Assembly (NCBI RefSeq): GCF_030373545.1
Contig: NZ_JAUDCO010000009.1
Coordinates: 1 to 64,000 of the forward strand
Reading direction: 5' to 3'
Source: Collinsella tanakaei
Lineage (GTDB): Bacteria > Actinomycetota > Coriobacteriia > Coriobacteriales > Coriobacteriaceae
DNA length: 64,000 nucleotides
Shown here: positions 1-64,000 of the stretch, piece by piece
How positions within the stretch are numbered: the stretch's first letter is position 1
Layout of the letters: each line of letters opens with the position of its first letter
Notes under the pieces: generated by a model
Told to the model about the DNA's origin: nothing
Databases searched by the model: none
What the model saw: the letters and a program-made list of their open reading frames with translations, nothing else
Position numbers and translations under genes: made by a program

Positions 1-7
1 CCACTCG

Positions 8-547
8 CTAGAGAACGACGCCCACGATGAGCTCGATGAGACGGTTGATAGGCATGCCGCTCGGCGTCGCCATCCAGGCGCTGATGGCGCCGAGCAGGCC
101 GGACAGGTAAAACTCACGCACAATCGTCTGCTCGGATGCGGTAAGGTCGGCATCACGGATGATGAAGCGGTCGAGCAGCGGCGCGATGATCTGCTTCAAG
201 CGCTCGCCGAACGACGGGTCGCCGGCGATGAGGCGCGGCATGTAGCCATCGAAACGCTGCGCCAGCCCCACGATGAACCCCATGTGGTTGGAGAAATCGA
301 GCGTGTCGCCGGCAAGCAGGCGGTTGTCGACCAGCGCGCGAACCTGCGACAAGATTTCGTCCTCAAGCTGCTCGAACAGGTCGTACACGTCGCGGAAGTA
401 CAGGTAGAAGGTCGCACGGTTGTAGCCGGCACGCTTGGTTATCTCGCGCACGGTGATCTTCTCGATGGGACGGTCCAGATACAGCTCCCAAAACGCCTGG
501 GTCAGGTTGGCGCGCGTCTGCTCGGTGACCTGCGGTTGCTTTTTCAT
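8..547 (-). CDS. TetR/AcrR family transcriptional regulator
   Basis: A 179-residue TetR-type repressor. The N-terminal 50 residues form the helix-turn-helix domain (ITVREITKRAGYNRATFY, with the usual F-Y-L-Y-F end of the recognition region). The rest is an all-helical ligand and dimerisation domain with no recognisable ligand signature. The ATG at 547 is preceded by AGAGGGG on the minus strand. It diverges from the ABC ATPase and FtsX permease pair that starts at 726, so control of that exporter and of its own promoter is the likely role (inference). CTCGACA/TGTCGAG half-sites lie between the two genes. The ligand is unknown. Confidence 0.85.
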   Translation of the reverse strand: MKKQPQVTEQTRANLTQAFWELYLDRPIEKITVREITKRAGYNRATFYLYFRDVYDLFEQLEDEILSQVRALVDNRLLAGDTLDFSNHMGFIVGLAQRFDGYMPRLIAGDPSFGERLKQIIAPLLDRFIIRDADLTASEQTIVREFYLSGLLGAISAWMATPSGMPINRLIELIVGVVL

Positions 548-615
548 CGGCTGCCCCTCTCATGCCAAAACGCACCAGGACCGGACACGTCGCTTGCAGC
601 CCGTCCGCGCCGTCA

Positions 616-703
616 CTCGACAATTCCGACGCCAGTGTCGAGCGGACCTCGTCGGCTCTGGCCGCTTTCACTATACTGCCTATTAGACAACACGATGTCG
701 AGT
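616..703. promoter_or_regulatory. Candidate TetR operator and divergent promoter region
   Basis: CTCGACA (616-622) and TGTCGAG (636-642) form an inverted repeat with a 13-nt spacer. A third half-site, TGTCGAG, lies at 696-702. All fall between the divergent TetR gene and the ABC operon, as expected for a TetR operator. The repeat is seen directly; the binding is inferred. Confidence 0.45.
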
Positions 704-725
704 AATGTGGGGAGCGTTGACCCTC

Positions 726-1427
726 ATGGCATATATCGAGTTCACGGATGTCCTCAAGGTCTACGGTCAGGGCGAGGCCGAGATCCACGCGCTGGACGGC
801 GCGACCTTCGCCGTCGAGCGCGGCGAGCTCGCCGTGATCCTGGGCGCCTCGGGTGCGGGCAAGACGACCGCCCTGAACATCCTAGGCGGCATGGACACCG
901 CCACCTCCGGCACGGTGCGCGTCGACGGACGCGACATCTCGGGCGCGAGCAACGCCGAGCTCGTCGAATACCGCCGCGCTGACGTCGGCTTCGTCTTCCA
1001 GTTCTACAACCTCGTGCCCAACCTCACCGCCCTGGAGAACGTCGAGCTCGCGGCCCAGATCTGCCCCGACTCGCTCGACGCCGCGGACACCCTGCGCAAC
1101 GTCGGGCTCGGCGAGCGCATGGACAATTTCCCCGCCCAGCTCTCCGGCGGCGAGCAGCAGCGCGTGGCCATCGCCCGCGCGCTCGCCAAGAACCCCAAGC
1201 TGCTGCTGTGCGACGAGCCCACCGGCGCCCTCGACTACCAGACGGGCAAGCAGATCCTCCAGCTGCTGCAGGACACCTGCCGGCGCGACGGCATCACGGT
1301 CATCATCATCACCCACAACTCGGCGCTCGCGCCCATGGCCGATCGCCTCATCCGCTTCAAAAGCGGCCGCGTCACCGAGATGAGTCTGAACCCCGCGCCC
1401 ACGCCGATCGCCGATATCGAGTGGTAG
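726..1427 (+). CDS. ABC transporter ATP-binding protein (MacB/LolD type)
   Basis: ATPase of a type VII (MacB/LolD-like) ABC system. Walker A (GASGAGKTT), Q-loop (FVFQFYNL), signature ([15 protein letters not shown]), Walker B with catalytic Glu ([12 protein letters not shown]) and the switch His (ITHN) are all present. The length of 233 residues is normal. I start it at the ATG at 726, which begins MAYIEF and has GGGGAG upstream; an in-frame ATG at 705 would add seven residues. The permease begins 12 nt after its stop, so the two form one operon. It probably drives conformational work by the permease rather than classical transmembrane transport (family knowledge). Confidence 0.9.
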
Positions 1428-1439
1428 GACGGTAGGCAC

Positions 1440-4400
1440 ATGGCGTCGGCGTATCGATCGGACATAGCGCGCACCGTGCGCAACAACCTCAAGCGATTCG
1501 TATCGATCGCCGTTATCTGTGCGCTCGGCGTGGCCATGTTCTGCGGTCTGCGCGCCTCGTGCCAGGACCTGCGCGACGCCGCCGACGCGTTTTTCGACGA
1601 GCAGAACCTGTTTGACGTGCAGGTGCTCTCGACCCTTGGCCTCGATGACGACGACCTCGCGGCGCTTTCCGGCGTCGAGGGCGTCCAAGAGGTCGAGGGC
1701 GGCTGGAGCGAGTCGACCTACACCGACGTCGAGGGAGCGCGCGCGACCGTCGAGGTCAAAGCCCTGAGCGAGCGCGGCTTCAACGAGCCGTACGTCGTGG
1801 AGGGCACGCTGCCCGAGCGCGCGGGCGAGGTCGCCGTCACGCAGAAGTTCGTCGATGCGAGCGGCTTGAAGATAGGCGACACCGTCGAGATCGCCGAGGC
1901 GGAAGACGAGGAGGAAGCCGTCTTCGAACGCCGCCCCTACACCATCACCGCCATCGTGATCGACGCCGCCGACGTATCGAACCCCGAGCTCTCGTTCCGC
2001 TCGAGCTCGTCTTCCGACTACACGTTCCTCGTCACCGCCGATGACGCCATCTCCGATGCCTACACCGTCGCCTACGTGGCCGTCGCCGATACCGACGGCC
2101 TTGCCTGCTATTCGGAGGACTACGAACGGCGCGTGGCCGCGGTCACTGACATCATCGAGGACGAGATCCGCGCCGATCGCGAGCAGGCGCGCACCGCCGC
2201 CGTGAAGGGCGAGGCCCAGGCCGAACTGGACGACGCGCGCGCCGAGTACGAGGAGGAGCGCGCCGACGCCGAGGCCGAGCTCGCGGACGGCAAGGCGGAA
2301 CTCGACGACGCGGCGGCCCAGCTCGCCGACGCCAAGGTGGAACTCGAAAACGGCCTGCGCGAGCTTGTCGACGCGTGGGCGCAGATCGTATCGGGTCAGC
2401 GCGAGATCGACGACGGATGGGACGAACTCGAGGCGGGAGAGGCCGAGATCGCCGACGGCCGCGCGCAACTCGCCGCCGGCCAGGAAGAGCTTGATGGGCA
2501 GCGCGCCAACGCGGAGGCAGGTTTCGCCAGCGCGCAGGCGAAGATCGACGAGAACCGCGCGACGCTCGCGGCGGGACGAGAACAGCTCGAAGCGGGCGAG
2601 GCGGAGCTCGAGGCAAACGAAGAGGCCGTTGCCGAGGGAGAACGAGAAGCCGTTGAGGAAATCAACGATATGGTTTCCGAGATTCCGGACGCTCCCGCGG
2701 ACGAAGTCTCCACCGCCGAGGAGGCGTATGAGGCGATCGAGCCGTACGCAAGCATGGTGTTCGAGGCCCGCGATGCCGTAACGGCCGCGCAACAGAAGGT
2801 CGATGAGCTCCAGGCGAGCTACGACGCCATCGAGGGCGCGCGCACCGAGCTGCAGGCCGAGAAAGATGAGCTCGAGCAGGCTACGATTCCCGAACTCACG
2901 GAAACGATCGGCACCCTCGAGACCCGAAAAGCAGAGCTTGAAACCGCCCTTGGCGAAGACGCGTCAGCAAACGAGGAATACCTGCAGCTCCTCGAGGACC
3001 TCGGAAAAGCGCAGGAGCAGCTCGCCGCTGCACAAACCCGCCTGCAAACCGTCACCGAAGAACTCGCCGCAAAGACCGAAGAAGCCGAGCAGGCCGAAGG
3101 CGAACTTGAAGAAGCGAAGGTCGAGCTCACCCGAGCGACGCAGACCTATGCGACCATCAAGGGCATGATGGCGATGTTCGGCGTGACCGTCGAAGACCTC
3201 GAGACAGCTGTCGACGGACTTACCGAACTTATCGAATGCAAGACGGCGCTCGCCCAAGGTCGCGAGGAGCTTGAAGCCTCCCGTGCCGAGCTGGAAGCCG
3301 GAGAGGCGCAGCTCGAAGCCGGACAAGCCCAGCTCGATGCGACGCGCTCCCAGGTGCGCGCGACGCTTGCGAGCGCGCAGGCCGACATCGACCGCGGATA
3401 CGCTGAGCTCGAGGCGGGAGCCGCGGGACTCCCCGCAGCGCGGCAGACGCTCATCGACGCCCAGGCCGAGATCGACCGCGGCATCGCGGAATACGAGGAC
3501 GGCATGGCCTCCTACCATGAGGGCGTCGCCGAATACGAGGACGGCCTGGCGGAATACGAAGACGGCCTGGCCGAGTGGGAGGAGGGCCGCGCGGAGGCCG
3601 ACGAGCAGTTCGCCGAGGCCGAGGCCGAGCTCGCCGACGCACAGGCCGAGATCGACGACATCGACACCGCGACCTGGTACGTGCAGACCCGCTCGTCGAA
3701 CTCGAGCTACTCCTCCGTCGAATCCGACGCCGATTCCATCGAGGCCATCGGCACGCTCTTCCCCATCGTGTTCCTCGTGGTCGCGGTACTGGTCTCGCTC
3801 ACGACCATCACCCGCCTCGTGGAGGAGGAGCGCGGCCTCATCGGAACCTACAAGGCGCTCGGTTACCACAACAGCGAGATCTACGCCAAATACCTCGTCT
3901 ACGCGCTGGCGGCCTGCATCGTGGGCTGCGCGTTCGGCCTGTTCTTGGGCTTCATCGCGCTGCCGGCCTTCATCTTCATCATCTTCGACATCATGTACCT
4001 GCTGCCCGGCTACGCCTTTGCGTTCGACCCCGTCTACGGGCTGGGCGGGATGGCGATCTTCGTCGTGGCCATCGGCGGCACGGCCTACCTCGCCTGCCGC
4101 TCCGAGGTCCGCCGCACGCCCGCCGAGCTCATGCGTCCCAAGGCGCCCAAGTCCGGTTCGCGCATCTTCCTCGAGCGCATCCCCGCCATCTGGCACCGCC
4201 TGTCCTTCCTGAACAAGGTCACGGCACGAAACCTCTTCCGCTACAAGCGCCGCTTCTTCATGACGGTCGCGGGCATCCTCGGCTGCACGGCGCTCATCGT
4301 CTGCGGCTTTGCTATCAAGGACTCCGTGGCCGAGCTCGTGCCCGAACAGTACGAGCGCATCGCGCGCTACGACATCATGGCGGTCACCGAGGCCGGCGAG

Positions 4401-5351
4401 CACGACGCCGCGGCACGCGACCTTGCCGCCGACAGCCGCGTCGACGACTTCATCCGCATCTACATCGACTCCACGACCCTCGGCTATGGCGACGCCGAGG
4501 AGACCGTGCAGCTCATCGTCGTGCCCGACGACACCGATCTGTCCAGCTATATCAACGTCTCCGACTGCGATTCCGACGAGCCGATCGAGCTGCCCGTAAG
4601 CGGTGCGATCGTGACGCAGAACGCAGCTGAGGTGCTCGGCTTTGATGCCGGCGCGACCGTCGAGCTCCAGGACTCGCAGCTCAACGGCGCCACGCCGACC
4701 ATCGCCGCCGTGGCGCGCAACTTCTTGGGCAACTATCTCTACATGAGCGAGTCCGCCTACCTCGAGGCCTTTGGCGACCGTGCCGCCGCCCTCGATGACG
4801 ACGAGGACTTCGAGCCCAACGGCGTGCTCATCCGCTGCACCGAGGGCAACGAGACCTCGCTTGCCGACGAGCTCTCCGACGACACGCGCTTCCTCTCCGT
4901 CACGAGCACCTCCGAGCTCGCCGACGACTTCTCGCAGTCGTTCATGCTCATCAACGCCGTGGTGGCCATCGTGCTCGGTATGGCGGCGGCGCTCGCCTTC
5001 GCCGTGCTGTTCACGCTGTCCACAACCAACATCTCCGAGCGCGAGCGCGAGCTGGCGACCATCAAGGTGCTCGGCTTCCGCCCGCGCGAGGTGCACCACT
5101 ACGTGAACAAGGAGACCATCATCCTCACCCTGATCGGCATCGTATGCGGCCTGCCGTTCGGCTACGTGCTGGGCGATATGCTGCTGCATGTGCTCAAAAT
5201 GCCGCAGATCAGCTTCCTGACCACGGTGACGCCGCTGAGCTACGTGCTCGCCGCCATCCTGCCGCTCGTGTTCGCGCTCATCGTGAACCTCATCACCAAC
5301 CGCACCCTCAACCGCATCGACATGATTGAGGCGCTCAAGAGCGTCGAATAA
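1440..5351 (+). CDS. Giant FtsX-like ABC permease with periplasmic coiled coil
   Basis: This 1303-residue protein is about three times a normal MacB permease. A first membrane helix lies near residues 20-40 and a MacB-type extracytoplasmic region runs to about 235. Residues about 240-740 are a very long Ala/Glu-rich coiled coil with repeated EL-x-x-G and EYEDG motifs. Then come three helices of the first FtsX domain (about 760-900) and a second FtsX domain with its own ectodomain (about 930-1303). Start ATG at 1440 follows GGTAGG. It pairs with the upstream ATPase. FtsX-type systems transmit force across the membrane, for example to activate cell-wall enzymes; the substrate here cannot be read from sequence. 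Confidence 0.85.
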   Translation: MASAYRSDIARTVRNNLKRFVSIAVICALGVAMFCGLRASCQDLRDAADAFFDEQNLFDVQVLSTLGLDDDDLAALSGVEGVQEVEGGWSESTYTDVEGARATVEVKALSERGFNEPYVVEGTLPERAGEVAVTQKFVDASGLKIGDTVEIAEAEDEEEAVFERRPYTITAIVIDAADVSNPELSFRSSSSSDYTFLVTADDAISDAYTVAYVAVADTDGLACYSEDYERRVAAVTDIIEDEIRADREQARTAAVKGEAQAELDDARAEYEEERADAEAELADGKAELDDAAAQLADAKVELENGLRELVDAWAQIVSGQREIDDGWDELEAGEAEIADGRAQLAAGQEELDGQRANAEAGFASAQAKIDENRATLAAGREQLEAGEAELEANEEAVAEGEREAVEEINDMVSEIPDAPADEVSTAEEAYEAIEPYASMVFEARDAVTAAQQKVDELQASYDAIEGARTELQAEKDELEQATIPELTETIGTLETRKAELETALGEDASANEEYLQLLEDLGKAQEQLAAAQTRLQTVTEELAAKTEEAEQAEGELEEAKVELTRATQTYATIKGMMAMFGVTVEDLETAVDGLTELIECKTALAQGREELEASRAELEAGEAQLEAGQAQLDATRSQVRATLASAQADIDRGYAELEAGAAGLPAARQTLIDAQAEIDRGIAEYEDGMASYHEGVAEYEDGLAEYEDGLAEWEEGRAEADEQFAEAEAELADAQAEIDDIDTATWYVQTRSSNSSYSSVESDADSIEAIGTLFPIVFLVVAVLVSLTTITRLVEEERGLIGTYKALGYHNSEIYAKYLVYALAACIVGCAFGLFLGFIALPAFIFIIFDIMYLLPGYAFAFDPVYGLGGMAIFVVAIGGTAYLACRSEVRRTPAELMRPKAPKSGSRIFLERIPAIWHRLSFLNKVTARNLFRYKRRFFMTVAGILGCTALIVCGFAIKDSVAELVPEQYERIARYDIMAVTEAGEHDAAARDLAADSRVDDFIRIYIDSTTLGYGDAEETVQLIVVPDDTDLSSYINVSDCDSDEPIELPVSGAIVTQNAAEVLGFDAGATVELQDSQLNGATPTIAAVARNFLGNYLYMSESAYLEAFGDRAAALDDDEDFEPNGVLIRCTEGNETSLADELSDDTRFLSVTSTSELADDFSQSFMLINAVVAIVLGMAAALAFAVLFTLSTTNISERERELATIKVLGFRPREVHHYVNKETIILTLIGIVCGLPFGYVLGDMLLHVLKMPQISFLTTVTPLSYVLAAILPLVFALIVNLITNRTLNRIDMIEALKSVE

Positions 5352-5352
5352 G

Positions 5353-5479
5353 CCCGCCGGCCGCCCGGTCAGAGACAAGCCGCCCGCCCATCCCTCGCTC
5401 ACGTCCTCGCCGCTTTGCGGCTGCGGGATGTTCGCGAGGGATGGGCGGGCGGCTTGTCTCTGACCGGGCGGCCGGCGGG
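5353..5479. repeat. 46-bp perfect inverted repeat, conserved-loop hairpin family
   Basis: Arms 5353-5398 and 5434-5479 are perfectly complementary over 46 bp around a 35-nt loop. The loop contains GTCCTCGCC followed by GGCTGCGGGATG, a motif shared with the hairpins at 12166-12248 and, reversed, at 6624-6704, although the arms of the three are unrelated. It lies between convergent genes but has no U-tract, so it is not a standard intrinsic terminator. Confidence 0.9.
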
Positions 5480-5569
5480 ATGCTCGGCGCTTGGCTTTCG
5501 GCGGGAGATGTTGCTGAGGACGCATGGCCGCTGCGCGGAGGGGACGATTGCGGATTGGGCCGTGAGGGG

Positions 5570-6490
5570 TTAAAAGATGAGAAGGCCAAGAGCCAGGATG
5601 AGAGGCATGATGATCAGGGAGAGGAGGGTCGAGAGGGATACGAGGCCCGCCCCAAAGCGGTAGTCGCCGCCAAACAGCTGGGGGAACATGGCGGACACCG
5701 TGCCACAAGGCGTGGAAAGCGCGATGACTACCACGAGCTTGACGACGGAATCGAGGGGCAGCACCACCATGACGGCCATCACGATTGCCGGAACGACAAG
5801 CAGACGCAAGGCGCAGGCGGCGTAAAGATTGCGGTCGCGCACGAGGCTGCGCAGGTCGGTTTGGACAAGGTAGATGCCCATGACGAGCATCGCCAGGCCG
5901 GTGTTGAGGTTGCCCATGTCCTGAGCGGTCACCTTGATGACGCCGGTCAGATCGATCGAGCAGCAGAACAGCACGATGCCCACCACGACAGCGACGATCG
6001 AGGGGTTGGTCGCAATCTTTCTCGGCGAGATCTTCGACGCATCCTGCGAGATGAGCCAGATGCCGTAGCTCCAGATAAGCGGCACCTGACCGGCCATGCA
6101 GGCCGAGATGTAGAAGACGTACTCCTCGCCCAGCACGCTCTGCACGAGCGGGATGCCCATGAAGCCCATATTGGAGATCGTGATGCCCAGCTGCGCCGCA
6201 CGCTGGCGATCGCGGAAGTAGAGACGCGCCACACCCGCCGACACCAGTGTGAAGATGAACGACAGCGCCATGCAGGCGGCGCCGACAGCCATCTTGGCCG
6301 CGTCAAACGTCGTAGCCAGCGACTGCAGAATCACCGCAGGCGTGGCCACGTAGAGGGCGACGTTCGAGAGCTGCTTCGAACCCGCATTGTCGACGAGCCG
6401 CCCACGATACAGCACCGCACCGATCACCATCATCAAAAACATGGCGACCACCTGCGTAATCATGATCGGCATCGTGTGCGCGACCGACAT
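5570..6490 (-). CDS. AEC family (auxin efflux carrier-like) transporter
   Basis: A 306-residue integral membrane protein with two sets of about five hydrophobic helices, the architecture of the AEC/BASS-fold secondary carriers, which in bacteria move malonate, malate or other small carboxylates. Recognisable features include the polar break NMGFMGIPL in the first half and the closing segment SLSTLLSLIIMPL. I start it at the ATG at 6490 (MSVAHTM), which has GGGGGCG upstream; an ATG at 6517 sits inside terminator sequence. It follows asd on the same strand but is separated from it by a terminator, so it is probably transcribed alone. Substrate unknown. Confidence 0.8.
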   Translation of the reverse strand: MSVAHTMPIMITQVVAMFLMMVIGAVLYRGRLVDNAGSKQLSNVALYVATPAVILQSLATTFDAAKMAVGAACMALSFIFTLVSAGVARLYFRDRQRAAQLGITISNMGFMGIPLVQSVLGEEYVFYISACMAGQVPLIWSYGIWLISQDASKISPRKIATNPSIVAVVVGIVLFCCSIDLTGVIKVTAQDMGNLNTGLAMLVMGIYLVQTDLRSLVRDRNLYAACALRLLVVPAIVMAVMVVLPLDSVVKLVVVIALSTPCGTVSAMFPQLFGGDYRFGAGLVSLSTLLSLIIMPLILALGLLIF

Positions 6491-6515
6491 AGAGCGCCCC
6501 CAAACCCCCTTATAC

Positions 6516-6542
6516 AAAAATGCGCGGCCACAAGGCCGCGCA
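6516..6542 (-). terminator. Intrinsic terminator downstream of asd
   Basis: On the minus strand TGCGCGGCC and GGCCGCGCA form a 9-bp stem with a 4-nt loop, followed by five T. It ends transcripts coming from asd/lysC and lies just before the AEC gene. Confidence 0.75.
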
Positions 6543-6623
6543 CCATCTTACACCCCCGCCCAAGGCCAAAGGGGCCACCACGCGCAAGCAGCTCGCAAAG
6601 CTGCTGCACAAGTCGACCGCGGA

Positions 6624-6704
6624 GCGGGTACCCGGGTCTCTCGGCGCGTGCATTCCGCAGGCCGCAGGCCGAGGACCCACGCGCCGAGAGACCCGGGTAC
6701 CCGC
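6624..6704. repeat. 27-bp perfect inverted repeat, conserved-loop hairpin family
   Basis: Arms 6624-6650 and 6678-6704 are perfectly complementary over 27 bp. The 27-nt loop read on the minus strand gives GGTCCTCGGCC then CTGCGGAATG, the same loop motif as at 5399-5433 and 12194-12220. It sits 8 nt downstream of the asd stop codon, ahead of the terminator. Confidence 0.9.
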
Positions 6705-6711
6705 CAGAGGC

Positions 6712-7737
6712 TTACTCCGTCAGCAGCTTCGCGATCTGCACCGCATTCGTGGCGGCACCCTTCCTAATCTGATCGCCGCAGCACCAGAAGGTGATGCCGC
6801 GCGCCGTCTCGGGGTTGGAGATGTCGCGGCGCAGGCGTCCGACCCAAATGAGATCCTGGTCGGAGGTGTCGATCGGCATGGGGAAGCGGTCGTGGGCGCT
6901 TGCAGCCTCACGGTCGTCCACAAGCTTGACGCCCGGCGCGGCGGCCAGCGCCTCGCGCGCCTGCTCGAGCGTGATATCGCGCTCGAACTCGAGCGTGATG
7001 CTCTCGGAGTGCGAACGCAGCACGGGCACGCGCACGCAGGTGCAGTTCACGCGCAGCTCGGGCAGGTGCATGATCTTTCGGCCCTCGTTTTGCAGCTTCA
7101 TCTCCTCGGAGGTGTAACCCTCGTACTTGAAGCCGCCGATCTGCGGGATGAGGTTGCTCACGAGCGGGGCGGCGAACGTCTTGGGCTCGGGAAGCTCCTC
7201 GCCGCGACCCATAGCGCCGATCTGCGCCTCGAGCTCGGCCATGCCCGGCGCACCGGCGCCGCTCGCGGCCTGATAGGTCGACACGATCATGCGCGTCACG
7301 CCGGCGATCTTGTGCAGCGGCCAGGTGGGCACCAAGCCGATGATCGTCGCGCAGTTGGGGTTGGAGATGATGCCGTGGTGCCAGGCGACGTCCTCGGCGT
7401 TGATCTCGGGCACGACCAGGGGCACGTCCGGGTCCAGACGGAAGGCGTGGCTGTTGTCCACCACGACGGCGCCCGCCTCGACGGCGTGCGGAAGCAGCTC
7501 GCGCGCCAGGTCATCCTCGACAGCGCCCAGTACGATGTCGCAGCCGGCGAAGGCATCGGGGCCCGCCTCGGCGATCGTCACAGTGCCGAAGGGAGTCTCG
7601 ACCTGCTTGCCCGCGGAGCGCGCGCTGGCCAGAAGGCGAAGCTCGCCCACGGGGAAGTCCTGCTCTGCCAGGCACTGGATCATCTGGGTGCCCACAGCAC
7701 CGGTAGCTCCCAGGATGGCGACGGTGTACTGCTTCAT
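6712..7737 (-). CDS. asd: Aspartate-semialdehyde dehydrogenase
   Basis: Reduces aspartyl phosphate to aspartate semialdehyde with NADPH, the second step of the Lys/Thr/Met/DAP pathway. The 341 residues begin with the nucleotide-binding GATGAVGTQMIQ. The catalytic cysteine is in SNPNCATI near residue 130. The family's acid/base His-containing region follows later. Start ATG at 7737 follows GGAAGGAGACC. It lies 74 nt downstream of lysC on the same strand, so the two form a lysC-asd operon divergent from thrC. Being the only visible link to DAP synthesis here, it is likely essential for cell-wall formation (inference). Confidence 0.95.
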   Translation of the reverse strand: MKQYTVAILGATGAVGTQMIQCLAEQDFPVGELRLLASARSAGKQVETPFGTVTIAEAGPDAFAGCDIVLGAVEDDLARELLPHAVEAGAVVVDNSHAFRLDPDVPLVVPEINAEDVAWHHGIISNPNCATIIGLVPTWPLHKIAGVTRMIVSTYQAASGAGAPGMAELEAQIGAMGRGEELPEPKTFAAPLVSNLIPQIGGFKYEGYTSEEMKLQNEGRKIMHLPELRVNCTCVRVPVLRSHSESITLEFERDITLEQAREALAAAPGVKLVDDREAASAHDRFPMPIDTSDQDLIWVGRLRRDISNPETARGITFWCCGDQIRKGAATNAVQIAKLLTE

Positions 7738-7811
7738 TGCGGTCTCCTTCCGTAGGTGAAATGAGGTGAAATTCGAACAGAGGCAGCCGCGCGCCGCCTC
7801 TGCCCCATCGT

Positions 7812-9176
7812 CTAGAACGGCTGCGGGGTCGGCTCGAGCTCGGAGGTCTCCACGATGCCGTTCTCGTCCGAAAAGGCCTTGTAGATCGTGCGGATCGCGG
7901 TCTCGAAGTCCTTCTCCTCAACACCGACGATGATGTTGATCTCGTCGCAGCCCTGCGTGATCATGCGCACGCTCACACCGGCCTGGCCGAGCATGCCGAA
8001 CAGGTGGCCCGCCACGCCGGCACGGCCATGCAGGTTGCGGCCCACCGTGGCGATGAGCGCCAGGTCCTCGACGACCTCGATCTCGAGCGGCTGGACCTCG
8101 TCTTGGATGTCGGCGATCAGCGAGTACAGCGAATCGTGCACGTCCTCGGCCTGCACCACGGCGGCAAACTGATCGACGCCGGTGGGCATGTGCTCGACGC
8201 TCACGTTGTAGCGCTCGAACACCGACAGCGCGCGGCGCATGAAGCCGATGCGGCTCGTGGTGCGGTCGCGCGCCACGTTGATGGCCAGAAAGCCGCGCTT
8301 GCCCGAGACGCCCGTGATGATGGGCTCGCTCTCGCCCTGCTTGGGATGCTCCGAGATGATGGTGCCGGGATCGGCCGGGGCGTTCGTGTTCTTGATGACG
8401 AGCGGGATGCCCGCCTCGCGCACGGGGAAGATGGCCTCCTCGTGCAGGACGGAAGCGCCCATATAGGAAAGCTCGCGCAGCTCTTCGTAGGTGATGCGCT
8501 CGATGGGCTGGGCGTCGGGCACGATGCGCGGATCGGCGGAGTAAAAGCCCGAGACGTCCGTCCAGTTCTCGTACAGGTCGGCGCCCAGGCATTTGGCCAG
8601 AATGGAGCCGGAGATGTCGCCGCCGCCACGGTCGAGCAGGCAGATGCGGCCCTCGCGCGTGGCGCCGTAGAAGCCCGGCATCACGAAACCGCCCTGCGGG
8701 GCGCGCTCGTCGATGAGCTTGGCGGTGCGGGTCATGGACAGGCTGCCGTCGTGATGGAAGGCCACGACCTCGGAGGCGTCCAAGAACGGCAGCTCAAGGT
8801 ACTCAGCCATGAGGCGCGCGGTGAAATACTCGCCGCGGCTGACGAGCTCCTCGGTGCTGTAGCCGCCCGAGCGGGCTCGATCGGCAAACGCGGTGAACTC
8901 CTCGCGGATGGGATAGGACAGGCCGAGCTCGTCAGCGATGTCAAAATAGCGCTGGGCGATATCGTCGAGCAGGTCGTCACACGACACGCGGTACTTGACG
9001 TGCGCGTTGACCAGATACAGCAGGTCGGTGACCTTGGCGTCACCATCGCGACGACGGCCGCACGCCGACACGACGACGAAACGGCGCGCCGGGTCGGCGT
9101 CGACGATCGCCTTGATCTTCCTGAAATGCTCAGCGTCGGCAACCGATGAGCCGCCGAACTTGGCTACCTTGATCAT
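7812..9176 (-). CDS. lysC: Aspartate kinase
   Basis: Phosphorylates aspartate, the committed step of aspartate-family amino-acid synthesis. At 454 residues it is the single-chain type: a kinase domain beginning KFGGSSV, then two C-terminal ACT domains (about residues 310-454, including VGRNLHGRAGVAGHL), which normally mediate feedback inhibition by lysine and/or threonine. I start it at the ATG at 9176 (MIKVAKFGG) with AAGGTG eight bases upstream; the open frame continues far upstream but lacks family similarity. It is followed by asd. thrC is divergent across a 291-nt gap in which I found no clear lysine-riboswitch pattern. Confidence 0.95.
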   Translation of the reverse strand: MIKVAKFGGSSVADAEHFRKIKAIVDADPARRFVVVSACGRRRDGDAKVTDLLYLVNAHVKYRVSCDDLLDDIAQRYFDIADELGLSYPIREEFTAFADRARSGGYSTEELVSRGEYFTARLMAEYLELPFLDASEVVAFHHDGSLSMTRTAKLIDERAPQGGFVMPGFYGATREGRICLLDRGGGDISGSILAKCLGADLYENWTDVSGFYSADPRIVPDAQPIERITYEELRELSYMGASVLHEEAIFPVREAGIPLVIKNTNAPADPGTIISEHPKQGESEPIITGVSGKRGFLAINVARDRTTSRIGFMRRALSVFERYNVSVEHMPTGVDQFAAVVQAEDVHDSLYSLIADIQDEVQPLEIEVVEDLALIATVGRNLHGRAGVAGHLFGMLGQAGVSVRMITQGCDEINIIVGVEEKDFETAIRTIYKAFSDENGIVETSELEPTPQPF

Positions 9177-9467
9177 AGTCGTAACACCTTCCCCCATGCG
9201 CAAGACCGCTCGCCGTGCACACGCTCGCAGGAGCGCGCGGTCGCGAAAGACAGACTGCAGGAATCGCTTTAGTAGGTGCAAGTGTACTAGGCTTTTCATG
9301 CATGCGGCAAAATCGATATACAGAGAGGGCCGTTTGTTTCCAAACGGAAAACGTCCTGTGTGGCCCCGCTGGTATCGGGCGACGACACTGCGCGCAGACA
9401 GCGCGACCCTATACAGCTCTGCTACCATATCCCCACGATACGCTTTCGTTTGATAAAGGGGGACCCG

Positions 9468-10979
9468 ATGGGCCTGTACCACAGCACGCGTTCTCGGGAA
9501 ACGACATGCACCGCCAAGCAGGCTATCCGCACCGGCATCGCCGCCGACGGCGGTCTGTTCGTAAGCGACGCGCTCGGCGAGACGACGATCGATATCGCCA
9601 CGCTCGCCGGCAAGGGCTACCACGAGCTCACCCGCGAGGTGCTCGGCATCCTGCTGCCCGATTACACGGCCGACGAGATCGCGGCGTGCGTGGACGAGGC
9701 CTACGGCACCACGTTTGCCAGCGACGAGGTCACGCCCCTCGTGCCGCTCACGTGCGCACCGGGCGGCACGACCGATGCCCCGACGTTCGTGCTCGAGCTC
9801 TTCGGCGGTCCCACGAGCGCCTTCAAGGACGTCGCGCTGCAGATGCTCCCCCGCCTCATGGCCCGCACCGGCTCCGCGGATACGACCGACGAGCGCATCA
9901 TGATCGTCACGGCGACCTCAGGCGACACGGGCAAGGCGGCGCTTGCCGGCTTTGCCGACGCCGCGGGCTGCGGCATCACCGTCTTCTACCCTGAAGGCAA
10001 GGTCAGCCGCGTGCAGGAGCTCCAGATGTCCACGCAGGAGGGCGCCAACGTCGCCGTCTGCGGTGTGCGCGGCAACTTCGATGACGCGCAGAGCGCGGTG
10101 AAGTGCATCTTCGCCGACCGCGATCTGGCTGCGCGCCTGGCCCAGCAGGGCGTGATGCTCTCGAGCGCCAACTCCATCAACGTCGGGCGCCTCGTCCCGC
10201 AGGTCGTCTACTACTTCGCCGCCTACGCGCAGCTGTTGCGCGCAGGCGCGATCCAGGTGGGCGACGGCGTGGAGTTCTGCGTGCCGACCGGCAACTTCGG
10301 CGACATCCTCGCGGGCTACTATGCCCGTCGCATGGGCCTGCCCGTCTCCCGCCTCATCGTGGCGAGCGACAAGAACAACGTGCTGTTCGACTTCCTGACG
10401 AGCGGCACCTACGACCGTAAGCGCCCGTTTTTCACGACGAGCTCGCCGTCCATGGACATCCTCGTCTCCTCGAACCTCGAGCGCCTGCTGTACTACGCAT
10501 CCGACGGCGACTGCGAGCTCGTGGCGCAGCTCATGGAACAGCTCGGAACGAACGGCTCCTACGAGGTGCCCGCCGAGCTGCTCGCGCGCATCCAAGAAGT
10601 CTTCGGCTGCGGCTGGGCGGATGAGGACGACGTGGCGCGCGCCATCCGCACGTGCTGGGAGGACAACTCCTATGTGATTGACCCGCACACCGCCTGCGGC
10701 TACCACGTGCTCTCCGAGCTGCCCTGCGTCCCCGGCACCGCCGCACGCGTGCTGCTGTCCACGGCGAGCCCCTACAAGTTCCCGCGCGCCGTCGCCGGCG
10801 CCCTCGGCCTGTTCTGCCCGCCGGATGACTTCGCCTGCATGAACGTGCTCGCCAAGGCCACGAACACCACGCCCCCGGCCCAGCTCGCCAACCTGCAGGA
10901 CAAGCCCGTCCTGCACACCGACGTCGTGGACATCGACACCATGCCCGCCTACGTCGAGGCCGCCGCATCGAAGCTGTAA
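9468..10979 (+). CDS. thrC: Threonine synthase
   Basis: A PLP enzyme that converts O-phospho-L-homoserine to threonine. The 503-residue protein is the long bacterial class. It has the N-terminal YHSTRSRE segment, the PLP-binding lysine in TSAFKDVALQ near residue 122, and the glycine-rich phosphate-binding loop in VTATSGDTGKAAL. I start it at the ATG at 9468 (MGLYHSTR), preceded by AAAGGGGGA; the open frame upstream is non-coding leader. thrB follows 287 nt downstream on the same strand. No homoserine dehydrogenase gene is present in this window. Confidence 0.95.
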   Translation: MGLYHSTRSRETTCTAKQAIRTGIAADGGLFVSDALGETTIDIATLAGKGYHELTREVLGILLPDYTADEIAACVDEAYGTTFASDEVTPLVPLTCAPGGTTDAPTFVLELFGGPTSAFKDVALQMLPRLMARTGSADTTDERIMIVTATSGDTGKAALAGFADAAGCGITVFYPEGKVSRVQELQMSTQEGANVAVCGVRGNFDDAQSAVKCIFADRDLAARLAQQGVMLSSANSINVGRLVPQVVYYFAAYAQLLRAGAIQVGDGVEFCVPTGNFGDILAGYYARRMGLPVSRLIVASDKNNVLFDFLTSGTYDRKRPFFTTSSPSMDILVSSNLERLLYYASDGDCELVAQLMEQLGTNGSYEVPAELLARIQEVFGCGWADEDDVARAIRTCWEDNSYVIDPHTACGYHVLSELPCVPGTAARVLLSTASPYKFPRAVAGALGLFCPPDDFACMNVLAKATNTTPPAQLANLQDKPVLHTDVVDIDTMPAYVEAAASKL

Positions 10980-11020
10980 CCCCCGGCGGGGGCGGCCTGC
11001 CGACCCCGCCCCTTTATTGG

Positions 11021-11047
11021 GCGGTCTCGGCCTACGGCCGAGACCGC
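11021..11047 (+). terminator. 12-bp hairpin after thrC
   Basis: GCGGTCTCGGCC and GGCCGAGACCGC form a perfect 12-bp stem with a TAC loop 41 nt after the thrC stop. The stem is strong but there is no U-tract, so it may be a processing or stability element rather than a terminator. Confidence 0.45.
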
Positions 11048-11091
11048 GCCATCTTCCCTCCCCGCCCCGTGGCCCCAGAGACGAACACCCT

Positions 11092-11305
11092 CAGGTTCGC
11101 GCTGGTGGCGGGGACGGTGAGCGGGTAAACGCCTCCCGGCGGATCTGGTCGTTCCGTCCGCCGCGAGTTCCGCACGCAAAGGAGAGCCCAGTGGGCTCTC
11201 CGTCTTGCGCAGGACTGTCCGAGCGCCGGATGGAACGACCAGATCCGCCCGGAAGGAGCATTGACCATGATCAAGATCACCGTCCCCGCCACCAGCGCGA
11301 ACCTG
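11092..11305. repeat. Composite inverted repeat carrying an inverted copy of the thrB 5' end
   Basis: Three nested inverted repeats precede and enter thrB. The outer arms 11092-11120 and 11277-11305 are 29 bp and perfect; the right arm is thrB codons 4-13. The middle arms 11138-11160 and 11227-11249 pair with one mismatch. The centre, 11181-11201, is GGAGAGCCC/GGGCTCTCC. Read on the minus strand, the left outer arm encodes TVPATSANL, the thrB N-terminus, so it looks like an inverted duplicate of the gene start. Confidence 0.85.
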
Positions 11306-12148
11306 GGAATCGGCTATGACACGCTCGGCATGGCGGTGAGCCTCTACTCGCACTTCACCTTCGAGCGCGCCGAGACGCTTACCATCACCGGCTGCCCCGA
11401 GGAGTTCCGCAACGAGGACAACCTCGTCTACGTCTCGTTCGTCGACGCCCTGCGCGAGTGGGGCGAGGAGCCCTTCCCCGTCGCCATCGACATCGCCACC
11501 GAGGTGCCGGTCGCGCGCGGCCTGGGTTCGAGCTCCACCTGCGTCGTCGCCGGCATCATGGCCGCAGCCGCGCTCACCGGCCACATGGTCGACCGTGCTG
11601 AACTCGTCCGTATCGCCACTGCGGTCGAGGGGCATCCCGACAACGTCGCGCCCGCCATCCTCGGCGGCGCCGTGTGCTCGTTCACCCCTGAAGGCGACCT
11701 GCCACGCTGCCTGCGCTACGAGGTGTCGGACCGCCTGCGCTTCATCACCGTCATCCCCCCGTACGAGGTGCACACGAGCGAGGCCCGTAAGGTGGTGCCG
11801 CAGGAGATTCCGCTGTCTTCCGCCGTGTGGCAGATGGGCCGCATCGCCGGCATGACGCGCGGCCTGGAGACCGGTGACGCCGACCTCATCGCCGCCGCGA
11901 ACGACGACCGCCTGCAGGAGCCCTACCGTCGCCCCCTCATCCCGGACTACGACGACATCCGCCGCGTGTGCCTTGAGGGCGGCGCCAAGACGCTGTGGAT
12001 CTCGGGCTCGGGCTCGACCCTCATGGCCGTGACCGACGACACCATCGTGGCGAAGTTTTTGCAGGTGCGTCTGCAGGAGCGCTTCCCCGCCTGCGAGACG
12101 CACATCCTCACCTGCGACACGGAGGGCGCCCAGATCGAGTACCTGTAG
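11267..12148 (+). CDS. thrB: Homoserine kinase
   Basis: Phosphorylates homoserine with ATP to feed threonine synthase. The 293-residue GHMP-superfamily kinase has the ATP-binding loop VARGLGSSSTCVVAG near residues 83-97, an N-terminal TVPATSANLGIGYD and a C-terminal GSGSTLMAV motif. Start ATG at 11267 follows GGAAGGAG with 8-nt spacing; an in-frame TTG at 11261 is less likely. The first codons form the right arm of a long inverted repeat whose other arm is upstream, so the start region could fold against its leader. It is co-directional with thrC. A further large hairpin follows 18 nt after the stop. Confidence 0.93.
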   Translation: MIKITVPATSANLGIGYDTLGMAVSLYSHFTFERAETLTITGCPEEFRNEDNLVYVSFVDALREWGEEPFPVAIDIATEVPVARGLGSSSTCVVAGIMAAAALTGHMVDRAELVRIATAVEGHPDNVAPAILGGAVCSFTPEGDLPRCLRYEVSDRLRFITVIPPYEVHTSEARKVVPQEIPLSSAVWQMGRIAGMTRGLETGDADLIAAANDDRLQEPYRRPLIPDYDDIRRVCLEGGAKTLWISGSGSTLMAVTDDTIVAKFLQVRLQERFPACETHILTCDTEGAQIEYL

Positions 12149-12165
12149 GTCGCTTCGGACCCTCC

Positions 12166-12248
12166 GGCGGCAAGACCGAGACCCCCTCCCAGACGTCCTC
12201 GCCCTTTGGGCTGCGGATTGTCTGGGAGGGGGTCTCGGTCTTGCCGCC
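12166..12248. repeat. 28-bp perfect inverted repeat, conserved-loop hairpin family
   Basis: Arms 12166-12193 and 12221-12248 are perfectly complementary over 28 bp. The loop holds CGTCCTCGCC and GGCTGCGGATTG, matching the loops at 5399-5433 and (reversed) 6651-6677, while the arms are unrelated to those copies. It lies directly after thrB. Confidence 0.9.
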
Positions 12249-12345
12249 TGCGGTGCCTGCGCTTGCAGGGGTTCGCTCTGGAGGTCGCCGGGCTTGGGTT
12301 TGTTCGCATGGATGACTTTGTTGGTCGGGTAACGGATTCCCTGAA

Positions 12346-12378
12346 TGTCCCATTTTTCTCCTGGCCCCGTTTGGGACA
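12346..12378. repeat. 33-nt TGTCCC/GGGACA hairpin
   Basis: TGTCCC at 12346 and GGGACA ending at 12378 enclose a C/T-rich loop. A second 33-nt hairpin with the same ends lies at 13918-13950. Both are a short distance upstream of a start codon. Confidence 0.5.
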
Positions 12379-12452
12379 CGGGACGTGCAGGCGGATATTG
12401 CCGTCGAACGGTATCATGGAAAGCCATGGACAATCGCTGACGAGGAGCCGAT

Positions 12453-13121
12453 ATGACCGCTTCCGATACCCACAAGCCGCTTCCCCTTCCGCTCGCGGCG
12501 CTCTGCATCGTCCTCATGCTCGCCCCCGTCGTCGCCCTGGCGATAACCTGGGGCTCACTGCCCGATACCATCCCCGCCCATTGGGGTGCCGAGGGCATCG
12601 ACCGCTGGGGCTCCAAATACGAGCTGCTTATCGTACCCGCCCTCGGCGTGCTGCTCGGCGCCGTGCTGCTGTTCGGCGCGCATCGGGCCGGTGACGCGCG
12701 CGTGCCCTTCCTCGGCGGCTCGATCGGCGAGCGCGCCGTCATGGCTGCCGCGTGCATCGGTCAGTCGCTTATCGTCCTCGGTGGCACCGTGGGCTGGATC
12801 ATGGGCGCGCAGGGCGCCGGGACTCCGGTCGAATCGCTGACCGGTTCGCTCAACCTGCAGGTACTCGGTGTGCCGGCGATCTTTTTGGTCGCCGGCGTCC
12901 TGCTCGCGATCCGCACCATCAATGCGCCGGAAGACGAGCCGGTACTCGGCGAGCAGTACCACGCTCAGCGCATCGCCGGGGCGATCATGGTCGTATCCGG
13001 CGTCCTCATGAGCGTGCTGTCAGCGCTCGTGGTGAGTGCGCAGATGGTGCAGGTCGTCCAAGCAGCCATCGCCGCCGTCTCCTGCGCCATCCTGTTCGTT
13101 TTGCTCAAGCGCTGGCTGTAG
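12453..13121 (+). CDS. DUF1648 membrane protein (SdpI-like)
   Basis: A 222-residue protein with about six hydrophobic helices. The N-terminal part, with a helix followed by LPDTIPAHWGAEGIDRWGSK, is the signature of DUF1648, found in SdpI-type immunity and signalling proteins and in many uncharacterised Gram-positive membrane proteins. Start ATG at 12453 follows GAGGAG, with TATCAT about 40 nt upstream as a possible -10. It is not linked to any sdpA/B/C-like toxin gene here, so an immunity role is unsupported. mtnN follows 52 nt after the stop. Confidence 0.75.
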   Translation: MTASDTHKPLPLPLAALCIVLMLAPVVALAITWGSLPDTIPAHWGAEGIDRWGSKYELLIVPALGVLLGAVLLFGAHRAGDARVPFLGGSIGERAVMAAACIGQSLIVLGGTVGWIMGAQGAGTPVESLTGSLNLQVLGVPAIFLVAGVLLAIRTINAPEDEPVLGEQYHAQRIAGAIMVVSGVLMSVLSALVVSAQMVQVVQAAIAAVSCAILFVLLKRWL

Positions 13122-13173
13122 CCGGGACGCCTGCTAGAATATGCAGGCGAAACCCGAGCGAACAGGAGGGCAC

Positions 13174-13917
13174 ATGGCACGCACCGTCGCCATCATCGGA
13201 GCACTCGAGAAGGAAGTCCGTCATATCTTCGCCGCGCTGAGCCATGGCAGCGAGGATGTCGCAGCCGGTCTTACGATCGCCTGCGGCGAGCTGGACGGGC
13301 TGCGCGTGGTGGCTACCACTGCGGGCATGGGCACCGTCAACGTGGCAGCTGCAACCCAGCACCTCATCTCCGTCTACGGCGCCGACACGGTCATCTTCTC
13401 CGGCATCGCCGGTGGGCTCAACCCCGCGCTGCACATCGGCGACGTCGTGGTCGGACGCTGTCTGCGCTACATCGACACCGATACGGCTCTGATCGCCGAG
13501 TCCGCACCCGCACTCGAGGAGTTCGCATCGACGCCGCACCTTGTCGAGATGGCCGTGCAGGCCCTGCGTGCGCACGGTTACGTCGCCGTCGACGACGCCG
13601 ACGGCACGACCTCGCCCGACACCCCTCGCTACCTGTGCGGGACCATCGCCACGGGCGACCGCTTCATCACCGGCGACGCCCTGCGCCAGGCGGTCATCGA
13701 CGCCACGCAGGCCGACTGCGCCGAGATGGAAGGAGCGGCCGTCACCCACATCGCTGCCAAGAACGGCGTCGACTGCCTCGTGCTGCGCGCAATCTCGGAC
13801 AACTGCGATGAGGCCTACGACGCCTTTTGCGAGCGCGAGTTCGACCTGGATGAGTACGCCCGCAGCGCCAGCGAGCTCACGCTCGACATCGTGCACCGCA
13901 TCGCCGCGCACGCGTAG
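13174..13917 (+). CDS. mtnN: 5'-methylthioadenosine/S-adenosylhomocysteine nucleosidase
   Basis: Hydrolyses MTA and SAH to adenine plus the thioribose product, recycling toxic by-products of SAM use. The 247-residue PNP-fold protein has IIGALEKEV at the N-terminus, the ribose-site GIAGGLNP, the catalytic-base region EMEGAAVTHIA and the purine-binding RAISDNCDE. I start it at the ATG at 13174, preceded by AGGAGGG; an ATG at 13141 has no ribosome-binding site. It is followed by engB 51 nt on, probably co-transcribed, with a small TGTCCC/GGGACA hairpin between them. Confidence 0.9.
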   Translation: MARTVAIIGALEKEVRHIFAALSHGSEDVAAGLTIACGELDGLRVVATTAGMGTVNVAAATQHLISVYGADTVIFSGIAGGLNPALHIGDVVVGRCLRYIDTDTALIAESAPALEEFASTPHLVEMAVQALRAHGYVAVDDADGTTSPDTPRYLCGTIATGDRFITGDALRQAVIDATQADCAEMEGAAVTHIAAKNGVDCLVLRAISDNCDEAYDAFCEREFDLDEYARSASELTLDIVHRIAAHA

Positions 13918-13950
13918 TGTCCCGACAAGCTCCCGTCCCTTTTCGGGACA
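13918..13950. repeat. 33-nt TGTCCC/GGGACA hairpin between mtnN and engB
   Basis: TGTCCCGA and TCGGGACA pair over 8 bp around a pyrimidine-rich loop. It has the same ends and length as the element at 12346-12378 and lies just before the engB ribosome-binding site. Confidence 0.5.
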
Positions 13951-13968
13951 TCGGATAAGGAGGCTTTT

Positions 13969-14592
13969 ATGCCCGACGCCATCAACTACCGCAAGGCAAA
14001 GTTCGTCGCCAGCTACGGCAAGACGTCGCAGATCCCCGAGTCGACCTGCCCCGAGGTCTGCTTCGTGGGACGCTCCAACGTGGGCAAGTCCTCGATCATG
14101 AACAAGCTGTTCGACCGCAAGAACCTCGTCAAGGTGTCGAGCACGCCGGGCAAGACGAGCAACGTGAACTTCTTCGAGACGGATGACGTGCACTTCGTCG
14201 ACCTGCCGGGCTACGGCTTCGCGCAGCGTAGCAAGTCCGAGCGCGAGCGCTGGGCCGACCTCATCTTCGACTTCCTCGACATGGAACGCAGCTTCAACCT
14301 GATCGTCTCGCTCGTCGACATTCGGCACGATCCGAGCAAACTCGACCACCAGATGATCGAGTTTCTGCAGGAGGGCGGCTACCCGTTCGTGGTCGCGCTC
14401 ACCAAGGCCGACAAGCTCTCGCGCAGCCAGCAGGGACGCCAGCTCGCGTCCATCCGCAAACAGCTCAACGTACCGGCGGAGGACATCATCGTCACCTCGT
14501 CGCAAACGGGCCTGGGCATCGACGAGCTCAAGCGCCGCATCGAAGCCGCCTGTCTGGACGACGAAGACGAAGACGAGACCGCCGAGGAGTAA
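13969..14592 (+). CDS. engB: Ribosome biogenesis GTP-binding protein EngB (YsxC/YihA)
   Basis: An essential TRAFAC-class GTPase that acts in late assembly of the 50S subunit. The 207-residue protein has G1 GRSNVGKSS, the G2 threonine in SSTPGKTSNVN, G3 DLPGYG and G4 TKADK in canonical order and spacing. The C-terminus adds an acidic tail (DDEDEDETAEE). Start ATG at 13969 follows ATAAGGAGG. It ends a short plus-strand run. The 520 nt after it are filled by repeat elements before the convergent ABC exporter gene. Confidence 0.95.
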   Translation: MPDAINYRKAKFVASYGKTSQIPESTCPEVCFVGRSNVGKSSIMNKLFDRKNLVKVSSTPGKTSNVNFFETDDVHFVDLPGYGFAQRSKSERERWADLIFDFLDMERSFNLIVSLVDIRHDPSKLDHQMIEFLQEGGYPFVVALTKADKLSRSQQGRQLASIRKQLNVPAEDIIVTSSQTGLGIDELKRRIEAACLDDEDEDETAEE

Positions 14593-14670
14593 CACCCGGC
14601 CACAAACGCACCGCAGACAAGCGGGCCGCATCCGATCGATCGACCGGACGCGGCCTGCTTTCGCGTACCC

Positions 14671-14790
14671 GATAAGTTTGAACCCGGCACCTTCTTGTCA
14701 GGCGACAAGTTTGTACCCGGCACCATCTTGTCGTCCAGGTGCCGCAGATCGGGGCGAGAGCGACAAGTTTGTACCTGGCACCATCTTGTC
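14671..14790. repeat. Three copies of a 29-bp GACAAG/CTTGTC module
   Basis: Copies at 14671-14699, 14704-14732 and 14762-14790 share the pattern GAYAAGTTTG then ACCYGGCACC then CTTGTC, with GACAAG/CTTGTC able to pair. Between the second and third lies a 23-nt fragment (14733-14755) identical to the left end of the element at 14908. The third copy therefore appears inserted into, or joined to, a truncated element. Further copies occur at 43180-43208 and inside the 38958-39029 palindrome. Confidence 0.85.
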
Positions 14791-14803
14791 GCGACAACGG
14801 AGA

Positions 14804-14904
14804 CGGCCGGCTGAGGGGCCCGAGATTGCCTCGAAGGCCGAGGGCGGACGCCTAGCGTGCGGCGCCCGACGATTGAAGGGCAAGATGGCGACTGTGGAAA
14901 CGGA
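14804..14904. repeat. Structured 104-nt family, chimeric copy
   Basis: It starts CGGCCGGCTGAGG like the complete copies at 15004 and 43220 and keeps the inner helix around GGGCG/GCGCCC. Its 3' part changes to the CGACGATTGA variant and then loses the closing arm, running into the next element. It looks like a truncated or recombinant copy. Confidence 0.7.
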
Positions 14905-14988
14905 CTTTCCAGGTGCCGCAGATCGGGGCGAAAGAGGAGGGCATAGGCCTTGAGGCCATGCCCGACGATTGAGCCCCGAGGTGCGGTG
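14905..14988. repeat. Structured 104-nt family, variant missing its right arm
   Basis: The left arm CCAGGTGCCGCA pairs only in part with TGCGGTG at the right; the remainder is missing. Inner helices TCGGGGC/GCCCCGA and GGGCATAGGCC/GGCCATGCCC are perfect. The internal motifs GAAAGAGGA and CGACGATTGA match the copy at 43328-43429. Confidence 0.75.
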
Positions 14989-15003
14989 TCGCGACAACGG
15001 AGA

Positions 15004-15107
15004 CGGCCGGCTGAGGCGCCCGAGATTGCCTCGAAGGCCGAGGGCGCACGCCTAGCGTGCGGCGCCCGAAGGCCTGAGGGGCAAGGTCGGGTGCCTCAGT
15101 CCGGCCG
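15004..15107. repeat. Complete 104-nt structured repeat element
   Basis: The outer arm CGGCCGGCTGAGG pairs with CCTCAG-T-CCGGCCG, continued by CGCCCGA/TCGGGTG. Inside are TTGCC/GGCAA, AGGCC/GGCCT and GGGCGC/GCGCCC. The copy at 43220-43323 has the same length and layout with paired substitutions in several helices. It lies 6 nt from the 3' end of the ABC exporter gene, so it could also end or protect that transcript. Function unknown. Confidence 0.85.
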
Positions 15108-15113
15108 CAGGGA

Positions 15114-17075
15114 TCAGTCGAGCTCTTTCAATCCTTGATACAGCTGCCAGTACTCCCCGCGCTGCGCGAGTAGCTGCTCGTGGGTACCGCGCTCCACGAT
15201 TTTGCCGTGCTCAAGCACGATGATCGCATCGCAGTTGCGCACCGTCGACAGGCGGTGGGCGATCATGAACGTTGTGCGACCCTCCATGATGCGGTCCATG
15301 CCGCGCTCGATGAGCTTTTCGGTACGCGTGTCGATCGACGACGTCGCCTCGTCCAGGATGAGCACCGGCGGGTCGGCAACCGCGACGCGCGCGATGGCGA
15401 GCAGCTGGCGCTGGCCCTGGGAGAGGTTCGCGCCGTCGGAGGTCACCATGGTGTCGTAGCCCTGCGGCAGACGGCGGATGAACGAATCGGCGCACGCCGC
15501 CTTGGCGGCCGCCCGCACCTCCTCGTCGGTCGCATCCAGCTTGCCGAAGCGGATGTTTTCGGCAATGGTCCCGGTAAACAGATGCGTATCCTGCAGCACG
15601 ATGCCAAGCGAGCGGCGCAGATCGGCCTTGGAGATGCTCTTCACGTTGATGCCGTCGTAGGTGATCTCGCCCGCATCCACATCGTAGAAGCGGTTGATGA
15701 GGTTCGTGATGGTGGTCTTGCCGGCGCCCGTCGACCCGACGAAGGCGATCTTCTGCCCCGGCTTGGCGAACAGGTTGAGCTTCTTGAGCACCAAGCGTCC
15801 CGGCACGTAGCCGAAGTCGACATCGTGGAAGCGCACGTCGCCGCGAAGCGGCAGCATACCCGTCGCGAGCACCGTGCCGTCCACGCCGAGCGCCGTTGTC
15901 TGCGCCACGGCACCGGACTCCTCCGCGGCCAGATCGCCGCCCACGCCGCTGGCCCCCTCAGCCTGCTGCGCACCGTCGGCCACGCGGACGAGCGCACCGT
16001 AGGCGCCGATGCCCATGCCCTCGGGCAGCTTCCACGCCCAGGTGTCGCGCCCGGTCTGCACGAGCTTCACCGTGCCCTCGTCCACCTCGGGCTCCATCTC
16101 CATGGCGGCGAACAGACGCTCCGCGCCGGCCATGGCGTTGAGCAGAAAGTTTCCGAGCTGCGTGAACTGGTTGATGGGCTGGGTCGCCTGGCGCACGAAC
16201 ACGAGGTAGCTCGCCAGCGCGCCCACGTCGGCCATCCCGTTCACGGCGAGCAGCGCGCCCACGACGGCCACGATCGTGTAGTTGACGTACCCGATGCACA
16301 CGGTGGTCGGCACCATCGTGAAGGCGTAAGCCTGCGCGGAGGCACCGGCTTGGCGCAGCTCCTCGTTACGGTCGGTGAACTCGCGGACGTTGGCCGCCTC
16401 GTGATTGAACACCTTCACGACCTTCTGGCCGGCGACCATCTCCTCGATATAGCCGTCGAGCGCGCCGAGCGCGTTTTGCTGGCGCGAGAAGAACATCTTG
16501 CTGCGCCCGCCCGAGAAGCGCACGTACAGCGCGATGACGAGGTTGCACGCCACCGTGATGAGCGTGAGCTGCCAGTTGAGCACAAACAGAACGATAAGCG
16601 TGCCGACCATCTGGATGAAGGCCTGGATGACGTTGGCGAAGCTGTTGTTGAGCGCCTCGGCGACCGTATCGACGTCGTTGGTGAAGTAGCTCATGACATC
16701 GCCGGTGCGGGTGCGGTCGAAAAACGACAGCGGCAGTTTCTGGATATGCGCGAACAGGTCGCGACGGATGTCGAACACGACCTTCTGCGCGGCGCGCACC
16801 ATCGTCTGCGTGTAGCCGAACGACGCGAACACGCCGATGACGTACACGATGACCGTGAACGCGATGAGGCCGGGCAGGTCGTCGCCACGTCCCTCGGACA
16901 GGGCGTTGACCACCGGGCGCACCATGTAGGTGCCGCACAGGTTGGCGAGTGCCGCGATGGATACGAGCACGGCCACCGCAAGCAGCGAGAGCCTCGCATG
17001 CCCCATGTAGGACAGCAGGCGGCGGATCGTATGGCCCAGGTTTTGCGGCCGGGCCTGAGCGGTCGTCCTAGCCAC
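15114..17075 (-). CDS. ABC exporter half-transporter, catalytic subunit
   Basis: A type IV ABC exporter half (about 653 residues): six membrane helices (about residues 30-330), then an ATPase domain with Walker A GSTGAGKTT, signature LSQGQRQLLA and Walker B VLILDEATSSID with an intact catalytic Glu. Between the domains is an unusual Ala/Gly-rich insertion of about 70 residues. I prefer the GTG at 17075, nine bases after AAGGGG; a GTG at 17084 is also in frame but too close to that site. The start overlaps the end of the partner gene, implying translational coupling. With the upstream half it should form a heterodimeric multidrug-type exporter; substrate unknown. Confidence 0.88.
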   Translation of the reverse strand: MARTTAQARPQNLGHTIRRLLSYMGHARLSLLAVAVLVSIAALANLCGTYMVRPVVNALSEGRGDDLPGLIAFTVIVYVIGVFASFGYTQTMVRAAQKVVFDIRRDLFAHIQKLPLSFFDRTRTGDVMSYFTNDVDTVAEALNNSFANVIQAFIQMVGTLIVLFVLNWQLTLITVACNLVIALYVRFSGGRSKMFFSRQQNALGALDGYIEEMVAGQKVVKVFNHEAANVREFTDRNEELRQAGASAQAYAFTMVPTTVCIGYVNYTIVAVVGALLAVNGMADVGALASYLVFVRQATQPINQFTQLGNFLLNAMAGAERLFAAMEMEPEVDEGTVKLVQTGRDTWAWKLPEGMGIGAYGALVRVADGAQQAEGASGVGGDLAAEESGAVAQTTALGVDGTVLATGMLPLRGDVRFHDVDFGYVPGRLVLKKLNLFAKPGQKIAFVGSTGAGKTTITNLINRFYDVDAGEITYDGINVKSISKADLRRSLGIVLQDTHLFTGTIAENIRFGKLDATDEEVRAAAKAACADSFIRRLPQGYDTMVTSDGANLSQGQRQLLAIARVAVADPPVLILDEATSSIDTRTEKLIERGMDRIMEGRTTFMIAHRLSTVRNCDAIIVLEHGKIVERGTHEQLLAQRGEYWQLYQGLKELD

Positions 17076-18885
17076 GCTGCTCACCCCCTTCCCCGAGCAC
17101 GGCGTCCGTCACAGCGCCCTCCACAGCGGTCGCCCGCGCGCCCGCAGCGGTAGCTTCCTGCGCGTGCTCCATCTGCGATGCGTAGATCTCCTGGTAGATA
17201 CTGTCGGTCGCGAGCAGCTCGTCGTGCGTGCCGTGCGCATGGATGCGCCCGTCGTCGAGCACGAAGATCTCGTCGGCGTCCATGACCGACGTGATGCGCT
17301 GACCGATGATGATCACCGTCGCGTCCGGGATGCTCGCCAGGTTGGCGCGGATCTTGGCCTCGGTTGCCATGTCGACCGCACTCGTGGAGTCGTCGAAGAT
17401 CAGGATGCGCGGGCGCTTGAGCAGGGTGCGCGCGATGCACAGGCGCTGCTTCTGGCCGCCGGACACGCCGGCGCCGCCCTGGCCCAGGTCGCCGTCGAGC
17501 CCGCCGATGCGATCCAAGAACTCGTCGGCGCACGCCATCTCACAGGCGTGCAGCAGCTCCTCGTCGGAAGCGTCCGGAGCGCCCCACTGCAGGTTCTCGC
17601 GGACGGTCCCCGTGAACAGCACGTTGTTCTGCAGCACGACGCCGACCGCCTCGCGCAGCTCCGCGAGGTCGTAGGCGCGCACATCGTGGCCGCCGACGCG
17701 AACCGTGCCGGCGGTCGCATCGTACAGGCGGGCGATCAGCTGCACGAGTGAGCTCTTGCCCGAACCGGTCGAGCCGAGCACGCCCACGGTCGCGCCGGAC
17801 GGGATGGACAGGCTCACGTCCTCGAGCACGTCCTCCTCGGCGTCGGCGCTGTACTTGAAGCTCACATGGTCGAACTCCACCGACCCGTCCGGCACCTCGG
17901 TGAGCGCCGTCGCGGTATCGGGACTCGCGATCAGCGGTTGCTCGTCGAGCACCTCGCCCACGCGCCGCACACTCGTGAGCGCGCGCGTGAGCAGCAGAAA
18001 CACGTTCGAGATCATCATGAGCGAGTTCATGATCTGCAGCACGTAGCTCATGAAGCCGGTGAGGATGCCCACGCCCATGGCGCCGGTCATGACCATGTGG
18101 CCGCCCACGGCGAGCACGAGCACTGTGGTGGTGTACATGACGATGTTGAACGCCGGCAGGTTGAGCACCGCCGTCGAGAACGTCTTGGTCGAGGTCTTGG
18201 CAAGCGCATCGTTGACGCCGTGGAAGACCTCGCGCTCATAGCCCTCGCGCACGTAGGCCTTGACGGCGCGCACGGCGGTCACGTCCTCCTGGACCACGCG
18301 GTTCAGATGGTCCATGGACGTCTGCAGGTCGCGATAGAGCGGTGCCACGCGCCACGTGATGAGGCCGAGGAAAATCGCGAGCACCGGCATCGTGCAGAAG
18401 AAGACCACGGCGAGCTCGGCGTTCATGACGTAGGCGTAGATGAAGCCCATGACGAGCAGCACCGGGCCGCGCACCATGGGCCGAAAACCGCTCGACACCG
18501 CGTTTTGGATCACGGTGATGTCGGTCGTCATGCGGGTAACGAGGCTCGAGGTCTGGTAGCGATCGAGGTTGCCGAAAGCGAAGTCCTGGATCCGTTCGTA
18601 CTCGGCTTGGCGCAACTGGGCACCGATGCCCGTGGCGAGCCGCGAGGCGAAGCGGGCATATCCCAAGCCAAGGACGAGCGACAGCAGCGCGAGGGCGAGC
18701 ATGATCGCGCCCTGCTCGAAGATGTAGCGGGTGTCTCCGCTGGCGACGCCCTCGTCGATGATGTTGGCCATGAGCAGGGGGATCAGCAACTCGAGCGAGG
18801 TCTCGAGCGCCACGAAGATAATGCCGAGCACCGCGTCGCGGCGATAGGGCCCCACGTAGTGCAGCAGGCGGCGGATCTCATTCAT
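17068..18885 (-). CDS. ABC exporter half-transporter with degenerate Walker B
   Basis: A 605-residue type IV ABC exporter half with six membrane helices and an ATPase domain: Walker A GSTGSGKSS, signature VSGGQKQRLCIA, and Walker B ILIFDDSTSAVD. Asp replaces the catalytic Glu after Walker B. This is the hallmark of the non-catalytic partner in heterodimeric exporters such as TM287/288 and BmrC/BmrD (family knowledge). Start ATG at 18885 follows GGAGGC. It overlaps the MarR gene before it and the other half after it, so all three form one tightly packed operon. Confidence 0.9.
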   Translation of the reverse strand: MNEIRRLLHYVGPYRRDAVLGIIFVALETSLELLIPLLMANIIDEGVASGDTRYIFEQGAIMLALALLSLVLGLGYARFASRLATGIGAQLRQAEYERIQDFAFGNLDRYQTSSLVTRMTTDITVIQNAVSSGFRPMVRGPVLLVMGFIYAYVMNAELAVVFFCTMPVLAIFLGLITWRVAPLYRDLQTSMDHLNRVVQEDVTAVRAVKAYVREGYEREVFHGVNDALAKTSTKTFSTAVLNLPAFNIVMYTTTVLVLAVGGHMVMTGAMGVGILTGFMSYVLQIMNSLMMISNVFLLLTRALTSVRRVGEVLDEQPLIASPDTATALTEVPDGSVEFDHVSFKYSADAEEDVLEDVSLSIPSGATVGVLGSTGSGKSSLVQLIARLYDATAGTVRVGGHDVRAYDLAELREAVGVVLQNNVLFTGTVRENLQWGAPDASDEELLHACEMACADEFLDRIGGLDGDLGQGGAGVSGGQKQRLCIARTLLKRPRILIFDDSTSAVDMATEAKIRANLASIPDATVIIIGQRITSVMDADEIFVLDDGRIHAHGTHDELLATDSIYQEIYASQMEHAQEATAAGARATAVEGAVTDAVLGEGGEQRG

Positions 18886-19381
18886 GGGCGGCCTCCGTCT
18901 CGAGCGGATCGTCTTCTTTGTCAACGACGTTTCGGCCCAGATGGGCACGCATGTTGGCGCAGATGCGGTCGAACATGTCGGTCACCGCGGCACGCTCTTC
19001 GTCGGAAAAGCCCTCAAGCATTACCTCGTCGACATCGGCGCACCACCGATCCCATGCAGACAGGGTCGTGCAGCCGAACTCGGTCAACTCGACGACGCGG
19101 CAACGCCGGTCCCGGCCGGGGACGATGCGCACGAACCCGTCGCGCACGAGGCCGTCGAGCATGCGCGAGACGGCAGCGGCGTCGATGCCGAAGTAACGGG
19201 CGACATCGCGCTGGGTGCTTGCACCGTAGACGGCAAGATAGGACAGGACGCGCGGGCGACCGGGCCCCAGACCAAGCTCCACGACCTTATCGTGGTTGCA
19301 CGCGCGCATGAGGTGGAACATCGCGCTCACCTGCATGTGCAGATCGGTGAGCGAAAAACCGAACGGCAGGGATGAAGCCAT
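18878..19381 (-). CDS. MarR family transcriptional regulator
   Basis: A 167-residue winged-helix regulator. The reading head is visible as GASTQRDVARYFGIDAAAVSRMLDGLVRDGFV followed by the wing RRCRVVELT. I start it at the ATG at 19381 (MASSLPF), which has AAGGAG six bases upstream; an ATG at 19402 lies inside the TTGACATGTCAA palindrome. It is the first gene of an operon with two ABC exporter halves whose reading frames overlap, so it probably represses its own operon until a drug-like ligand binds. Confidence 0.88.
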   Translation of the reverse strand: MASSLPFGFSLTDLHMQVSAMFHLMRACNHDKVVELGLGPGRPRVLSYLAVYGASTQRDVARYFGIDAAAVSRMLDGLVRDGFVRIVPGRDRRCRVVELTEFGCTTLSAWDRWCADVDEVMLEGFSDEERAAVTDMFDRICANMRAHLGRNVVDKEDDPLETEAAHE

Positions 19382-19390
19382 GGCAACTCC

Positions 19391-19450
19391 TTGACATGTC
19401 AATGTTTGATACCGTCAAGTATGAAACGGCTGCATCGAAAGTCAAGTATG
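19391..19450 (-). promoter_or_regulatory. Promoter and candidate MarR operator of the exporter operon
   Basis: On the minus strand a -35-like TTGACT (19440-19445) and a -10-like CATACT (19418-19423) are 16 nt apart. GTCAAGTATG occurs twice (19414-19423, 19441-19450), covering both boxes. A perfect 12-bp palindrome, TTGACATGTCAA, lies at 19391-19402 just before the start codon. Confidence 0.5.
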
Positions 19451-19482
19451 CAGGGTCATGCAGGCATAAAGGCGCCCCGGGG

Positions 19483-19571
19483 GGATGTGAAAACACCCTA
19501 GGGATTTTGTTGCACGGCGGGCGATATGATCGCCCGCCGTGCAACAAAATCCCTAGGGTGTTTTCACATCC
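19483..19571. repeat. 43-bp perfect inverted repeat, GGATGTGAAA family
   Basis: Arms 19483-19525 and 19529-19571 are perfectly complementary over 43 bp with a 3-nt loop. The outer portion GGATGTGAAA-x-CACCC-x-AGGGAT is shared with the inverted repeat at 22645-22733, while the inner portion differs. It lies between the divergent MarR operon promoter and the 3' end of the PepSY gene. Confidence 0.9.
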
Positions 19572-19597
19572 AAGGGGCCGCTGAAGCGGCCCCTTGG
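19570..19597 (-). terminator. 13-bp hairpin after the PepSY lipoprotein gene
   Basis: CCAAGGGGCCGCT pairs with AGCGGCCCCTTGG around a 2-nt loop, 18 nt downstream of the stop on the minus strand. No run of T follows, so termination may be weak or rely on the adjacent large inverted repeat. Confidence 0.5.
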
Positions 19598-19614
19598 ACC
19601 ATGGCTATAGCGGA

Positions 19615-20625
19615 TTAGTCGTCGTCGCGGTCGTCGTCATCGTCGTCATCGCGGTCGTCGTCCCAATCATCGTCATCGCCGTCATCGTCGTTGTCGTCGT
19701 CCCAGTCGTCGTTGTCGTCCCAGTCGTCGTTGTCGTCACGATCGTCCCAGTCGTCGTCGCGGTCGTCGTAGGCGTCGTCGCGATCGTCATCCCAGTCGTC
19801 ATCTCCTGCTGGCACGGTCGGGGCCGCTACGGGAGCGCGGTCGTCGTCATCGTCGTCCCAACCATCGTCATCACGGTCGTCGTCATCGTCGTCCCACATA
19901 TCGCGATCATTCCAGTCGTCGTTGCGCTCGAAGTCAGCCTCGAGCACCTTGCCGGTGCGCGCGTCGACCTCGTAGTCGTACTCGATACCGTCCGCCACGA
20001 ACTCGAGCTCGTACACGCCATCATCGAGCTCATACTCATGATCGTTGAATTTCGCAGTCGCCGGGTCGATGCCGAGCTGTCCGAGCACGATCTCCTTGGC
20101 CGCCTCGATACCGATCAGACCGTCGCCGTCGAGCCTGTCAGTGCCAACCGCATAGGCACCCGAGCCAAGACCGCACTCCCCTGCCGAAACCTTGACGCTC
20201 TCGGCGATGCGCTCCATGAAGTCATCGCTCGGATAGGTCGAACCCTCGGCGACCTTCAGGACGATGTTCTTCTCGCGCCCACCGACTCCGCCGGCAAAGT
20301 ACCCGTCGGCATCGATCTCGCGAACGAGCTCACCCATGACTTCGTCAGCCGGGCGCCCGCGATAGTCATCGTAGTCGGCAAGGACGCTCTTGCCGTCCTC
20401 GTTGGCGCCCTCGAGCTCGACGACGTTGCCCTTGTCGTCGTAGGCGAGCTCGATCTCGGGGTTCACGCTCATCAGAACATAGCCCGCAACCTCGGCCGCC
20501 GCCTCGCCCGGAGCACTCACCGCAGCGGTCGGCTGGGTGGTGCCACCGCATCCGCTCAGAGCCGCGGCGAATGCCATGCTGAGACCCAAACCTGCAACCA
20601 GAGCCTTTCCGTTCATGCGCTTCAT
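19615..20625 (-). CDS. PepSY-domain lipoprotein with RsgI-like region and Asp-rich tail
   Basis: A 336-residue lipoprotein. The signal peptide ends in the lipobox ALSGC. Residues about 48-110 contain SVNPEIELAYDDKGNVVELE, resembling the extracytoplasmic part of the RsgI-like protein encoded just upstream. Residues about 165-235 resemble a PepSY repeat (VLGQLGIDPATAKF, then YEYDVDAR-type strands). The last 100 residues are almost entirely Asp with regularly spaced Trp and Arg (DDWDD units). Start ATG at 20625 follows AAAAGGAGG. The acidic tail could bind metal or basic polymers at the cell surface (speculative). A promoter-like element shared with sigI lies upstream. Confidence 0.8.
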   Translation of the reverse strand: MKRMNGKALVAGLGLSMAFAAALSGCGGTTQPTAAVSAPGEAAAEVAGYVLMSVNPEIELAYDDKGNVVELEGANEDGKSVLADYDDYRGRPADEVMGELVREIDADGYFAGGVGGREKNIVLKVAEGSTYPSDDFMERIAESVKVSAGECGLGSGAYAVGTDRLDGDGLIGIEAAKEIVLGQLGIDPATAKFNDHEYELDDGVYELEFVADGIEYDYEVDARTGKVLEADFERNDDWNDRDMWDDDDDDRDDDGWDDDDDDRAPVAAPTVPAGDDDWDDDRDDAYDDRDDDWDDRDDNDDWDDNDDWDDDNDDDGDDDDWDDDRDDDDDDDRDDD

Positions 20626-20685
20626 CGTGTGCCTCCTTTTGTATATGCGGTCATCTTCGAACCGATTTACCTTGCAGTGTTAGGG

Positions 20686-20716
20686 TGCGGGCGCGTATGT
20701 CAGAAAAACGGGGTCG
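20686..20716 (-). promoter_or_regulatory. Candidate SigI-type promoter of the PepSY gene
   Basis: On the minus strand CGACCCCG (20709-20716) is followed 19 nt later by CGCA (20686-20689), with AT at offset 11-12 and CG at 16-17. The same arrangement is found upstream of sigI at 22507-22537. The CCCC block resembles the -35 described for Bacillus SigI. Confidence 0.4.
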
Positions 20717-20837
20717 GAGCAAAAACTTTTTTAAGAATGTTGGAAAGGACGCGGCCGAAGAATCGTTCCCGCTGGTCATCGGACGAAATTGCGCTTGCCT
20801 TCACGAACAAGCGCACCCCGCCCGGGCGCCCGGGCGC

Positions 20838-21743
20838 TCAGTCGTCGTCATCGTCGTCGCCGCCGTCGTCATCATCGTCGTCGCTGTCGTCATCGTCATC
20901 ATCGTCGTCGTCATCGTCGTCCGAAGAGGGCGCGGGCGTCGGAGCTGCAGGGGCCGGCGTCGGAGCAGGAGCAGGTGCGGGCTCAACTGCAGGCGCCGGC
21001 GTCGAGACAGACTGGCCGCCGTCGCGTGCGCTCTCCTCGGCAGCCGCATCCCGCTGCGCCTGGGCTGCGCGCTCCTGCTCAAGGCGCTCCTGCTCGGCGC
21101 GCTCCCGTTCAAGGCGCTCCCGCTCCTCCTGCGCCCGCTTCTGCGCTGCAGCGCGAGCGGCATCCTCCGCCGTGATGACGATCGCATCGCCATCCATATA
21201 TTTATCGAGCTCCACGACGATTCGCTCCTCGACCTCAGCGGTCCATGCGTCATCGTCGGAATCGACCTCGATCACGATCGTATCCCCGGGGTTCAGATAC
21301 CGCTGCTCGCGCGAGCGGTCCGCAAGCTCGCTCGTCACGGTCTCGATATCCTTGCCGTACGCCTGATATCCCTCGATGAGCTCGACGCCGTCCGCGTTCT
21401 CGCCTTCGATGCCCACCACCCGGTCGAAGCGGTTGACATCCATGCTCACCTCGGGGTTGATCTGCATGCGAACAACGCCGATGGGCGTCTGCCAAAACGC
21501 AAAGCCGCCTATCGCCAGCGCCACGAAGCATGCGGCCGCCGCCATCCAACGAACGACCTGGTTATTTCGACGACGGGCAGGCGCGGTTGACTCGTCGCGC
21601 ACATCGGCCGCCGTGTCGAACAGGACCACATCCTCAAGAACATCGCCTACGGCATATCCCAGGTTGGGCACCGTGTAGAAGCGCCCCTCCTGATCGAGCA
21701 CGACGGCATAGCTCGTCGCGCATTCCATCACCAAATACCTCAT
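20838..21743 (-). CDS. rsgI: RsgI-like anti-sigma factor
   Basis: A 301-residue single-pass membrane protein. The N-terminal 60 residues (MRYLVMECATSYAVVLDQEGRF start) match the cytoplasmic anti-sigma domain of RsgI. A membrane helix spans about residues 68-88. The external part begins MQINPEVSMDVNRFDRVVGIEG. After a charged Arg/Glu/Ala helix comes a Pro/Ala-rich linker and a C-terminal tail of nearly uninterrupted Asp, in place of the carbohydrate-binding domains found in clostridial RsgI. The ATG overlaps the sigI stop by 4 nt (ATGA), so the two are translationally coupled. It probably holds SigI inactive until an envelope signal. Confidence 0.8.
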   Translation of the reverse strand: MRYLVMECATSYAVVLDQEGRFYTVPNLGYAVGDVLEDVVLFDTAADVRDESTAPARRRNNQVVRWMAAAACFVALAIGGFAFWQTPIGVVRMQINPEVSMDVNRFDRVVGIEGENADGVELIEGYQAYGKDIETVTSELADRSREQRYLNPGDTIVIEVDSDDDAWTAEVEERIVVELDKYMDGDAIVITAEDAARAAAQKRAQEERERLERERAEQERLEQERAAQAQRDAAAEESARDGGQSVSTPAPAVEPAPAPAPTPAPAAPTPAPSSDDDDDDDDDDDDSDDDDDDGGDDDDDD

Positions 21744-22483
21744 CGCGCATCGTCCCCCTGACGTGCATCAAGCCTGCAGAGGTGGCCGCGGATAATCTCG
21801 AATCCGTTCGTGTACGCCAGCAGCAACGCAACCAGATACCTGCGATGGCGCTCGAGCGTCTTGCGCTCCACGCCGCTGCCCTCGGCCAGATCGGCAAGCG
21901 GGAGTTTCCCGGTCTGCTCGAGCCGGTCGAGGATCTCGTGATGCTCGCGCGCGTACGCCAGAGCACGCCGGCACGCAGAGAGCGTTCGCTCCTGCTTGGG
22001 ACAGTTGTCGGCGACATCGGTAAGCTTCACGTCAAACGATGCGAGCAGCTGGGTGAACTCCTCGATCTCGGTACGGGTCGCTTCGCGCATGTGGCGATCG
22101 CCGATCTCGTCATGTCCGGAGTCCACGTGCTCGAGCAGGGTCTTGCCCTCCTCGTCATCCCCTTCGAACCGCGGGGCATCCAAAGAGACCACGCGCGTGT
22201 GACGCGCCTCGCGCCGCCGGTAATCGATCAGCCGATTGCGGATCATGCGCGCCGCGAGAGGCAGAAACGCACCGCGTTGGCGGTCGTATATCTGCGTTGC
22301 CTCATGAAATGCGAACATGGCGATGCCCAACTCGTCATCGACGCCCACGACAGGGCGCCGCGCCATGAACTTGGCGGTCTCCGACGTTATGAACGGCAGG
22401 TAATCGCGTACGAGCTCGTCAGCTTTACGCGCATCTCCCTTGACGGCGCATACCCGCGCACCGATGTCTTCGCTCGATCCCAT
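21740..22483 (-). CDS. sigI: RNA polymerase sigma factor SigI
   Basis: A 247-residue sigma-70 family protein of the SigI group. The region-2 segment DELGIAMFAFHEATQIYDRQRGAFLPLAARMIRNRLIDYRRRE is evident, and a C-terminal SigI-specific DNA-binding region follows (GVERKTLERHRRYLVALLLAYTN). I start it at the ATG at 22483 (MGSSED), preceded by GAGAGGAAGG; an ATG at 22519 lies in the putative promoter. It is the first gene of a sigI-rsgI operon. In Bacillus SigI answers heat and cell-wall stress, in Clostridium thermocellum extracellular polysaccharide (known). The trigger here is unknown. Confidence 0.85.
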   Translation of the reverse strand: MGSSEDIGARVCAVKGDARKADELVRDYLPFITSETAKFMARRPVVGVDDELGIAMFAFHEATQIYDRQRGAFLPLAARMIRNRLIDYRRREARHTRVVSLDAPRFEGDDEEGKTLLEHVDSGHDEIGDRHMREATRTEIEEFTQLLASFDVKLTDVADNCPKQERTLSACRRALAYAREHHEILDRLEQTGKLPLADLAEGSGVERKTLERHRRYLVALLLAYTNGFEIIRGHLCRLDARQGDDAR

Positions 22484-22506
22484 GGCCTTCCTCTCTGCCA
22501 ACAGGA

Positions 22507-22537
22507 TGCGCACGGACATCCGGCAGTTTCGGGGTCG
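22507..22537 (-). promoter_or_regulatory. Candidate SigI-type promoter of sigI
   Basis: On the minus strand CGACCCCG (22530-22537) and CGCA (22507-22510) have the same spacing as the element in front of the PepSY gene. It lies 24 nt before the sigI start codon, consistent with autoregulation. Confidence 0.4.
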
Positions 22538-22644
22538 CAGAAAAAAAGATACAGACCAACAGGCTATCGAGAAATGCTCACCTCATCTGTAAGCGCACGA
22601 GCAGGATTGCGTAAGGTAAACGTAATGGAACGCGATGATGCCCC

Positions 22645-22733
22645 GGATGCGGAATCACCCCAGGGATGTTCTTACACCGGGGAGGGGTTTTCTCTCGCCG
22701 GTGCAAGAACATCCCTGGGGTGATTTCACATCC
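22645..22733. repeat. 36-bp inverted repeat, GGATGTGAAA family
   Basis: Arms 22645-22680 and 22698-22733 pair over 36 bp with few mismatches around a 17-nt loop. The outer part (GATTTCACATCC end) matches the 19483-19571 repeat. The inner part ending ACACCGG/CCGGTG does not. It lies just downstream of ligA. Confidence 0.85.
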
Positions 22734-22748
22734 TGCGGCGCGCCGGCG

Positions 22749-25043
<2,295 letters not shown>

Positions 25044-25069
25044 TCAAGTCGGTCGCGTTCAGGCCTCCG

Positions 25070-25696
25070 TCAAAACGACGCCCCATCCCACGCGAACGTA
25101 ACGACGAACAGCGCGCAGACGATGACCAAAAACGCCGCCCACCAAAACGAGAAGTACGGAAGAATCCAACGATACAAAACGGTGTCGGGCAGCGGGGTGC
25201 CGGGGCGCCTGCCCTCGATGAACGCGACGATCTCCAGAGCCGTCGCAAGGTCGCGGTCGCGCCGAACCTTCTGCGCGCGGAAGGCGCACACGCAAAACCA
25301 TGTCAGCAGGATCAGGCGAAGGATGCCCGTCACGAACTCTATGCCCCGAAGGTCCACCGTCGAAAGCACCCGCTGTGCCGACGCCCCCACCGCGGCCTCG
25401 ACGACGAGCGCCAGGAAGTAGATGGCGCTCGAGACGATCCACACGATGAGCGTATGGCGCGCGTCGGCCGTCTCGTCGATCATCCGCTGCACGTCCGCAT
25501 CGAGCAGCTCGTCGACCGTGATGCCGAAAAAACCCGCGATGAGCTTCAGGCTCTCAACGTCGGGCAGCGTCCTGCCGCGCTCCCAGTTGCTCACCGTCTG
25601 CCGGGCGACGAAGACGCCGTGGGCGAAATCCTCCTGTGTGATGCCGCGCTCCTCGCGCAGGGCGCGAATCCGCATCCCGAGTTCCCGACCGACCAT
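25070..25696 (-). CDS. XRE-type DNA-binding protein with membrane helices
   Basis: 208 residues. The N-terminal 60 form a Cro/CI helix-turn-helix (MRIRALREERGITQEDFAHG, then ARQTVSNWERGRTLPDVESL) ending with ELLDADV. After a short linker come four hydrophobic helices (about 85-105, 118-140 and two near the C-terminus). Start ATG at 25696 follows AAGGAGGG. This layout of a soluble DNA-binding head tethered to a small membrane domain occurs in putative membrane-bound regulators of Gram-positive bacteria; its targets are unknown. It has no obvious operon partner: ligA lies downstream on the same strand after a 92-nt gap. Confidence 0.8.
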   Translation of the reverse strand: MVGRELGMRIRALREERGITQEDFAHGVFVARQTVSNWERGRTLPDVESLKLIAGFFGITVDELLDADVQRMIDETADARHTLIVWIVSSAIYFLALVVEAAVGASAQRVLSTVDLRGIEFVTGILRLILLTWFCVCAFRAQKVRRDRDLATALEIVAFIEGRRPGTPLPDTVLYRWILPYFSFWWAAFLVIVCALFVVTFAWDGASF

Positions 25697-26022
25697 GGCG
25701 CGCCCTCCTTCACGCCCGCATCCATCCGTCGCACGACCGCACGGCGGCAATCTGCCTATACTATCCCCTCCTTGCCACCCGGACATGCGCCGCAGCGCCG
25801 CCAGCGGCATGTCCAACGTCTTTGACGGCCCCCGACCTGCGACGTTGACGGCGCCTTTACCCAAACCCGCGAAACGCCGACGTTCGATGGCGCCAATGGG
25901 CGGCTTTCGATGTCGGTCGGGGCGGCCGCATCCGACGCGCTCGCGCGGACCGGCGTCTTGACGCGCCCGCGACCGGGGATGCGCCGCATGCTCCGCGGCG
26001 GCGCCCATGCCGTCGCGCCTCA
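25697..26022. other. Non-coding gap between the XRE gene and htrA
   Basis: About 325 nt without a convincing gene. It holds the upstream region of the XRE gene and GC-rich sequence of low complexity. Open frames across it lack ribosome-binding sites and family features. The htrA terminator follows at 26023-26052. Confidence 0.5.
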
Positions 26023-26052
26023 CAAAAAACGGGGCGGCCTGTCGACCGCCCC
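26023..26052 (-). terminator. Intrinsic terminator of htrA
   Basis: On the minus strand GGGGCGG and CCGCCCC enclose an 8-nt loop and are followed by GTTTTTTG. Confidence 0.75.
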
Positions 26053-26109
26053 GCCCCTCATGCGGATTCGCTCATGGTGGTCGCCGGCCGCACGCCGGCA
26101 GCACGGCCC

Positions 26110-27549
26110 TTACCAGCCGCCGTTACCGCCAGCGCCGCCCCGGCCGAGCAGCTCCTCGAGCAGCTCGCGCAGCTGCTCGTCGGACAGCTCGTTGCCGGGC
26201 TGGTCGGTCGAGCTGTCCTGGGACTCCTGCAGGGCCTCGTCGGATCCGAGCGTGACCTTCACGTCGAGCCGCTCGTCGCCGCGCACGACCGTGAGCGTCA
26301 CGTCGTCGCCGACCTCGTGCTCGCGCAGCGCGATGATCAGGCCGTCGGCGGAGGTGACCTCCTCGCCGTCGAGCGCGGCGATGATGTCGCCCGCTTGGAT
26401 GCCTGCCTCGGCAGCCGGGCCGCCCTCGGTGACCTCGTTGACGTAGGCGCCGTACTCGACCGGAAGCCCGTTCTGGCGTGCGTTCAGGGCGTTGACCGTG
26501 GTCAGGGTGATGCCCAGATATGGATGGACGGGAGTCTTCCCATCGATGATCTGATTGGCGATATCGATGGCGTAGTTGACGGGAATGGCGAAGCCCACGC
26601 CCGAGCTCGAGCCCGAGTAGCTCTCGATGATGGAGTTGATGCCCACGAGCTCGCCGTTGTCGTTGACGAGCGCGCCGCCGGAGTTACCCGGGTTGATGGC
26701 GGCGTCGGTCTGAATCATGTTGGCGTAGATGGTCGTGCCGTTGGTCGAGGCCATGGCCGTCGAGCGGTACAGGGCGCTCACGATGCCGGTTGAGACGGAC
26801 TGCTCGTTGCCAAACGGGCTGCCGATCGCCATAACCCACTCGCCGACCGCCAGCTCGTCGGAGTCGCCGATCTCGATGGGCGTCAGCACGGCAGGGTCGA
26901 CGTCCTTCAGGCGAATGACCGCAAGGTCGCTCGACTCGTCGGAGCCGACGAGCTCGGCCTCGTAGCTCGAGCCGTCGTCAAGCGTGACGACGATGCCCGT
27001 CGCGCCCTTGACCACGTGGTAATTGGTGAGGATGTTGCCGTCCTTGTCCAAGATCACGCCCGAGCCGATGTTGCCGGAGCTCTCCTGCGAGGCGCCCATC
27101 ATGCCGGAGGAGTTCTGAATCTCGGTGGTGATGGAGACGACCGAGGGCAACGCCTTGGCCGAAACCGCTTCGGCGAGCGTGGTGTCCTCGGCATCAATCT
27201 CGATGGTCTGCGTGCCCGAAGACGGGGTGACGGCGGTCACGCTGCCGCCGCGGTCGATATCGAGCGCACCGGTCATCACCAGCGCGATCACCAGCACCGC
27301 ACCCACGGCGAGGCCGCCCAGCGCGCTCAGGAAGACGGGAAGCTTCTTGGTCTTGGTTTTGACCACCGTGCGGCTCATGGTCTCCACGGCGGGAGCGGCA
27401 TGGGCGCCGAAGGCGGTGTACGGGGAGCCCGTCGCGGCGGCGCCGGACGCCTGCTCGGGCGTCGTCGGCGTCGGTTCAACCTGAACGCGCGGCTGCGCGG
27501 CCGCCGCATCGTATTGGCCCTCAGGGCGCTGAGGCGTGTTATCGCTCAT
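26110..27549 (-). CDS. htrA: HtrA/DegP-type membrane-anchored serine protease
   Basis: A 479-residue trypsin-like protease with a PDZ domain, which degrades or refolds damaged proteins outside the membrane. A Gln/Ala/Pro-rich cytoplasmic N-terminus is followed by one membrane helix (about residues 83-105), then the protease domain. The triad is His in NYHVV (about 176), Asp in DLAVIRL (about 208) and Ser in GNSGGALVN (about 288). One PDZ domain (YLGITLTTVNALN to DGEEVTSADGLI) follows, then a Gly-rich end. Start ATG at 27549 follows AAAGGACG. It is downstream of the GlnR-like gene, with a hairpin between them, so it is probably its own unit. Confidence 0.93.
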   Translation of the reverse strand: MSDNTPQRPEGQYDAAAAQPRVQVEPTPTTPEQASGAAATGSPYTAFGAHAAPAVETMSRTVVKTKTKKLPVFLSALGGLAVGAVLVIALVMTGALDIDRGGSVTAVTPSSGTQTIEIDAEDTTLAEAVSAKALPSVVSITTEIQNSSGMMGASQESSGNIGSGVILDKDGNILTNYHVVKGATGIVVTLDDGSSYEAELVGSDESSDLAVIRLKDVDPAVLTPIEIGDSDELAVGEWVMAIGSPFGNEQSVSTGIVSALYRSTAMASTNGTTIYANMIQTDAAINPGNSGGALVNDNGELVGINSIIESYSGSSSGVGFAIPVNYAIDIANQIIDGKTPVHPYLGITLTTVNALNARQNGLPVEYGAYVNEVTEGGPAAEAGIQAGDIIAALDGEEVTSADGLIIALREHEVGDDVTLTVVRGDERLDVKVTLGSDEALQESQDSSTDQPGNELSDEQLRELLEELLGRGGAGGNGGW

Positions 27550-27691
27550 ATCGGCACGTCCTTTCCAGAACAGCTCGTTGGCTACAGAAAACCAGAAACG
27601 GTTGTACCCCAACAGGGGACGCACGGCGCGTCCACAGGTTCATGTTAAGTGAAAAGCAAGATTCGGCACAGCGGATCGCTCAGCTCAAAAT

Positions 27692-27777
27692 GCAACTGAG
27701 GCCGGACGCGCCTGCGATCCGACCTCAGCATGGATAGCGTCTCGAACGGGAAATGCATGCCTGTCCCCATGTTCCCG
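27692..27777 (-). terminator. Hairpins downstream of the GlnR-like gene
   Basis: Two hairpins follow the stop on the minus strand. At 27747-27777 CGGGAA/TTCCCG encloses ATGCCTGTCCCC, a core shared with the hairpin at 36516-36544. At 27692-27727 CTGAGG-x-CGGA pairs with TCCG-x-CCTCAG and is followed by TTGCATTTTG. Termination is plausible but the U-tract is poor. Confidence 0.45.
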
Positions 27778-28440
27778 CTAACCCTTGAACAGGTAGCCCA
27801 CGCCGCGCACGGTGGTGATGTGGGCGGCGATCTGCGGGCCCACCTTGGAACGGATGCGACGAATGTGCACGTCGACGGTGCGGGTGCCGCCGCAATACTC
27901 GAATCCCCAGACGCGGTGCAGCAGCACCTCGCGGCTGTACGCCCGGTTGGGATGCATGGCCAAAAACGAGAGCAGCGAGTATTCCATGAGGGTGAGGTCC
28001 ACCGGCTGATCATCCAGATACACCTGGTAGGTGGCCAGATTGATCGTCATGTTGTCCACGCGCAGCACGTCATCGACAGACAGCGCGTCCTCCTCGCCCA
28101 TCAGGCGCCGCGCGCGCACCTCGAGCTCGGCCTCGCTTGCCCCGGAGCAGATGAAGTCGCAGCGCGAGCGGGCGGGCAGGTGCAGACCGGACAAGCCGTC
28201 ATCGTCCACCATGACGAGCATGGGGATGTTGCCGCGCTCGTCGAGCCATTTGGCGATCTGCTCGATGCGATCGTTGCGGATGCCGTCCGCATCGAGGATC
28301 AGCAGGTCAAAGTCGCGCGAGGCGGTCGGCGAGTCAGGGGTGGCGGCGTTGACCTCGACGCCCATGGTCGAGGAGAGCGTGTTCGCGAAATCGTAGTAGC
28401 GCGTCGTCCGCGCCATGTACAATACGTTCTTTTCGGACAT
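27778..28440 (-). CDS. GlnR-like orphan OmpR-family response regulator
   Basis: 220 residues: an atypical receiver domain, then an OmpR-type winged helix (LTLMEYSLLSFLAMHPNRAY, then VWGFEYCGGTRTVDVHIRRI). The receiver lacks the usual N-terminal acidic pair and the conserved Lys region; only the central Asp (LLILDADG) remains. No histidine kinase is nearby. This combination, the GGTRTVDVH wing and the position directly after glnA match actinobacterial GlnR, the orphan nitrogen regulator. Start ATG at 28440 follows GAGAGGGTGG. I infer control of glnA and amtB-glnB, where candidate boxes are found. An alternative is another orphan regulator that happens to sit here. Confidence 0.7.
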   Translation of the reverse strand: MSEKNVLYMARTTRYYDFANTLSSTMGVEVNAATPDSPTASRDFDLLILDADGIRNDRIEQIAKWLDERGNIPMLVMVDDDGLSGLHLPARSRCDFICSGASEAELEVRARRLMGEEDALSVDDVLRVDNMTINLATYQVYLDDQPVDLTLMEYSLLSFLAMHPNRAYSREVLLHRVWGFEYCGGTRTVDVHIRRIRSKVGPQIAAHITTVRGVGYLFKG

Positions 28441-28559
28441 ATCACCACCCTCTCAGGTGACATCATAGCAGGTCGAAGAGGTCATAGGGCCTGGCAGGAT
28501 CAACTCGGGCCGCAGTGGCGCCGCGCGCCGGCCTCACGCGGCGGCGACGCGCAGGGCCC

Positions 28560-29906
28560 TTACGAGCTTGCCAGATACTGGTTGAGCTCCCACTCGGTGA
28601 TGTTGGAGGTGTACTTCTCCCACTCCTTGCGCTTCTTCTTGAGGAAGAAGCTGTGGATGTGCTCGCCCAGCGCATCCTTCATGAGCAGGGAGTTCTCGAA
28701 GATATCGAGGGCCTCCTCGAGGTTGCGCGGCAGCGGGGCGCATCCGAGCTCGCGCAGCTCGACGTCGGACAAGCCGGCGTCGGTGAGCTCGGTCTCGGCC
28801 GGCAGGCGCAGCCCGCGCTTGATGCCATCGAGGCCAGCGGCGAGCGTCACCGCGCAGGCCAGATAAGGGTTGGCCATCGGATCGGGGCTGCGCAGCTCGA
28901 TGCGGGTCGAGAGCTGCTTGCCCGGCTTGTAGATGGGGATACGGATCATCGCGGCGCGGTTGCGCAGGCCCCATGTGGCGTGCGTGGGCGTCGGCGAGCT
29001 GTTCTTGCCCGTGGCAAGGCGCTTATACGAGTTCACCGTAGGATTGGTGATGGCCGAGATCTCGCCGGCGTGCATGAGGATGCCCGCCATGTAGCTCTTG
29101 GCGATCGGCGACAGGTGATACACCGGGTCGTCTTCGCCGTAGAACACGTTGTTGCCGTCGTAGTCGAACAGCGACTGGTGCAAAAACATCGCCGAGGACG
29201 CCTCACCCGCGATGGGCTTGGGCATGAACGACGCGTGGACGCCGGCCTCGAAGGCCTCGAGGCGGATGATGTGCTTGGCCGTCATGATGGCGTCGGACAT
29301 CGTGAGCGCCTCGGCGTGGCGCAGCGAGATGCCGTGCTGCGAGGGGCCGGACGAATGGAACGTGTACTCCACCGGCACGCTCATCTTCTCGAGCGTGAGC
29401 ACGGTGTTGCGGCGCACGTCGCGCGCCGAATCGGCGGGAAGCAGATCGAAGTAGCCCACGCGGTCGAGCGGCTCGGGCGTGTGCTCGTCGGGGAAATAGT
29501 AGAACTCGAGCTCCGTGCCGACGTTCATGAGGAAGCCGGCCTCTTCAGCCTTGTGGAACATGCGGCGCAGGCAGTAGCGCGGATCGCCGTCAAACGGCTT
29601 GCGGTCGGGCGTGCACACGTCGCAGAAGATGCGCGCCACGCCGTCGCTCGACGGACGCCACGGCAGAACCTGGAACGTGGAGGGATCGGGGAAGGCGAGC
29701 ATGTCGGCCTCCTCCGGCGCTGTGAAGCCCTCGATGGCCGAGCCGTCGAAGCCGATGCCCTCCTCGAAAGCGACCTCGAGGTCCTCGGGGCTGATGGCGA
29801 AGCTCTTCAGGCGACCGAGCACATCGACGAACCACAGGCGGACGAAGCGGATGTCGCGCTCCTCGACGGTACGGAGAACGAAATCGATGTTCTGGCTCTT
29901 ATCCAT
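28560..29906 (-). CDS. glnA: Glutamine synthetase, type I
   Basis: Makes glutamine from glutamate, ammonia and ATP. The 448 residues are normal for the short GSI-alpha type. Visible features are FDGSAIEGF (N-terminal substrate loop), the metal-site segment VGTELEFYYFP, NPTVNSYKRL near residue 290 and the RIELRSPDPMANPYLA C-terminal block. I see no NLYxxP-type adenylylation motif. Start ATG at 29906 follows GGAAGGGTG. Upstream are 11-bp-spaced GAAAC half-sites resembling GlnR boxes. The GlnR-like regulator follows 119 nt downstream, probably in the same transcript. Confidence 0.95.
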   Translation of the reverse strand: MDKSQNIDFVLRTVEERDIRFVRLWFVDVLGRLKSFAISPEDLEVAFEEGIGFDGSAIEGFTAPEEADMLAFPDPSTFQVLPWRPSSDGVARIFCDVCTPDRKPFDGDPRYCLRRMFHKAEEAGFLMNVGTELEFYYFPDEHTPEPLDRVGYFDLLPADSARDVRRNTVLTLEKMSVPVEYTFHSSGPSQHGISLRHAEALTMSDAIMTAKHIIRLEAFEAGVHASFMPKPIAGEASSAMFLHQSLFDYDGNNVFYGEDDPVYHLSPIAKSYMAGILMHAGEISAITNPTVNSYKRLATGKNSSPTPTHATWGLRNRAAMIRIPIYKPGKQLSTRIELRSPDPMANPYLACAVTLAAGLDGIKRGLRLPAETELTDAGLSDVELRELGCAPLPRNLEEALDIFENSLLMKDALGEHIHSFFLKKKRKEWEKYTSNITEWELNQYLASS

Positions 29907-29961
29907 GGGACACCCTTCCGAATCGCGTAAAACCGATCGAAACGAATTTCAAACGCCCATT

Positions 29962-29990
29962 GTCACATATCTATGTTTCGGCAGGGTTTC
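29962..29990 (-). promoter_or_regulatory. Candidate GlnR-type site upstream of glnA
   Basis: On the minus strand two GAAAC half-sites (29986-29990 and 29975-29979) are 11 bp apart, followed by GTGAC (29962-29966). Half-sites of the form GAAAC and GTnAC at one-turn spacing are the known GlnR-box pattern, though the last spacer here is 8 rather than 6. Confidence 0.4.
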
Positions 29991-30020
29991 GTAGCAAAAC
30001 AGGGATGCGCACGAAGTTGG

Positions 30021-30175
30021 TCCGAGCGTCTTTTCGCTCGGATGGCGCGACTGCGCTCCCGCGATACCGTGCGGGTTTGGGGCAGAGGCTCTTCACATGG
30101 ATGGTGCAATCCGAGACGTGGCTGCGCCACCGCAATGCCGTGCGCATTGGGGCAAGAGTCTCGCGCGGACGGCGC
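30021..30175. repeat. Hairpin and degenerate direct duplication in the glnA upstream gap
   Basis: The glnA-feo gap holds a TCCGAGCG/CGCTCGGA hairpin (30021-30042), then two diverged direct copies of about 60 nt (from about 30050 and 30121) sharing CTGCGC, CCGTGCG and TTGGGGCA. No gene is evident. Open frames through it lack ribosome-binding sites. Confidence 0.45.
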
Positions 30176-30264
30176 GCTTCTGCCGCTCACGTGAAGGGTC
30201 TCGGCACCCATTTCCCGCGAGCTCCAGCTTCCATTTCGCGCGAGCCCTAGCCCCGTTTCACTCG

Positions 30265-30471
30265 CTACTTGACTCCGCGGCCCAGTTCCTCGGTCACCTT
30301 GTCGATGCCTTTACACGCCGGACAGCTCTTACGCTGTGCGCTCGAGCAGCTCCCCGAGCACGTACCGCCCTGTGCGCAGTCCGCGCAGCTCCCTTTGCGC
30401 TTGACGCGCACGCACACCGCCACAAACGCCACGGCAATCACGACAAGGATAACGATATCGATAAGGGACAT
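30265..30471 (-). CDS. FeoB-associated Cys-rich membrane protein
   Basis: A 68-residue protein with one N-terminal membrane helix (IDIVILVVIAVAFVAVCV), a basic turn, and a Cys-rich cytoplasmic tail with seven cysteines (CADC, GTCSGSC, CPAC). This matches the small FeoB-associated Cys-rich proteins often encoded directly after feoB, proposed to bind or reduce iron at the FeoB exit (proposed, not proven). Start ATG at 30471 follows GGGAGGAACC. Here it lies 1.8 kb beyond feoB on the same strand, separated by a plus-strand AbiEi/DUF559 gene and repeats, as if the feo operon had been split. Confidence 0.85.
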   Translation of the reverse strand: MSLIDIVILVVIAVAFVAVCVRVKRKGSCADCAQGGTCSGSCSSAQRKSCPACKGIDKVTEELGRGVK

Positions 30472-30556
30472 GGTTCCTCCCTAGTGTTAGCTTAGTAGAA
30501 CTTTACCCTATTTCCACACGTGGTACTGCTGACAGGCTGACGAAACACAATTTGTG

Positions 30557-30606
30557 CCCACGGGTTTGTCTCAGTTATGGCCCTGTAACTGAGACAAACC
30601 CGTGGG
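30557..30606. repeat. 21-bp inverted repeat, left copy of a direct-repeat pair
   Basis: Arms 30557-30577 and 30586-30606 are perfectly complementary (CCCACGGG through CAGTTA) around an 8-nt loop and are followed by GGAAAAATCG. A near-identical copy in the same orientation lies at 31946-31996, with only the loop and one arm base different. The two bracket the AbiEi/DUF559 gene. Confidence 0.9.
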
Positions 30607-30888
30607 GAAAAATCGGGGAAGCCTACCAGCTCGATGGCGTCCGGGACAAGATGGCAGCAGCGGGCCTGGGAGCGCGAGTTGTGGAACCTGCACGGAACTT
30701 TTCCGGATACGCGCGCGGCGCAACACCGCACGCGTGTCCGTCGCACCATGTTTCAGCAGGTAGATGCACTCATATTGATGCTGGTAAGCATCTGTGCAGC
30801 CATCGGAAACCCTTTTGTAGGCATCAGACGGAATGTTGTCGAAAACCCTGGCATATGGTCTGCCTCCCTAGGCGAAAAGGAGGCAACC
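30607..30888. other. Leader gap before the AbiEi/DUF559 gene
   Basis: 282 nt with no gene. The open frame of the downstream protein extends through it to 30634, but family similarity begins only after 30889, where there is a strong ribosome-binding site. Any promoter is not obvious. Confidence 0.4.
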
Positions 30889-31863
30889 ATGCGAGCAAAC
30901 AGAGGCATCGAGGCCAAGCTCGACCAATCGGAAGACGCGATGCGCTGGCTCGCACCCAGCAACCGGGCCGAATACCAAGTGCTACGTCGCCGAACCGTCG
31001 CAGGAGATTTGCGCGAACCGTTTCCGGGCCTCTTCGGGCGCGCGGGGACATACGGGTCGCTAGGCCCGCGCGGCTGCGCGTACCGAACCCTCAAAACGCT
31101 TGCCCACCTGCATCCGGACTGGTGCTTCTGCTCGTTTTCAGCTGCCGTGCTTCATGGCATCCACGTCCCCTTCGCCTACCTTGGCCCCGTTCACCTTGCC
31201 GTCTCACCCGGCCGCTACAACACCAGCTCGAGGGCGATCACGCGCCATGAGCGCAAGCACGAAGCCGCGCGTGTCGAAGAAGCCCTTGTGACGCCGATCG
31301 ACGAGACGGTAACGGACTGCCTGTGCGCCGCACCGTTTGCCGACGGCCTCGCGATTGCCGACTCGGCGCTTCACTGGCATCTGACCTCACCCAGCCAGCT
31401 CAAAAACCATCTTTCCGACCACGGCAGATGGCGCAAGGGCATCGTGCAAGCGCGCAGAGTTCTTATGTATGCCGATGGCCGCGCGGAGAGCGGAGGGGAA
31501 TCCCTTGTGCGGGCCATCATCATCGACGCAGGCTTCGTCCTGCCCGAGCTTCAGGTGGAGATGGACGATCCCTTGGGCAGTAGATCCTTCGTTCGCGTCG
31601 ATTTTTACTGGCTTCTGGCTGGCGGGCGCGTGATCGTTCTGGAGTTCGACGGGCTGCAAAAATACCTGTCCCACGACCCGGAACAGCCTCATGCAACGAA
31701 AAAAGACGTCAGAAACGCCATCAAGAAGCTTTCAGACGAACGCGCCCGGGAATCTCGCATCAACCTGACGGGAGCTACGGTGATTCGCCTGACATCGCGG
31801 GAAGCGCGCGACGCGTCGTACGTCGTCAAGCTGCTCGAACGCGCCGGGGTACCGCGGAGATGA
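30889..31863 (+). CDS. AbiEi-like antitoxin/DUF559 (Vsr-fold) protein
   Basis: 324 residues. The N-terminal third resembles the AbiEi-type winged-helix antitoxin domain of actinobacteria (YQVLRRRTVAGDL, FPGLFGRAGTYGSL). The C-terminal third is DUF559-like, in the Vsr/PD-(D/E)XK endonuclease-like fold, with the Glu in GGESLVRAI, Asp in VRVDF and the E-x-D of IVLEFDGLQKY. Start ATG at 30889 follows AAAAGGAGG. It lies on the strand opposite the feo genes and is bracketed by two direct copies of a 50-nt hairpin, so it may be an inserted cassette. No AbiEii toxin gene is adjacent. A phage-defence or DNA-processing role is only a possibility. Confidence 0.7.
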   Translation: MRANRGIEAKLDQSEDAMRWLAPSNRAEYQVLRRRTVAGDLREPFPGLFGRAGTYGSLGPRGCAYRTLKTLAHLHPDWCFCSFSAAVLHGIHVPFAYLGPVHLAVSPGRYNTSSRAITRHERKHEAARVEEALVTPIDETVTDCLCAAPFADGLAIADSALHWHLTSPSQLKNHLSDHGRWRKGIVQARRVLMYADGRAESGGESLVRAIIIDAGFVLPELQVEMDDPLGSRSFVRVDFYWLLAGGRVIVLEFDGLQKYLSHDPEQPHATKKDVRNAIKKLSDERARESRINLTGATVIRLTSREARDASYVVKLLERAGVPRR

Positions 31864-31886
31864 GCCGCCGCCGCGTGCGGGTATTG

Positions 31887-31936
31887 GCAGCAAGCGGATG
31901 CCGGCAGCAGGCGGGCACCGGCAGCAAGCGGGTACC
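31887..31936. repeat. 17-bp tandem repeat, about three units
   Basis: Units built on GGCAGCARGCGGRYRCC recur about three times between the DUF559 stop and the right-hand hairpin. Confidence 0.7.
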
Positions 31937-31945
31937 AATTTTATC

Positions 31946-31996
31946 CCCACGGGTTTGTCTCAGTTACGGACGCATAACTGAGACAAACCCGTAGGG
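31946..31996. repeat. 21-bp inverted repeat, right copy of a direct-repeat pair
   Basis: The same hairpin as at 30557-30606, with one mismatch in the right arm (CGTAGG for CGTGGG) and a different 8-nt loop. It is again followed by GAAAAATCG. Confidence 0.9.
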
Positions 31997-32084
31997 AAAA
32001 ATCGCAGAAGCAGCTTCCGGGATGCATCCAGGAAGAACGCACCGCCTGCAGCGCGAAAAATGCTGCAAAGATGACCTGCCGATC

Positions 32085-32165
32085 GAGATGCGCGCCGGCA
32101 CCACCTGCGAAAACGGAGCGCGCCGGCACCGATTGCGGGCACGAGGCGCCGGCGCCGATTGCGGG
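32085..32165. repeat. Degenerate tandem repeat between the cassette and feoB
   Basis: CGCCGGCRCC recurs three times, the last two followed by GATTGCGGGCACG, giving a unit of about 26 bp. No gene is apparent. Confidence 0.55.
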
Positions 32166-32173
32166 CACGGCGC

Positions 32174-32218
32174 ACCAAAAAACGTGCCGCCTGCGGACAC
32201 GGGCCCGCAGGCGGCACA
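32174..32218 (-). terminator. Intrinsic terminator of feoB
   Basis: On the minus strand GTGCCGCCTGCGG and CCGCAGGCGGCAC form a 13-bp stem followed by GTTTTTTGG. Confidence 0.85.
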
Positions 32219-32251
32219 TCAGAGGGGAGACAACCTGACAGTCAGAAGCGC

Positions 32252-34489
32252 TTACGCGACGGCTCCAGCGGCAGTCGACGTGGGCGCCTTATCGTCGTCC
32301 CATGCCCACTTGGGCATCGGGCGCACCAGCTGGAACACGATGGCGGCGGCGAAGGCGATGGCCACGACGGTCCACACGCTGAAGACGCCGGTCGCGAGCA
32401 GGTAGAACTGGTTGATCATCAGGCCCACGACCCACGCGAACGCGCACTCGTACCCGATCGCGATCGCGGTCCACTTGCCCGAGTTCATCTGGGCGCGGAT
32501 GGTACCCATGGCCGCAAAGCACGGGGCGCACAGCAGGTTGAATGCGCCGAATGCGGCGATGGCGCCCATGGTCGGGAACATGCCGGCGAAGGCGACCCAC
32601 AGGTTCGGATCGGTCTCGGTGCCGTCGGCGATGTGCAGCAGCGAGCTCGCGGTCGCCACGACGTTCTCCTTGGCTACAAGGCCGGTGATGGACATGGCCG
32701 TCGCCTGCCAGGAATCGAAGCCCAGCGGGGCGAAGATGAAGGCGATGGCGCCGCCGACCATGGCGAGCACGGAGTAGTTGGTGAACTCCTCGGGGATGCC
32801 CTCCATGGCGGGCAAAAAGCCGAACGCGCCGTCGTACACGCCGAAGTTCGTGAGGAACCACACCACGACCGTGGAGGCGAAGATGATCGTGAACGCCTTC
32901 TTGATGTAGGCCGAGACGCGCTCCCAGACATGCAGCCACCAGGAGCGGATCGACGGGAAGTGGTAGCTCGGCAGCTCCATCACGAACGGCGTGGGGCGGC
33001 CGGCGAACAGCTTCGTCTTCTTGAGCATGATGCCCGAGGCGATGACCGCGATGACGCCCAGGAAGTAGAACAGCGGGCTGATCCAGCTGGCCTCGGCATC
33101 GCCCACCATGGCGCCCATGAGCAGCGCGATGATGGGGAGCTTCGCGCCGCAGGGGATGAACGTCGTGGTCATGACCGTCATGCGGCGGTCCTTCTCGTTC
33201 TCGATGGTCTTGGTGGCGAGCACGCCGGGCACGCCGCAGCCCGTGGAGACGAGCATGGGGATGAAGCTCTTGCCGGACAGGCCGAAGCGGCGGAACACGC
33301 GGTCCATCACGAAGGCGACGCGCGCCATGTAGCCGCAGTCCTCGAGAAAGGAGAGCAGCACGAACAGGACGAACATCTGCGGGATGAAGCCGAGCACCGC
33401 GCCCACGCCGGCGACGATGCCGTCGAGCACGAGGCTCTGCACGAGCGGGCTCGCACCGGCGGCGGTAAGCCAACCCTCGATGGCGCCGGGGATGGACGGG
33501 AACGCCATGCCGAACAGCTCGAAGCCCTCGCCGAACAGGTTGTCGTTCACCCAGTCGGTACCGGCGGTGCCGAAGGCGTCCGCACCGGTGGCGATCGCGT
33601 AGACCGCCCACATGATGAGAATGAAGATCGGCAGGCCGAGGATGCGGTTCGTGACGATGCGGTCGATCTTCTCGGAGGTGCTCATGCGCGCCGGGGCCTT
33701 CTTGAGGCAGCCGTCGATCACGTGCGCGATGACGGCGTAGCGCTCGGAGGTGATGATGGACTCCGCGTCGTCGTCGCAATCGGTCTCGCACTGCGCGATG
33801 AGCTGCTCGACCTGGGCGGCGTGATCCTTGGTGAGGCTGACGACGCGCGCCGCGTCCTCGTCGCGCTCAAAGAGCTTGACCGCCCAGTAGCGGCGCTTGT
33901 TCGCCGGCACGGATGCCGGCAGCAGGTCCTCGATCTTGGTGAGGACATCCTCGATCGCGGAGTCAAAGCGGTGCTCCGGCACGTTGCCCTTCGCGGCGGC
34001 TGTGCGCTTCGCCTCGGCGATGAGCTGGTCGACACCCTTGTTGCGCAGCGCCGAGATCATCACGACCGGGCAGCCGAGGCTCTTGGAGAGCGCCGCGGTG
34101 TCGATCTTGTCGCCGCTCTTCTCAACGAGGTCCGCCATGTTAAGCGCTGCGACTACGGGGAGTCCGGTCTCGACGACCTGAAGCGCCAGATACAGGTTGC
34201 GCTCGAGGTTCGTGGCGTCGATGACCTGGATCACGACGTTAGGCTCGCCGCTCATGAGGTAGTCGCGCGAAACCCGCTCCTCCGGGCTGTAGGGGGAAAG
34301 CGAGTAGATTCCGGGGAGGTCGGTGACGCGCACGCTCTTGTCGCTGATGAGCGTGGCCTCCTTCTTTTCAACCGTGACGCCCGGCCAGTTGCCGACATAG
34401 CCGTTCTGGCCGGTGATCAGGTTAAAAAGTGTGGTTTTGCCGCAGTTGGGGTTACCCGCCAACGCGACGTGAAGCTGTGAAGACGCCAT
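32252..34489 (-). CDS. feoB: Ferrous iron transport protein B
   Basis: A GTP-gated ferrous-iron importer. The 745-residue protein has an N-terminal G domain with G1 GNPNCGKTTLFN, G3 DLPGIYSL and G4 NMAD, a helical GDI-like region, and about eight to ten membrane helices in two Gate motifs (GCGVPGVLATKTI and PCGAKLPIIALL carry the conserved cysteines). Start ATG at 34489 (MASSQLH) follows AAGGAAC; the frame extends upstream through a repeat. Two feoA genes precede it, and a terminator follows. A GTTAG-N6-CTAAC box upstream suggests metal-dependent repression. Confidence 0.95.
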   Translation of the reverse strand: MASSQLHVALAGNPNCGKTTLFNLITGQNGYVGNWPGVTVEKKEATLISDKSVRVTDLPGIYSLSPYSPEERVSRDYLMSGEPNVVIQVIDATNLERNLYLALQVVETGLPVVAALNMADLVEKSGDKIDTAALSKSLGCPVVMISALRNKGVDQLIAEAKRTAAAKGNVPEHRFDSAIEDVLTKIEDLLPASVPANKRRYWAVKLFERDEDAARVVSLTKDHAAQVEQLIAQCETDCDDDAESIITSERYAVIAHVIDGCLKKAPARMSTSEKIDRIVTNRILGLPIFILIMWAVYAIATGADAFGTAGTDWVNDNLFGEGFELFGMAFPSIPGAIEGWLTAAGASPLVQSLVLDGIVAGVGAVLGFIPQMFVLFVLLSFLEDCGYMARVAFVMDRVFRRFGLSGKSFIPMLVSTGCGVPGVLATKTIENEKDRRMTVMTTTFIPCGAKLPIIALLMGAMVGDAEASWISPLFYFLGVIAVIASGIMLKKTKLFAGRPTPFVMELPSYHFPSIRSWWLHVWERVSAYIKKAFTIIFASTVVVWFLTNFGVYDGAFGFLPAMEGIPEEFTNYSVLAMVGGAIAFIFAPLGFDSWQATAMSITGLVAKENVVATASSLLHIADGTETDPNLWVAFAGMFPTMGAIAAFGAFNLLCAPCFAAMGTIRAQMNSGKWTAIAIGYECAFAWVVGLMINQFYLLATGVFSVWTVVAIAFAAAIVFQLVRPMPKWAWDDDKAPTSTAAGAVA

Positions 34490-34550
34490 GCGTTCCTTCT
34501 TCCATAAGGCTTTGAAACTTGGATAAGCTGCTGAGCCAGCCCTTCTGCGA

Positions 34551-34619
34551 TGGGTTGGTTGGGGACGTGCTCCGTTCAACCCATTTTGGGTCGGTTGGGG
34601 ACGTGTTCCGTTCAACCCA
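34551..34619. repeat. Two tandem 33-nt TGGGTT/AACCCA hairpins
   Basis: Copies at 34551-34583 and 34587-34619 differ at two positions. Each has terminal TGGGTYGG/AACCCA arms and the core TTGGGGACGTGYTCC. They lie between feoA and feoB on the transcribed strand. Confidence 0.8.
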
Positions 34620-34673
34620 TCCGCCGTGTCGGCGCCCCTGAACGCAGGATGCGCCTTCGCATCAACCCATACT

Positions 34674-34689
34674 GTTAGAAATAGCTAAC
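34674..34689. promoter_or_regulatory. Candidate metal-regulator box in front of feoB
   Basis: GTTAG (34674-34678) and CTAAC (34685-34689) form a palindrome with a 6-nt spacer, resembling DtxR/IdeR-type operators built on TTAG and CTAA half-sites. Confidence 0.4.
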
Positions 34690-34720
34690 TCTACCTGTGC
34701 AAATGGCCCGTACGATGCCG

Positions 34721-34942
34721 CTAAGCGACCTCGACGATGGCCGCCTCCTCCTTGCGGATGGAAAGCTCGTAGCCGCGAACGGTGATCTGGATGGGATCGC
34801 CCAGCGGAGCGACCTTCACGACCTTGAACTGCGTTCCCTTAATGAGGCCGAGATCCATCAGGTGGCGACGGAGCGCCCCTGCACCGTGCAGCTTGACGAT
34901 GGTCGAGCTATCGCCCACCGCCACATCTCCCAGTGTCTTCAT
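34721..34942 (-). CDS. feoA: FeoA family protein
   Basis: A 73-residue SH3-like protein that helps FeoB, with the typical ALRRHLMDLGLIKGTQFKVV and a final strand ending in IRKEEAAIVEV. I start it at the ATG at 34942 (MKTLGDV), preceded by GGGGGAAGG; the frame continues upstream without similarity. It is the second of two feoA genes in tandem ahead of feoB on the same strand, spaced 51 nt from the first. The pair probably acts together on the cytoplasmic G domain. Confidence 0.92.
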   Translation of the reverse strand: MKTLGDVAVGDSSTIVKLHGAGALRRHLMDLGLIKGTQFKVVKVAPLGDPIQITVRGYELSIRKEEAAIVEVA

Positions 34943-34993
34943 GTCCTTCCCCCTTTCCTGCGCTCTCGAAGGGCGCGGCACCGCCGAGCGCCC

Positions 34994-35233
34994 CTATGCC
35001 GTCATAATGCGCTGCGCCACTTTGGCATCCAAACCAAAACGGGCGCCTTTGACCATCACGATGATGTTGGAGCCGCTCGAAGACACCACGTGCACCTCGG
35101 AGCCCTCGACGAATCCGATATTGGCCAGATGGCGCTTCATATCGGCATCACCGCGCAGCTTGGTCACGGTAGCGGTCTCCCCGGCGCGCCGCAAAGACAG
35201 CGGCATGGCGGGCATATGGACTGCGGAAGCCAT
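34994..35233 (-). CDS. feoA: FeoA family protein (first of two)
   Basis: A 79-residue FeoA-type SH3-like domain with MKRHLANIGFVEGSEVHVV and the closing segment VKGARFGLDAKVAQRIMTA. Start ATG at 35233 has GGGAGGCG nine bases upstream. It is the promoter-proximal gene of the feoA-feoA-feoB unit. Its sequence is clearly diverged from the second copy, so this is not a recent duplication. Two tandem FeoA domains before FeoB are common in anaerobic Gram-positives (family knowledge). Confidence 0.9.
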   Translation of the reverse strand: MASAVHMPAMPLSLRRAGETATVTKLRGDADMKRHLANIGFVEGSEVHVVSSSGSNIIVMVKGARFGLDAKVAQRIMTA

Positions 35234-35290
35234 ATCGCCTGGCGCCTCCCTTCATCGTCCGGTCATGCTGGAAACAGGGGCAGGGCGATA

Positions 35291-35337
35291 AGTTAGCCAT
35301 GTCTATGTTTCCATCGGTAAACTAACACACGTCTAAC
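35291..35337. promoter_or_regulatory. Candidate iron-responsive boxes upstream of the feo operon
   Basis: GTTAG-N6-CTATG (35292-35307) and two CTAAC half-sites 11 bp apart (35322-35326 and 35333-35337) lie 58-104 nt before the first feoA. The same GTTAG/CTAAC words with a 6-nt spacer occur before feoB. Confidence 0.4.
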
Positions 35338-35340
35338 TTT

Positions 35341-35750
35341 TTGTGAAGGGATATCGGACAACTCAGCCAAAAAAGTTACCTGTGGCATACATTTGTGACA
35401 ACAGGGGTAGCATTTACCCGGCCGCACACAAAGGCCCGAGTGCTCTTCCGCATGCGAGGAGCCGGCCGAAGGCTTTGAGCAGGTCGTGACCTTCTACGGC
35501 TGGGTGCTCTTTCACATGCGAGAGGCCGGGGCGGGCACGCCCGCGTAAAACGTGCCGGGCGTGCTTTCGCCAAGGGTAAACCTGCCTGCAGAAAGCGCAG
35601 GGGCGTCGGCCGCGATTTCATCTGCGCAGGAAATGCGCGAAGGCAATGCAGGCGAGAACCGGGGCGCACAGGGCGTCGGGACGGGTGGCCGGGGGGTGAA
35701 CCCCACTTTCGCTCCCCATCGTCCCGCCGCCCTGTAGCCGCCGCGCTCCC
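35341..35750. other. Intergenic stretch between the feo and thiamine operons, with direct repeat
   Basis: About 410 nt without a credible gene. A 26-bp direct repeat beginning GTGCTCTT and ending CCGG occurs at 35440-35465 and 35504-35529 (22 of 26 identical). The remainder is GC-rich. No terminator with a U-tract was seen for the thiamine operon end. Confidence 0.5.
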
Positions 35751-36503
35751 CTAGCCGAGCAGCGCGAGCACACGGCGCTTGTGCTCCAAGAACTCCTCAG
35801 TCAGGGCAAAGCCAGTACGCTCAACACGCGGACACGCGATGCGCTCGGAGCCCACGATTCGCGTCGGCTGCCCCGCCTGCGGGGCGCCGCGCATCACAAA
35901 GATCTCGTCGGCAAGCTCGAGCGCTTCGTCCACGTCGTGGGTCACCACGAGCGCCGTGGTACCGAAGCGCTCGGCAACATCAAGGAACCAGGCGTGCATA
36001 TCGGCCTTCGTGAAGGCATCGAGCGCCGAGAACGGCTCGTCGAGCAGCATGAACTCCTGACTGAACAGGTAGCTGCGCAGAAGAGCGGCGCGCTGGCGCA
36101 TACCGCCGGAAAGCTCGGCGGGCCAGCGATCGGCCGTGCCGGCAAGGCCAAAGGTGTCGAACAGCTCGAGCGCTTGGGCGCGTGCCCGGTCCCGCGGCAC
36201 ACCACGCAACACGAGCGGCAGCGCCACGTTGTCCGCGATGGTCTTCTCCGGCAGCAGGAGATCTTTTTGAAGCATGTACGCGAGCTGCCCGGGCTCGCCG
36301 GTAATGTCGCGCCCATCGAGGAGCACGTGGCCGGCATCGGGCAGCGACAGGCCCGCCACCACATGGAACAGCGTCGTCTTGCCGCAACCGGACGGCCCCA
36401 GCAGGCAGACGATGTGTCCCGACGCCACCGTCAGGCTCACGTCGTCGAGCACCTGGACCCCGTCGAACGCCACGCTCACGCGCTCTACCTCAAGCTGTGC
36501 CAC
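35751..36503 (-). CDS. ABC transporter ATP-binding protein (thiamine precursor uptake)
   Basis: A 250-residue importer ATPase of the SsuB/TauB/ThiZ group: Walker A GPSGCGKTT, Q-loop YMLQKDLLLP, signature LSGGMRQRAALLR, Walker B EFMLLDEPFSALD and switch His in VVTHDVDEAL. I start it at the GTG at 36503 (VAQLEVERV), with GGGAGGAATT upstream; the frame further upstream runs through a repeat hairpin. It is the last gene of an operon led by a TPP riboswitch and follows a THI5-like binding protein, so its substrate is probably the HMP pyrimidine or a related thiamine precursor. Confidence 0.85.
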   Translation of the reverse strand: MAQLEVERVSVAFDGVQVLDDVSLTVASGHIVCLLGPSGCGKTTLFHVVAGLSLPDAGHVLLDGRDITGEPGQLAYMLQKDLLLPEKTIADNVALPLVLRGVPRDRARAQALELFDTFGLAGTADRWPAELSGGMRQRAALLRSYLFSQEFMLLDEPFSALDAFTKADMHAWFLDVAERFGTTALVVTHDVDEALELADEIFVMRGAPQAGQPTRIVGSERIACPRVERTGFALTEEFLEHKRRVLALLG

Positions 36504-36515
36504 AATTCCTCCCTC

Positions 36516-36544
36516 TGGGAAAAAGTGCCTGTCCCTTTTTCCCA
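36516..36544. repeat. TGGGAAAAAG hairpin with TGCCTGTCC core
   Basis: TGGGAAAAAG and CTTTTTCCCA are perfectly complementary around TGCCTGTCC. The core matches that of the hairpin at 27747-27777. It fills the gap between two genes of the thiamine operon. Confidence 0.75.
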
Positions 36545-36545
36545 T

Positions 36546-37622
36546 CTACTGGATGAACTGGGTGTCGAGGCCCGCACCGGCCTCGATGGTCGGCGCGAAG
36601 CCCTGCTCGCTCACCCATGCGAAGAACGCATCCCAGCGGTCCTGGTCGATCATGCCCCACTGCGCGGCGTCGGCCTGATACTGGTCGGCCAGGTACTCCT
36701 GGCTCGCACGCACAAGCTCTTCATCGAGCTCGGGCGCGGCATCAAGCAGCGCCTTGGCGGCGGCGTCCGGGTCGGCGATGCAGTCCTCGTAGCCGCGGCG
36801 CGTCGCGTCCACAAACGCCTGCACGGTATCGGGGTCGTCGGCAATCAGGTCGTTGTTGGCGATAACGACAGGAGTGTAGAAATCAAAGACCGGGTCGATG
36901 TCGGCAAACGCGAAGTAATTGGTGTCGAGGCCGGCAAGCTCGCACTTCACGCCCGCCCACGCCCAGTAGATCCAGATGGTGTCGACCTGGTCGGTCTGAA
37001 GCGCCGTCACCTCGTCGGTCACGGTCGAGGGAATCATCTGCACGCGAGAGAAGTCGCCGCCGTCCGCCTCGACGCAGCGACGGATGACGCCCTGCTCGAT
37101 AGGGCCCTCCCACGTGGCGTAGGTGTGGTCCATCATGGCGGCGGGATGCGTGATGCCCTTCTCGGCGCGGCTGATGATGCCCGAGGTGTTGTGCTGGATG
37201 ATGGAGGCCACAGCGCTCACGGGCAGCACGCTGTCGCCCGAGACGTAGCTCGCCATGGTGTCCTGGAAGCTCACGCCGAACTGCGCGTCGCCCGTGGCGA
37301 CGAGCGCGTCCGCGCCGTTCTCGGGCGCCTGGACGATCTCGACCTCAAGGCCGGCATCCTGGTAGTAGCCGTTCGCGGCGGCCACGTATACGCCGGTGTG
37401 GTTGGTGTTGGGCGTCCAGTCGAGCGCGAAGGTGATCTTCTTCAGACCCGAGGCCGAAGCCGATGCGCCGGCGCTGCCCGCGGTTGCGCTCTGGCCGCCC
37501 GAGCAACCGGCGAGTGCGACGGCACCGAGGGCGGCGGCCCCCGCCAGACCGGCGCGGACGAACCCGCGGCGCGACACGGCGCGGCGGGCGATCATCTGGT
37601 CGATGGTTTGGATGCGGTGCAT
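36546..37622 (-). CDS. THI5/NMT1-like substrate-binding lipoprotein
   Basis: A 358-residue extracytoplasmic binding protein of the NMT1/THI5 (ThiY) family. The N-terminus carries a twin-arginine-type SRRGFV and then a lipobox ALAGC, suggesting a Tat-exported lipoprotein. The mature part begins LKKITFALDWTPNTNHTG, the family's signature opening, and retains the GVSFQDT and IWIYWAW segments. Start ATG at 37622 follows AAGGAGAAC. It lies between the permease and the ATPase genes. By context it captures HMP or another thiamine-pathway pyrimidine. Confidence 0.9.
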   Translation of the reverse strand: MHRIQTIDQMIARRAVSRRGFVRAGLAGAAALGAVALAGCSGGQSATAGSAGASASASGLKKITFALDWTPNTNHTGVYVAAANGYYQDAGLEVEIVQAPENGADALVATGDAQFGVSFQDTMASYVSGDSVLPVSAVASIIQHNTSGIISRAEKGITHPAAMMDHTYATWEGPIEQGVIRRCVEADGGDFSRVQMIPSTVTDEVTALQTDQVDTIWIYWAWAGVKCELAGLDTNYFAFADIDPVFDFYTPVVIANNDLIADDPDTVQAFVDATRRGYEDCIADPDAAAKALLDAAPELDEELVRASQEYLADQYQADAAQWGMIDQDRWDAFFAWVSEQGFAPTIEAGAGLDTQFIQ

Positions 37623-37684
37623 ATCGTTCTCCTTATATGAATGGAAGTCGTTCAAATTAGAGCGGGGTCTCAGTGAGCATCGGC

Positions 37685-38464
37685 TCAGTCGCCGCTGCGC
37701 TCCCACGGCATCAGACGGCGGCGCAGCGCGCCCACGGCCCACATGAGCACGAGCGACAGTGCCGAGATGAGGATGATCACGGCGAACATCTTGTCGAAGG
37801 CGTATGCGCTGCGCACACGCGTCATGTAGACGCCCAGGCCCGAGAAGCCGCCCAGCCACTCGGCGATCACGGCGCCCACGATGGCGTAGGCCGCCGAGAT
37901 CTTGAGGCCCGAGAAAAAGTGCCCGAGCGACGCCGGCAGCTTGGCGTGGCGCATGATCTGCGCGCGGCTCGCCCCCATGGAGCGCATGAGGTCGATCACG
38001 TCCGGGTCGACGGAGCGGAAGCCGTCGAGCAGGCCGACCGTGATGGGAAAGAACGTCGCCACGACGATGAGCACGACCTTGGGCAGCATGCCGTAGCCGA
38101 ACCACAGCACGAGCAGCGGCGCGATGGCGACCGTCGGGATGGTCTGCGTGAGCACCACGAGCGGGTAGAACGCGCGGTAGACGAGCTCGAAGCGATCCAT
38201 GGCGACCGCGGCGGCAAAGCCGAGCGCGATGCCCGCGGCAAGGCCGAGGGCGGCCTCGGCGAGCGAGGTCGCGGCGTGGCCGGCCAGCAGCTGCCAGTCG
38301 CCGATGAGCGCCTGGACGACCGCCACCGGGCTCGGCAGCAGAAACGAAGGGACGAGCCCCACGGAGCACACGAGCTGCCAGATCGCCACGAGCGCCACGA
38401 CCGTCACCGGAGCGGCGAGCTTCTGCAGCGCAGGCGCGGAGGTCTCGCTACGCCTCGTGCTCAT
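37685..38464 (-). CDS. ABC transporter permease (thiamine precursor uptake)
   Basis: A 259-residue BPD-type permease with six membrane helices and the EAA-type coupling loop RSMGASRAQIMRHAKLPASL, of the SsuC/ThiX group. Start ATG at 38464 overlaps the end of the preceding thiamine-binding gene by 17 nt, implying coupled translation. It partners the downstream THI5-like lipoprotein and ATPase. The operon is governed by the TPP riboswitch at about 38.8-38.9 kb. Confidence 0.9.
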   Translation of the reverse strand: MSTRRSETSAPALQKLAAPVTVVALVAIWQLVCSVGLVPSFLLPSPVAVVQALIGDWQLLAGHAATSLAEAALGLAAGIALGFAAAVAMDRFELVYRAFYPLVVLTQTIPTVAIAPLLVLWFGYGMLPKVVLIVVATFFPITVGLLDGFRSVDPDVIDLMRSMGASRAQIMRHAKLPASLGHFFSGLKISAAYAIVGAVIAEWLGGFSGLGVYMTRVRSAYAFDKMFAVIILISALSLVLMWAVGALRRRLMPWERSGD

Positions 38465-38756
38465 GGTACTTGCCGACCTTCTGCTCGGTGGTCATGAGCC
38501 CGCGCTCGGGCGCATAGAAGATCTTGGCGTAGGTGGCGACCTTGTCCGCGCCCGCGCGGATCACGATGCGGTTCACCTCAGCGAGCACCTCCATGCACAG
38601 GTCGTAGTCGCCCTCGATGGCGGTCTCGAACGGCCCCACGTACGCGTCGGGGAACTTGGACTGGATGTAGGCGATGGCCTCGTCCACGATGCGGCAGGTC
38701 TCCTCGTCGCTCGCGGTGTTTTGCGGCAGCACCTGAATCGCTACGCTTGTCTCCAT
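38448..38756 (-). CDS. MTH1187/YkoF-type thiamine-binding protein
   Basis: A 102-residue ferredoxin-fold protein of the MTH1187/PF01910 group (SVAIQVLP opening, DEAIAYIQSKF, VGPFETAIEGDYD). Members bind thiamine or its pyrimidine and accompany ThiXYZ-type transporters. I start it at the ATG at 38756, preceded by GGAAGGGAAG; the frame before it is in the terminator of the riboswitch. It is the first gene of the operon and overlaps the permease start. Confidence 0.88.
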   Translation of the reverse strand: METSVAIQVLPQNTASDEETCRIVDEAIAYIQSKFPDAYVGPFETAIEGDYDLCMEVLAEVNRIVIRAGADKVATYAKIFYAPERGLMTTEQKVGKYHEHEA

Positions 38757-38780
38757 GGCACTTCCCTTCCGGGGCATGAA

Positions 38781-38922
38781 AAAGCCCCTCGTCATCGTAG
38801 GGGCTCGATCTGGCGCATGCGTGCGTCCCTACGCCGGCATTACCCGGATCAGGTTCAGGGTCGAAGCGGTGCGGGTGCGGACCCGCGGGCTTCCTCTCAG
38901 CCGGACTCCTCCAGCTCCCCGT
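38781..38922 (-). ncRNA. TPP riboswitch with intrinsic terminator
   Basis: On the minus strand the conserved CTGAGAGGAAG and later ACCCTGAACCTGATCCGGG, TAATGCCGGCGTAGGGA occur in the right order and spacing for a THI-box aptamer. Downstream, AGCCCC and GGGGCT (38783-38806) form a terminator stem followed by TTTTT, just before the ribosome-binding site of the first gene. Thiamine pyrophosphate should therefore terminate transcription of the precursor transporter operon. Confidence 0.95.
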
Positions 38923-38957
38923 TATATCGTGAGCAAGTATATATCAAGGTGCCGCCC

Positions 38958-39029
38958 GCGCCGGACAAGTTCGTACCTGGCGCCATCCTGTCGCGACAGG
39001 ATGGCGCCAGGTACGAACTTGTCCGGCGC
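38958..39029. repeat. Perfect 72-bp palindrome
   Basis: 36-bp arms meet at TCGCGA with no loop. Each arm contains the 29-bp module GACAAGTTCG-TACCTGGCGCC-ATCCTGTC, a transition-rich variant of the module at 14671-14790 and 43180-43208. It lies about 36 nt upstream of the TPP aptamer. Confidence 0.95.
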
Positions 39030-39410
39030 ACCGCACGCTGTCCCATACGGGCGAGGCGGGCATGTCGCCGTATCCCCAGGCCCTTAAATCCCGCGAAGTG
39101 AGCGCTTGAATCCAAAACCGTTTTGTATACCGTAGGGGTAGCAATTCCTGTACCTGCAGTTTTGTGTTGCAAGCACACGCGTCTACTCGGACATTTCGAA
39201 TCGAAGCACTCGCTTCGTGGCCGAAGCACGCGGCGGGGAAGCACGGGCCGCGTACGGGGGGACCGCTTAGCAATTTCGAGATCAACACAGGTCGATGGGG
39301 ACGCTAGAGAACCGAACCGGACGCTCGAAACGGGCATGTGCCCCTTTCGATGAAAGGCGCAGGCCTCAGACGAAAACGCCCCCGATACCGATACATGCGC
39401 TATCATGGAC
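39030..39410. other. Non-coding gap upstream of the fluoride riboswitch
   Basis: About 380 nt between the TPP-operon promoter region and the fluoride riboswitch. No gene, repeat or RNA could be recognised. TATCAT near 39401 is a possible -10 for the riboswitch transcript. Confidence 0.4.
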
Positions 39411-39534
39411 CTGCGGAATGATGTTCTCCGCTGGGCCGGCGCCCCAAGCAAGGCGTCCGAGCACCTAAACCGCCTTGGGCTGATGACTTCTACCCCCGGC
39501 AACCGCCGGACCTGGGGTAGGAGTCTCTTTTTTT
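39411..39534 (+). ncRNA. Fluoride (crcB-motif) riboswitch with terminator
   Basis: GCGGA-ATGATGTTC-TCCGC, then AAACCGCC and GGGCTGATGACTTCTAC, match the fluoride aptamer's first stem-loop, the A-A-C-C pseudoknot strand and the conserved UGAUGA segment. GACTTCTACCCC (39485-39496) then pairs with GGGGTAGGAGTC (39514-39525), followed by TTTTTTT. Fluoride should prevent this terminator and switch on the CLC-type gene downstream. Confidence 0.92.
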
Positions 39535-39544
39535 GGAGGTCACC

Positions 39545-40762
39545 GTGAACGAACGCTTCGCACGCGCCGCAACAGAATATAGGACCATCGCAGCACTGGC
39601 CGTCTGCGGCATCCCTATCGGTATCGCCGTGGGCGCCATCTGCGCGCTGTTCGGCCGTGTGCTGCTCGCCATCACCGATTTCCGCGACGCGCACCCGTGG
39701 CAGCTCATCCCGTTGCTGGCGATCGCGGGTGTCGTTATCGCGTGGGCGTACCGGCGGTTCGGTAAGAACACCGGACGCGGCATGGGACTCGTGTTCGACG
39801 TCGGTCATGGTGCGGAACCCGAAATCCCGCTGCGCCTTGTCCCCCTCATTATGGGCGGCACTTGGCTCACCCATCTGTTCGGCGGCAGTGCGGGTCGCGA
39901 GGGGGTGGCGGTGCAGATCGGCGCGACGCTGTCGCATTGGGTTGGCTGCAAGCTGCCCATCCGCAACGCGGGCAACGCGTTTTTGGTCTGCGGCATGGCG
40001 GCAGGGTTTGCCGGGCTGTTCCGCACGCCGCTTGCCGCCTGCGTTTTCGCACTCGAGGTGCTTGTCGCCGGGCGGCTCGAGTATCGCGCGCTCGCCTGCT
40101 CGCTCACCGCATCGTTTGCCGCGAGCATGACCTCGGGCGCCCTCGGCTTGGAGAAGTTCGAGGTTCCGATCGCCGAAACGCTTGCCATCACTCCCACCTC
40201 GTTGGTGCAGCTCGCCATTGCCGGCGCTGCCTTCGGCCTGGTGGGCGGCGCGTTCGCCTGGTGCCTTGCCACCGCCAAGCGCCAAGCGGCCCGCATTGAG
40301 AACCCACTTGTACGCATCGCTATCATCGGTGCCGTGCTCTCGGTTGTCCTGCTCGCCCTGTGGCAGGGGCGCTATGCGGGCTTGGGAACCAACCTCATCT
40401 CGGCGGCGCTTGCAGGCGACGGCGGCGCCGGCGTCTTTACCTGGGACTGGACCTGCAAGTTCGCTCTTACCGTCGTGACGCTCGCCGCCGGATTCCAAGG
40501 CGGCGAGGTGACGCCGCTGTTCTCCATCGGCGCGAGCCTGGGCGTCGTGCTTGCCGGGATACTCGGCCTGCCGGTCGAGCTCGTCGCCGCGCTGGGCTAC
40601 GCCGCGGTCTTCGGCGGCGCCACCAACACGCTGCTCGCCCCCATCCTCATCGGCGGCGAGGTGTTCGGCTTCGCAAATCTGCCTGCGTTTTTCGTCGTGT
40701 GCGCCGCGGGCTATCTCGTCAACGGGAATCGGTCCATCTACGCTGGACAGAAGCGCGCGTAG
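39545..40762 (+). CDS. CLC-type fluoride/proton antiporter
   Basis: A 405-residue CLC-fold transporter with about twelve or more membrane segments. The gating glutamate is in GSAGREGVAVQIG, and the later selectivity region reads GLGTNLI. The small size, absence of CBS domains and the fluoride riboswitch directly upstream identify the CLC-F (EriC-F) fluoride exporter group. I start it at the GTG at 39545, four bases after GGAGGT; an in-frame TTG at 39533 overlaps that site and the terminator. It expels cytoplasmic fluoride in exchange for protons. It has no operon partner. Confidence 0.92.
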   Translation: MNERFARAATEYRTIAALAVCGIPIGIAVGAICALFGRVLLAITDFRDAHPWQLIPLLAIAGVVIAWAYRRFGKNTGRGMGLVFDVGHGAEPEIPLRLVPLIMGGTWLTHLFGGSAGREGVAVQIGATLSHWVGCKLPIRNAGNAFLVCGMAAGFAGLFRTPLAACVFALEVLVAGRLEYRALACSLTASFAASMTSGALGLEKFEVPIAETLAITPTSLVQLAIAGAAFGLVGGAFAWCLATAKRQAARIENPLVRIAIIGAVLSVVLLALWQGRYAGLGTNLISAALAGDGGAGVFTWDWTCKFALTVVTLAAGFQGGEVTPLFSIGASLGVVLAGILGLPVELVAALGYAAVFGGATNTLLAPILIGGEVFGFANLPAFFVVCAAGYLVNGNRSIYAGQKRA

Positions 40763-41121
40763 CGGGAACGTGCAAACAACCGATAAGCGTACTCGCCCCT
40801 CAGACCAGCTAAAAGGAGCATGCGAACAGCACTGCGCGCCACATCCGACGTCCCGATGACCGCTGCCGAGGCGCTGGGTGGAATTAGTTCAGATATGAAG
40901 GTTTGGACGGCGCGCTGGGCGGAATAACGGGTCTGCAATCCTGAAATACAGAGCATAATCTGGCCAATCTAACCGGATCGCGGATGCATGCCCCAGCCTT
41001 TGAGTGCCAGGACAATACTAGACGCTATTAGTTTGCCGTATGAAACCCTCATATCTGAACAAATTGTCCGCCTTGCCCCGTACATGCAACCACATCTGAC
41101 GTGATTTCACGCGCCGCAACG
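40763..41121. repeat. Gap with a spaced 18-bp inverted repeat
   Basis: About 360 nt without a gene after the CLC gene. GTTCAGATATGAAGGTTT (40887-40904) and its inverse with one mismatch (41043-41060) are 138 nt apart. GCGCTGGG-x-GGAAT also occurs twice near 40871 and 40912. Origin unknown. Confidence 0.5.
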
Positions 41122-41158
41122 AGAAAAGCCTCCGGGCCCAGAAGAAACCCGGAGGCTT
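41122..41158 (-). terminator. Intrinsic terminator of the amtB-glnB operon
   Basis: On the minus strand AAGCCTCCGGG and CCCGGAGGCTT form an 11-bp stem followed by TTTT. The hairpin is nearly identical to the aspS terminator at 43135-43171. Confidence 0.85.
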
Positions 41159-41223
41159 TATGGTGTGAAATGTCATCTGGCCCGTTTCACACGCGAAGCG
41201 CTGGCGCACGCACCGCGATCTGC

Positions 41224-41562
41224 CTACAGCGCTGCGCGCCCGCGCTCTCCTGTGCGAATGCGCACCACGCTGTCGACGGGGGCGATGAAGATCTTGCCGT
41301 CACCCACCTCTCCGGTGCGCGCGACGGCGCAGATGCAATCAATAAGCGGATCGACCTCGTCGTCATCCACCACGAGCATCACTTCGACCTTGGGTACCAT
41401 CGCGAGCAGCACCTCGGAACCGCGCACGAACTCCTTCCATCCATGCTGGTGACCGCAGCCCTGCACCTCGAAGATCGTCATGCCGGACACACCGGCTTCC
41501 GTAAGCGCGTCCTTCAGGGGCTCGAGCACCTCCGGCCGCACGATAGCCGTAACCTGTTTCAT
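41224..41562 (-). CDS. glnB: PII nitrogen-regulatory protein
   Basis: A 112-residue PII protein with MKQVTAIVRPEVLEPLKDAL, the T-loop (GCGHQHGWKEFVRGSEV) and the B-loop TGEVGDGKIFI. It binds ATP/ADP and 2-oxoglutarate and usually docks onto AmtB. The residue equivalent to the modified Tyr51 is Val (RGSEVLLA), so uridylylation or adenylylation at that site is not possible. I start it at the ATG at 41562, preceded by GAGAGGG. It follows amtB by 47 nt in one operon, the usual GlnK-AmtB arrangement, in reversed order. Confidence 0.93.
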   Translation of the reverse strand: MKQVTAIVRPEVLEPLKDALTEAGVSGMTIFEVQGCGHQHGWKEFVRGSEVLLAMVPKVEVMLVVDDDEVDPLIDCICAVARTGEVGDGKIFIAPVDSVVRIRTGERGRAAL

Positions 41563-41609
41563 GGAAATCCCTCTCACTCGATCAGCTTTCCGCTGCCTCT
41601 TGCAGACCA

Positions 41610-42884
41610 TTAGATGTCTAGGCCGGTATAGGCGGGGTACGCGCTTTCACCATGGGCGGCAACGTCCAAACCGAGCGCCTCCTCGGAATCCGTAACGCGC
41701 AACCTGCCGCCGAAAACCGCCCGCACCGCAACGATGAGCAGGGTATCGACAACAAGGACCAACACCACAGTCACCACGATGCCGAGCAGCTGGCTTACCA
41801 GAAGCGACGCGTCGCCCGCGTAGATGAGCCCGCCGTATTCCGTCCATGAGAGCTCGGGTACGCAGAAGATGCCCGTGAGGATGCCTCCCAGAATGCCACC
41901 GATACCGTGGCAACCGAAGGCATCGAGCGCGTCATCATACCCGAAACGGGTCTTCAGGTGCGAGATCGCCAGATAGCAGACGGGCGAGACGATCAGCCCC
42001 ATGACGACGGCAGCCCACGGCTCGACGAAGCCCGCCGACGGCGTCACCACAACAAGTCCCGCCACAAGACCGGTGCATGCTCCCACGAGGGTCGGCTTGC
42101 CCGTAGCGATGCGCTCCACGACCATCCAGGACGCAAGCCCCGCCGCGCTCGATACGACGGTGTTCAGAATCGCGAGGGCGGCGATACCGTCCGCGGCGAA
42201 CGCCGAGCCGCCGTTGAAGCCGAACCAACCGAGCCACAGCAGTCCCGCACCGAGTGCGACGAACGGAACGTTATGCGGACGATAGGCCTTGATCCCGAAC
42301 CCCTTGCGCGCACCAAGTGCGATGCACAAGACGAGGCCGGTGAGTCCCGAGCTGATGTGCACCACATCGCCACCAGCAAAATCGAGCGCGCCGATGATAC
42401 CGCCGATGAGCGATCCGTCGCCGCCCCATACCATATGCGCGAGCGGCGCGTAGACCACGAGCGACCAGGCGGCGATAAAGGCGGCCAAGGCGCCGAAACG
42501 CATGCGCCCCGCGACGGATCCCGTCACGATCGCGCAGGTGATGAGGGCAAAGGCCATCTGGAAGACGATATCCACCACAGCAGGGTACGTCACCTCATCG
42601 GTCGATGACGCCTCTGCGAGCATGTTCGTCACGGTACCCGACAATCCGAGCTGATCGAGCCCGCCGATCACGGGATTGGAACCGTCGCCGCCATAGGCAA
42701 TCGACCATCCCGCGATCACCCATGTAAGGCCGACGATACCGATCACAGCGAAGCTCATGAGCATGGTGTTGACCACGTTCTTGCGCCGCGACAGACCGCC
42801 GTAGAAAAACGCAAGACCCGGCGTCATAAACAGGACGAGCATGGCGCTCACCATCATGAACGCGGTCGAACCGGAATCCAACAT
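41610..42884 (-). CDS. amtB: Ammonium transporter
   Basis: A 424-residue Amt/MEP/Rh protein with eleven membrane helices. Family motifs include TPGLAFFYGGLSRRKNVVNT near the start, the DFAGGDVVHISSGLTGLV block containing the first pore His, and GCHGIGGILGGILTG containing the second. Start ATG at 42884 follows AGGAGG with 8-nt spacing. It carries ammonium across the membrane under scarcity and is normally blocked by PII, whose gene follows. A site matching GAAAC-N6-GTAAT-N6-GAAAG about 150 nt upstream suggests GlnR-type control. Confidence 0.95.
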   Translation of the reverse strand: MLDSGSTAFMMVSAMLVLFMTPGLAFFYGGLSRRKNVVNTMLMSFAVIGIVGLTWVIAGWSIAYGGDGSNPVIGGLDQLGLSGTVTNMLAEASSTDEVTYPAVVDIVFQMAFALITCAIVTGSVAGRMRFGALAAFIAAWSLVVYAPLAHMVWGGDGSLIGGIIGALDFAGGDVVHISSGLTGLVLCIALGARKGFGIKAYRPHNVPFVALGAGLLWLGWFGFNGGSAFAADGIAALAILNTVVSSAAGLASWMVVERIATGKPTLVGACTGLVAGLVVVTPSAGFVEPWAAVVMGLIVSPVCYLAISHLKTRFGYDDALDAFGCHGIGGILGGILTGIFCVPELSWTEYGGLIYAGDASLLVSQLLGIVVTVVLVLVVDTLLIVAVRAVFGGRLRVTDSEEALGLDVAAHGESAYPAYTGLDI

Positions 42885-43036
42885 ATATATCGCCTCCTAA
42901 AGCACTTGCGTATCGAAATGCCTGTTCCGTCTGCGGCGCCAACGACGGAGCAGGACATGGCAATGGTAGGAAACGACGGGTGAACAAGAGGGCGGACGGA
43001 TGTCGTTTTACGCGGTTGGAACCGGTCTGTAATATC

Positions 43037-43063
43037 GAAACGACCTCGTAATCGAGCTGAAAG
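43037..43063. promoter_or_regulatory. Candidate GlnR box upstream of amtB
   Basis: GAAAC (43037-43041), GTAAT (43048-43052) and GAAAG (43059-43063) occur with exactly 6-nt spacers, the alternation known for actinobacterial GlnR boxes. A fourth half-site is not evident. Confidence 0.5.
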
Positions 43064-43134
43064 CATTCGGTTGCACGCGGGAAACGCACTTTCAACGTCG
43101 AAATCGCGTGAAATCGGGTGGACGTACCGCCATG

Positions 43135-43171
43135 AAAAAAGCCTCCGGGCCCAGAAGGGACCCGGAGGCTT
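43135..43171 (-). terminator. Intrinsic terminator of aspS
   Basis: On the minus strand an 11-bp stem AAGCCTCCGGG/CCCGGAGGCTT is followed by TTTTTT. Two repeat elements separate it from the aspS stop. Confidence 0.85.
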
Positions 43172-43179
43172 CACGGTGC

Positions 43180-43208
43180 GACAAGTTTGCACCTGGCACC
43201 ATCTTGTC
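43180..43208. repeat. 29-bp GACAAG/CTTGTC module
   Basis: Same pattern as the copies at 14704-14732 and 14762-14790, with one transition (TTTGCACC). As at 14762 it is followed 11 nt later by a 104-nt structured element. Confidence 0.85.
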
Positions 43209-43219
43209 GACAACGGCAA

Positions 43220-43323
43220 CGGCCGGCTGAGGTGCCGCAAATTGCCGTGAAAGCCGAGGGCGCACGCCTGACGTGCGGCGCCCGAAGGCTTGAACGGCAA
43301 GGTGCGGTGCCTCAGTCCGGCCG
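43220..43323. repeat. Complete 104-nt structured repeat element
   Basis: Outer arm CGGCCGGCTGAGGTGCCGCA pairs with TGCGGTGCCTCAG-T-CCGGCCG. Inside are TTGCCGT/ACGGCAA, AAGCC/GGCTT and GGGCGC/GCGCCC. Compared with 15004-15107 the helices change in pairs (GCCGCA/TGCGGT for GCCCGA/TCGGGT; AAGCC/GGCTT for AGGCC/GGCCT). Confidence 0.88.
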
Positions 43324-43327
43324 TTTA

Positions 43328-43429
43328 CGGCTTTCCCAGGTGCCCGAGATTCGCCCGAAAGAGGAGGGAGCACGCCTTAAGGGCGGCGACCGACGATTGA
43401 GGACGAAGATCGGGTGCCTGGGAAAGCCG
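43328..43429. repeat. 102-nt structured repeat element, second type
   Basis: Outer arms CGGCTTTCCCAGGTGCCCGA and TCGGGTGCCTGGGAAAGCCG pair over 20 bp with one wobble. The inside keeps ATTCG/CGAAGAT, GAAAGAGGAGGG and CGACGATTGAG, as in the copy at 14905-14988. It lies in tandem with the first-type element and 18 nt from the aspS stop. Confidence 0.85.
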
Positions 43430-43446
43430 ATCAGGTCGAAGAAAGC

Positions 43447-45243
43447 CTACATCAGACGCAGGCCGACTTCCTTCAGCTGGGCCATCGAGACCTCGCTCGG
43501 CGCGGCGGACATGAGATCGGAGCCGCTCGAGGTCTTGGGGAACGCCATGACGTCGCGGATGGAATCCGAACCTGCGAGCAGCATGCACACGCGGTCCAAA
43601 CCGAGCGCGAAGCCGCCCATGGGAGGCGCACCGAACTCGAGGGCGTCCATGAGGAAGCCGAACTGCTCGCGGGCACGCTCCTCGGAAAAGCCCATGAACT
43701 CGAGCATCTTGAGCTGCAGCTCGGAATTGTGGATGCGCATGCCGCCACCGCCGGCCTCGAATCCGTCCATGACGAAGTCGTAGGTGCAGCTGCCCATGGC
43801 GAGCGGATCGGTCTCGAGCAGGTCGAGCTGATCGACATGCGGCAGGGTGAACGGCTGGTGCTCGGCCTCGTAGCGCTTGGCCTCGTCGTCCCAGTGGAAC
43901 AGCGGGAAGTCGACGACCCATAGGAAGTCGTGGCCCGTGCGCTCGATGCCCAGGGCGTCGGCCATGTGGGAGCGCATGCCGCCCAAGATTTCGTCGGAGG
44001 CCAGACGCGGGCCGGCGGCGAACATCACGAGGTCGCCGGGCTCCACATCGCAGCGACGACGCAGCTCGTCCATCTCCTCGTCGGCAAAGAACTTGACGAT
44101 GGGGCTGTTGATGGAGCCGTCCTCGCGGAAGGCAATCCACGCCAGGCCCTTGGCGCCGAAGGTCTCGGCGACCTTGGCGAGCTTGTCGATCTGCGCGCGC
44201 GGCCAAGCGCCCGCACCCTTGGCGTTGATGGCCTTGACGACCTGGCCCTCCATGTTGGCAGCGCCGGCGAACACCTTGAACTTGGAGTTCTTGAACACGT
44301 CGGTCAGGTCGACGAGCGTCATGCCGTAGCGCGTATCGGGCTTGTCGGAGCCGTAGGTATCCATGGCGTCCCAGTAGGACAGGCGGCGCAGCGGCGTGGG
44401 CATGTCCACGCCCACACGGGCGAAGGCGTCGGCGAGCACGTCCTCGAGCGCGCCCATGACATCGTCCTGCTCGACGAAGCTCATCTCGATGTCCACCTGC
44501 GTGAACTCGGGCTGGCGGTCGGCGCGCAGGTCCTCGTCGCGGAAGCACTTGGCAACCTGGTAGTAGCGCTCCACGCCGCCCACCATGAGCAGCTGCTTCA
44601 GCAGCTGCGGGGACTGCGGCAGGGCGTAGAAGCTGCCGGGCTGCAGGCGGGAGGGAACGATGAAGTCGCGCGCGCCCTCCGGCGTGGACTTGAACAGCGA
44701 CGGCGTCTCGACCTCCATGAACGCGCGGTCGTGCAGCGCCGTGCGGATCGCGAACGTGAAGTCGGAGCGCAGCTTCATGTTGGCCATCATCTCGGGACGG
44801 CGCAGGTCGAGGTAGCGATAGCGCAGACGGGTGTCCTCGGACGTCTCGATACCGTCCTCGATCTGGAACGGCGGGGTCTTGGAGCGGTTGAGCACCTCGA
44901 CGCGGTCGGTCAAAACCTCGATCTCACCGGTCGGGAGCTTGGGGTTGATCGTGTCCTCATCGCGGGCGATAACCGTGCCGTGCACGAGGATCGGCCACTC
45001 GGGGCGCATGGTCTCGGCGATGTGGAAGGCCTCGCCGGCGGCGTGCTCCGGGTCGAACGTGCACTGCGTGATGCCCTCGCGGTCGCGCAGGTCGCAGAAG
45101 ATCAGGCCGCCGTGGTCGCGACGACGGGAGACCCAACCGGTGAGCGTAACCTCCTCGCCGATGTTGACGGCGCGCAGCTCACCGCAGGTGCGGGTGTGCA
45201 TGGAATGAATGTCGGCGGGGTTTTGCGTGTGGTCGTGTGCCAC
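43447..45243 (-). CDS. aspS: Aspartyl-tRNA synthetase
   Basis: Charges tRNA(Asp). The 598-residue bacterial-type enzyme has the anticodon-binding OB fold (TLTGWVSRRRDHGGLIFCDL), class II motif 2 (RCFRDEDLRADRQPEFTQ), a GAD insertion domain, and motif 3 (GLDRVCMLLAGSDSIRDVMAF). I start it at a GTG at 45243, preceded by AAGGAGGATT; an internal ATG at 45201 lacks a ribosome-binding site. Whether it also misacylates tRNA(Asn) cannot be judged here. It is followed by two structured repeats and a terminator. Confidence 0.96.
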   Translation of the reverse strand: MAHDHTQNPADIHSMHTRTCGELRAVNIGEEVTLTGWVSRRRDHGGLIFCDLRDREGITQCTFDPEHAAGEAFHIAETMRPEWPILVHGTVIARDEDTINPKLPTGEIEVLTDRVEVLNRSKTPPFQIEDGIETSEDTRLRYRYLDLRRPEMMANMKLRSDFTFAIRTALHDRAFMEVETPSLFKSTPEGARDFIVPSRLQPGSFYALPQSPQLLKQLLMVGGVERYYQVAKCFRDEDLRADRQPEFTQVDIEMSFVEQDDVMGALEDVLADAFARVGVDMPTPLRRLSYWDAMDTYGSDKPDTRYGMTLVDLTDVFKNSKFKVFAGAANMEGQVVKAINAKGAGAWPRAQIDKLAKVAETFGAKGLAWIAFREDGSINSPIVKFFADEEMDELRRRCDVEPGDLVMFAAGPRLASDEILGGMRSHMADALGIERTGHDFLWVVDFPLFHWDDEAKRYEAEHQPFTLPHVDQLDLLETDPLAMGSCTYDFVMDGFEAGGGGMRIHNSELQLKMLEFMGFSEERAREQFGFLMDALEFGAPPMGGFALGLDRVCMLLAGSDSIRDVMAFPKTSSGSDLMSAAPSEVSMAQLKEVGLRLM

Positions 45244-45852
45244 GGAAATCCTCCTTTTTGATCTGTGTCGCCCCGTGCCGGTACGGGCGACGTCGTACAG
45301 ATTCCCGAGCGTGCGTAGACAGCGCATCTCGGGTTTTGCCGCAATACCCCTATAGGGAGCGCGGCTGCATTAGCATACCGGAAATGCCGTGCGGCGCCAC
45401 GAAAAAGCACGGGTTCTTGCGACTCTTAACAAAGGGGAAGCATTGGCCCGCGCCGGCAGCGACACGCGGCGCAGGCGGGTCTCTCCTTCCCCCGAGCCTG
45501 CATACAGGTATGCGCAGACGAAGACCCGCATTATTTCTGGCAACAAAACCATAGATAATCAAGAATGAATCACCCCGCGTGCGGACGCGGGCGCGGGCGC
45601 GGGTGCTCCAAACCGTGCACATACGCAAGCTCTGACCTGCAAGTTTCGCCGTGCATCCCGTCAAAAGAACACCTCGGACGACGCTCCCGGCAAAACGAAC
45701 ATCTATCAAAAACTGAATCATATCCGCCCATTATCGTATTGGAATGTATATTTCTATCCTGTTGCATGCATATTTACGCTTGCACATGCACATCAGCAAG
45801 TATTAGGATGTGCCACATTCGCAACGAAGCACCCTGTGGAAGGAGCTCTTTT
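45244..45852. other. Intergenic region between aspS and the amino-acid transporter
   Basis: About 600 nt separating divergent genes. It is less GC-rich than the coding sequence, especially near 45700-45800. No RNA, repeat or conserved small ORF was recognised. Promoters of both flanking units must lie here. Confidence 0.5.
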
Positions 45853-46698
45853 ATGAATATCACCCGTAGGCAGTTCGTCCCCCTGGCGGCCGGTGCCGCC
45901 GCTGCCATGTTCGGCCTTGCTGGTTGCGGCAGCGAGCCCGCGACCACGGGCAGCGCCCCCGCCGATAACGCCGGCTCCGCCGAGGCCACGTCCGACGGCG
46001 AGCTCACCCTGCTGACCGCCGGCACGCTCACGTTTGCCACCTCGCCCGACTACCCGCCGTTCGAGAACCTCGTCGACGGTGAGTACGTCGGCCTCGACAT
46101 GGATCTTGGCCGCGCGATCGCCGACTACCTCGGCCTCGAGTGCGAGTACACCAACATCGACTTCGACGGCATCGTCCCGGCGATCGTCGCGGGCGGCCAG
46201 GCCGACGCCGGCCTGTCGGGCATCTCCATCACCCCGGAGCGCGAGGACCAGGTCGATTTCTCCGAGCCCTACTATATCGACAACCAGGCCGTCGCCGTCA
46301 TGAGCGACAACACCGCCATCACCGAGGACAACGCCACCGAGGCCTTGAACTCCGAGAACGTGACCATCGCCGTCCAGAGCGGCTCCACCGGCGCCGACCA
46401 CGCCGCCGAGTTCTTCCCCAACGCCGAGCAGCTGCCGTTCCCTAACTTCACCGACGCCTTCGCCGCCGTCCAGGCCGGCCAGGCCGACGCGGTGTGCGGC
46501 AACAGCGCCGTCGTCGAGCAGATGCTCGCCGGCGCCTACTCGGACGAGCATGTCGTCTACTCCTCCGCCACCGGCGAGGAGTACGCCATCGCGGTCTCCA
46601 AGGACAACCCCGACCTGCTCGCCGCCATCAACGAGGCGATCGCGGCGCTCCAGGAGGACGGCACCATCGATGAGCTTATCGCTGCCAACATGGGCTAA
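45853..46698 (+). CDS. Amino-acid ABC transporter substrate-binding lipoprotein
   Basis: A 281-residue family 3 solute-binding protein. The N-terminus combines TRRQFV with a lipobox GLAGC, so it is probably a Tat- or Sec-exported lipoprotein. The mature region has the family hallmarks LTFATSPDYPPFE, LDMDLGRAIADYLG and GLSGISITPEREDQVDFSEPYY. Start ATG at 45853 follows GGAAGGAG. The permease begins about 100 nt downstream after a weak hairpin, a usual way to favour binding-protein expression. The ligand is likely a polar amino acid. Confidence 0.92.
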   Translation: MNITRRQFVPLAAGAAAAMFGLAGCGSEPATTGSAPADNAGSAEATSDGELTLLTAGTLTFATSPDYPPFENLVDGEYVGLDMDLGRAIADYLGLECEYTNIDFDGIVPAIVAGGQADAGLSGISITPEREDQVDFSEPYYIDNQAVAVMSDNTAITEDNATEALNSENVTIAVQSGSTGADHAAEFFPNAEQLPFPNFTDAFAAVQAGQADAVCGNSAVVEQMLAGAYSDEHVVYSSATGEEYAIAVSKDNPDLLAAINEAIAALQEDGTIDELIAANMG

Positions 46699-46738
46699 GC
46701 ATCTCGCCGAACCCGTCTCATAACCGACTGTATGTATT

Positions 46739-46768
46739 CGCGACCCCTCCGCTCGCTGGAGGGGCCGC
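46739..46768 (+). terminator. Weak attenuator-like hairpin
   Basis: CGCGACCCCTCC pairs with GGAGGGGCCGCG with one mismatch, followed by TTCCCGTTT. It probably reduces read-through from the binding-protein gene to the permease gene. Confidence 0.45.
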
Positions 46769-46798
46769 GATTCCCGTTTGAAAAGCGAGGCAAAAACC

Positions 46799-48115
46799 GT
46801 GGACACTCCGCGACTATCCCTCCATCGTCTGATGAGCGCGCTTACGGCGTGCCTGCTCGTCTGCATCTGCGCGCTGGCCATCGCCACGCCCGCATCCGCT
46901 ATGGAGGCGGTGCGCTGCACCGGCCGTCCCAACTCCGAGGACGACCCCACCGTCATCATGGGCGCCACGCAGTCGCGTATCACCTTCGAGGCGTCCATCG
47001 CCGAGGGCGAGGGCGTGACGCAGCTCACCCTGCACATCCCCGACGGAACCGAGTTCAACACCGAGGATCTGGCGGTCACGCTGCTCACCGGCGACGACCT
47101 CATGACGCGCAACGAGGTCGCCTACACCGAGACGGTCGACGGCCAGAACCTCACGCTCACCTTCGACGAGCCGATCGTGCAGGCTGGACACTTAAACGTC
47201 ATCGTCTACGACGTGTACTTCCCCACCGCCGGCGGCGACATGCAGGTCGAGGCCACCTACTCCACCGCGGACGGCACGAAGGACGCCGCCGTCGCCGACA
47301 TCCCCGTCATTCCGGTCCAGGGCATCTCGACCACCGAGGCGATCTCGCAATGGCTTGAGGGGCAGGCGTGGGTCCAAGCGTGGAACTCCAACCGCTTCCT
47401 GCGCCTGTTCTTTGACCCCACGCTGCTCGTGACGAGCTTCCCGGTGGTTCTGTCGGGCTTCTTCATGTCCATCGCGATCGTCGCCGTGTCGTTCCCGCTC
47501 GCCATCCCCGTCGCGCTCGTCCTGGCGTTCATGCGCCTCTCCAAGTTCCCGGTGTGGCGCGGCATCGCCACGGTCTACGTGAACCTCGTGCGCGGAACGC
47601 CGCTGTTCCTGCAGATCTATGTCGCGTTTTTCGGTCTGCCTATGGCGGGCATCAACATTCCCAACTTCCCGCTCGGCGTCATCGTCATGATGCTCAACTC
47701 GAGCGCCTATATGTGCGAGATCTTCCGCGCAGGCATCCTCTCCATCAACAAAGGCCAGTCCGAAGCGGCCCGCTCGCTGGGCATGAACCGCCTGCAGACG
47801 ATGCTCTACGTCGTCCTCCCACAGATGTTCCGCATCGTGATCCCCAACCTCACCAACGAGTTCATCACCCTGTACAAGGACACGTCGCTGCTCGCCGCGG
47901 TGGGCATCATGGAGCTCGTCATGTACGCGCGCACCATCGTGGCGTCCACCGGCTCCATCACCCCCTACATCGTGGCTGCCGTGTTCTACCTCGTGATCAC
48001 CCTGCCGCTCTCCCGCGTCACCCGCTATCTGGAAGAGCGCACGCGCCGCGGCCACGCGCACAAGCGCAAGAGCGCCCCGGAACCCGAACCGACCAAGGAG
48101 GCGCAGCATGCCTGA
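46799..48115 (+). CDS. Amino-acid ABC permease with fused N-terminal ectodomain
   Basis: At 438 residues it is twice the usual length. After a signal-like helix (residues about 8-32, ending ATPASA) comes an extracytoplasmic, beta-rich domain of about 140 residues of unrecognised family. From about residue 210 follows a normal HisM/GlnP-type permease with about five helices and the coupling loop [25 protein letters not shown] start it at the GTG at 46799, eight bases after GCGAGG; a TTG at 46778 is also in frame. The ATPase gene overlaps its end. The ectodomain might assist substrate capture or regulation (inference). Confidence 0.85.
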
Positions 48116-48899
48116 TATGGAAAACGCGGTCGCGACGGCCGCTGGCGCCAAGCCGTCCGATAACGATCCCATCATTCGCATCGTCGACCTGCACAAGAGC
48201 TTTGGGGATGTCGATGTCCTGCGCGGCATCTCGCTCGACATCCATCGTGGCGAGGTGGTCGTCGTGCTCGGTCCGTCCGGATCGGGCAAGTCGACCATGC
48301 TGCGCTGCCTGAACCGCCTCGAGGAACCTACGAGCGGCCAGATCATCTTCGAGGGCGAGGACATCACCGCGCCCAAGGTGAATGTCAACAAGGTGCGCGA
48401 GCGCATGGGCATGGTGTTCCAGCAGTTCAACCTGTTCCCGCACCTCGACGCCCTGCACAACGTCATGCTCGCCCAGACCAAAGTGCTCAATCGCTCCGAC
48501 GACGAGGCAAAACGCATCGCGGCCGAGCAGCTCGCGCGCGTAGGCCTTGCCGAACGCGCCGATTACTATCCCGACGAGCTGTCCGGCGGCCAGCAGCAGC
48601 GCGTCGCCATCGCGCGCGCCCTGGCCATGGACCCGCACGTCATGTTGTTCGACGAGGCGACGAGCGCGCTCGACCCCGAGCTGGTGCGCGGCGTCCTCGA
48701 CGTCATGCGCGAGCTCGCGCGCGGCGGCATGACCATGGTCGTGGTCACGCATGAGATGGGTTTCGCGCGCGACGTGGCGGACCGTGTCATCTTCATGGAC
48801 GGCGGCGTCATCGTGGAACAGGGCACGCCCGACGAGGTGTTCAACCACCCCAAGAGCGAGCGCACCCGCGCCTTTTTGGGCGAGGTTTCGCTCAAGTAG
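48108..48899 (+). CDS. Amino-acid ABC transporter ATP-binding protein (GlnQ type)
   Basis: A 263-residue importer ATPase: Walker [14 protein letters not shown]-loop [12 protein letters not shown], signature [15 protein letters not shown], Walker [13 protein letters not shown] and switch His VVTHEMGFA, all typical of the polar amino-acid (GlnQ/HisP) group. Start ATG at 48108 follows AAGGAGG and overlaps the permease stop by 8 nt. It completes the binding protein-permease-ATPase operon. A GAGGGCCGA/TCGGCCCTC hairpin follows the stop. Confidence 0.95.
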
Positions 48900-48927
48900 C
48901 CACGATTCCCGCGACTCCGAATGCATC

Positions 48928-48961
48928 GAGGGCCGAATGGCGGATAAGCCGCTCGGCCCTC
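48928..48961 (+). terminator. Hairpin after the amino-acid transporter operon
   Basis: GAGGGCCGA and TCGGCCCTC pair, with GCGG/CCGC inside. Only ATGTTATGG follows, so the U-tract is poor. Confidence 0.5.
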
Positions 48962-49146
48962 ATGTTATGGCGTCACTCAAGAGCGAGCTGCCGGGCCGGC
49001 ACGGCAGATGTGTTTCGCTTGCGCTAGAAGCGCGCCCTGCGCGGCCCTCGGGCGCGTGCGTGCGCCCCCATTCGATACTCCGCTCATGCACGAAGCGCGC
49101 CCGCGCATCATCTCGGTCCGCTGGGCTCAAAACTACATGCATAGCC

Positions 49147-49277
49147 CTGGGGCGCGATTTTTCAGTGCCCCTTCGTACATGAGGAAATACCCGTCGATAA
49201 AGCCCCAGTTGAATCCTGCGGTTTTATCGACGGATATTTCCCTAGCCACAAGATGGCACCGAAAAACTGCGCCCCAG
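49147..49277. repeat. 131-nt imperfect inverted repeat in a 590-nt gap
   Basis: CTGGGGCGC (49147) pairs with GCGCCCCAG (ending 49277). TTTTTC/GAAAAA, GTGCC/GGCAC and then GGAAATA-x-CCGTCGATAAA with TTTATCGACGG-x-TATTTCC continue the stem around a 20-nt loop. The rest of the gap 48962-49554 shows no gene. Confidence 0.75.
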
Positions 49278-49554
49278 AAAATACTATTCGATTGGCAGCA
49301 TTTTCTCGAACGCATTTTGATTCATGCGTACCCCGAACGACCGACGACAATATACACGTTCGCGGGGCGCCCCTTGCGTGGGGCCACGATGACGACGGGC
49401 GGCCCCGTGCCTATCTCCTCTCTGCGCACTGCCTGCACACGGAACTGAGCTGAACCCTCCCACAAAGAAGTCAGGCGCACCCTACGCGCCCTCGCTAGCA
49501 GGGCCCTCAGACATCAGGAACGACACGACCTGCCCGCTCGCTTCAAACCCCTCA

Positions 49555-52347
49555 TCAGCCGGTGTTCTGAAGACCGGCGGAGACACCCGTGACGGTCGCA
49601 AGGATCAGGCTCAGATACTTGGCGCGTGCCTCCTCGGACAGCCCATCGCCCTCATCGCGCACGATACGCAGAGCGCGCACCTGCGCGAGCGACAGCACGT
49701 CCACGTACGGGTCGCGCACGCGCACGGCCCGGCCGAGCACGCGACGGTGCTCGAGCGGCCATTCGTCACCCACGATGGCAAGCACCCAGCGGCGCGTGAG
49801 CTGCATCTCGTCATACACCGCGTGCGCCAGGTCGGAACGGTCGCCCAGCGCCAGGTACATCTTGGCGATACGCGTATCGGTCTTGGCGATGGACATCTCA
49901 ACGTTGTCGATAAACGTCGAGAACAGCGGCCACTCGCGATAGGCGCTTCGCAGCGTTTCCACGTCGCCAAACGCCTCACAGGCGCTGCCCAGGCCGTACC
50001 ATGCAGCCAGGTTGATGCGCGCCTGGCTCCAGCTGAACACCCAGGGAATGGTACGCAGATCGTCAAGTGACTGCGCGCCGAGGCCGCGCTTTGCCGGACG
50101 CGAGCCGATGGGCAGAAGGCCCACTTCGGCCAGAGGCGTCACCACCGAGAACCACGGGGCAAAGTCGGGCGTGCCCAGCAGCGCAAGGTAGCGCTCGTGC
50201 GACACGCGGTCGAGCTCGCGCGCCATGTCGAGGTAGCGCTCGGTCATCTCGGTGTTGGCCCGCTCCACCGACGGCGCGGAGTTGAGCAGCGTCGCCGCCG
50301 CAACGTTCTCCACATGGCGCTGGGCGAGCACCGGATTGCCGTAGCGCGCGAAGATGACCTCGCCCTGCTCGGTCACCTTGAAGAAGCAGCGCACCGAGCC
50401 CGCCGGCTGGGCGAGCACCGCACGATTGGCCGGTCCTCCGCCGCGGCCCACCGCGCCGCCGCGGCCGTGCATGAGCACGAGGTCGATATCGTGCTTCTCT
50501 GCCCATGCGGCAATGCGCTTCTGCGCAAAGTGCAAGGCGAGCGTGGCGGTCGTGGGACCGGCGTCCTTGGCCGAATCCGAGTAGCCGAGCATGACCTCCA
50601 TCCTGCGCCCCGTTTGCGCCAAACGGGCCTGAACCGCTGGCAGCTCGAGCATGTCATCGAGCACGTCGACACACCGCTCAAGGTCCTCCAGCTGCTCAAA
50701 CAGCGGAATGACATCGAGCGCCGGCACGTCCGACGCGTGCGCGAACGCCAGGTTCGCAAGCTCGTAGACGTCCGCCACGTTCTGCGCCGACTTGGTAAAC
50801 GAGATGATGTAGCGGTGTGCCATCTTGGGCGCATAGCGCTTCTGGATGGAGCTGATCGCGCGGAAGGTGTCGAGCACCTCGCGCGTCATGGGCGCGAGGT
50901 CGCCGTGGATGCCGTGCTCGCGGATATCCGCAAGCGCGCGGGTATGCACGAGCGAATGCTGACGAAACTCCATCTCGACCATATGGAAGCCGAAGGACTC
51001 AACCTGCCAGATCAGCGTCTGGACCGGCCCGTACGCCGCGCGCTCGGCGCCCGCCGCCGCAAGCGAGCGCTGCACGACGCGCAGGTCGTCCAACAGCTCG
51101 TCCGCCGAGGCGTACAGCACGTCCGCGTCGCGCGCGACCGTTCCATCTAGGCGGTCCGCCATGACGAGCATAACGGCGCGGTGCGGTTCGGACTCCGATA
51201 TGTCCTTAGCGCGGCTCGTGATGATCTCGCTCATCTCGACCTGATGGTTCCAGAGGTTGAGTAGCTCGTCGGAGGGCTTGGCGTACCCCGCTTCGAGCGT
51301 GAGGTTGCGTCCGACGCGCCGGCACTTGTCCGCAAGCTTCGCGACCATGTGCTTGTAGAACTTCGCGGCAACCTGACGGCTCACCTTGGCGGTCACGTTG
51401 GGATTGCCGTCGCGATCCGATCCGATCCAGCTTCCCGGATGGAAAAACGCCGGGCACACCGGCGGCACGACGCCCGCGCCCTCACCGAGCACCCAGTCGT
51501 CAAAGCGGCGGTAGATGCGCGGCACGGTATCGAACAGCGTATGGTCGAAGATGTCGATAATCGTGTCGGCTTCCTCGACGGGCGTCGGCTTCTTGATGGC
51601 CACCGGCGAGGTGCGCACGAGAGCGTCGATCTCCTGCAGCATATGGCGCTCGTTTTCCACGAGGTCCGACCCGCCGAGTCGCGGTCGCTCGGCAAGCAGC
51701 TTGCCGATGCGGCGAATCTTGCCCTCCACGGCGCGACGACGCGCCTCGGTGGGATGCGCGGTAAACACCGGATGGAACTCGAGCTTGCCCAGCAGCTGCG
51801 TAGCGCGGTCGACGCCGACCTCGTCGATCAGCTGTTTGAAGGCGACCGTCAGCTCGTTGGACGGGTCAACGTCCGATTCGATGGACACCAGGCGCTCGCG
51901 GTCGTGCAGCGTCTCGACGCGGTAGTTTTCCTCGCACAGGTTGGCAAGGTGGAAAAATGACGTGAACGCGCGCACGAGCGTCTCGAGCGTCTGGATGGGA
52001 AGCTCGTCGACCAGCTCCACGGCGGCACGGAAAGCGCTGTTGCTATCGCTGGTGGCATAGGGCACGCCCTGCTCGTCAACCTGCTCGCTTGCCGCAGCGG
52101 TACCCGGATTGCCCTCATTGGCGTGAATGGCATGGCGCAGCAGCACGTCAAACAAATCGCAGACCGCGGGGTCGTACTCATTCAGCACACGGCGCTCGAG
52201 ACGCAAAATCAGTGCGAGATTTGCCCGAAGGCTTTCCGGGATCTCGATCTCGGCGAGCGGACCTGCGGTCATCGCTGTCGCCGTCGCCTCAAGCTCTGCC
52301 TTCAGAGACGCACGGTCGGCCGTCTGCTGCTCGATTTCGTCCGACAT
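49555..52347 (-). CDS. ppc: Phosphoenolpyruvate carboxylase
   Basis: Adds bicarbonate to PEP to form oxaloacetate, the anaplerotic step that also feeds aspartate synthesis. The 930 residues are full length. Visible are the catalytic-His region VFTAHPTEARRRAV, GSDRDGNPNVT, the Lys/Arg-bearing GYSDSAKDAGP, the glycine loop GRGGAVGRGGGP and the family's invariant C-terminal QNTG. I start it at the ATG at 52347 (MSDEIEQQ), seven bases after GGGGAGG; an ATG at 52353 is too close to that site. It is a single-gene unit. Confidence 0.96.
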   Translation of the reverse strand: MSDEIEQQTADRASLKAELEATATAMTAGPLAEIEIPESLRANLALILRLERRVLNEYDPAVCDLFDVLLRHAIHANEGNPGTAAASEQVDEQGVPYATSDSNSAFRAAVELVDELPIQTLETLVRAFTSFFHLANLCEENYRVETLHDRERLVSIESDVDPSNELTVAFKQLIDEVGVDRATQLLGKLEFHPVFTAHPTEARRRAVEGKIRRIGKLLAERPRLGGSDLVENERHMLQEIDALVRTSPVAIKKPTPVEEADTIIDIFDHTLFDTVPRIYRRFDDWVLGEGAGVVPPVCPAFFHPGSWIGSDRDGNPNVTAKVSRQVAAKFYKHMVAKLADKCRRVGRNLTLEAGYAKPSDELLNLWNHQVEMSEIITSRAKDISESEPHRAVMLVMADRLDGTVARDADVLYASADELLDDLRVVQRSLAAAGAERAAYGPVQTLIWQVESFGFHMVEMEFRQHSLVHTRALADIREHGIHGDLAPMTREVLDTFRAISSIQKRYAPKMAHRYIISFTKSAQNVADVYELANLAFAHASDVPALDVIPLFEQLEDLERCVDVLDDMLELPAVQARLAQTGRRMEVMLGYSDSAKDAGPTTATLALHFAQKRIAAWAEKHDIDLVLMHGRGGAVGRGGGPANRAVLAQPAGSVRCFFKVTEQGEVIFARYGNPVLAQRHVENVAAATLLNSAPSVERANTEMTERYLDMARELDRVSHERYLALLGTPDFAPWFSVVTPLAEVGLLPIGSRPAKRGLGAQSLDDLRTIPWVFSWSQARINLAAWYGLGSACEAFGDVETLRSAYREWPLFSTFIDNVEMSIAKTDTRIAKMYLALGDRSDLAHAVYDEMQLTRRWVLAIVGDEWPLEHRRVLGRAVRVRDPYVDVLSLAQVRALRIVRDEGDGLSEEARAKYLSLILATVTGVSAGLQNTG

Positions 52348-52573
52348 CCGCATACCTCCCCTCCTCCTACAAAAGAAGAAACCACCCACCGATGATTCCC
52401 GCCTTTTGAAAGAAAGAACACGATAAGAACACTTGGTCAGTATACGAAAGTCAGCCACACCGGCAACGAGTTTCACAGAGTTCACGCTTTAGCAAACTAA
52501 ATTGAGTCGGAACCCCGATTCAATTTGCCGGCAAAACCCAATCCACCTTCGAGGCGCAGCGCCAACGCCCGCC

Positions 52574-52612
52574 AAAAAAGCGACCGCACCCGAGACAATC
52601 GGATGCGGTCGC
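52574..52612 (-). terminator. Intrinsic terminator of the C69 dipeptidase gene
   Basis: On the minus strand GCGACCGCA and TGCGGTCGC form a 9-bp stem followed by TTTTTT. Confidence 0.85.
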
Positions 52613-52659
52613 ACATCACGCGGAAGAACTGCGCCGTTCAGGCGCGATCCTTCGGCCGG

Positions 52660-54828
52660 TTAGTTCATACGACGACGCATAATCCAGACGCCGGCGCCAA
52701 GGCAGGCGGCGCTTGCCGTCGCAACGGCCGCCACGACAGCAAACGAGCTGTCGCCGGTCTGCGGCAGATCGCCGGTCGGCTTCTTGGTGTCGGTCGGCTT
52801 CTTGGTGTCGTCGGGACGCTGCGTGGGCTTCTCGGTCGGATCATCCGTCGGGTCCTCGGAAGGATCGGTGCTCGGATCGGAAGGATCGGTGCCCGGGTCA
52901 GTTGCCGGCTCCTCGATCGTGATGACCGCAGGATCCGAAAGGGCCGTCAGACCAGCCGCATTGGTGACCTCGACGACATACGTCTTGGCACCGACCGTAT
53001 CGGTGTCGACGGCGAGCTGGGGGCTCGTCGCGCCATCGATCGCGGTAAAGGCGGACAGGTCGTCAACGGACTCGATGGCGCCATCAGCAACGTACCACTG
53101 ATACGTCAGGGCATCGGAGTCATAGGCGGCCTCAGCGGTGACAGCGAGGTCGTCGGCGGTTGCTCCCTGCTCGTACGTCGCGGAAGCGGGCTGAGCGGTG
53201 ATCGTCGGCGCGGACAGTGCATCGGCATACACGAACGGCTCGACCATGGCGTCGGCATCGGCGTCGTAGTCGCTCGGAACGAAGGGCTCGGCCGTGTCGC
53301 CGGCAGCCACGTAGTCGCGAATCTCGTCGAGCAGCGTATCGGCCTTTGCATACAGCTGCTCGGTCACAGTCTGGAACGCCTCGTTGGCCAGCGCGGTGCG
53401 CTCATCGCCCGCGGGCAGCTGCTGCATCGCGGCATCGATCTGCTCCTGCTGATCGATGATGGACTCCTGCAGGACGTCCAGGTACGCGCGCACGCCCTCG
53501 GCTACGGTGCCGCGGTTGGCGTCGGACAGCGTGTTGATGTCCATGAAGACAAAATTGAGCACGGTGCCGTCGTAGTCGGTCATACCGTCAGTTCCGGTGT
53601 GGGACACGTCGAGCGTCTTGGAATCCGGATAGTACGCCTCGTCGACCTCGGTAAGCAGGGCGCCGTACACCGGCAGGAACACGTTGAATTCCGCCGGGGA
53701 GGTGGCGATCCACTCGATCGTGGCGATATCGGAGGAGAGGCCCTCGCGGATCTGGAACATGTGCGTCTCGGTGGTGCGCTGGCTACCGATGGCCGTGACA
53801 CCCGAAATGTTCGCGTTCACCGCAGGGCTGTCCGACTGCTCACCGCGCGCAGCATACGAGCGCAGCGCCGTCATCAGGCTGATCGGCTCGGTGGAATCGC
53901 CGGGCTTGAACATGAGCTGCGGGTCGGCAATGCTCGTGACGCTGTCGTTTTCAACCGTATAGTCGGTACCCTCGACCATGTCGACGCCGAAGTACAGGCG
54001 ACCCTGCACGTAGCGCGGATTCGCCGTGCGGGACTCGCCGTAGCTCTTGGCGACGTTCATCGTGCCGTCGTCGTAGGTCGTGTAGGTTCCGGCCTCCTTG
54101 GCGACCTCGACCAGGCGCTCCGAGTGCAGGCACACGGAGTCGTCGTCAAGGTCGACCTTGAACTGCAGGCTGCCCATATTGGGGTTGCTGGAAAGCACGT
54201 CGTCCGGCATGACGATGGCGCACCACTGCGTGCCGGAGAGCTGCATGAACACCCAGGTTTCAGCGCTGTCGGCGATGATGATCTGGTTCGCATGGTCCGA
54301 GCCGTACTCGTCGACGATCGAGCCGAGCAGCTCAACACCATCACGTGCGGACTCGGCCTGGCCGAGCACCACGTCGGCGATGTTGAACTCGCCGATGCCC
54401 TCGCCGCTGTACGGATCGACCGCAAGAACGGCGTCATTGGTATAGGTTGTTTCCGTTGAGGAGAGGGACACACCGTTTTCGTTCGTGCCCGCCTCGGAAT
54501 ACGGAGCAGGGGTTCCGTAGCCATCCCACACAGCCGAAGCGTCGCGCACATAGGTGTAGCGATAGGTCGTGCCCTCGAAGGTGTAGTTAAAAACCGACTC
54601 CTCGGAGATGTAGGTCGGATTCGTCATGGGCTCCTGAACACCGAAGAGCTTCGCGTAGCGCGTGCTGAAATCCTCGGAACGGCCGACGTAGGTGTCACCC
54701 GTCGCCGTCAGGTCGCTGCCCATGTAGATCTGGGTGCAGGCGAGTGCGTCAAGAGGCATCGCCGTCAGCAGTGCCGCAGCGAGCATCCCCCCCCCTGCAA
54801 CCTTTTGCAACAATCGCTGTACTCTCAC
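52660..54828 (-). CDS. Sortase-anchored C69 family dipeptidase
   Basis: 722 residues. A signal peptide ends ALA before CTQIYMGSDL; the exposed Cys is the nucleophile of peptidase family C69 (N-terminal nucleophile dipeptidases). The catalytic domain runs to about residue 540. An Ig-like domain follows (about 540-650), then an Asp/Pro/Thr/Lys-rich wall-spanning stretch, LPQTG, a membrane helix and RRR, the classic sortase signal. I start it at the GTG at 54828, preceded by GGAAAGGAG. It should digest dipeptides at the cell surface, supplying amino acids. No sortase gene is in this window. Confidence 0.88.
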   Translation of the reverse strand: MRVQRLLQKVAGGGMLAAALLTAMPLDALACTQIYMGSDLTATGDTYVGRSEDFSTRYAKLFGVQEPMTNPTYISEESVFNYTFEGTTYRYTYVRDASAVWDGYGTPAPYSEAGTNENGVSLSSTETTYTNDAVLAVDPYSGEGIGEFNIADVVLGQAESARDGVELLGSIVDEYGSDHANQIIIADSAETWVFMQLSGTQWCAIVMPDDVLSSNPNMGSLQFKVDLDDDSVCLHSERLVEVAKEAGTYTTYDDGTMNVAKSYGESRTANPRYVQGRLYFGVDMVEGTDYTVENDSVTSIADPQLMFKPGDSTEPISLMTALRSYAARGEQSDSPAVNANISGVTAIGSQRTTETHMFQIREGLSSDIATIEWIATSPAEFNVFLPVYGALLTEVDEAYYPDSKTLDVSHTGTDGMTDYDGTVLNFVFMDINTLSDANRGTVAEGVRAYLDVLQESIIDQQEQIDAAMQQLPAGDERTALANEAFQTVTEQLYAKADTLLDEIRDYVAAGDTAEPFVPSDYDADADAMVEPFVYADALSAPTITAQPASATYEQGATADDLAVTAEAAYDSDALTYQWYVADGAIESVDDLSAFTAIDGATSPQLAVDTDTVGAKTYVVEVTNAAGLTALSDPAVITIEEPATDPGTDPSDPSTDPSEDPTDDPTEKPTQRPDDTKKPTDTKKPTGDLPQTGDSSFAVVAAVATASAACLGAGVWIMRRRMN

Positions 54829-55202
54829 ATGCGCTCCTTTCCACGTGCCCCGCGGGGCACCCGTTCTTGCCAGCGGTGCAAGCAGGCGCCGTGCATCAGC
54901 CAACCATGCAGCGCTCAATATGCGATTCTAGAACTCGTCTGCTAGTGTTTATGCAAACGGTCGGTGTGCGGTATATAAATGGCGCCCTGAGGACTGCGAT
55001 GTCACAAAACGGTAAAAAGCTTATTAAAAAGCAGGTCAGCGCTTTAGTCTGATGACTCGCAGAAGCTGCTGTCAGATTGTACGCAATATCGCCCATTCAT
55101 TTCAGTACCGATCTATATTCATTATTGATGAGTAGCTCATTCATTTTATCCATGGCATCCAGCTCGGATGAAACCCACGAACGCACCCGCTACGCATCGT
55201 CA
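54829..55202. other. Gap between the C69 gene and the hisS terminator
   Basis: About 370 nt, AT-richer than average near 55000-55150, holding the C69 promoter region. No RNA, repeat or conserved ORF was recognised. Confidence 0.45.
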
Positions 55203-55239
55203 CAAAAACGGCGGCCCGCATCGCCAGATACGGGCCGCC
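55203..55239 (-). terminator. Intrinsic terminator of hisS
   Basis: On the minus strand GGCGGCCCG and CGGGCCGCC form a 9-bp stem around a 12-nt loop, followed by GTTTTTG. Confidence 0.8.
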
Positions 55240-55279
55240 GAGCGGTCTCTACGGAATGAAGTCGCCCTCGGGTGCCGGC

Positions 55280-56596
55280 TTATGCGAGCAGGCGGCGCAC
55301 CGCGTCGACGATCGCGCTGCGGTCCACGAGCTCCTCGTCGTGGCTCACCATGTCGCGGACCTTGACCTTGCCGGCCGCGAGCTCGTCGCCGCCGACGATC
55401 AAGATCAGGCGCGCACCGAGCTTGTCGGCCTGCTTGAACTGGCTCTTGAGCGAGCGCCCCTGGTAGTCGGCCTCGGTACGGATGCCCGCCGCGCGCAGCT
55501 CGTGCGTGAGCGCGAAGACCTCGCCACGCAGCTCGGAGCCCGCATGCGCGACATAGATGCACGAGGGCGCGTCGGAGGCCATGTCGACGCCGAACGCCTC
55601 GAGGGCGAGCATGGCGCGCTCGAAGCCCACGGCAAAGCCCACGCCCGGCGTCGGCTTGCCGCCCTCGAGCTCCACCAGCCCGTCGTAGCGTCCACCGCCG
55701 CCGATGGAGCCCACGCCGGCGCCCGGCGCCTCGACCTCGAAGACGGTGCGGGTGTAGTAGTCCAAGCCGCGCACGAGCGTGGGGTCCTCCACATACTCGA
55801 TACCGGCAGCATCGAGATAGCGCTTGACCTGCTCGTAGTGCTCGCGGCATTCGTCACATAGGTTGTCACGCATAAGGGGCGCGTCAGCCATAACCTCGCG
55901 ACAATGGTCGTTCTTGCAGTCGAAGGCGCGCAAGGGGTTGACCTCGGCGCGCTCGCGGCACTCGTCGCACATCTCGTCGGCATGGTCGAGGATGAACGAG
56001 CGCACGGCATCGCGATAGGCCGGACGGCATGAAGGGTCGCCCATGGAGTTGATGAGCAGGCGCAGGCGCGACAGGTCGAAGCCCAGGCGCTTGTAGAACT
56101 CCATCAGCATGATGATGCACTCGGCGTCGGCCGCCGGGTCGGGCGCGCCGAGCCACTCGATGCCCACCTGGTGGAACTGACGCAGGCGGCCCTTCTGCGG
56201 ACGCTCGCCGCGAAACATCGCCTCGGCATAGTAGGCCTTGAACGGCGTGGAGCCCTGCGGAACCAGGTTGTTCTCCACCACGGCGCGCACCACACCGGCC
56301 GTGCCCTCGGGGCGCAGCGCCAGGCGCTGCTTGGCCTTGAGCTTGGCGTCGGTGCCCTCCTCGAGCACGCGCGCGAAGTTGGCGCCGGAGAAGACGCGGA
56401 ACATCTCCTTGCGGACGACGTCGGTCGACTGGCCGATGCCGTGCACGAACACGTCGAGCTGCTCGATGGCCGGCGTCTCGATCGCGTCGAAGCCATAGGG
56501 CTCGAAGACGCTCGCCGCCACCTCCTGCATGCGCTGCCACGCGCGCATGTCGCGCCCGATCAGATCCTTGGTGCCCTCGGCCCGCTGTGCTTGCAT
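55280..56596 (-). CDS. hisS: Histidyl-tRNA synthetase
   Basis: Charges tRNA(His). The 438-residue class II enzyme has motif 2 (MFRGERPQKGRLRQFHQ), the His-binding VRGLDYYTRTVFE, motif 3 (GGKPTPGVGFAVGFERAM) and the C-terminal anticodon-binding domain. A cysteine-rich insertion is present (CDECRERAEVNPLRAFDCKN, CDECREHYE), characteristic of a subset of bacterial HisRS. Start ATG at 56596 follows GGGGAGG. It appears to be monocistronic, divergent from the threonine aldolase gene. Confidence 0.96.
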   Translation of the reverse strand: MQAQRAEGTKDLIGRDMRAWQRMQEVAASVFEPYGFDAIETPAIEQLDVFVHGIGQSTDVVRKEMFRVFSGANFARVLEEGTDAKLKAKQRLALRPEGTAGVVRAVVENNLVPQGSTPFKAYYAEAMFRGERPQKGRLRQFHQVGIEWLGAPDPAADAECIIMLMEFYKRLGFDLSRLRLLINSMGDPSCRPAYRDAVRSFILDHADEMCDECRERAEVNPLRAFDCKNDHCREVMADAPLMRDNLCDECREHYEQVKRYLDAAGIEYVEDPTLVRGLDYYTRTVFEVEAPGAGVGSIGGGGRYDGLVELEGGKPTPGVGFAVGFERAMLALEAFGVDMASDAPSCIYVAHAGSELRGEVFALTHELRAAGIRTEADYQGRSLKSQFKQADKLGARLILIVGGDELAAGKVKVRDMVSHDEELVDRSAIVDAVRRLLA

Positions 56597-56739
56597 GGAG
56601 ATCCTCCCCGTCGCCTCGATTCATCGACCACCCATTATATCCATGGCTCCTCGCACGCGGTATCATTCACAGCGAAATCCATGTACCTCCCCGCACGTTG
56701 ACGCCCTGCCGCCGCGCGCCGCTCGACAAAGGAGCAACC

Positions 56740-57822
56740 ATGCATCAGTTCCGCAACGACTACAGCGAGGGCGCCGCGCCCGAAATCCTGGATGCGCTCG
56801 TCCGCACCAACGCCGAGCAGACCCCCGGCTACGGGACGGACGCCCATTGCGCACGCGCAGTCGAGCTCATCTGCGCCGCCGTCGAGCAGCCGGATGCGTT
56901 CGTGACCTTCGCTCCCGGCGGCACCGTGGCAAACATCCTCGCCATCTCGGCGCTCACCGACGAGTTCGAGGGCCCCATCTGCGCCGCCGACGCGCACCCC
57001 ACCATCCATGAGACGGGCGCTATCGAGGGTTGCGGGCGCCGCCTGCTCGCCACGTACGACGACCTGGGCGTGCTCACGCCCGAGGGCGCGGAGGGCGTCT
57101 GGCGCGTATGCGCGGCAAACGGTTGCCACACCACGCGTCCCGGCATGGTCTATTTCTCCGACACCACCGAGCTCGGGCATGTGTGGACGCGCGCGGAGTT
57201 CGATGCGATCTGCGACTGGGCCGACGCGCACGAGCTTGCGATCTACGTCGACGGCGCGCGCATGGCGAGCGCCATGACCGCCGACGGTGCCGACCTGGAT
57301 ATCGCCCACATCGCGGCGCGTGCCGACGCCTTCACGCTCGGCGGCACCAAAAACGGCATGCTCTTTGGCGAGACGCTGGTGGTGAACAGGCGCAGCGAGC
57401 GCGGACGCCGCGCCATCGAGCGCCTCCCCTACCTCACCAAGCGCGCGGGCGCCATGACGGCGAAGGGCCGCCTGATGGGCGTGATGTTTGAGGCGGCGTT
57501 TGACCACGCCAACGCCGACGCGACCGGCGAGCTCGCTTACTGGCGCTACGCGCGCCACGCCAACGCGGCCGCGGTGCGCCTGGCGCACGGCATGATGGAG
57601 GCCGGGTACGAACCGTATCTGGAAACCACGGGCAACCAGCAGTTCTTCTGGGTCGCACCCGAGCTCGCCCAGCAGCTGAACCGCGCCCTCGGCACCGAGA
57701 TCTCGCTGGTGGACGATCCCACAGGCGCCGGGCGCGTCGTCGCGCGCTTCGTCACCAGCTGGGCGACACCGCAAGACGCCGTGGATGAGGCCATCGCCTT
57801 CGCCGCGAAGCTGCTCGCCTAG
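56740..57822 (+). CDS. ltaE: Low-specificity L-threonine aldolase
   Basis: A PLP enzyme that splits threonine/allo-threonine into glycine and acetaldehyde. The 360 residues show the fold-type I aldolase layout: FRNDYSEGAAPEIL at the N-terminus, PGGTVANILAI, the Asp-Gly of IYVDGARMASAM and the PLP lysine in LGGTKNGMLFG near residue 208. Start ATG at 56740 follows AAAGGAG. Its stop codon shares CTAG with the stop of the convergent DMT permease gene. It links the threonine genes at 9-12 kb to glycine supply (inference). Confidence 0.9.
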   Translation: MHQFRNDYSEGAAPEILDALVRTNAEQTPGYGTDAHCARAVELICAAVEQPDAFVTFAPGGTVANILAISALTDEFEGPICAADAHPTIHETGAIEGCGRRLLATYDDLGVLTPEGAEGVWRVCAANGCHTTRPGMVYFSDTTELGHVWTRAEFDAICDWADAHELAIYVDGARMASAMTADGADLDIAHIAARADAFTLGGTKNGMLFGETLVVNRRSERGRRAIERLPYLTKRAGAMTAKGRLMGVMFEAAFDHANADATGELAYWRYARHANAAAVRLAHGMMEAGYEPYLETTGNQQFFWVAPELAQQLNRALGTEISLVDDPTGAGRVVARFVTSWATPQDAVDEAIAFAAKLLA

Positions 57823-58787
57823 CGGCGCCCGCGCCGGCGCAAGAACGAGAAGTGCGTCTCGGACAGCACGATCGAGCAAAAAATCAGCGCAAAGCCCGCG
57901 AGCAGGCGGACGGTGAGCATCTCGCCGGCCAGCACGACCGAGAAGAACACGCCCGAGGGTGACTCCATCGACAGCAGCAGCGAGCCGGTGGAGGAGGGCA
58001 CGTGCGCCAGGCCGATGTTTTGGATGAGCAGACCCACGCAGGTGCAGATGATCGAGAGGAATGCGATCACGCCCACGAGCTGCGGCGTCCAGGCGCTCGC
58101 CGGCACAGCGGGCTCGCAGGCCAACGTGCTGACAAAGCTCAGCGCGCCCACCGCGGCGAACATCCAAAAGGTGAGCACGTTGATGTCCATATCCTGACCG
58201 TACTTCGCCGCCATCGCGATCTGGAAGGCGAAGAAGATCGCGCCGCCGAGCGTGAGCGCGTCGCCGAGCCCGACGGTCAGGCTGTCGAGCGCCACCAGGC
58301 CGATGCCCGCCAAGCACAGCAGCGCCGCCCCCATGTTGTAGCGCGTCAGCTTCTCGCGACTGATCAGGTAGCTGATGAAGGGCACGAGAATGCAATAGGT
58401 CCCGGTCAGAAACGCGCTCTTGCCCGCCGTGGTATCCGTGAGGCCGATGGTCTGCAGGCTGTAGGCCGCCCATTCGAGCACGCCCATGCCGAGCCCCACG
58501 GCCAGATAGCGCGCGTTGAAGTGCGCCAGCACGCGCCGGTGGAACAGGACGAACATGATGATCGCCGAGGAGCCGAAGCGCCACGCGAGCAGATAGAAGC
58601 TCGGCAGCACGTCGAGGGCGTCCTTCACCACGTAAAACGAGAAGCCCCAGATGCAGGCCATGGATACGAGCAGCAGCTTCCAGAAAAGCGGCGAGCGCGC
58701 TCCCGCGCCGCGCAGGCGTCCCGCGCCACGATCCTCCGGCGCGACCGGCGCGTCGCTGCCCCATATGTGCTTCTTGATGGTTTCCAT
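57819..58787 (-). CDS. DMT superfamily (EamA) permease
   Basis: A 322-residue protein with about ten membrane helices arranged as two EamA repeats (ACIWGFSFYVVKDAL and IQNIGLAHVPSSTGSLLLSMESPSGVFFS). Family members export amino acids or other small metabolites; the substrate is unknown. The ATG at 58787 (METIKKH) lacks a clear ribosome-binding site, and TACATT lies 16 nt upstream, so the mRNA may be leaderless or the start elsewhere. It converges on ltaE with a 4-nt overlap of stop codons. Confidence 0.82.
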   Translation of the reverse strand: METIKKHIWGSDAPVAPEDRGAGRLRGAGARSPLFWKLLLVSMACIWGFSFYVVKDALDVLPSFYLLAWRFGSSAIIMFVLFHRRVLAHFNARYLAVGLGMGVLEWAAYSLQTIGLTDTTAGKSAFLTGTYCILVPFISYLISREKLTRYNMGAALLCLAGIGLVALDSLTVGLGDALTLGGAIFFAFQIAMAAKYGQDMDINVLTFWMFAAVGALSFVSTLACEPAVPASAWTPQLVGVIAFLSIICTCVGLLIQNIGLAHVPSSTGSLLLSMESPSGVFFSVVLAGEMLTVRLLAGFALIFCSIVLSETHFSFLRRRGRR

Positions 58788-58916
58788 GCGGTCCAATGTA
58801 TCAGGATGCGCATGTCCGCTCAACGCGGGCCGGTGGCGCCGCCGAGAATTAACATGCCCCGCGACGTGCGGCATCCCAAGCGGCATCCCAAGCGCCACAG
58901 CGGCCCGCCCTGCACA

Positions 58917-58946
58917 AAACGGGCCGCTGCGCATCGGCAGCGGCCC
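58917..58946 (-). terminator. Intrinsic terminator of pyk
   Basis: On the minus strand GGGCCGCTG and CAGCGGCCC form a 9-bp stem followed by GTTTTG. Confidence 0.75.
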
Positions 58947-58975
58947 TGATCATCGCTGTTGTGCGGGTATCTCCG

Positions 58976-60433
58976 TTAACGCACCTGCGCCACGTGCACC
59001 ACGTTGGTGGAGGTCACGCCGTCGGTGAAGGTGATGGAGGTGTCGGGGTCGCCCACCGTGAGGACGGCGACGTCGCCCACGCGCACCACGCCGCGCTTCT
59101 TGGCGCACTCGAGCGCCGTGCGGACGATGTAGCGCTTGTCGCCGATCTCGCCCTCGGTGACCGGGTCGACGCCCCAGTAGATCGTCATCTTGCGCGTGGC
59201 CGCGTCGTGCGGGGTCACGGCCAGAATCGGCAGCATGGGACGGAAGTTGGACACCAGGCGCGCGGAGCGTCCGGACTCGGTCGGAATGATGATCGCGCGG
59301 GCCTTCACGTTGAAGGCGGTGCTCACCGCCGCCAGGCCGATCGCGCTGTTGATGGCGCGAATGCCCGTCTCGTCGGTATGGATGTCCAGACGGTTGTGCT
59401 CGGGCATGGTGGCCTCGGCGATCAGCGCGATGTTGGCCATCATCTTGACCGCCTCGAGCGGGTACTTGCCCGCCGCGGTCTCGCCGGACAGCATCGTGGC
59501 GTCCGTGCCGTCGTTGATGGCGTTGGCGACGTCGGTGACCTCGGCGCGCGTCGGGCGCGGATTGCGGATCATGGAGTCGAGCATCTGCGTGGCAGTGATG
59601 ACCGGCTTATACGCCTTGTTGCACTTCTGGATGATCTCCTTCTGGATGGTCGGGCAGACCTCGGGCGCGACCTCGACGCCCAGGTCGCCACGGGCGACCA
59701 TGATGCCGTCGGACTCCTTCAGGATCTCGTCGAAGTGATAGACGGCCAAGGCGCACTCGATCTTGGGGAAGATGTCGATGTTCCCGCCGCCGTTCTCCTC
59801 GCACAGCTTGCGGATCTCGCGCACGCCGGCGGCGTCGCGGATGAAGGAGGCGGCGATGAAGTCGATGCCTTCCTCGATGCCGAACAGGATGTCCTTGCGA
59901 TCCTGATCGGTGATCGTGGGCAGCGACAGCCTGGCGTTGGGGACGTTGACGCCCTTCTTCTCGCCCAGCTCGCCGCCGTTGTCCACATGGCAGACGATAT
60001 CCTGGCCGGAGATGCTCTTGACGGTGAGGCCGATCAGGCCGTCGTCGATCAGGATGGTGCCACCGGGATGCACCTCGCGCGGCAGCTCGAGGTGATCGAG
60101 GTAGAAGTGCTCAGCGGTACCCTGAAGGTCCTCGGAGGTCTCGGCAGCGGTGACGGTCACCGTGGAGCCGGCCACGAGCGCGACCTTCGCGTGATCCTTG
60201 AGGAAGCCCGTGCGGATCTCGGGGCCCTTGGTGTCGAGCAGGATGCCCACGGGGATGCCCAGCTCGCGGGAAATGCGCTTGACGCGCTCCATGCGAACAT
60301 GCTGCTCTTCGTGGCTTCCGTGCGAGAAGTTGAAGCGGGCGACGTTCATGCCCGCCTTGATCATCTCGCGCAGGATGTCATCGTCATCGCAGGCCGGTCC
60401 CATCGTGCATACGATCTTGGTGCGCTTGTTCAT
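58976..60433 (-). CDS. pyk: Pyruvate kinase
   Basis: Transfers phosphate from PEP to ADP, the last glycolytic step, in competition with ppc in this window for PEP. The 485 residues cover the A/B/C domains. Seen are TKIVCTMGPACD, NFSHGSHEEQ, the active-site MVARGDLGVEVAPE and ATQMLDSMIRNPRPTRAEVTDVANAI, followed by a C domain with VTPHDAATRKMTIYWGV. Start ATG at 60433 follows GGAGG. The C-terminus lacks the extra PEP-utilising domain of some Gram-positive enzymes. Monocistronic. Confidence 0.96.
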   Translation of the reverse strand: MNKRTKIVCTMGPACDDDDILREMIKAGMNVARFNFSHGSHEEQHVRMERVKRISRELGIPVGILLDTKGPEIRTGFLKDHAKVALVAGSTVTVTAAETSEDLQGTAEHFYLDHLELPREVHPGGTILIDDGLIGLTVKSISGQDIVCHVDNGGELGEKKGVNVPNARLSLPTITDQDRKDILFGIEEGIDFIAASFIRDAAGVREIRKLCEENGGGNIDIFPKIECALAVYHFDEILKESDGIMVARGDLGVEVAPEVCPTIQKEIIQKCNKAYKPVITATQMLDSMIRNPRPTRAEVTDVANAINDGTDATMLSGETAAGKYPLEAVKMMANIALIAEATMPEHNRLDIHTDETGIRAINSAIGLAAVSTAFNVKARAIIIPTESGRSARLVSNFRPMLPILAVTPHDAATRKMTIYWGVDPVTEGEIGDKRYIVRTALECAKKRGVVRVGDVAVLTVGDPDTSITFTDGVTSTNVVHVAQVR

Positions 60434-60747
60434 AAAGAACCTCCGTCTTCCGTTGTCCGATTCAGTTTGCAGGGATTAAACGTTGTCGGTCACAACAGAC
60501 TCAGCTTAATGCAAATATGTCCGTGAAAATCGCAATATCGGTGAGGGACCGTAATGTTTGGTGAGCGTACCACCAGCTCAACCGCGTTTCACATTCCCAA
60601 ATGTTATATCCCCCGATGCGACGAAGGCACGGCAGGGACAAGGCGGCACGGGGGCGCCGGCAGGGGGTCATCTGACGAAGCGACGCCTCGTCCGAAAAGG
60701 AAGACGCACCGCCCGTCGGCTTGCTCCCGTCGGGTCAGCGCCCTATG
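60434..60747. other. Non-coding gap between pyk and the fba terminator
   Basis: About 310 nt containing the pyk promoter region. I see no repeat, RNA or gene; the small forward frames here lack supporting features. Confidence 0.45.
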
Positions 60748-60780
60748 AAAAAAGCCTCGAAGCACGAGGCTTCGAGGCTT
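60748..60780 (-). terminator. Intrinsic terminator of fba
   Basis: On the minus strand AAGCCTCGAAGC and GCTTCGAGGCTT form a 12-bp perfect stem with a 5-nt loop, followed by TTTTTT. Confidence 0.9.
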
Positions 60781-60804
60781 GATGAAACGTATGGGGTCGA
60801 TGCC

Positions 60805-61653
60805 TTACGCGCGGCCCACGGAACCGAGGTTCTCCATGCGGATCTTGACGATCTTGGTGATCTCGGCCATACCGGCCTGGCCCGGCTTCTTGGGGTCGAA
60901 GCAGGTGGGGTTCTCGGCCATGTAGGCCATGAAGCCCTTCGTGAAGGCCTGACGCAGCTCGGTGGCGTAGTTGACCTTGCAGATGCCGTTCTTCACGGCC
61001 TCGGCGACCTGCTCATCGGGCACACCGGAGGTGCCGTGCAGGACGAGGGGCACGTCCACGGCGGCGCGGATGGCCTTGACGACGTCCTGCTCGATGTGGG
61101 GCTCGGCGGTGTAGACGCCGTGCGAGGTGCCCACGCCGATGGCGAGCGAGGTGCAGCCGGTGCGCTCGACGAACTCGCGGGCCTCGTCCGGATCGGTGTA
61201 GGGGCTCTCGCCCTCGACCTCGACGTCGTCCTCCTTGCCGCCGACCTTGCCGAGCTCGGCCTCGACGGGCACGCCCATGGCGGCGCCGGCGTCGGCGACG
61301 AGCTTGGTGAGGGCGATGTTGTCCTCGAAGGTCTCATGGCTGCCGTCGATCATGACGGAGGTGTAGCCGGTGCGCAGGGCCTTCATGCAGCGGTCGTAGC
61401 CGTCGCCGTGATCGAGGTGCAGGGCCACGGGAACGCTCGTGCGCTCAGCGGCGGCCTTGACCATGCCGTAGAAGTAATCGAGGCCGGTCATCTTGATGGT
61501 GCCGGAGGTCGTCTGCATGATGACGGGGGACTTGGTCTCCTCCGCGGCGGCGAGCACCGCCATGACGAACTCGAGGTTCTCGACGTTGAAGGCACCGACG
61601 GCGTAGTGGTTCTTCTGAGCGTCGAGCAGCATGTCCTTGGTGGTAACGAGCAT
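60805..61653 (-). CDS. fba: Class II fructose-bisphosphate aldolase
   Basis: A zinc-dependent aldolase of 282 residues. The zinc ligands are in HLDHGDGYDRC and HGVYTAEPHI, and in HGTSGVPDEQV; the substrate-binding NYATELRQAF follows. The same family includes tagatose-bisphosphate aldolase, but the single copy near a DeoR regulator and general length fit Fba. I start it at the ATG at 61653 (MLVTTKDML), after GGAGGGAG; the upstream frame lacks similarity. It diverges from a DeoR-family gene, with a candidate operator between them. Confidence 0.93.
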   Translation of the reverse strand: MLVTTKDMLLDAQKNHYAVGAFNVENLEFVMAVLAAAEETKSPVIMQTTSGTIKMTGLDYFYGMVKAAAERTSVPVALHLDHGDGYDRCMKALRTGYTSVMIDGSHETFEDNIALTKLVADAGAAMGVPVEAELGKVGGKEDDVEVEGESPYTDPDEAREFVERTGCTSLAIGVGTSHGVYTAEPHIEQDVVKAIRAAVDVPLVLHGTSGVPDEQVAEAVKNGICKVNYATELRQAFTKGFMAYMAENPTCFDPKKPGQAGMAEITKIVKIRMENLGSVGRA

Positions 61654-62037
61654 CGGTGTTTCGCTCCCTCCTGCCGCCGCGCACCGCGCGGATCGGCCCG
61701 CATCGGCGTCGCATCCTTGCGTGCGACGCACCTGTTGCCCCTATTGTACGAAATCGACAAATCTGCTGTTCACGGCTTAGGCGAGCGGCAGCGCGCAACC
61801 GGAAAGCAAAGAAAACCTTCCTGCGCGCACCTCGAGGTGCCTCCATGCGCGCCCCCGCCCGACAGGCGGCGCTCACCGGCGCGCCACGCGGGCGCTCTGC
61901 GTGCGCGCCACATGATTTGCGTTAAAACAAAGGATTCGCAAGCGTTTTGCTTTCCAAAAAGAAAAATAAAGCAAAATGGATTCTGCACATTTGGCACACA
62001 TTCGCATTCGTGTCGTCACGCCAAAGGAGGACCCGCC
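61654..62037. promoter_or_regulatory. Divergent promoter region with candidate DeoR operator
   Basis: TTTTGCTTT (61945-61953) and AAAGCAAAA (61968-61976) form an inverted repeat with a 14-nt spacer in an AT-rich patch about 60 nt before the DeoR start. No other gene is seen in the 384-nt gap between fba and the regulator. Confidence 0.45.
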
Positions 62038-62841
62038 ATGGCCGATCACGCGCACTCGTTTGCCGAGGAGCGGCGCGCCGCCATCATGGGAATGCTCGAT
62101 CGCAGCGCATCCGTGCAGGTGGCGGAGCTTGCCCGCACCTTCGGCGTGTCGGCGGTGACCATTCGCACCGACCTCGATGCCCTGGAGGCCGACGGCAAAC
62201 TGCGCCGCACCCACGGCGGGGCCGTCTCGCTCCACAAGACGCTGACCGTCTCCATCCAGGACCGCCGCGTCAACGTCAACGCCGCCGCCAAGCAGGCCAT
62301 CGCCCGCCGCGCCATAGAGCTTGTCGACAACGGCGACTCTCTGCTCGTCGACTCGGGCACCACCGCCCTCGAGTTCGTGCGCATGCTCGGCCAGCGCACG
62401 GGCATCACCGTCATCACCGCCGACCTGTCCATCGCCAACTACATCGACGAGAGCCTCCCGGGCGTCGACGCCATCCTGCTCGGCGGCTCGCTGCGCAAGG
62501 GCCATCGGTACCTGCAAGGGCCGCTCGCCATGCGCTCGCTCGACATCATCCACGCCGACAAGGCCTTTTTGTGCCCCACCGCCATCGTCGCGAACAGCGG
62601 CCTTATGACCAACTACGAGCAGATGGCCGAGGTCAAGCGCGGCATGATGCACGCGGCGCGCGAGCGCATCGTCCTTGCCGATGCGAGCAAGATCAACGGC
62701 CGCGGGCTGTTTCGCTTCGCCGGCCTTAGCGAGGTCGACATCGCCGTGATGGACGCGGACCCCGCTGGCGTCGTCGCGGCCGAGCTCGAGCGCCTGCCGG
62801 AAGGAGCGCCGCGGCCGCGCCTCGTCCTCGCTCAGCCCTGA
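62038..62841 (+). CDS. DeoR/GlpR family transcriptional regulator
   Basis: A 267-residue sugar-phosphate-responsive repressor. The N-terminal winged helix-turn-helix has the family signature (VAELARTFGVSAVTIRTDLDALEADGKLRRTHGGAV). The effector domain has the ribose-5-phosphate-isomerase-like fold with DSGTTALEFVR, ITADLSIANYI and ADASKINGRGLFRF. I start it at the ATG at 62038, preceded by AAAGGAGG; the longer frame upstream is antisense to fba. Its position suggests control of itself and perhaps fba. A TTTTGCTTT inverted repeat lies upstream. Confidence 0.9.
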   Translation: MADHAHSFAEERRAAIMGMLDRSASVQVAELARTFGVSAVTIRTDLDALEADGKLRRTHGGAVSLHKTLTVSIQDRRVNVNAAAKQAIARRAIELVDNGDSLLVDSGTTALEFVRMLGQRTGITVITADLSIANYIDESLPGVDAILLGGSLRKGHRYLQGPLAMRSLDIIHADKAFLCPTAIVANSGLMTNYEQMAEVKRGMMHAARERIVLADASKINGRGLFRFAGLSEVDIAVMDADPAGVVAAELERLPEGAPRPRLVLAQP

Positions 62842-63019
62842 CCGCGACATACGCCAGCCGCGCCCGCTCCTTTGAGCCGCTTTTGGCGCAGAGCGACACG
62901 CGTCGTGGGGGCGCCATATAAAACTCCGCTTGATGGGCAGGCACCAGCTGCGAAGTGGGCATAATCTGTTTACTTGGAACCGCGCGGGGCGACCCGCGCC
63001 AGCACGGAAGGACCTGCAC

Positions 63020-64000
63020 GTGGGCAGATCGAGTTCAGGAGGAGGCGGCCGCTTCGGCGGAGGGTTCCGCGGAGGCGCAGGGCGCTCCTCGGGCGGCTTT
63101 TCCGGCGGACGTCGGGGCTTCGGCGGAGGCCGTAGCTCCTTCGGTGGAGGATTCGGCGGCTTCGGCGGACCCGCGGGCCCCGCTGGCCCCCCGCCGCGCA
63201 CAGGATCGAACGGAGGGTTTTTCACCGGCATGATGCTCGGCAGCCTGATGAACCGCAACCGCACCGTCGTCGTCAACAACGGCGGAGGGCGACCCTCGGG
63301 GCCTGTGCCGGGCGCACAGGCATCCGGATGCGCGGGCGGATGCCTGGGCATCGTGGCCGCCATCGTCATCTTCGCCCTGATCAGCGCCCTTATGACCACG
63401 TTTATGCCCTCGTGCTCGAGCGACTACACCCAGCAGGGCGCATCGAGCGTCGTGCGCGAGGCGCTGCCCGACGGCTCGGTTCACGAGACCGCCTACTACA
63501 CCGATGAGGACGGGGACTGGATTCACGACCCCGCCGCCTTGGAACAGGGCATGCGCTCGTTCTATACCAAGACGGGCGTGCAGCCCTACGTCTACATCCT
63601 GCCTAACGGCACGACGACCTCGACATCGCAGCTCACCAGCCTCGCCGAGCGCGCCTATGATGAGCTGTTCGACGACGAGGGGCACTTCCTGCTCGTGTTC
63701 TGCGACGACGGGAACGGCTCGTACACCTGCGGGTACGCGGCCGGCTCACTTGCCTCCCAGGTCATGGACAGCGAGGCGGTCGGTATCCTCGCCGAGCAGA
63801 TTGAGCGCGCCTACAGCGACTACTCGCTGTCCGAGGAGGAGATTTTCTCGCAGGCGTTCAGCCAGACCGCCGACCTCATCATGGGGGCGGCAGAGAGGCA
63901 GGAGACCTCCGGCACCATGGCGAAGGTCGGCCTTGCGGCCATCGGCGTCATCGCGGTCGCGGGCATCGCCTACGCGGTCGTCAAGCGCCGCAAGCAGGCC
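63020..64000 (+). CDS. Gly-rich TPM-domain membrane protein (partial, cut by window end)
   Basis: 327 codons are visible with no stop before the window edge. The GTG at 63020 is preceded by GGAAGGACC. Residues 1-60 are almost wholly Gly, Arg, Ser and Phe (FGGG and GGFG repeats). A membrane helix follows near residues 112-132. Then comes a TPM-type domain (about 165-290; VQPYVYILPNG, LLVFCDD, CGYAAGS), and a second helix near 305-322. TPM proteins (YgcG type) act on the outer face of the membrane, some as phosphatases in photosystem repair of plants. The bacterial role is unknown. Confidence 0.75.
   Translation, partial: MGRSSSGGGGRFGGGFRGGAGRSSGGFSGGRRGFGGGRSSFGGGFGGFGGPAGPAGPPPRTGSNGGFFTGMMLGSLMNRNRTVVVNNGGGRPSGPVPGAQASGCAGGCLGIVAAIVIFALISALMTTFMPSCSSDYTQQGASSVVREALPDGSVHETAYYTDEDGDWIHDPAALEQGMRSFYTKTGVQPYVYILPNGTTTSTSQLTSLAERAYDELFDDEGHFLLVFCDDGNGSYTCGYAAGSLASQVMDSEAVGILAEQIERAYSDYSLSEEEIFSQAFSQTADLIMGAAERQETSGTMAKVGLAAIGVIAVAGIAYAVVKRRKQA

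Follow-up and report, generated by a model that had tools for sequence, protein, structure and literature searches.

A family of covarying hairpins with conserved purine mismatches behind stop codons in Collinsella and its order

We describe long hairpins that recur in Collinsella tanakaei and across its bacterial order, frequently directly behind the stop codon of a gene on the opposite strand. With a probability of roughly 0.5, we read them as small non-coding mobile elements of this order, REP- or ERIC-like in kind, in which a DNA fold is kept for mobility. The window, i.e., the whole 64,000-nt stretch of DNA analyzed here, is contig C25 within a 2.2-Mb genome and contains two arrays of such elements in two main types (first type, A; second type, B), along with the following neighboring features:

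14704..14732, minus strand: 29-bp palindromic REP-like module, copy 1 (pattern match)
14762..14790, minus strand: 29-bp palindromic REP-like module, copy 2, 13 nt ahead of copy 14804
14804..14895, plus strand: copy 14804, a broken, non-folding mosaic (z -0.35; R1 63.4 bits)
14912..14990, plus strand: second-type (B) hairpin (z -5.97; R1 89.8 bits)
15004..15107, plus strand: first-type (A) hairpin (z -8.24; R1 100.3 bits)
15114..17084, minus strand: presumed ABC transporter gene (judged from its sequence), its stop codon abutted by the first array
43135..43172, minus strand: terminator-like hairpin with a T-run (read from the sequence), beyond the array as seen from aspS
43180..43208, minus strand: 29-bp REP-like module, 11 nt ahead of copy 43220
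43218..43325, plus strand: first-type (A) hairpin (z -9.30; R1 98.1 bits)
43328..43429, plus strand: second-type (B) hairpin (z -8.31; R1 88.3 bits)
43447..45327, minus strand: presumed aspS (aspartyl-tRNA synthetase), its stop codon abutted by the second array
45252-45333, minus strand: aspS RNA (RF02930), an Rfam match at the start of aspS

The initial annotation of this DNA had proposed that five elements fold into the same nested helices. This holds for four of them, whose z-scores run from about -6 to -9 (-5.97 to -9.30) and for each of which 0 of 200 shuffles folded as well, but not for copy 14804 (z -0.35), which is equaled by 75 of 200 shuffles. The 5' half of that copy is of the first type, its 3' half (CGACGATTGA) is of the second and its outer 3' arm is unrelated; it nevertheless scores 63.4 bits with R1, the covariance model introduced below. 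The first array ends 6 nt short of the stop of the gene at 15114 and the second 17 nt short of that of the gene at 43447, both genes being on the minus strand. We take these genes, from their sequences, to be an ABC transporter gene and aspS, respectively, and the C-terminus of each was matched in 65 of the 65 genomes of the host family (paralogs included for the gene at 15114). It had also been remarked that a 29-bp module shortly precedes two of the copies; the spacing is as described (13 nt for copy 14804, 11 nt for copy 43220), although the relevant gene end lies on the opposite side.

As proposed in the initial annotation, we built a covariance model, R1, on 14 copies from this genome, used it to search the genome and its relatives, and compared the hairpin with Rfam. 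In the 65 genomes of the host family, R1 gave 896 matches in 5 of the 6 genera, with 54 of the genomes positive at E 0.01 or better and from 0 to 51 matches per genome. Copy number varies sharply inside genera, e.g., between G048 (51) and G047 (0) of genus g3, and this unevenness argues for a mobile element. Over 396 genomes of the class, 121 were matched at 1e-4, every one of them in the same order, in the own family (f1), in families f2 and f3, and in one f6 genome. Matches in f2 are partly as strong as those in f1 (e.g., 97.9 bits in G210), and those in f3 are mostly weaker. Rfam 15, applied at the gathering threshold to the window and 8 other loci, had no match to the hairpin, and matches at a relaxed threshold had E of 2.3 or worse. 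A scan of public collections with a short core pattern, which is unspecific, returned at least 117 stretches, with Collinsella and Enorma listed among many chance-looking records. There was no R1 match in the 46 viral stretches found with this pattern, and nothing links the hairpin to phages (viruses were covered by the pattern, not by the model itself). We did not recognize the family in those parts of the literature that we covered on Collinsella RNA motifs, REP sequences and palindromes, REPs at stop codons, Eggerthella repeats, tandem GA and double hairpins; PMC8040213 reports thousands of candidate RNAs in its supplements, and the hairpin could already be among them.

The comparisons that follow are based largely on 135 copies (126 distinct), a high-scoring sample of the 896 from 30 genomes and 96 sources of our own choosing, in which most lower-scoring copies are left out. 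Each hairpin is one long imperfect stem of ~80-110 nt (79-108 nt for the intact copies in the window), and alignments show a common architecture for A and B. From the outside, both have an outer stem, an inner GGTGCC word pair joined via tandem T.G/G.T, loop L1 (mostly GA/GG), a 7-bp helix, L2 (GA/GA), a middle helix, L3 (GA with GAA or GA) and a terminal stem. The middle helix is AAGCC/GGCTT in A and AA-GA-G against C-GA-TT in B. On our reading of the alignment, the "loops" would be tandem purine pairs. This bears on two internal words, GAAAGAGGA and CGACGATTGA, that had been described as unpaired and retained in the second type: the motifs are indeed kept, but they are better read as paired, probably in the form GA-AA-GA-G-GA against GA-C-GA-TT-GA, in which one or two Watson-Crick pairs stand between the tandem G.A mismatches. 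Among the 126 distinct copies, 119 retain the G.A/G.A of L2, and columns 3 and 4 have 86 and 91 G.T versus 0 and 0 A.C. As to the GTAG/GGAG or CGTC tag that REP sequences have at one end, a AACGGAGACGG head was seen by eye in a subset of copies and different heads in others. Folding favors the purine-mismatch strand over its complement in 111 of 113 copies under RNA parameters (mean -73.4 versus -59.9 kcal/mol) and in 109 of 113 under DNA parameters; these 113 are the members of the 135 with 7 or more paired positions in the outer arms.

The helices covary throughout. In the 14 copies of the own genome, 16 of 31 pairs have changed on both sides, compared with 1-8 when the structure is slid along the alignment. 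In the 135 copies, 24 of 30 pairs have done so, with 479 double-change cells versus 148.8 ± 8.5 after shuffling and at most 41 in slid structures. Covariation is thus present among copies genome-wide and beyond, where the initial annotation had named its absence as evidence against selection on structure, and the paired changes it had pointed out (GCCGCA/TGCGGT versus GCCCGA/TCGGGT, AAGCC/GGCTT versus AGGCC/GGCCT) are there in the sequence. Since the alignment of the 135 copies was fitted to the model, we also tested the outer arms, which are absent from it: across the first ten positions of 106 distinct arm pairs, 71% are Watson-Crick versus 45 ± 1.4% when arms are reassigned (maximum 48% in 500). 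The mismatches covary as well. At L1, the combinations GA/GG (71) and GG/GA (24) prevail over GA/GA (13) and GG/GG (4), with p 2e-11, and in the terminal stem GC/GC (83) and GA/GA (29) switch jointly with one exception among these states, with p 4e-26; relatedness is ignored in both tests. That the hairpins form one family is supported by the data.

Pairwise comparison of hairpins that lie behind one gene in two genomes, with cores 85% identical or more, gives 21 Watson-Crick double changes, 4 more with G.T and 29 one-sided changes; compensation and the arrival of another copy would look alike in these double changes. The initial annotation had argued that the copies reflect "not plain duplication." Duplication may nevertheless have a place: since copies move, swap and may convert, part of the paired changes may be the import of whole hairpins instead of stepwise compensation.

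As for the position relative to genes, called here with a simple codon-usage script, 91 of the 135 copies have the end of an opposite-strand gene no more than 45 nt from the 3' side of the core, and the purine-mismatch strand is antisense to that gene. Another class, with a sense gene end on the 5' side, comprises 8 copies, four of which are also in the antisense class. Of the 40 copies in neither class, 29 are distal members of tandem arrays; the remaining 11 include five ahead of a start codon (L072, L073, L078, L124 and L132) and L042, narrowly below the score threshold. The five are in sense orientation, about 30-50 nt ahead of the start codon. In 76 of the 91 antisense cases, the stem base lies within 15 nt of the stop, which the stem reaches in 23 of those 76, and in some copies the outer stems extend over the stop codon into the gene end. 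The neighbor genes were taken from 94 open frames, some of which are probably not genes (e.g., one behind 43231). Many abutted genes look core-like, some of them recurring across genera; from their protein sequences, we take these to be gyrB, aspS, pheS, cysS, dnaN, relA and dnaJ, and other abutted genes to include arcA, hisF and pstB.

Both the short distance to the stop and the core-like neighbors are what one would expect of a cis-acting mRNA element, in which the stem on the complementary strand makes ribosomes stall at termination or protects the 3' end of the mRNA, selection on expression keeps structure and position, and mobility brings in new copies. There is also a precedent, in that E. 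coli REPs less than 16 nt from the stop codon stall ribosomes, according to work cited in PMC12306157. The transcribed strand, however, would have unstable C.U, C.C and A.C at the conserved mismatch sites, and it is the strand with the weaker fold in 111 of 113 copies. We regard an element of this kind, kept by selection on expression, as possible but unlikely, and two further results below, on occupancy and on wobble pairs, also speak against it.

At orthologous sites, occupancy is patchy. R1 matched 6 of 30 loci for aspS (G000, G040, G045, G024 and G034, and G042 with a different element), 4 of 30 for the gene at 15114 (G000, G040, G045 and G024; the G034 locus ends at a contig end) and 17 of 50 for gyrB-gyrA, which counts against an mRNA element. 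By eye, the gyrB-gyrA gap holds type A in G000 and G024, type B in G040, G048, G026, G063, G025, G012, G009 and G017, another A-like hairpin in G016 and G039, a further variant in G064 and a third kind in G032, G042 and G020. G000 and G040 have different hairpin types there, yet are identical across 140 C-terminal GyrB residues. The mismatch strand is antisense to gyrB in 16 of the 17 matching loci, the exception being G038. For 69 of 94 copies, the core of greatest similarity lies behind a different gene, and three pairs of identical cores stand behind different genes. Loci without an R1 match are available for comparing empty with occupied sites, and they are too diverged for defining borders or a clean target-site duplication.

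Two single loci in the gyrB-gyrA gap illustrate how hairpins change in place. L262 (G038) and L275 (G016), from close relatives, hold the same hairpin in opposite orientation, which is a natural inversion of the palindrome. In L228 (G045), the gap contains TAACTTCGGGTACCCGGGAGACCCGAA, with no R1 match, and this looks like hairpin arms remaining after loss of the interior. We take partial occupancy with type swap, inversion and remnant, together with highly similar or identical cores behind different genes, as arguments for mobility.

An inverted copy and an arm remnant, like the mosaic copy 14804 and the outer stems that cross a stop codon into the gene end, could also come about with no selection on structure at all, if template switching within palindromes perfected the hairpins and gene conversion spread them; the paired changes would then be purely mutational. 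Template switching should also remove internal mismatches, yet 119 of 126 distinct copies still have the tandem G.A. Nor does it account for the orientation bias or for the co-changes at L1 (p 2e-11) and between GC/GC and GA/GA (p 4e-26, relatedness ignored in both), in which L1 does not turn Watson-Crick. We consider a purely mutational origin improbable.

If pairing in RNA is under selection, G.U should be tolerated above A.C on the functional strand. At ordinary pairs, i.e., leaving out columns 3-4 (fixed wobbles) and columns 25, 26, 33 and 34 (variable), the 60 best rows give a G.T to A.C ratio of 13:12, the following 40 give 10:13 and all others 27:36, for a total of 50:61. As a control, the aspS RNA of the same family (31 sequences, 21 distinct) has 18 G.U and 2 A.C, a contrast that we give without a formal test. 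In the outer arms, there are 53 G.T and 12 A.C at positions 4-5 and 40:38 elsewhere. The one-sided changes between same-gene hairpins comprise 19 G.T and 5 A.C, pairwise and non-independent counts that become 8:5 without the 11 of the 19 that fall in columns 3-4. Certain wobbles are favored on one strand, and elsewhere the wobble advantage is little or none. The lack of a general G.U preference on either strand (50:61) counts against an mRNA element; the equal frequency of G.T and A.C is also compatible with template switching.

The initial annotation had left it at selection on the structure of RNA or of single-stranded DNA. Covariation above controls and the kept motifs agree with selection on structure, and of the two alternatives DNA fits better, because ordinary pairs give 50:61 where the aspS RNA gives 18:2, and because, of 135 copies, 91 carry the stable non-canonical pairs on the strand antisense to the neighbor gene and 8 on a strand that is sense behind a stop. 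Selection at the level of RNA is possible, but we do not favor it. A free-standing non-coding RNA made from the mismatch strand would be in keeping with the very strong fold of that strand and with its fixed wobbles, and tandem G.A and tandem U.G are stable RNA motifs. We nevertheless think it very improbable, as antisense promoters would be needed at the 91 of 135 copies where this strand is antisense to the adjoining gene, Rfam has no match and G.U is not favored at ordinary pairs. For a mobile element folding as DNA, on the other hand, we count the ratios of 50:61 at ordinary pairs and 40:38 in the outer arms (versus 18:2 in the aspS RNA), the retention of L2 in 119 of 126, the joint switch between GC/GC and GA/GA, the better fold of the mismatch strand (111 and 109 of 113) and the outer arms that pair at 71% versus 45% when reassigned.

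In several respects the hairpin resembles known elements. Integron attC sites are folded single-strand recombination sites whose extrahelical bases mark the strand used; the hairpin is like them in that structure is kept and sequence is variable, a working analogy only. The aspS RNA (RF02930) and the hairpin are alike in having covarying helices, but the former has one match in each of the 65 genomes and a ratio of 18:2, whereas the latter is dispersed and patchy, at 50:61. Like REP, BIME and REPIN sequences, the hairpin is multicopy, intergenic, palindromic, arranged in tandem arrays and near stop codons, and the many intergenic copies near gene ends that characterize REPs are found here (896 matches in 65 genomes; 91 of 135 copies abutting a stop). 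REPs measure 20-40 bp according to PMC3733652; by contrast, the four intact copies in the window have stems of 79-108 nt, and the hairpin shows purine mismatches at regular intervals together with covarying helices. PMC3733652 also notes that GTAG REP ends often provide the TAG stop of flanking ORFs; REP-like repeats are thus known to lie behind genes, and this hairpin shows the habit in strong form. ERIC sequences (about 127 bp) share with it, in form, one long imperfect stem-loop and an intergenic location, and Yersinia ERIC copies influence neighboring genes via RNA hairpins (PMC2267715). In the portion of PMC2267715 that we covered, the description of ERIC does not mention strand-specific tandem G.A, helix-wide covariation or the stop-codon rule that mark the hairpin.

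Other repeats occur near the hairpins. The 29-bp module is a separate REP-like repeat, with the palindrome GACAAG...CTTGTC and dozens of copies genome-wide; of the 58 genome matches listed, 50 fall on this module and nothing else, with some entered once for each strand, and the window contains 3 copies. The module is also found near the gyrB hairpin copy and at L134 7284; in L134, L450, L452 and L456, copies are some 0.4-1.7 kb away from Y1 transposase genes. At L134 5597-7080 (contig C3), a Y1_Tnp (RAYT-like) gene has another repeat, GGGTTGGTTGGGGACGTGTTCC...CAACCC, on either side, a classic REP/RAYT arrangement. Near hairpins, and near a Y1 gene as well, there is also a recurrent palindrome around CCCTAGGG (ACCCCTAGGGTTATTTCAC-like; L135 4840-5100, L130, L105).

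Two candidate enzymes were considered for the hairpin itself. Y1 transposase (Y1_Tnp) genes are present in 53 of the 65 family genomes and track the hairpin, both in presence (49/5 versus 4/7, p 0.0003) and in copy number (rho 0.47), without correction for phylogeny. At 49 distinct Y1 places, covered by 52 surrounding stretches (three of the places came up twice), R1 had no match, and G002 and G004 carry 18 and 23 hairpin copies with no Y1 match. We therefore rejected a RAYT as the hairpin's enzyme and keep the co-occurrence as a lead only. Reverse transcriptase (PF00078), which is found in 21 of 65 genomes and not in G000, shows no association with the hairpin (p 0.74) and was rejected as well.

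If the hairpins are mobile DNA elements, as we prefer, the purine-mismatch strand would fold as single-stranded DNA and be recognized by some enzyme, for which the mismatches would mark the strand. Arm pairing would be required for mobility, and pairing would then be kept while the sequence drifts and copies recombine. Once transcribed, the complementary hairpin at the stop may modestly damp translation or protect the mRNA 3' end, and such effects on the gene may help decide which insertions survive. A more specific version is conceivable from the sequences but rather doubtful: a class of mobile DNA hairpins in which spaced purine-purine and wobble mismatches would mark the strand for a non-RAYT enzyme, with insertion into the template strand just behind stops, such that mobility would be coupled to the end of translation.

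Several observations count against the mobile reading. Mobility by itself accounts neither for the position behind stop codons (91 of 135) nor for the single orientation, and these could point to selection for a function at the level of the gene; the stop-codon rule is what this reading explains least. The wobble preference at fixed positions (columns 3-4, arm positions 4-5) and the 19 versus 5 in same-gene changes also count against it. No enzyme was found: Y1 places have no R1 match beside them, G002 and G004 have copies with no Y1 match, and neither a target-site duplication nor an exact insertion border was found.

What emerges is a widespread repeat of gut Coriobacteriia that combines helix-wide covariation, non-canonical pairs included, with a preferred place at the stops of genes that often look core-like, a marked bias in orientation and rapid turnover. 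Its example suggests that a functional RNA need not lie behind strong covariation, and counting G.U versus A.C alongside a real RNA from the same genomes provides a simple control for covariation claims. If the stop-codon rule reflects targeting or selection at termination, the old question of why REPs lie behind genes would become directly testable in a tractable set of species.
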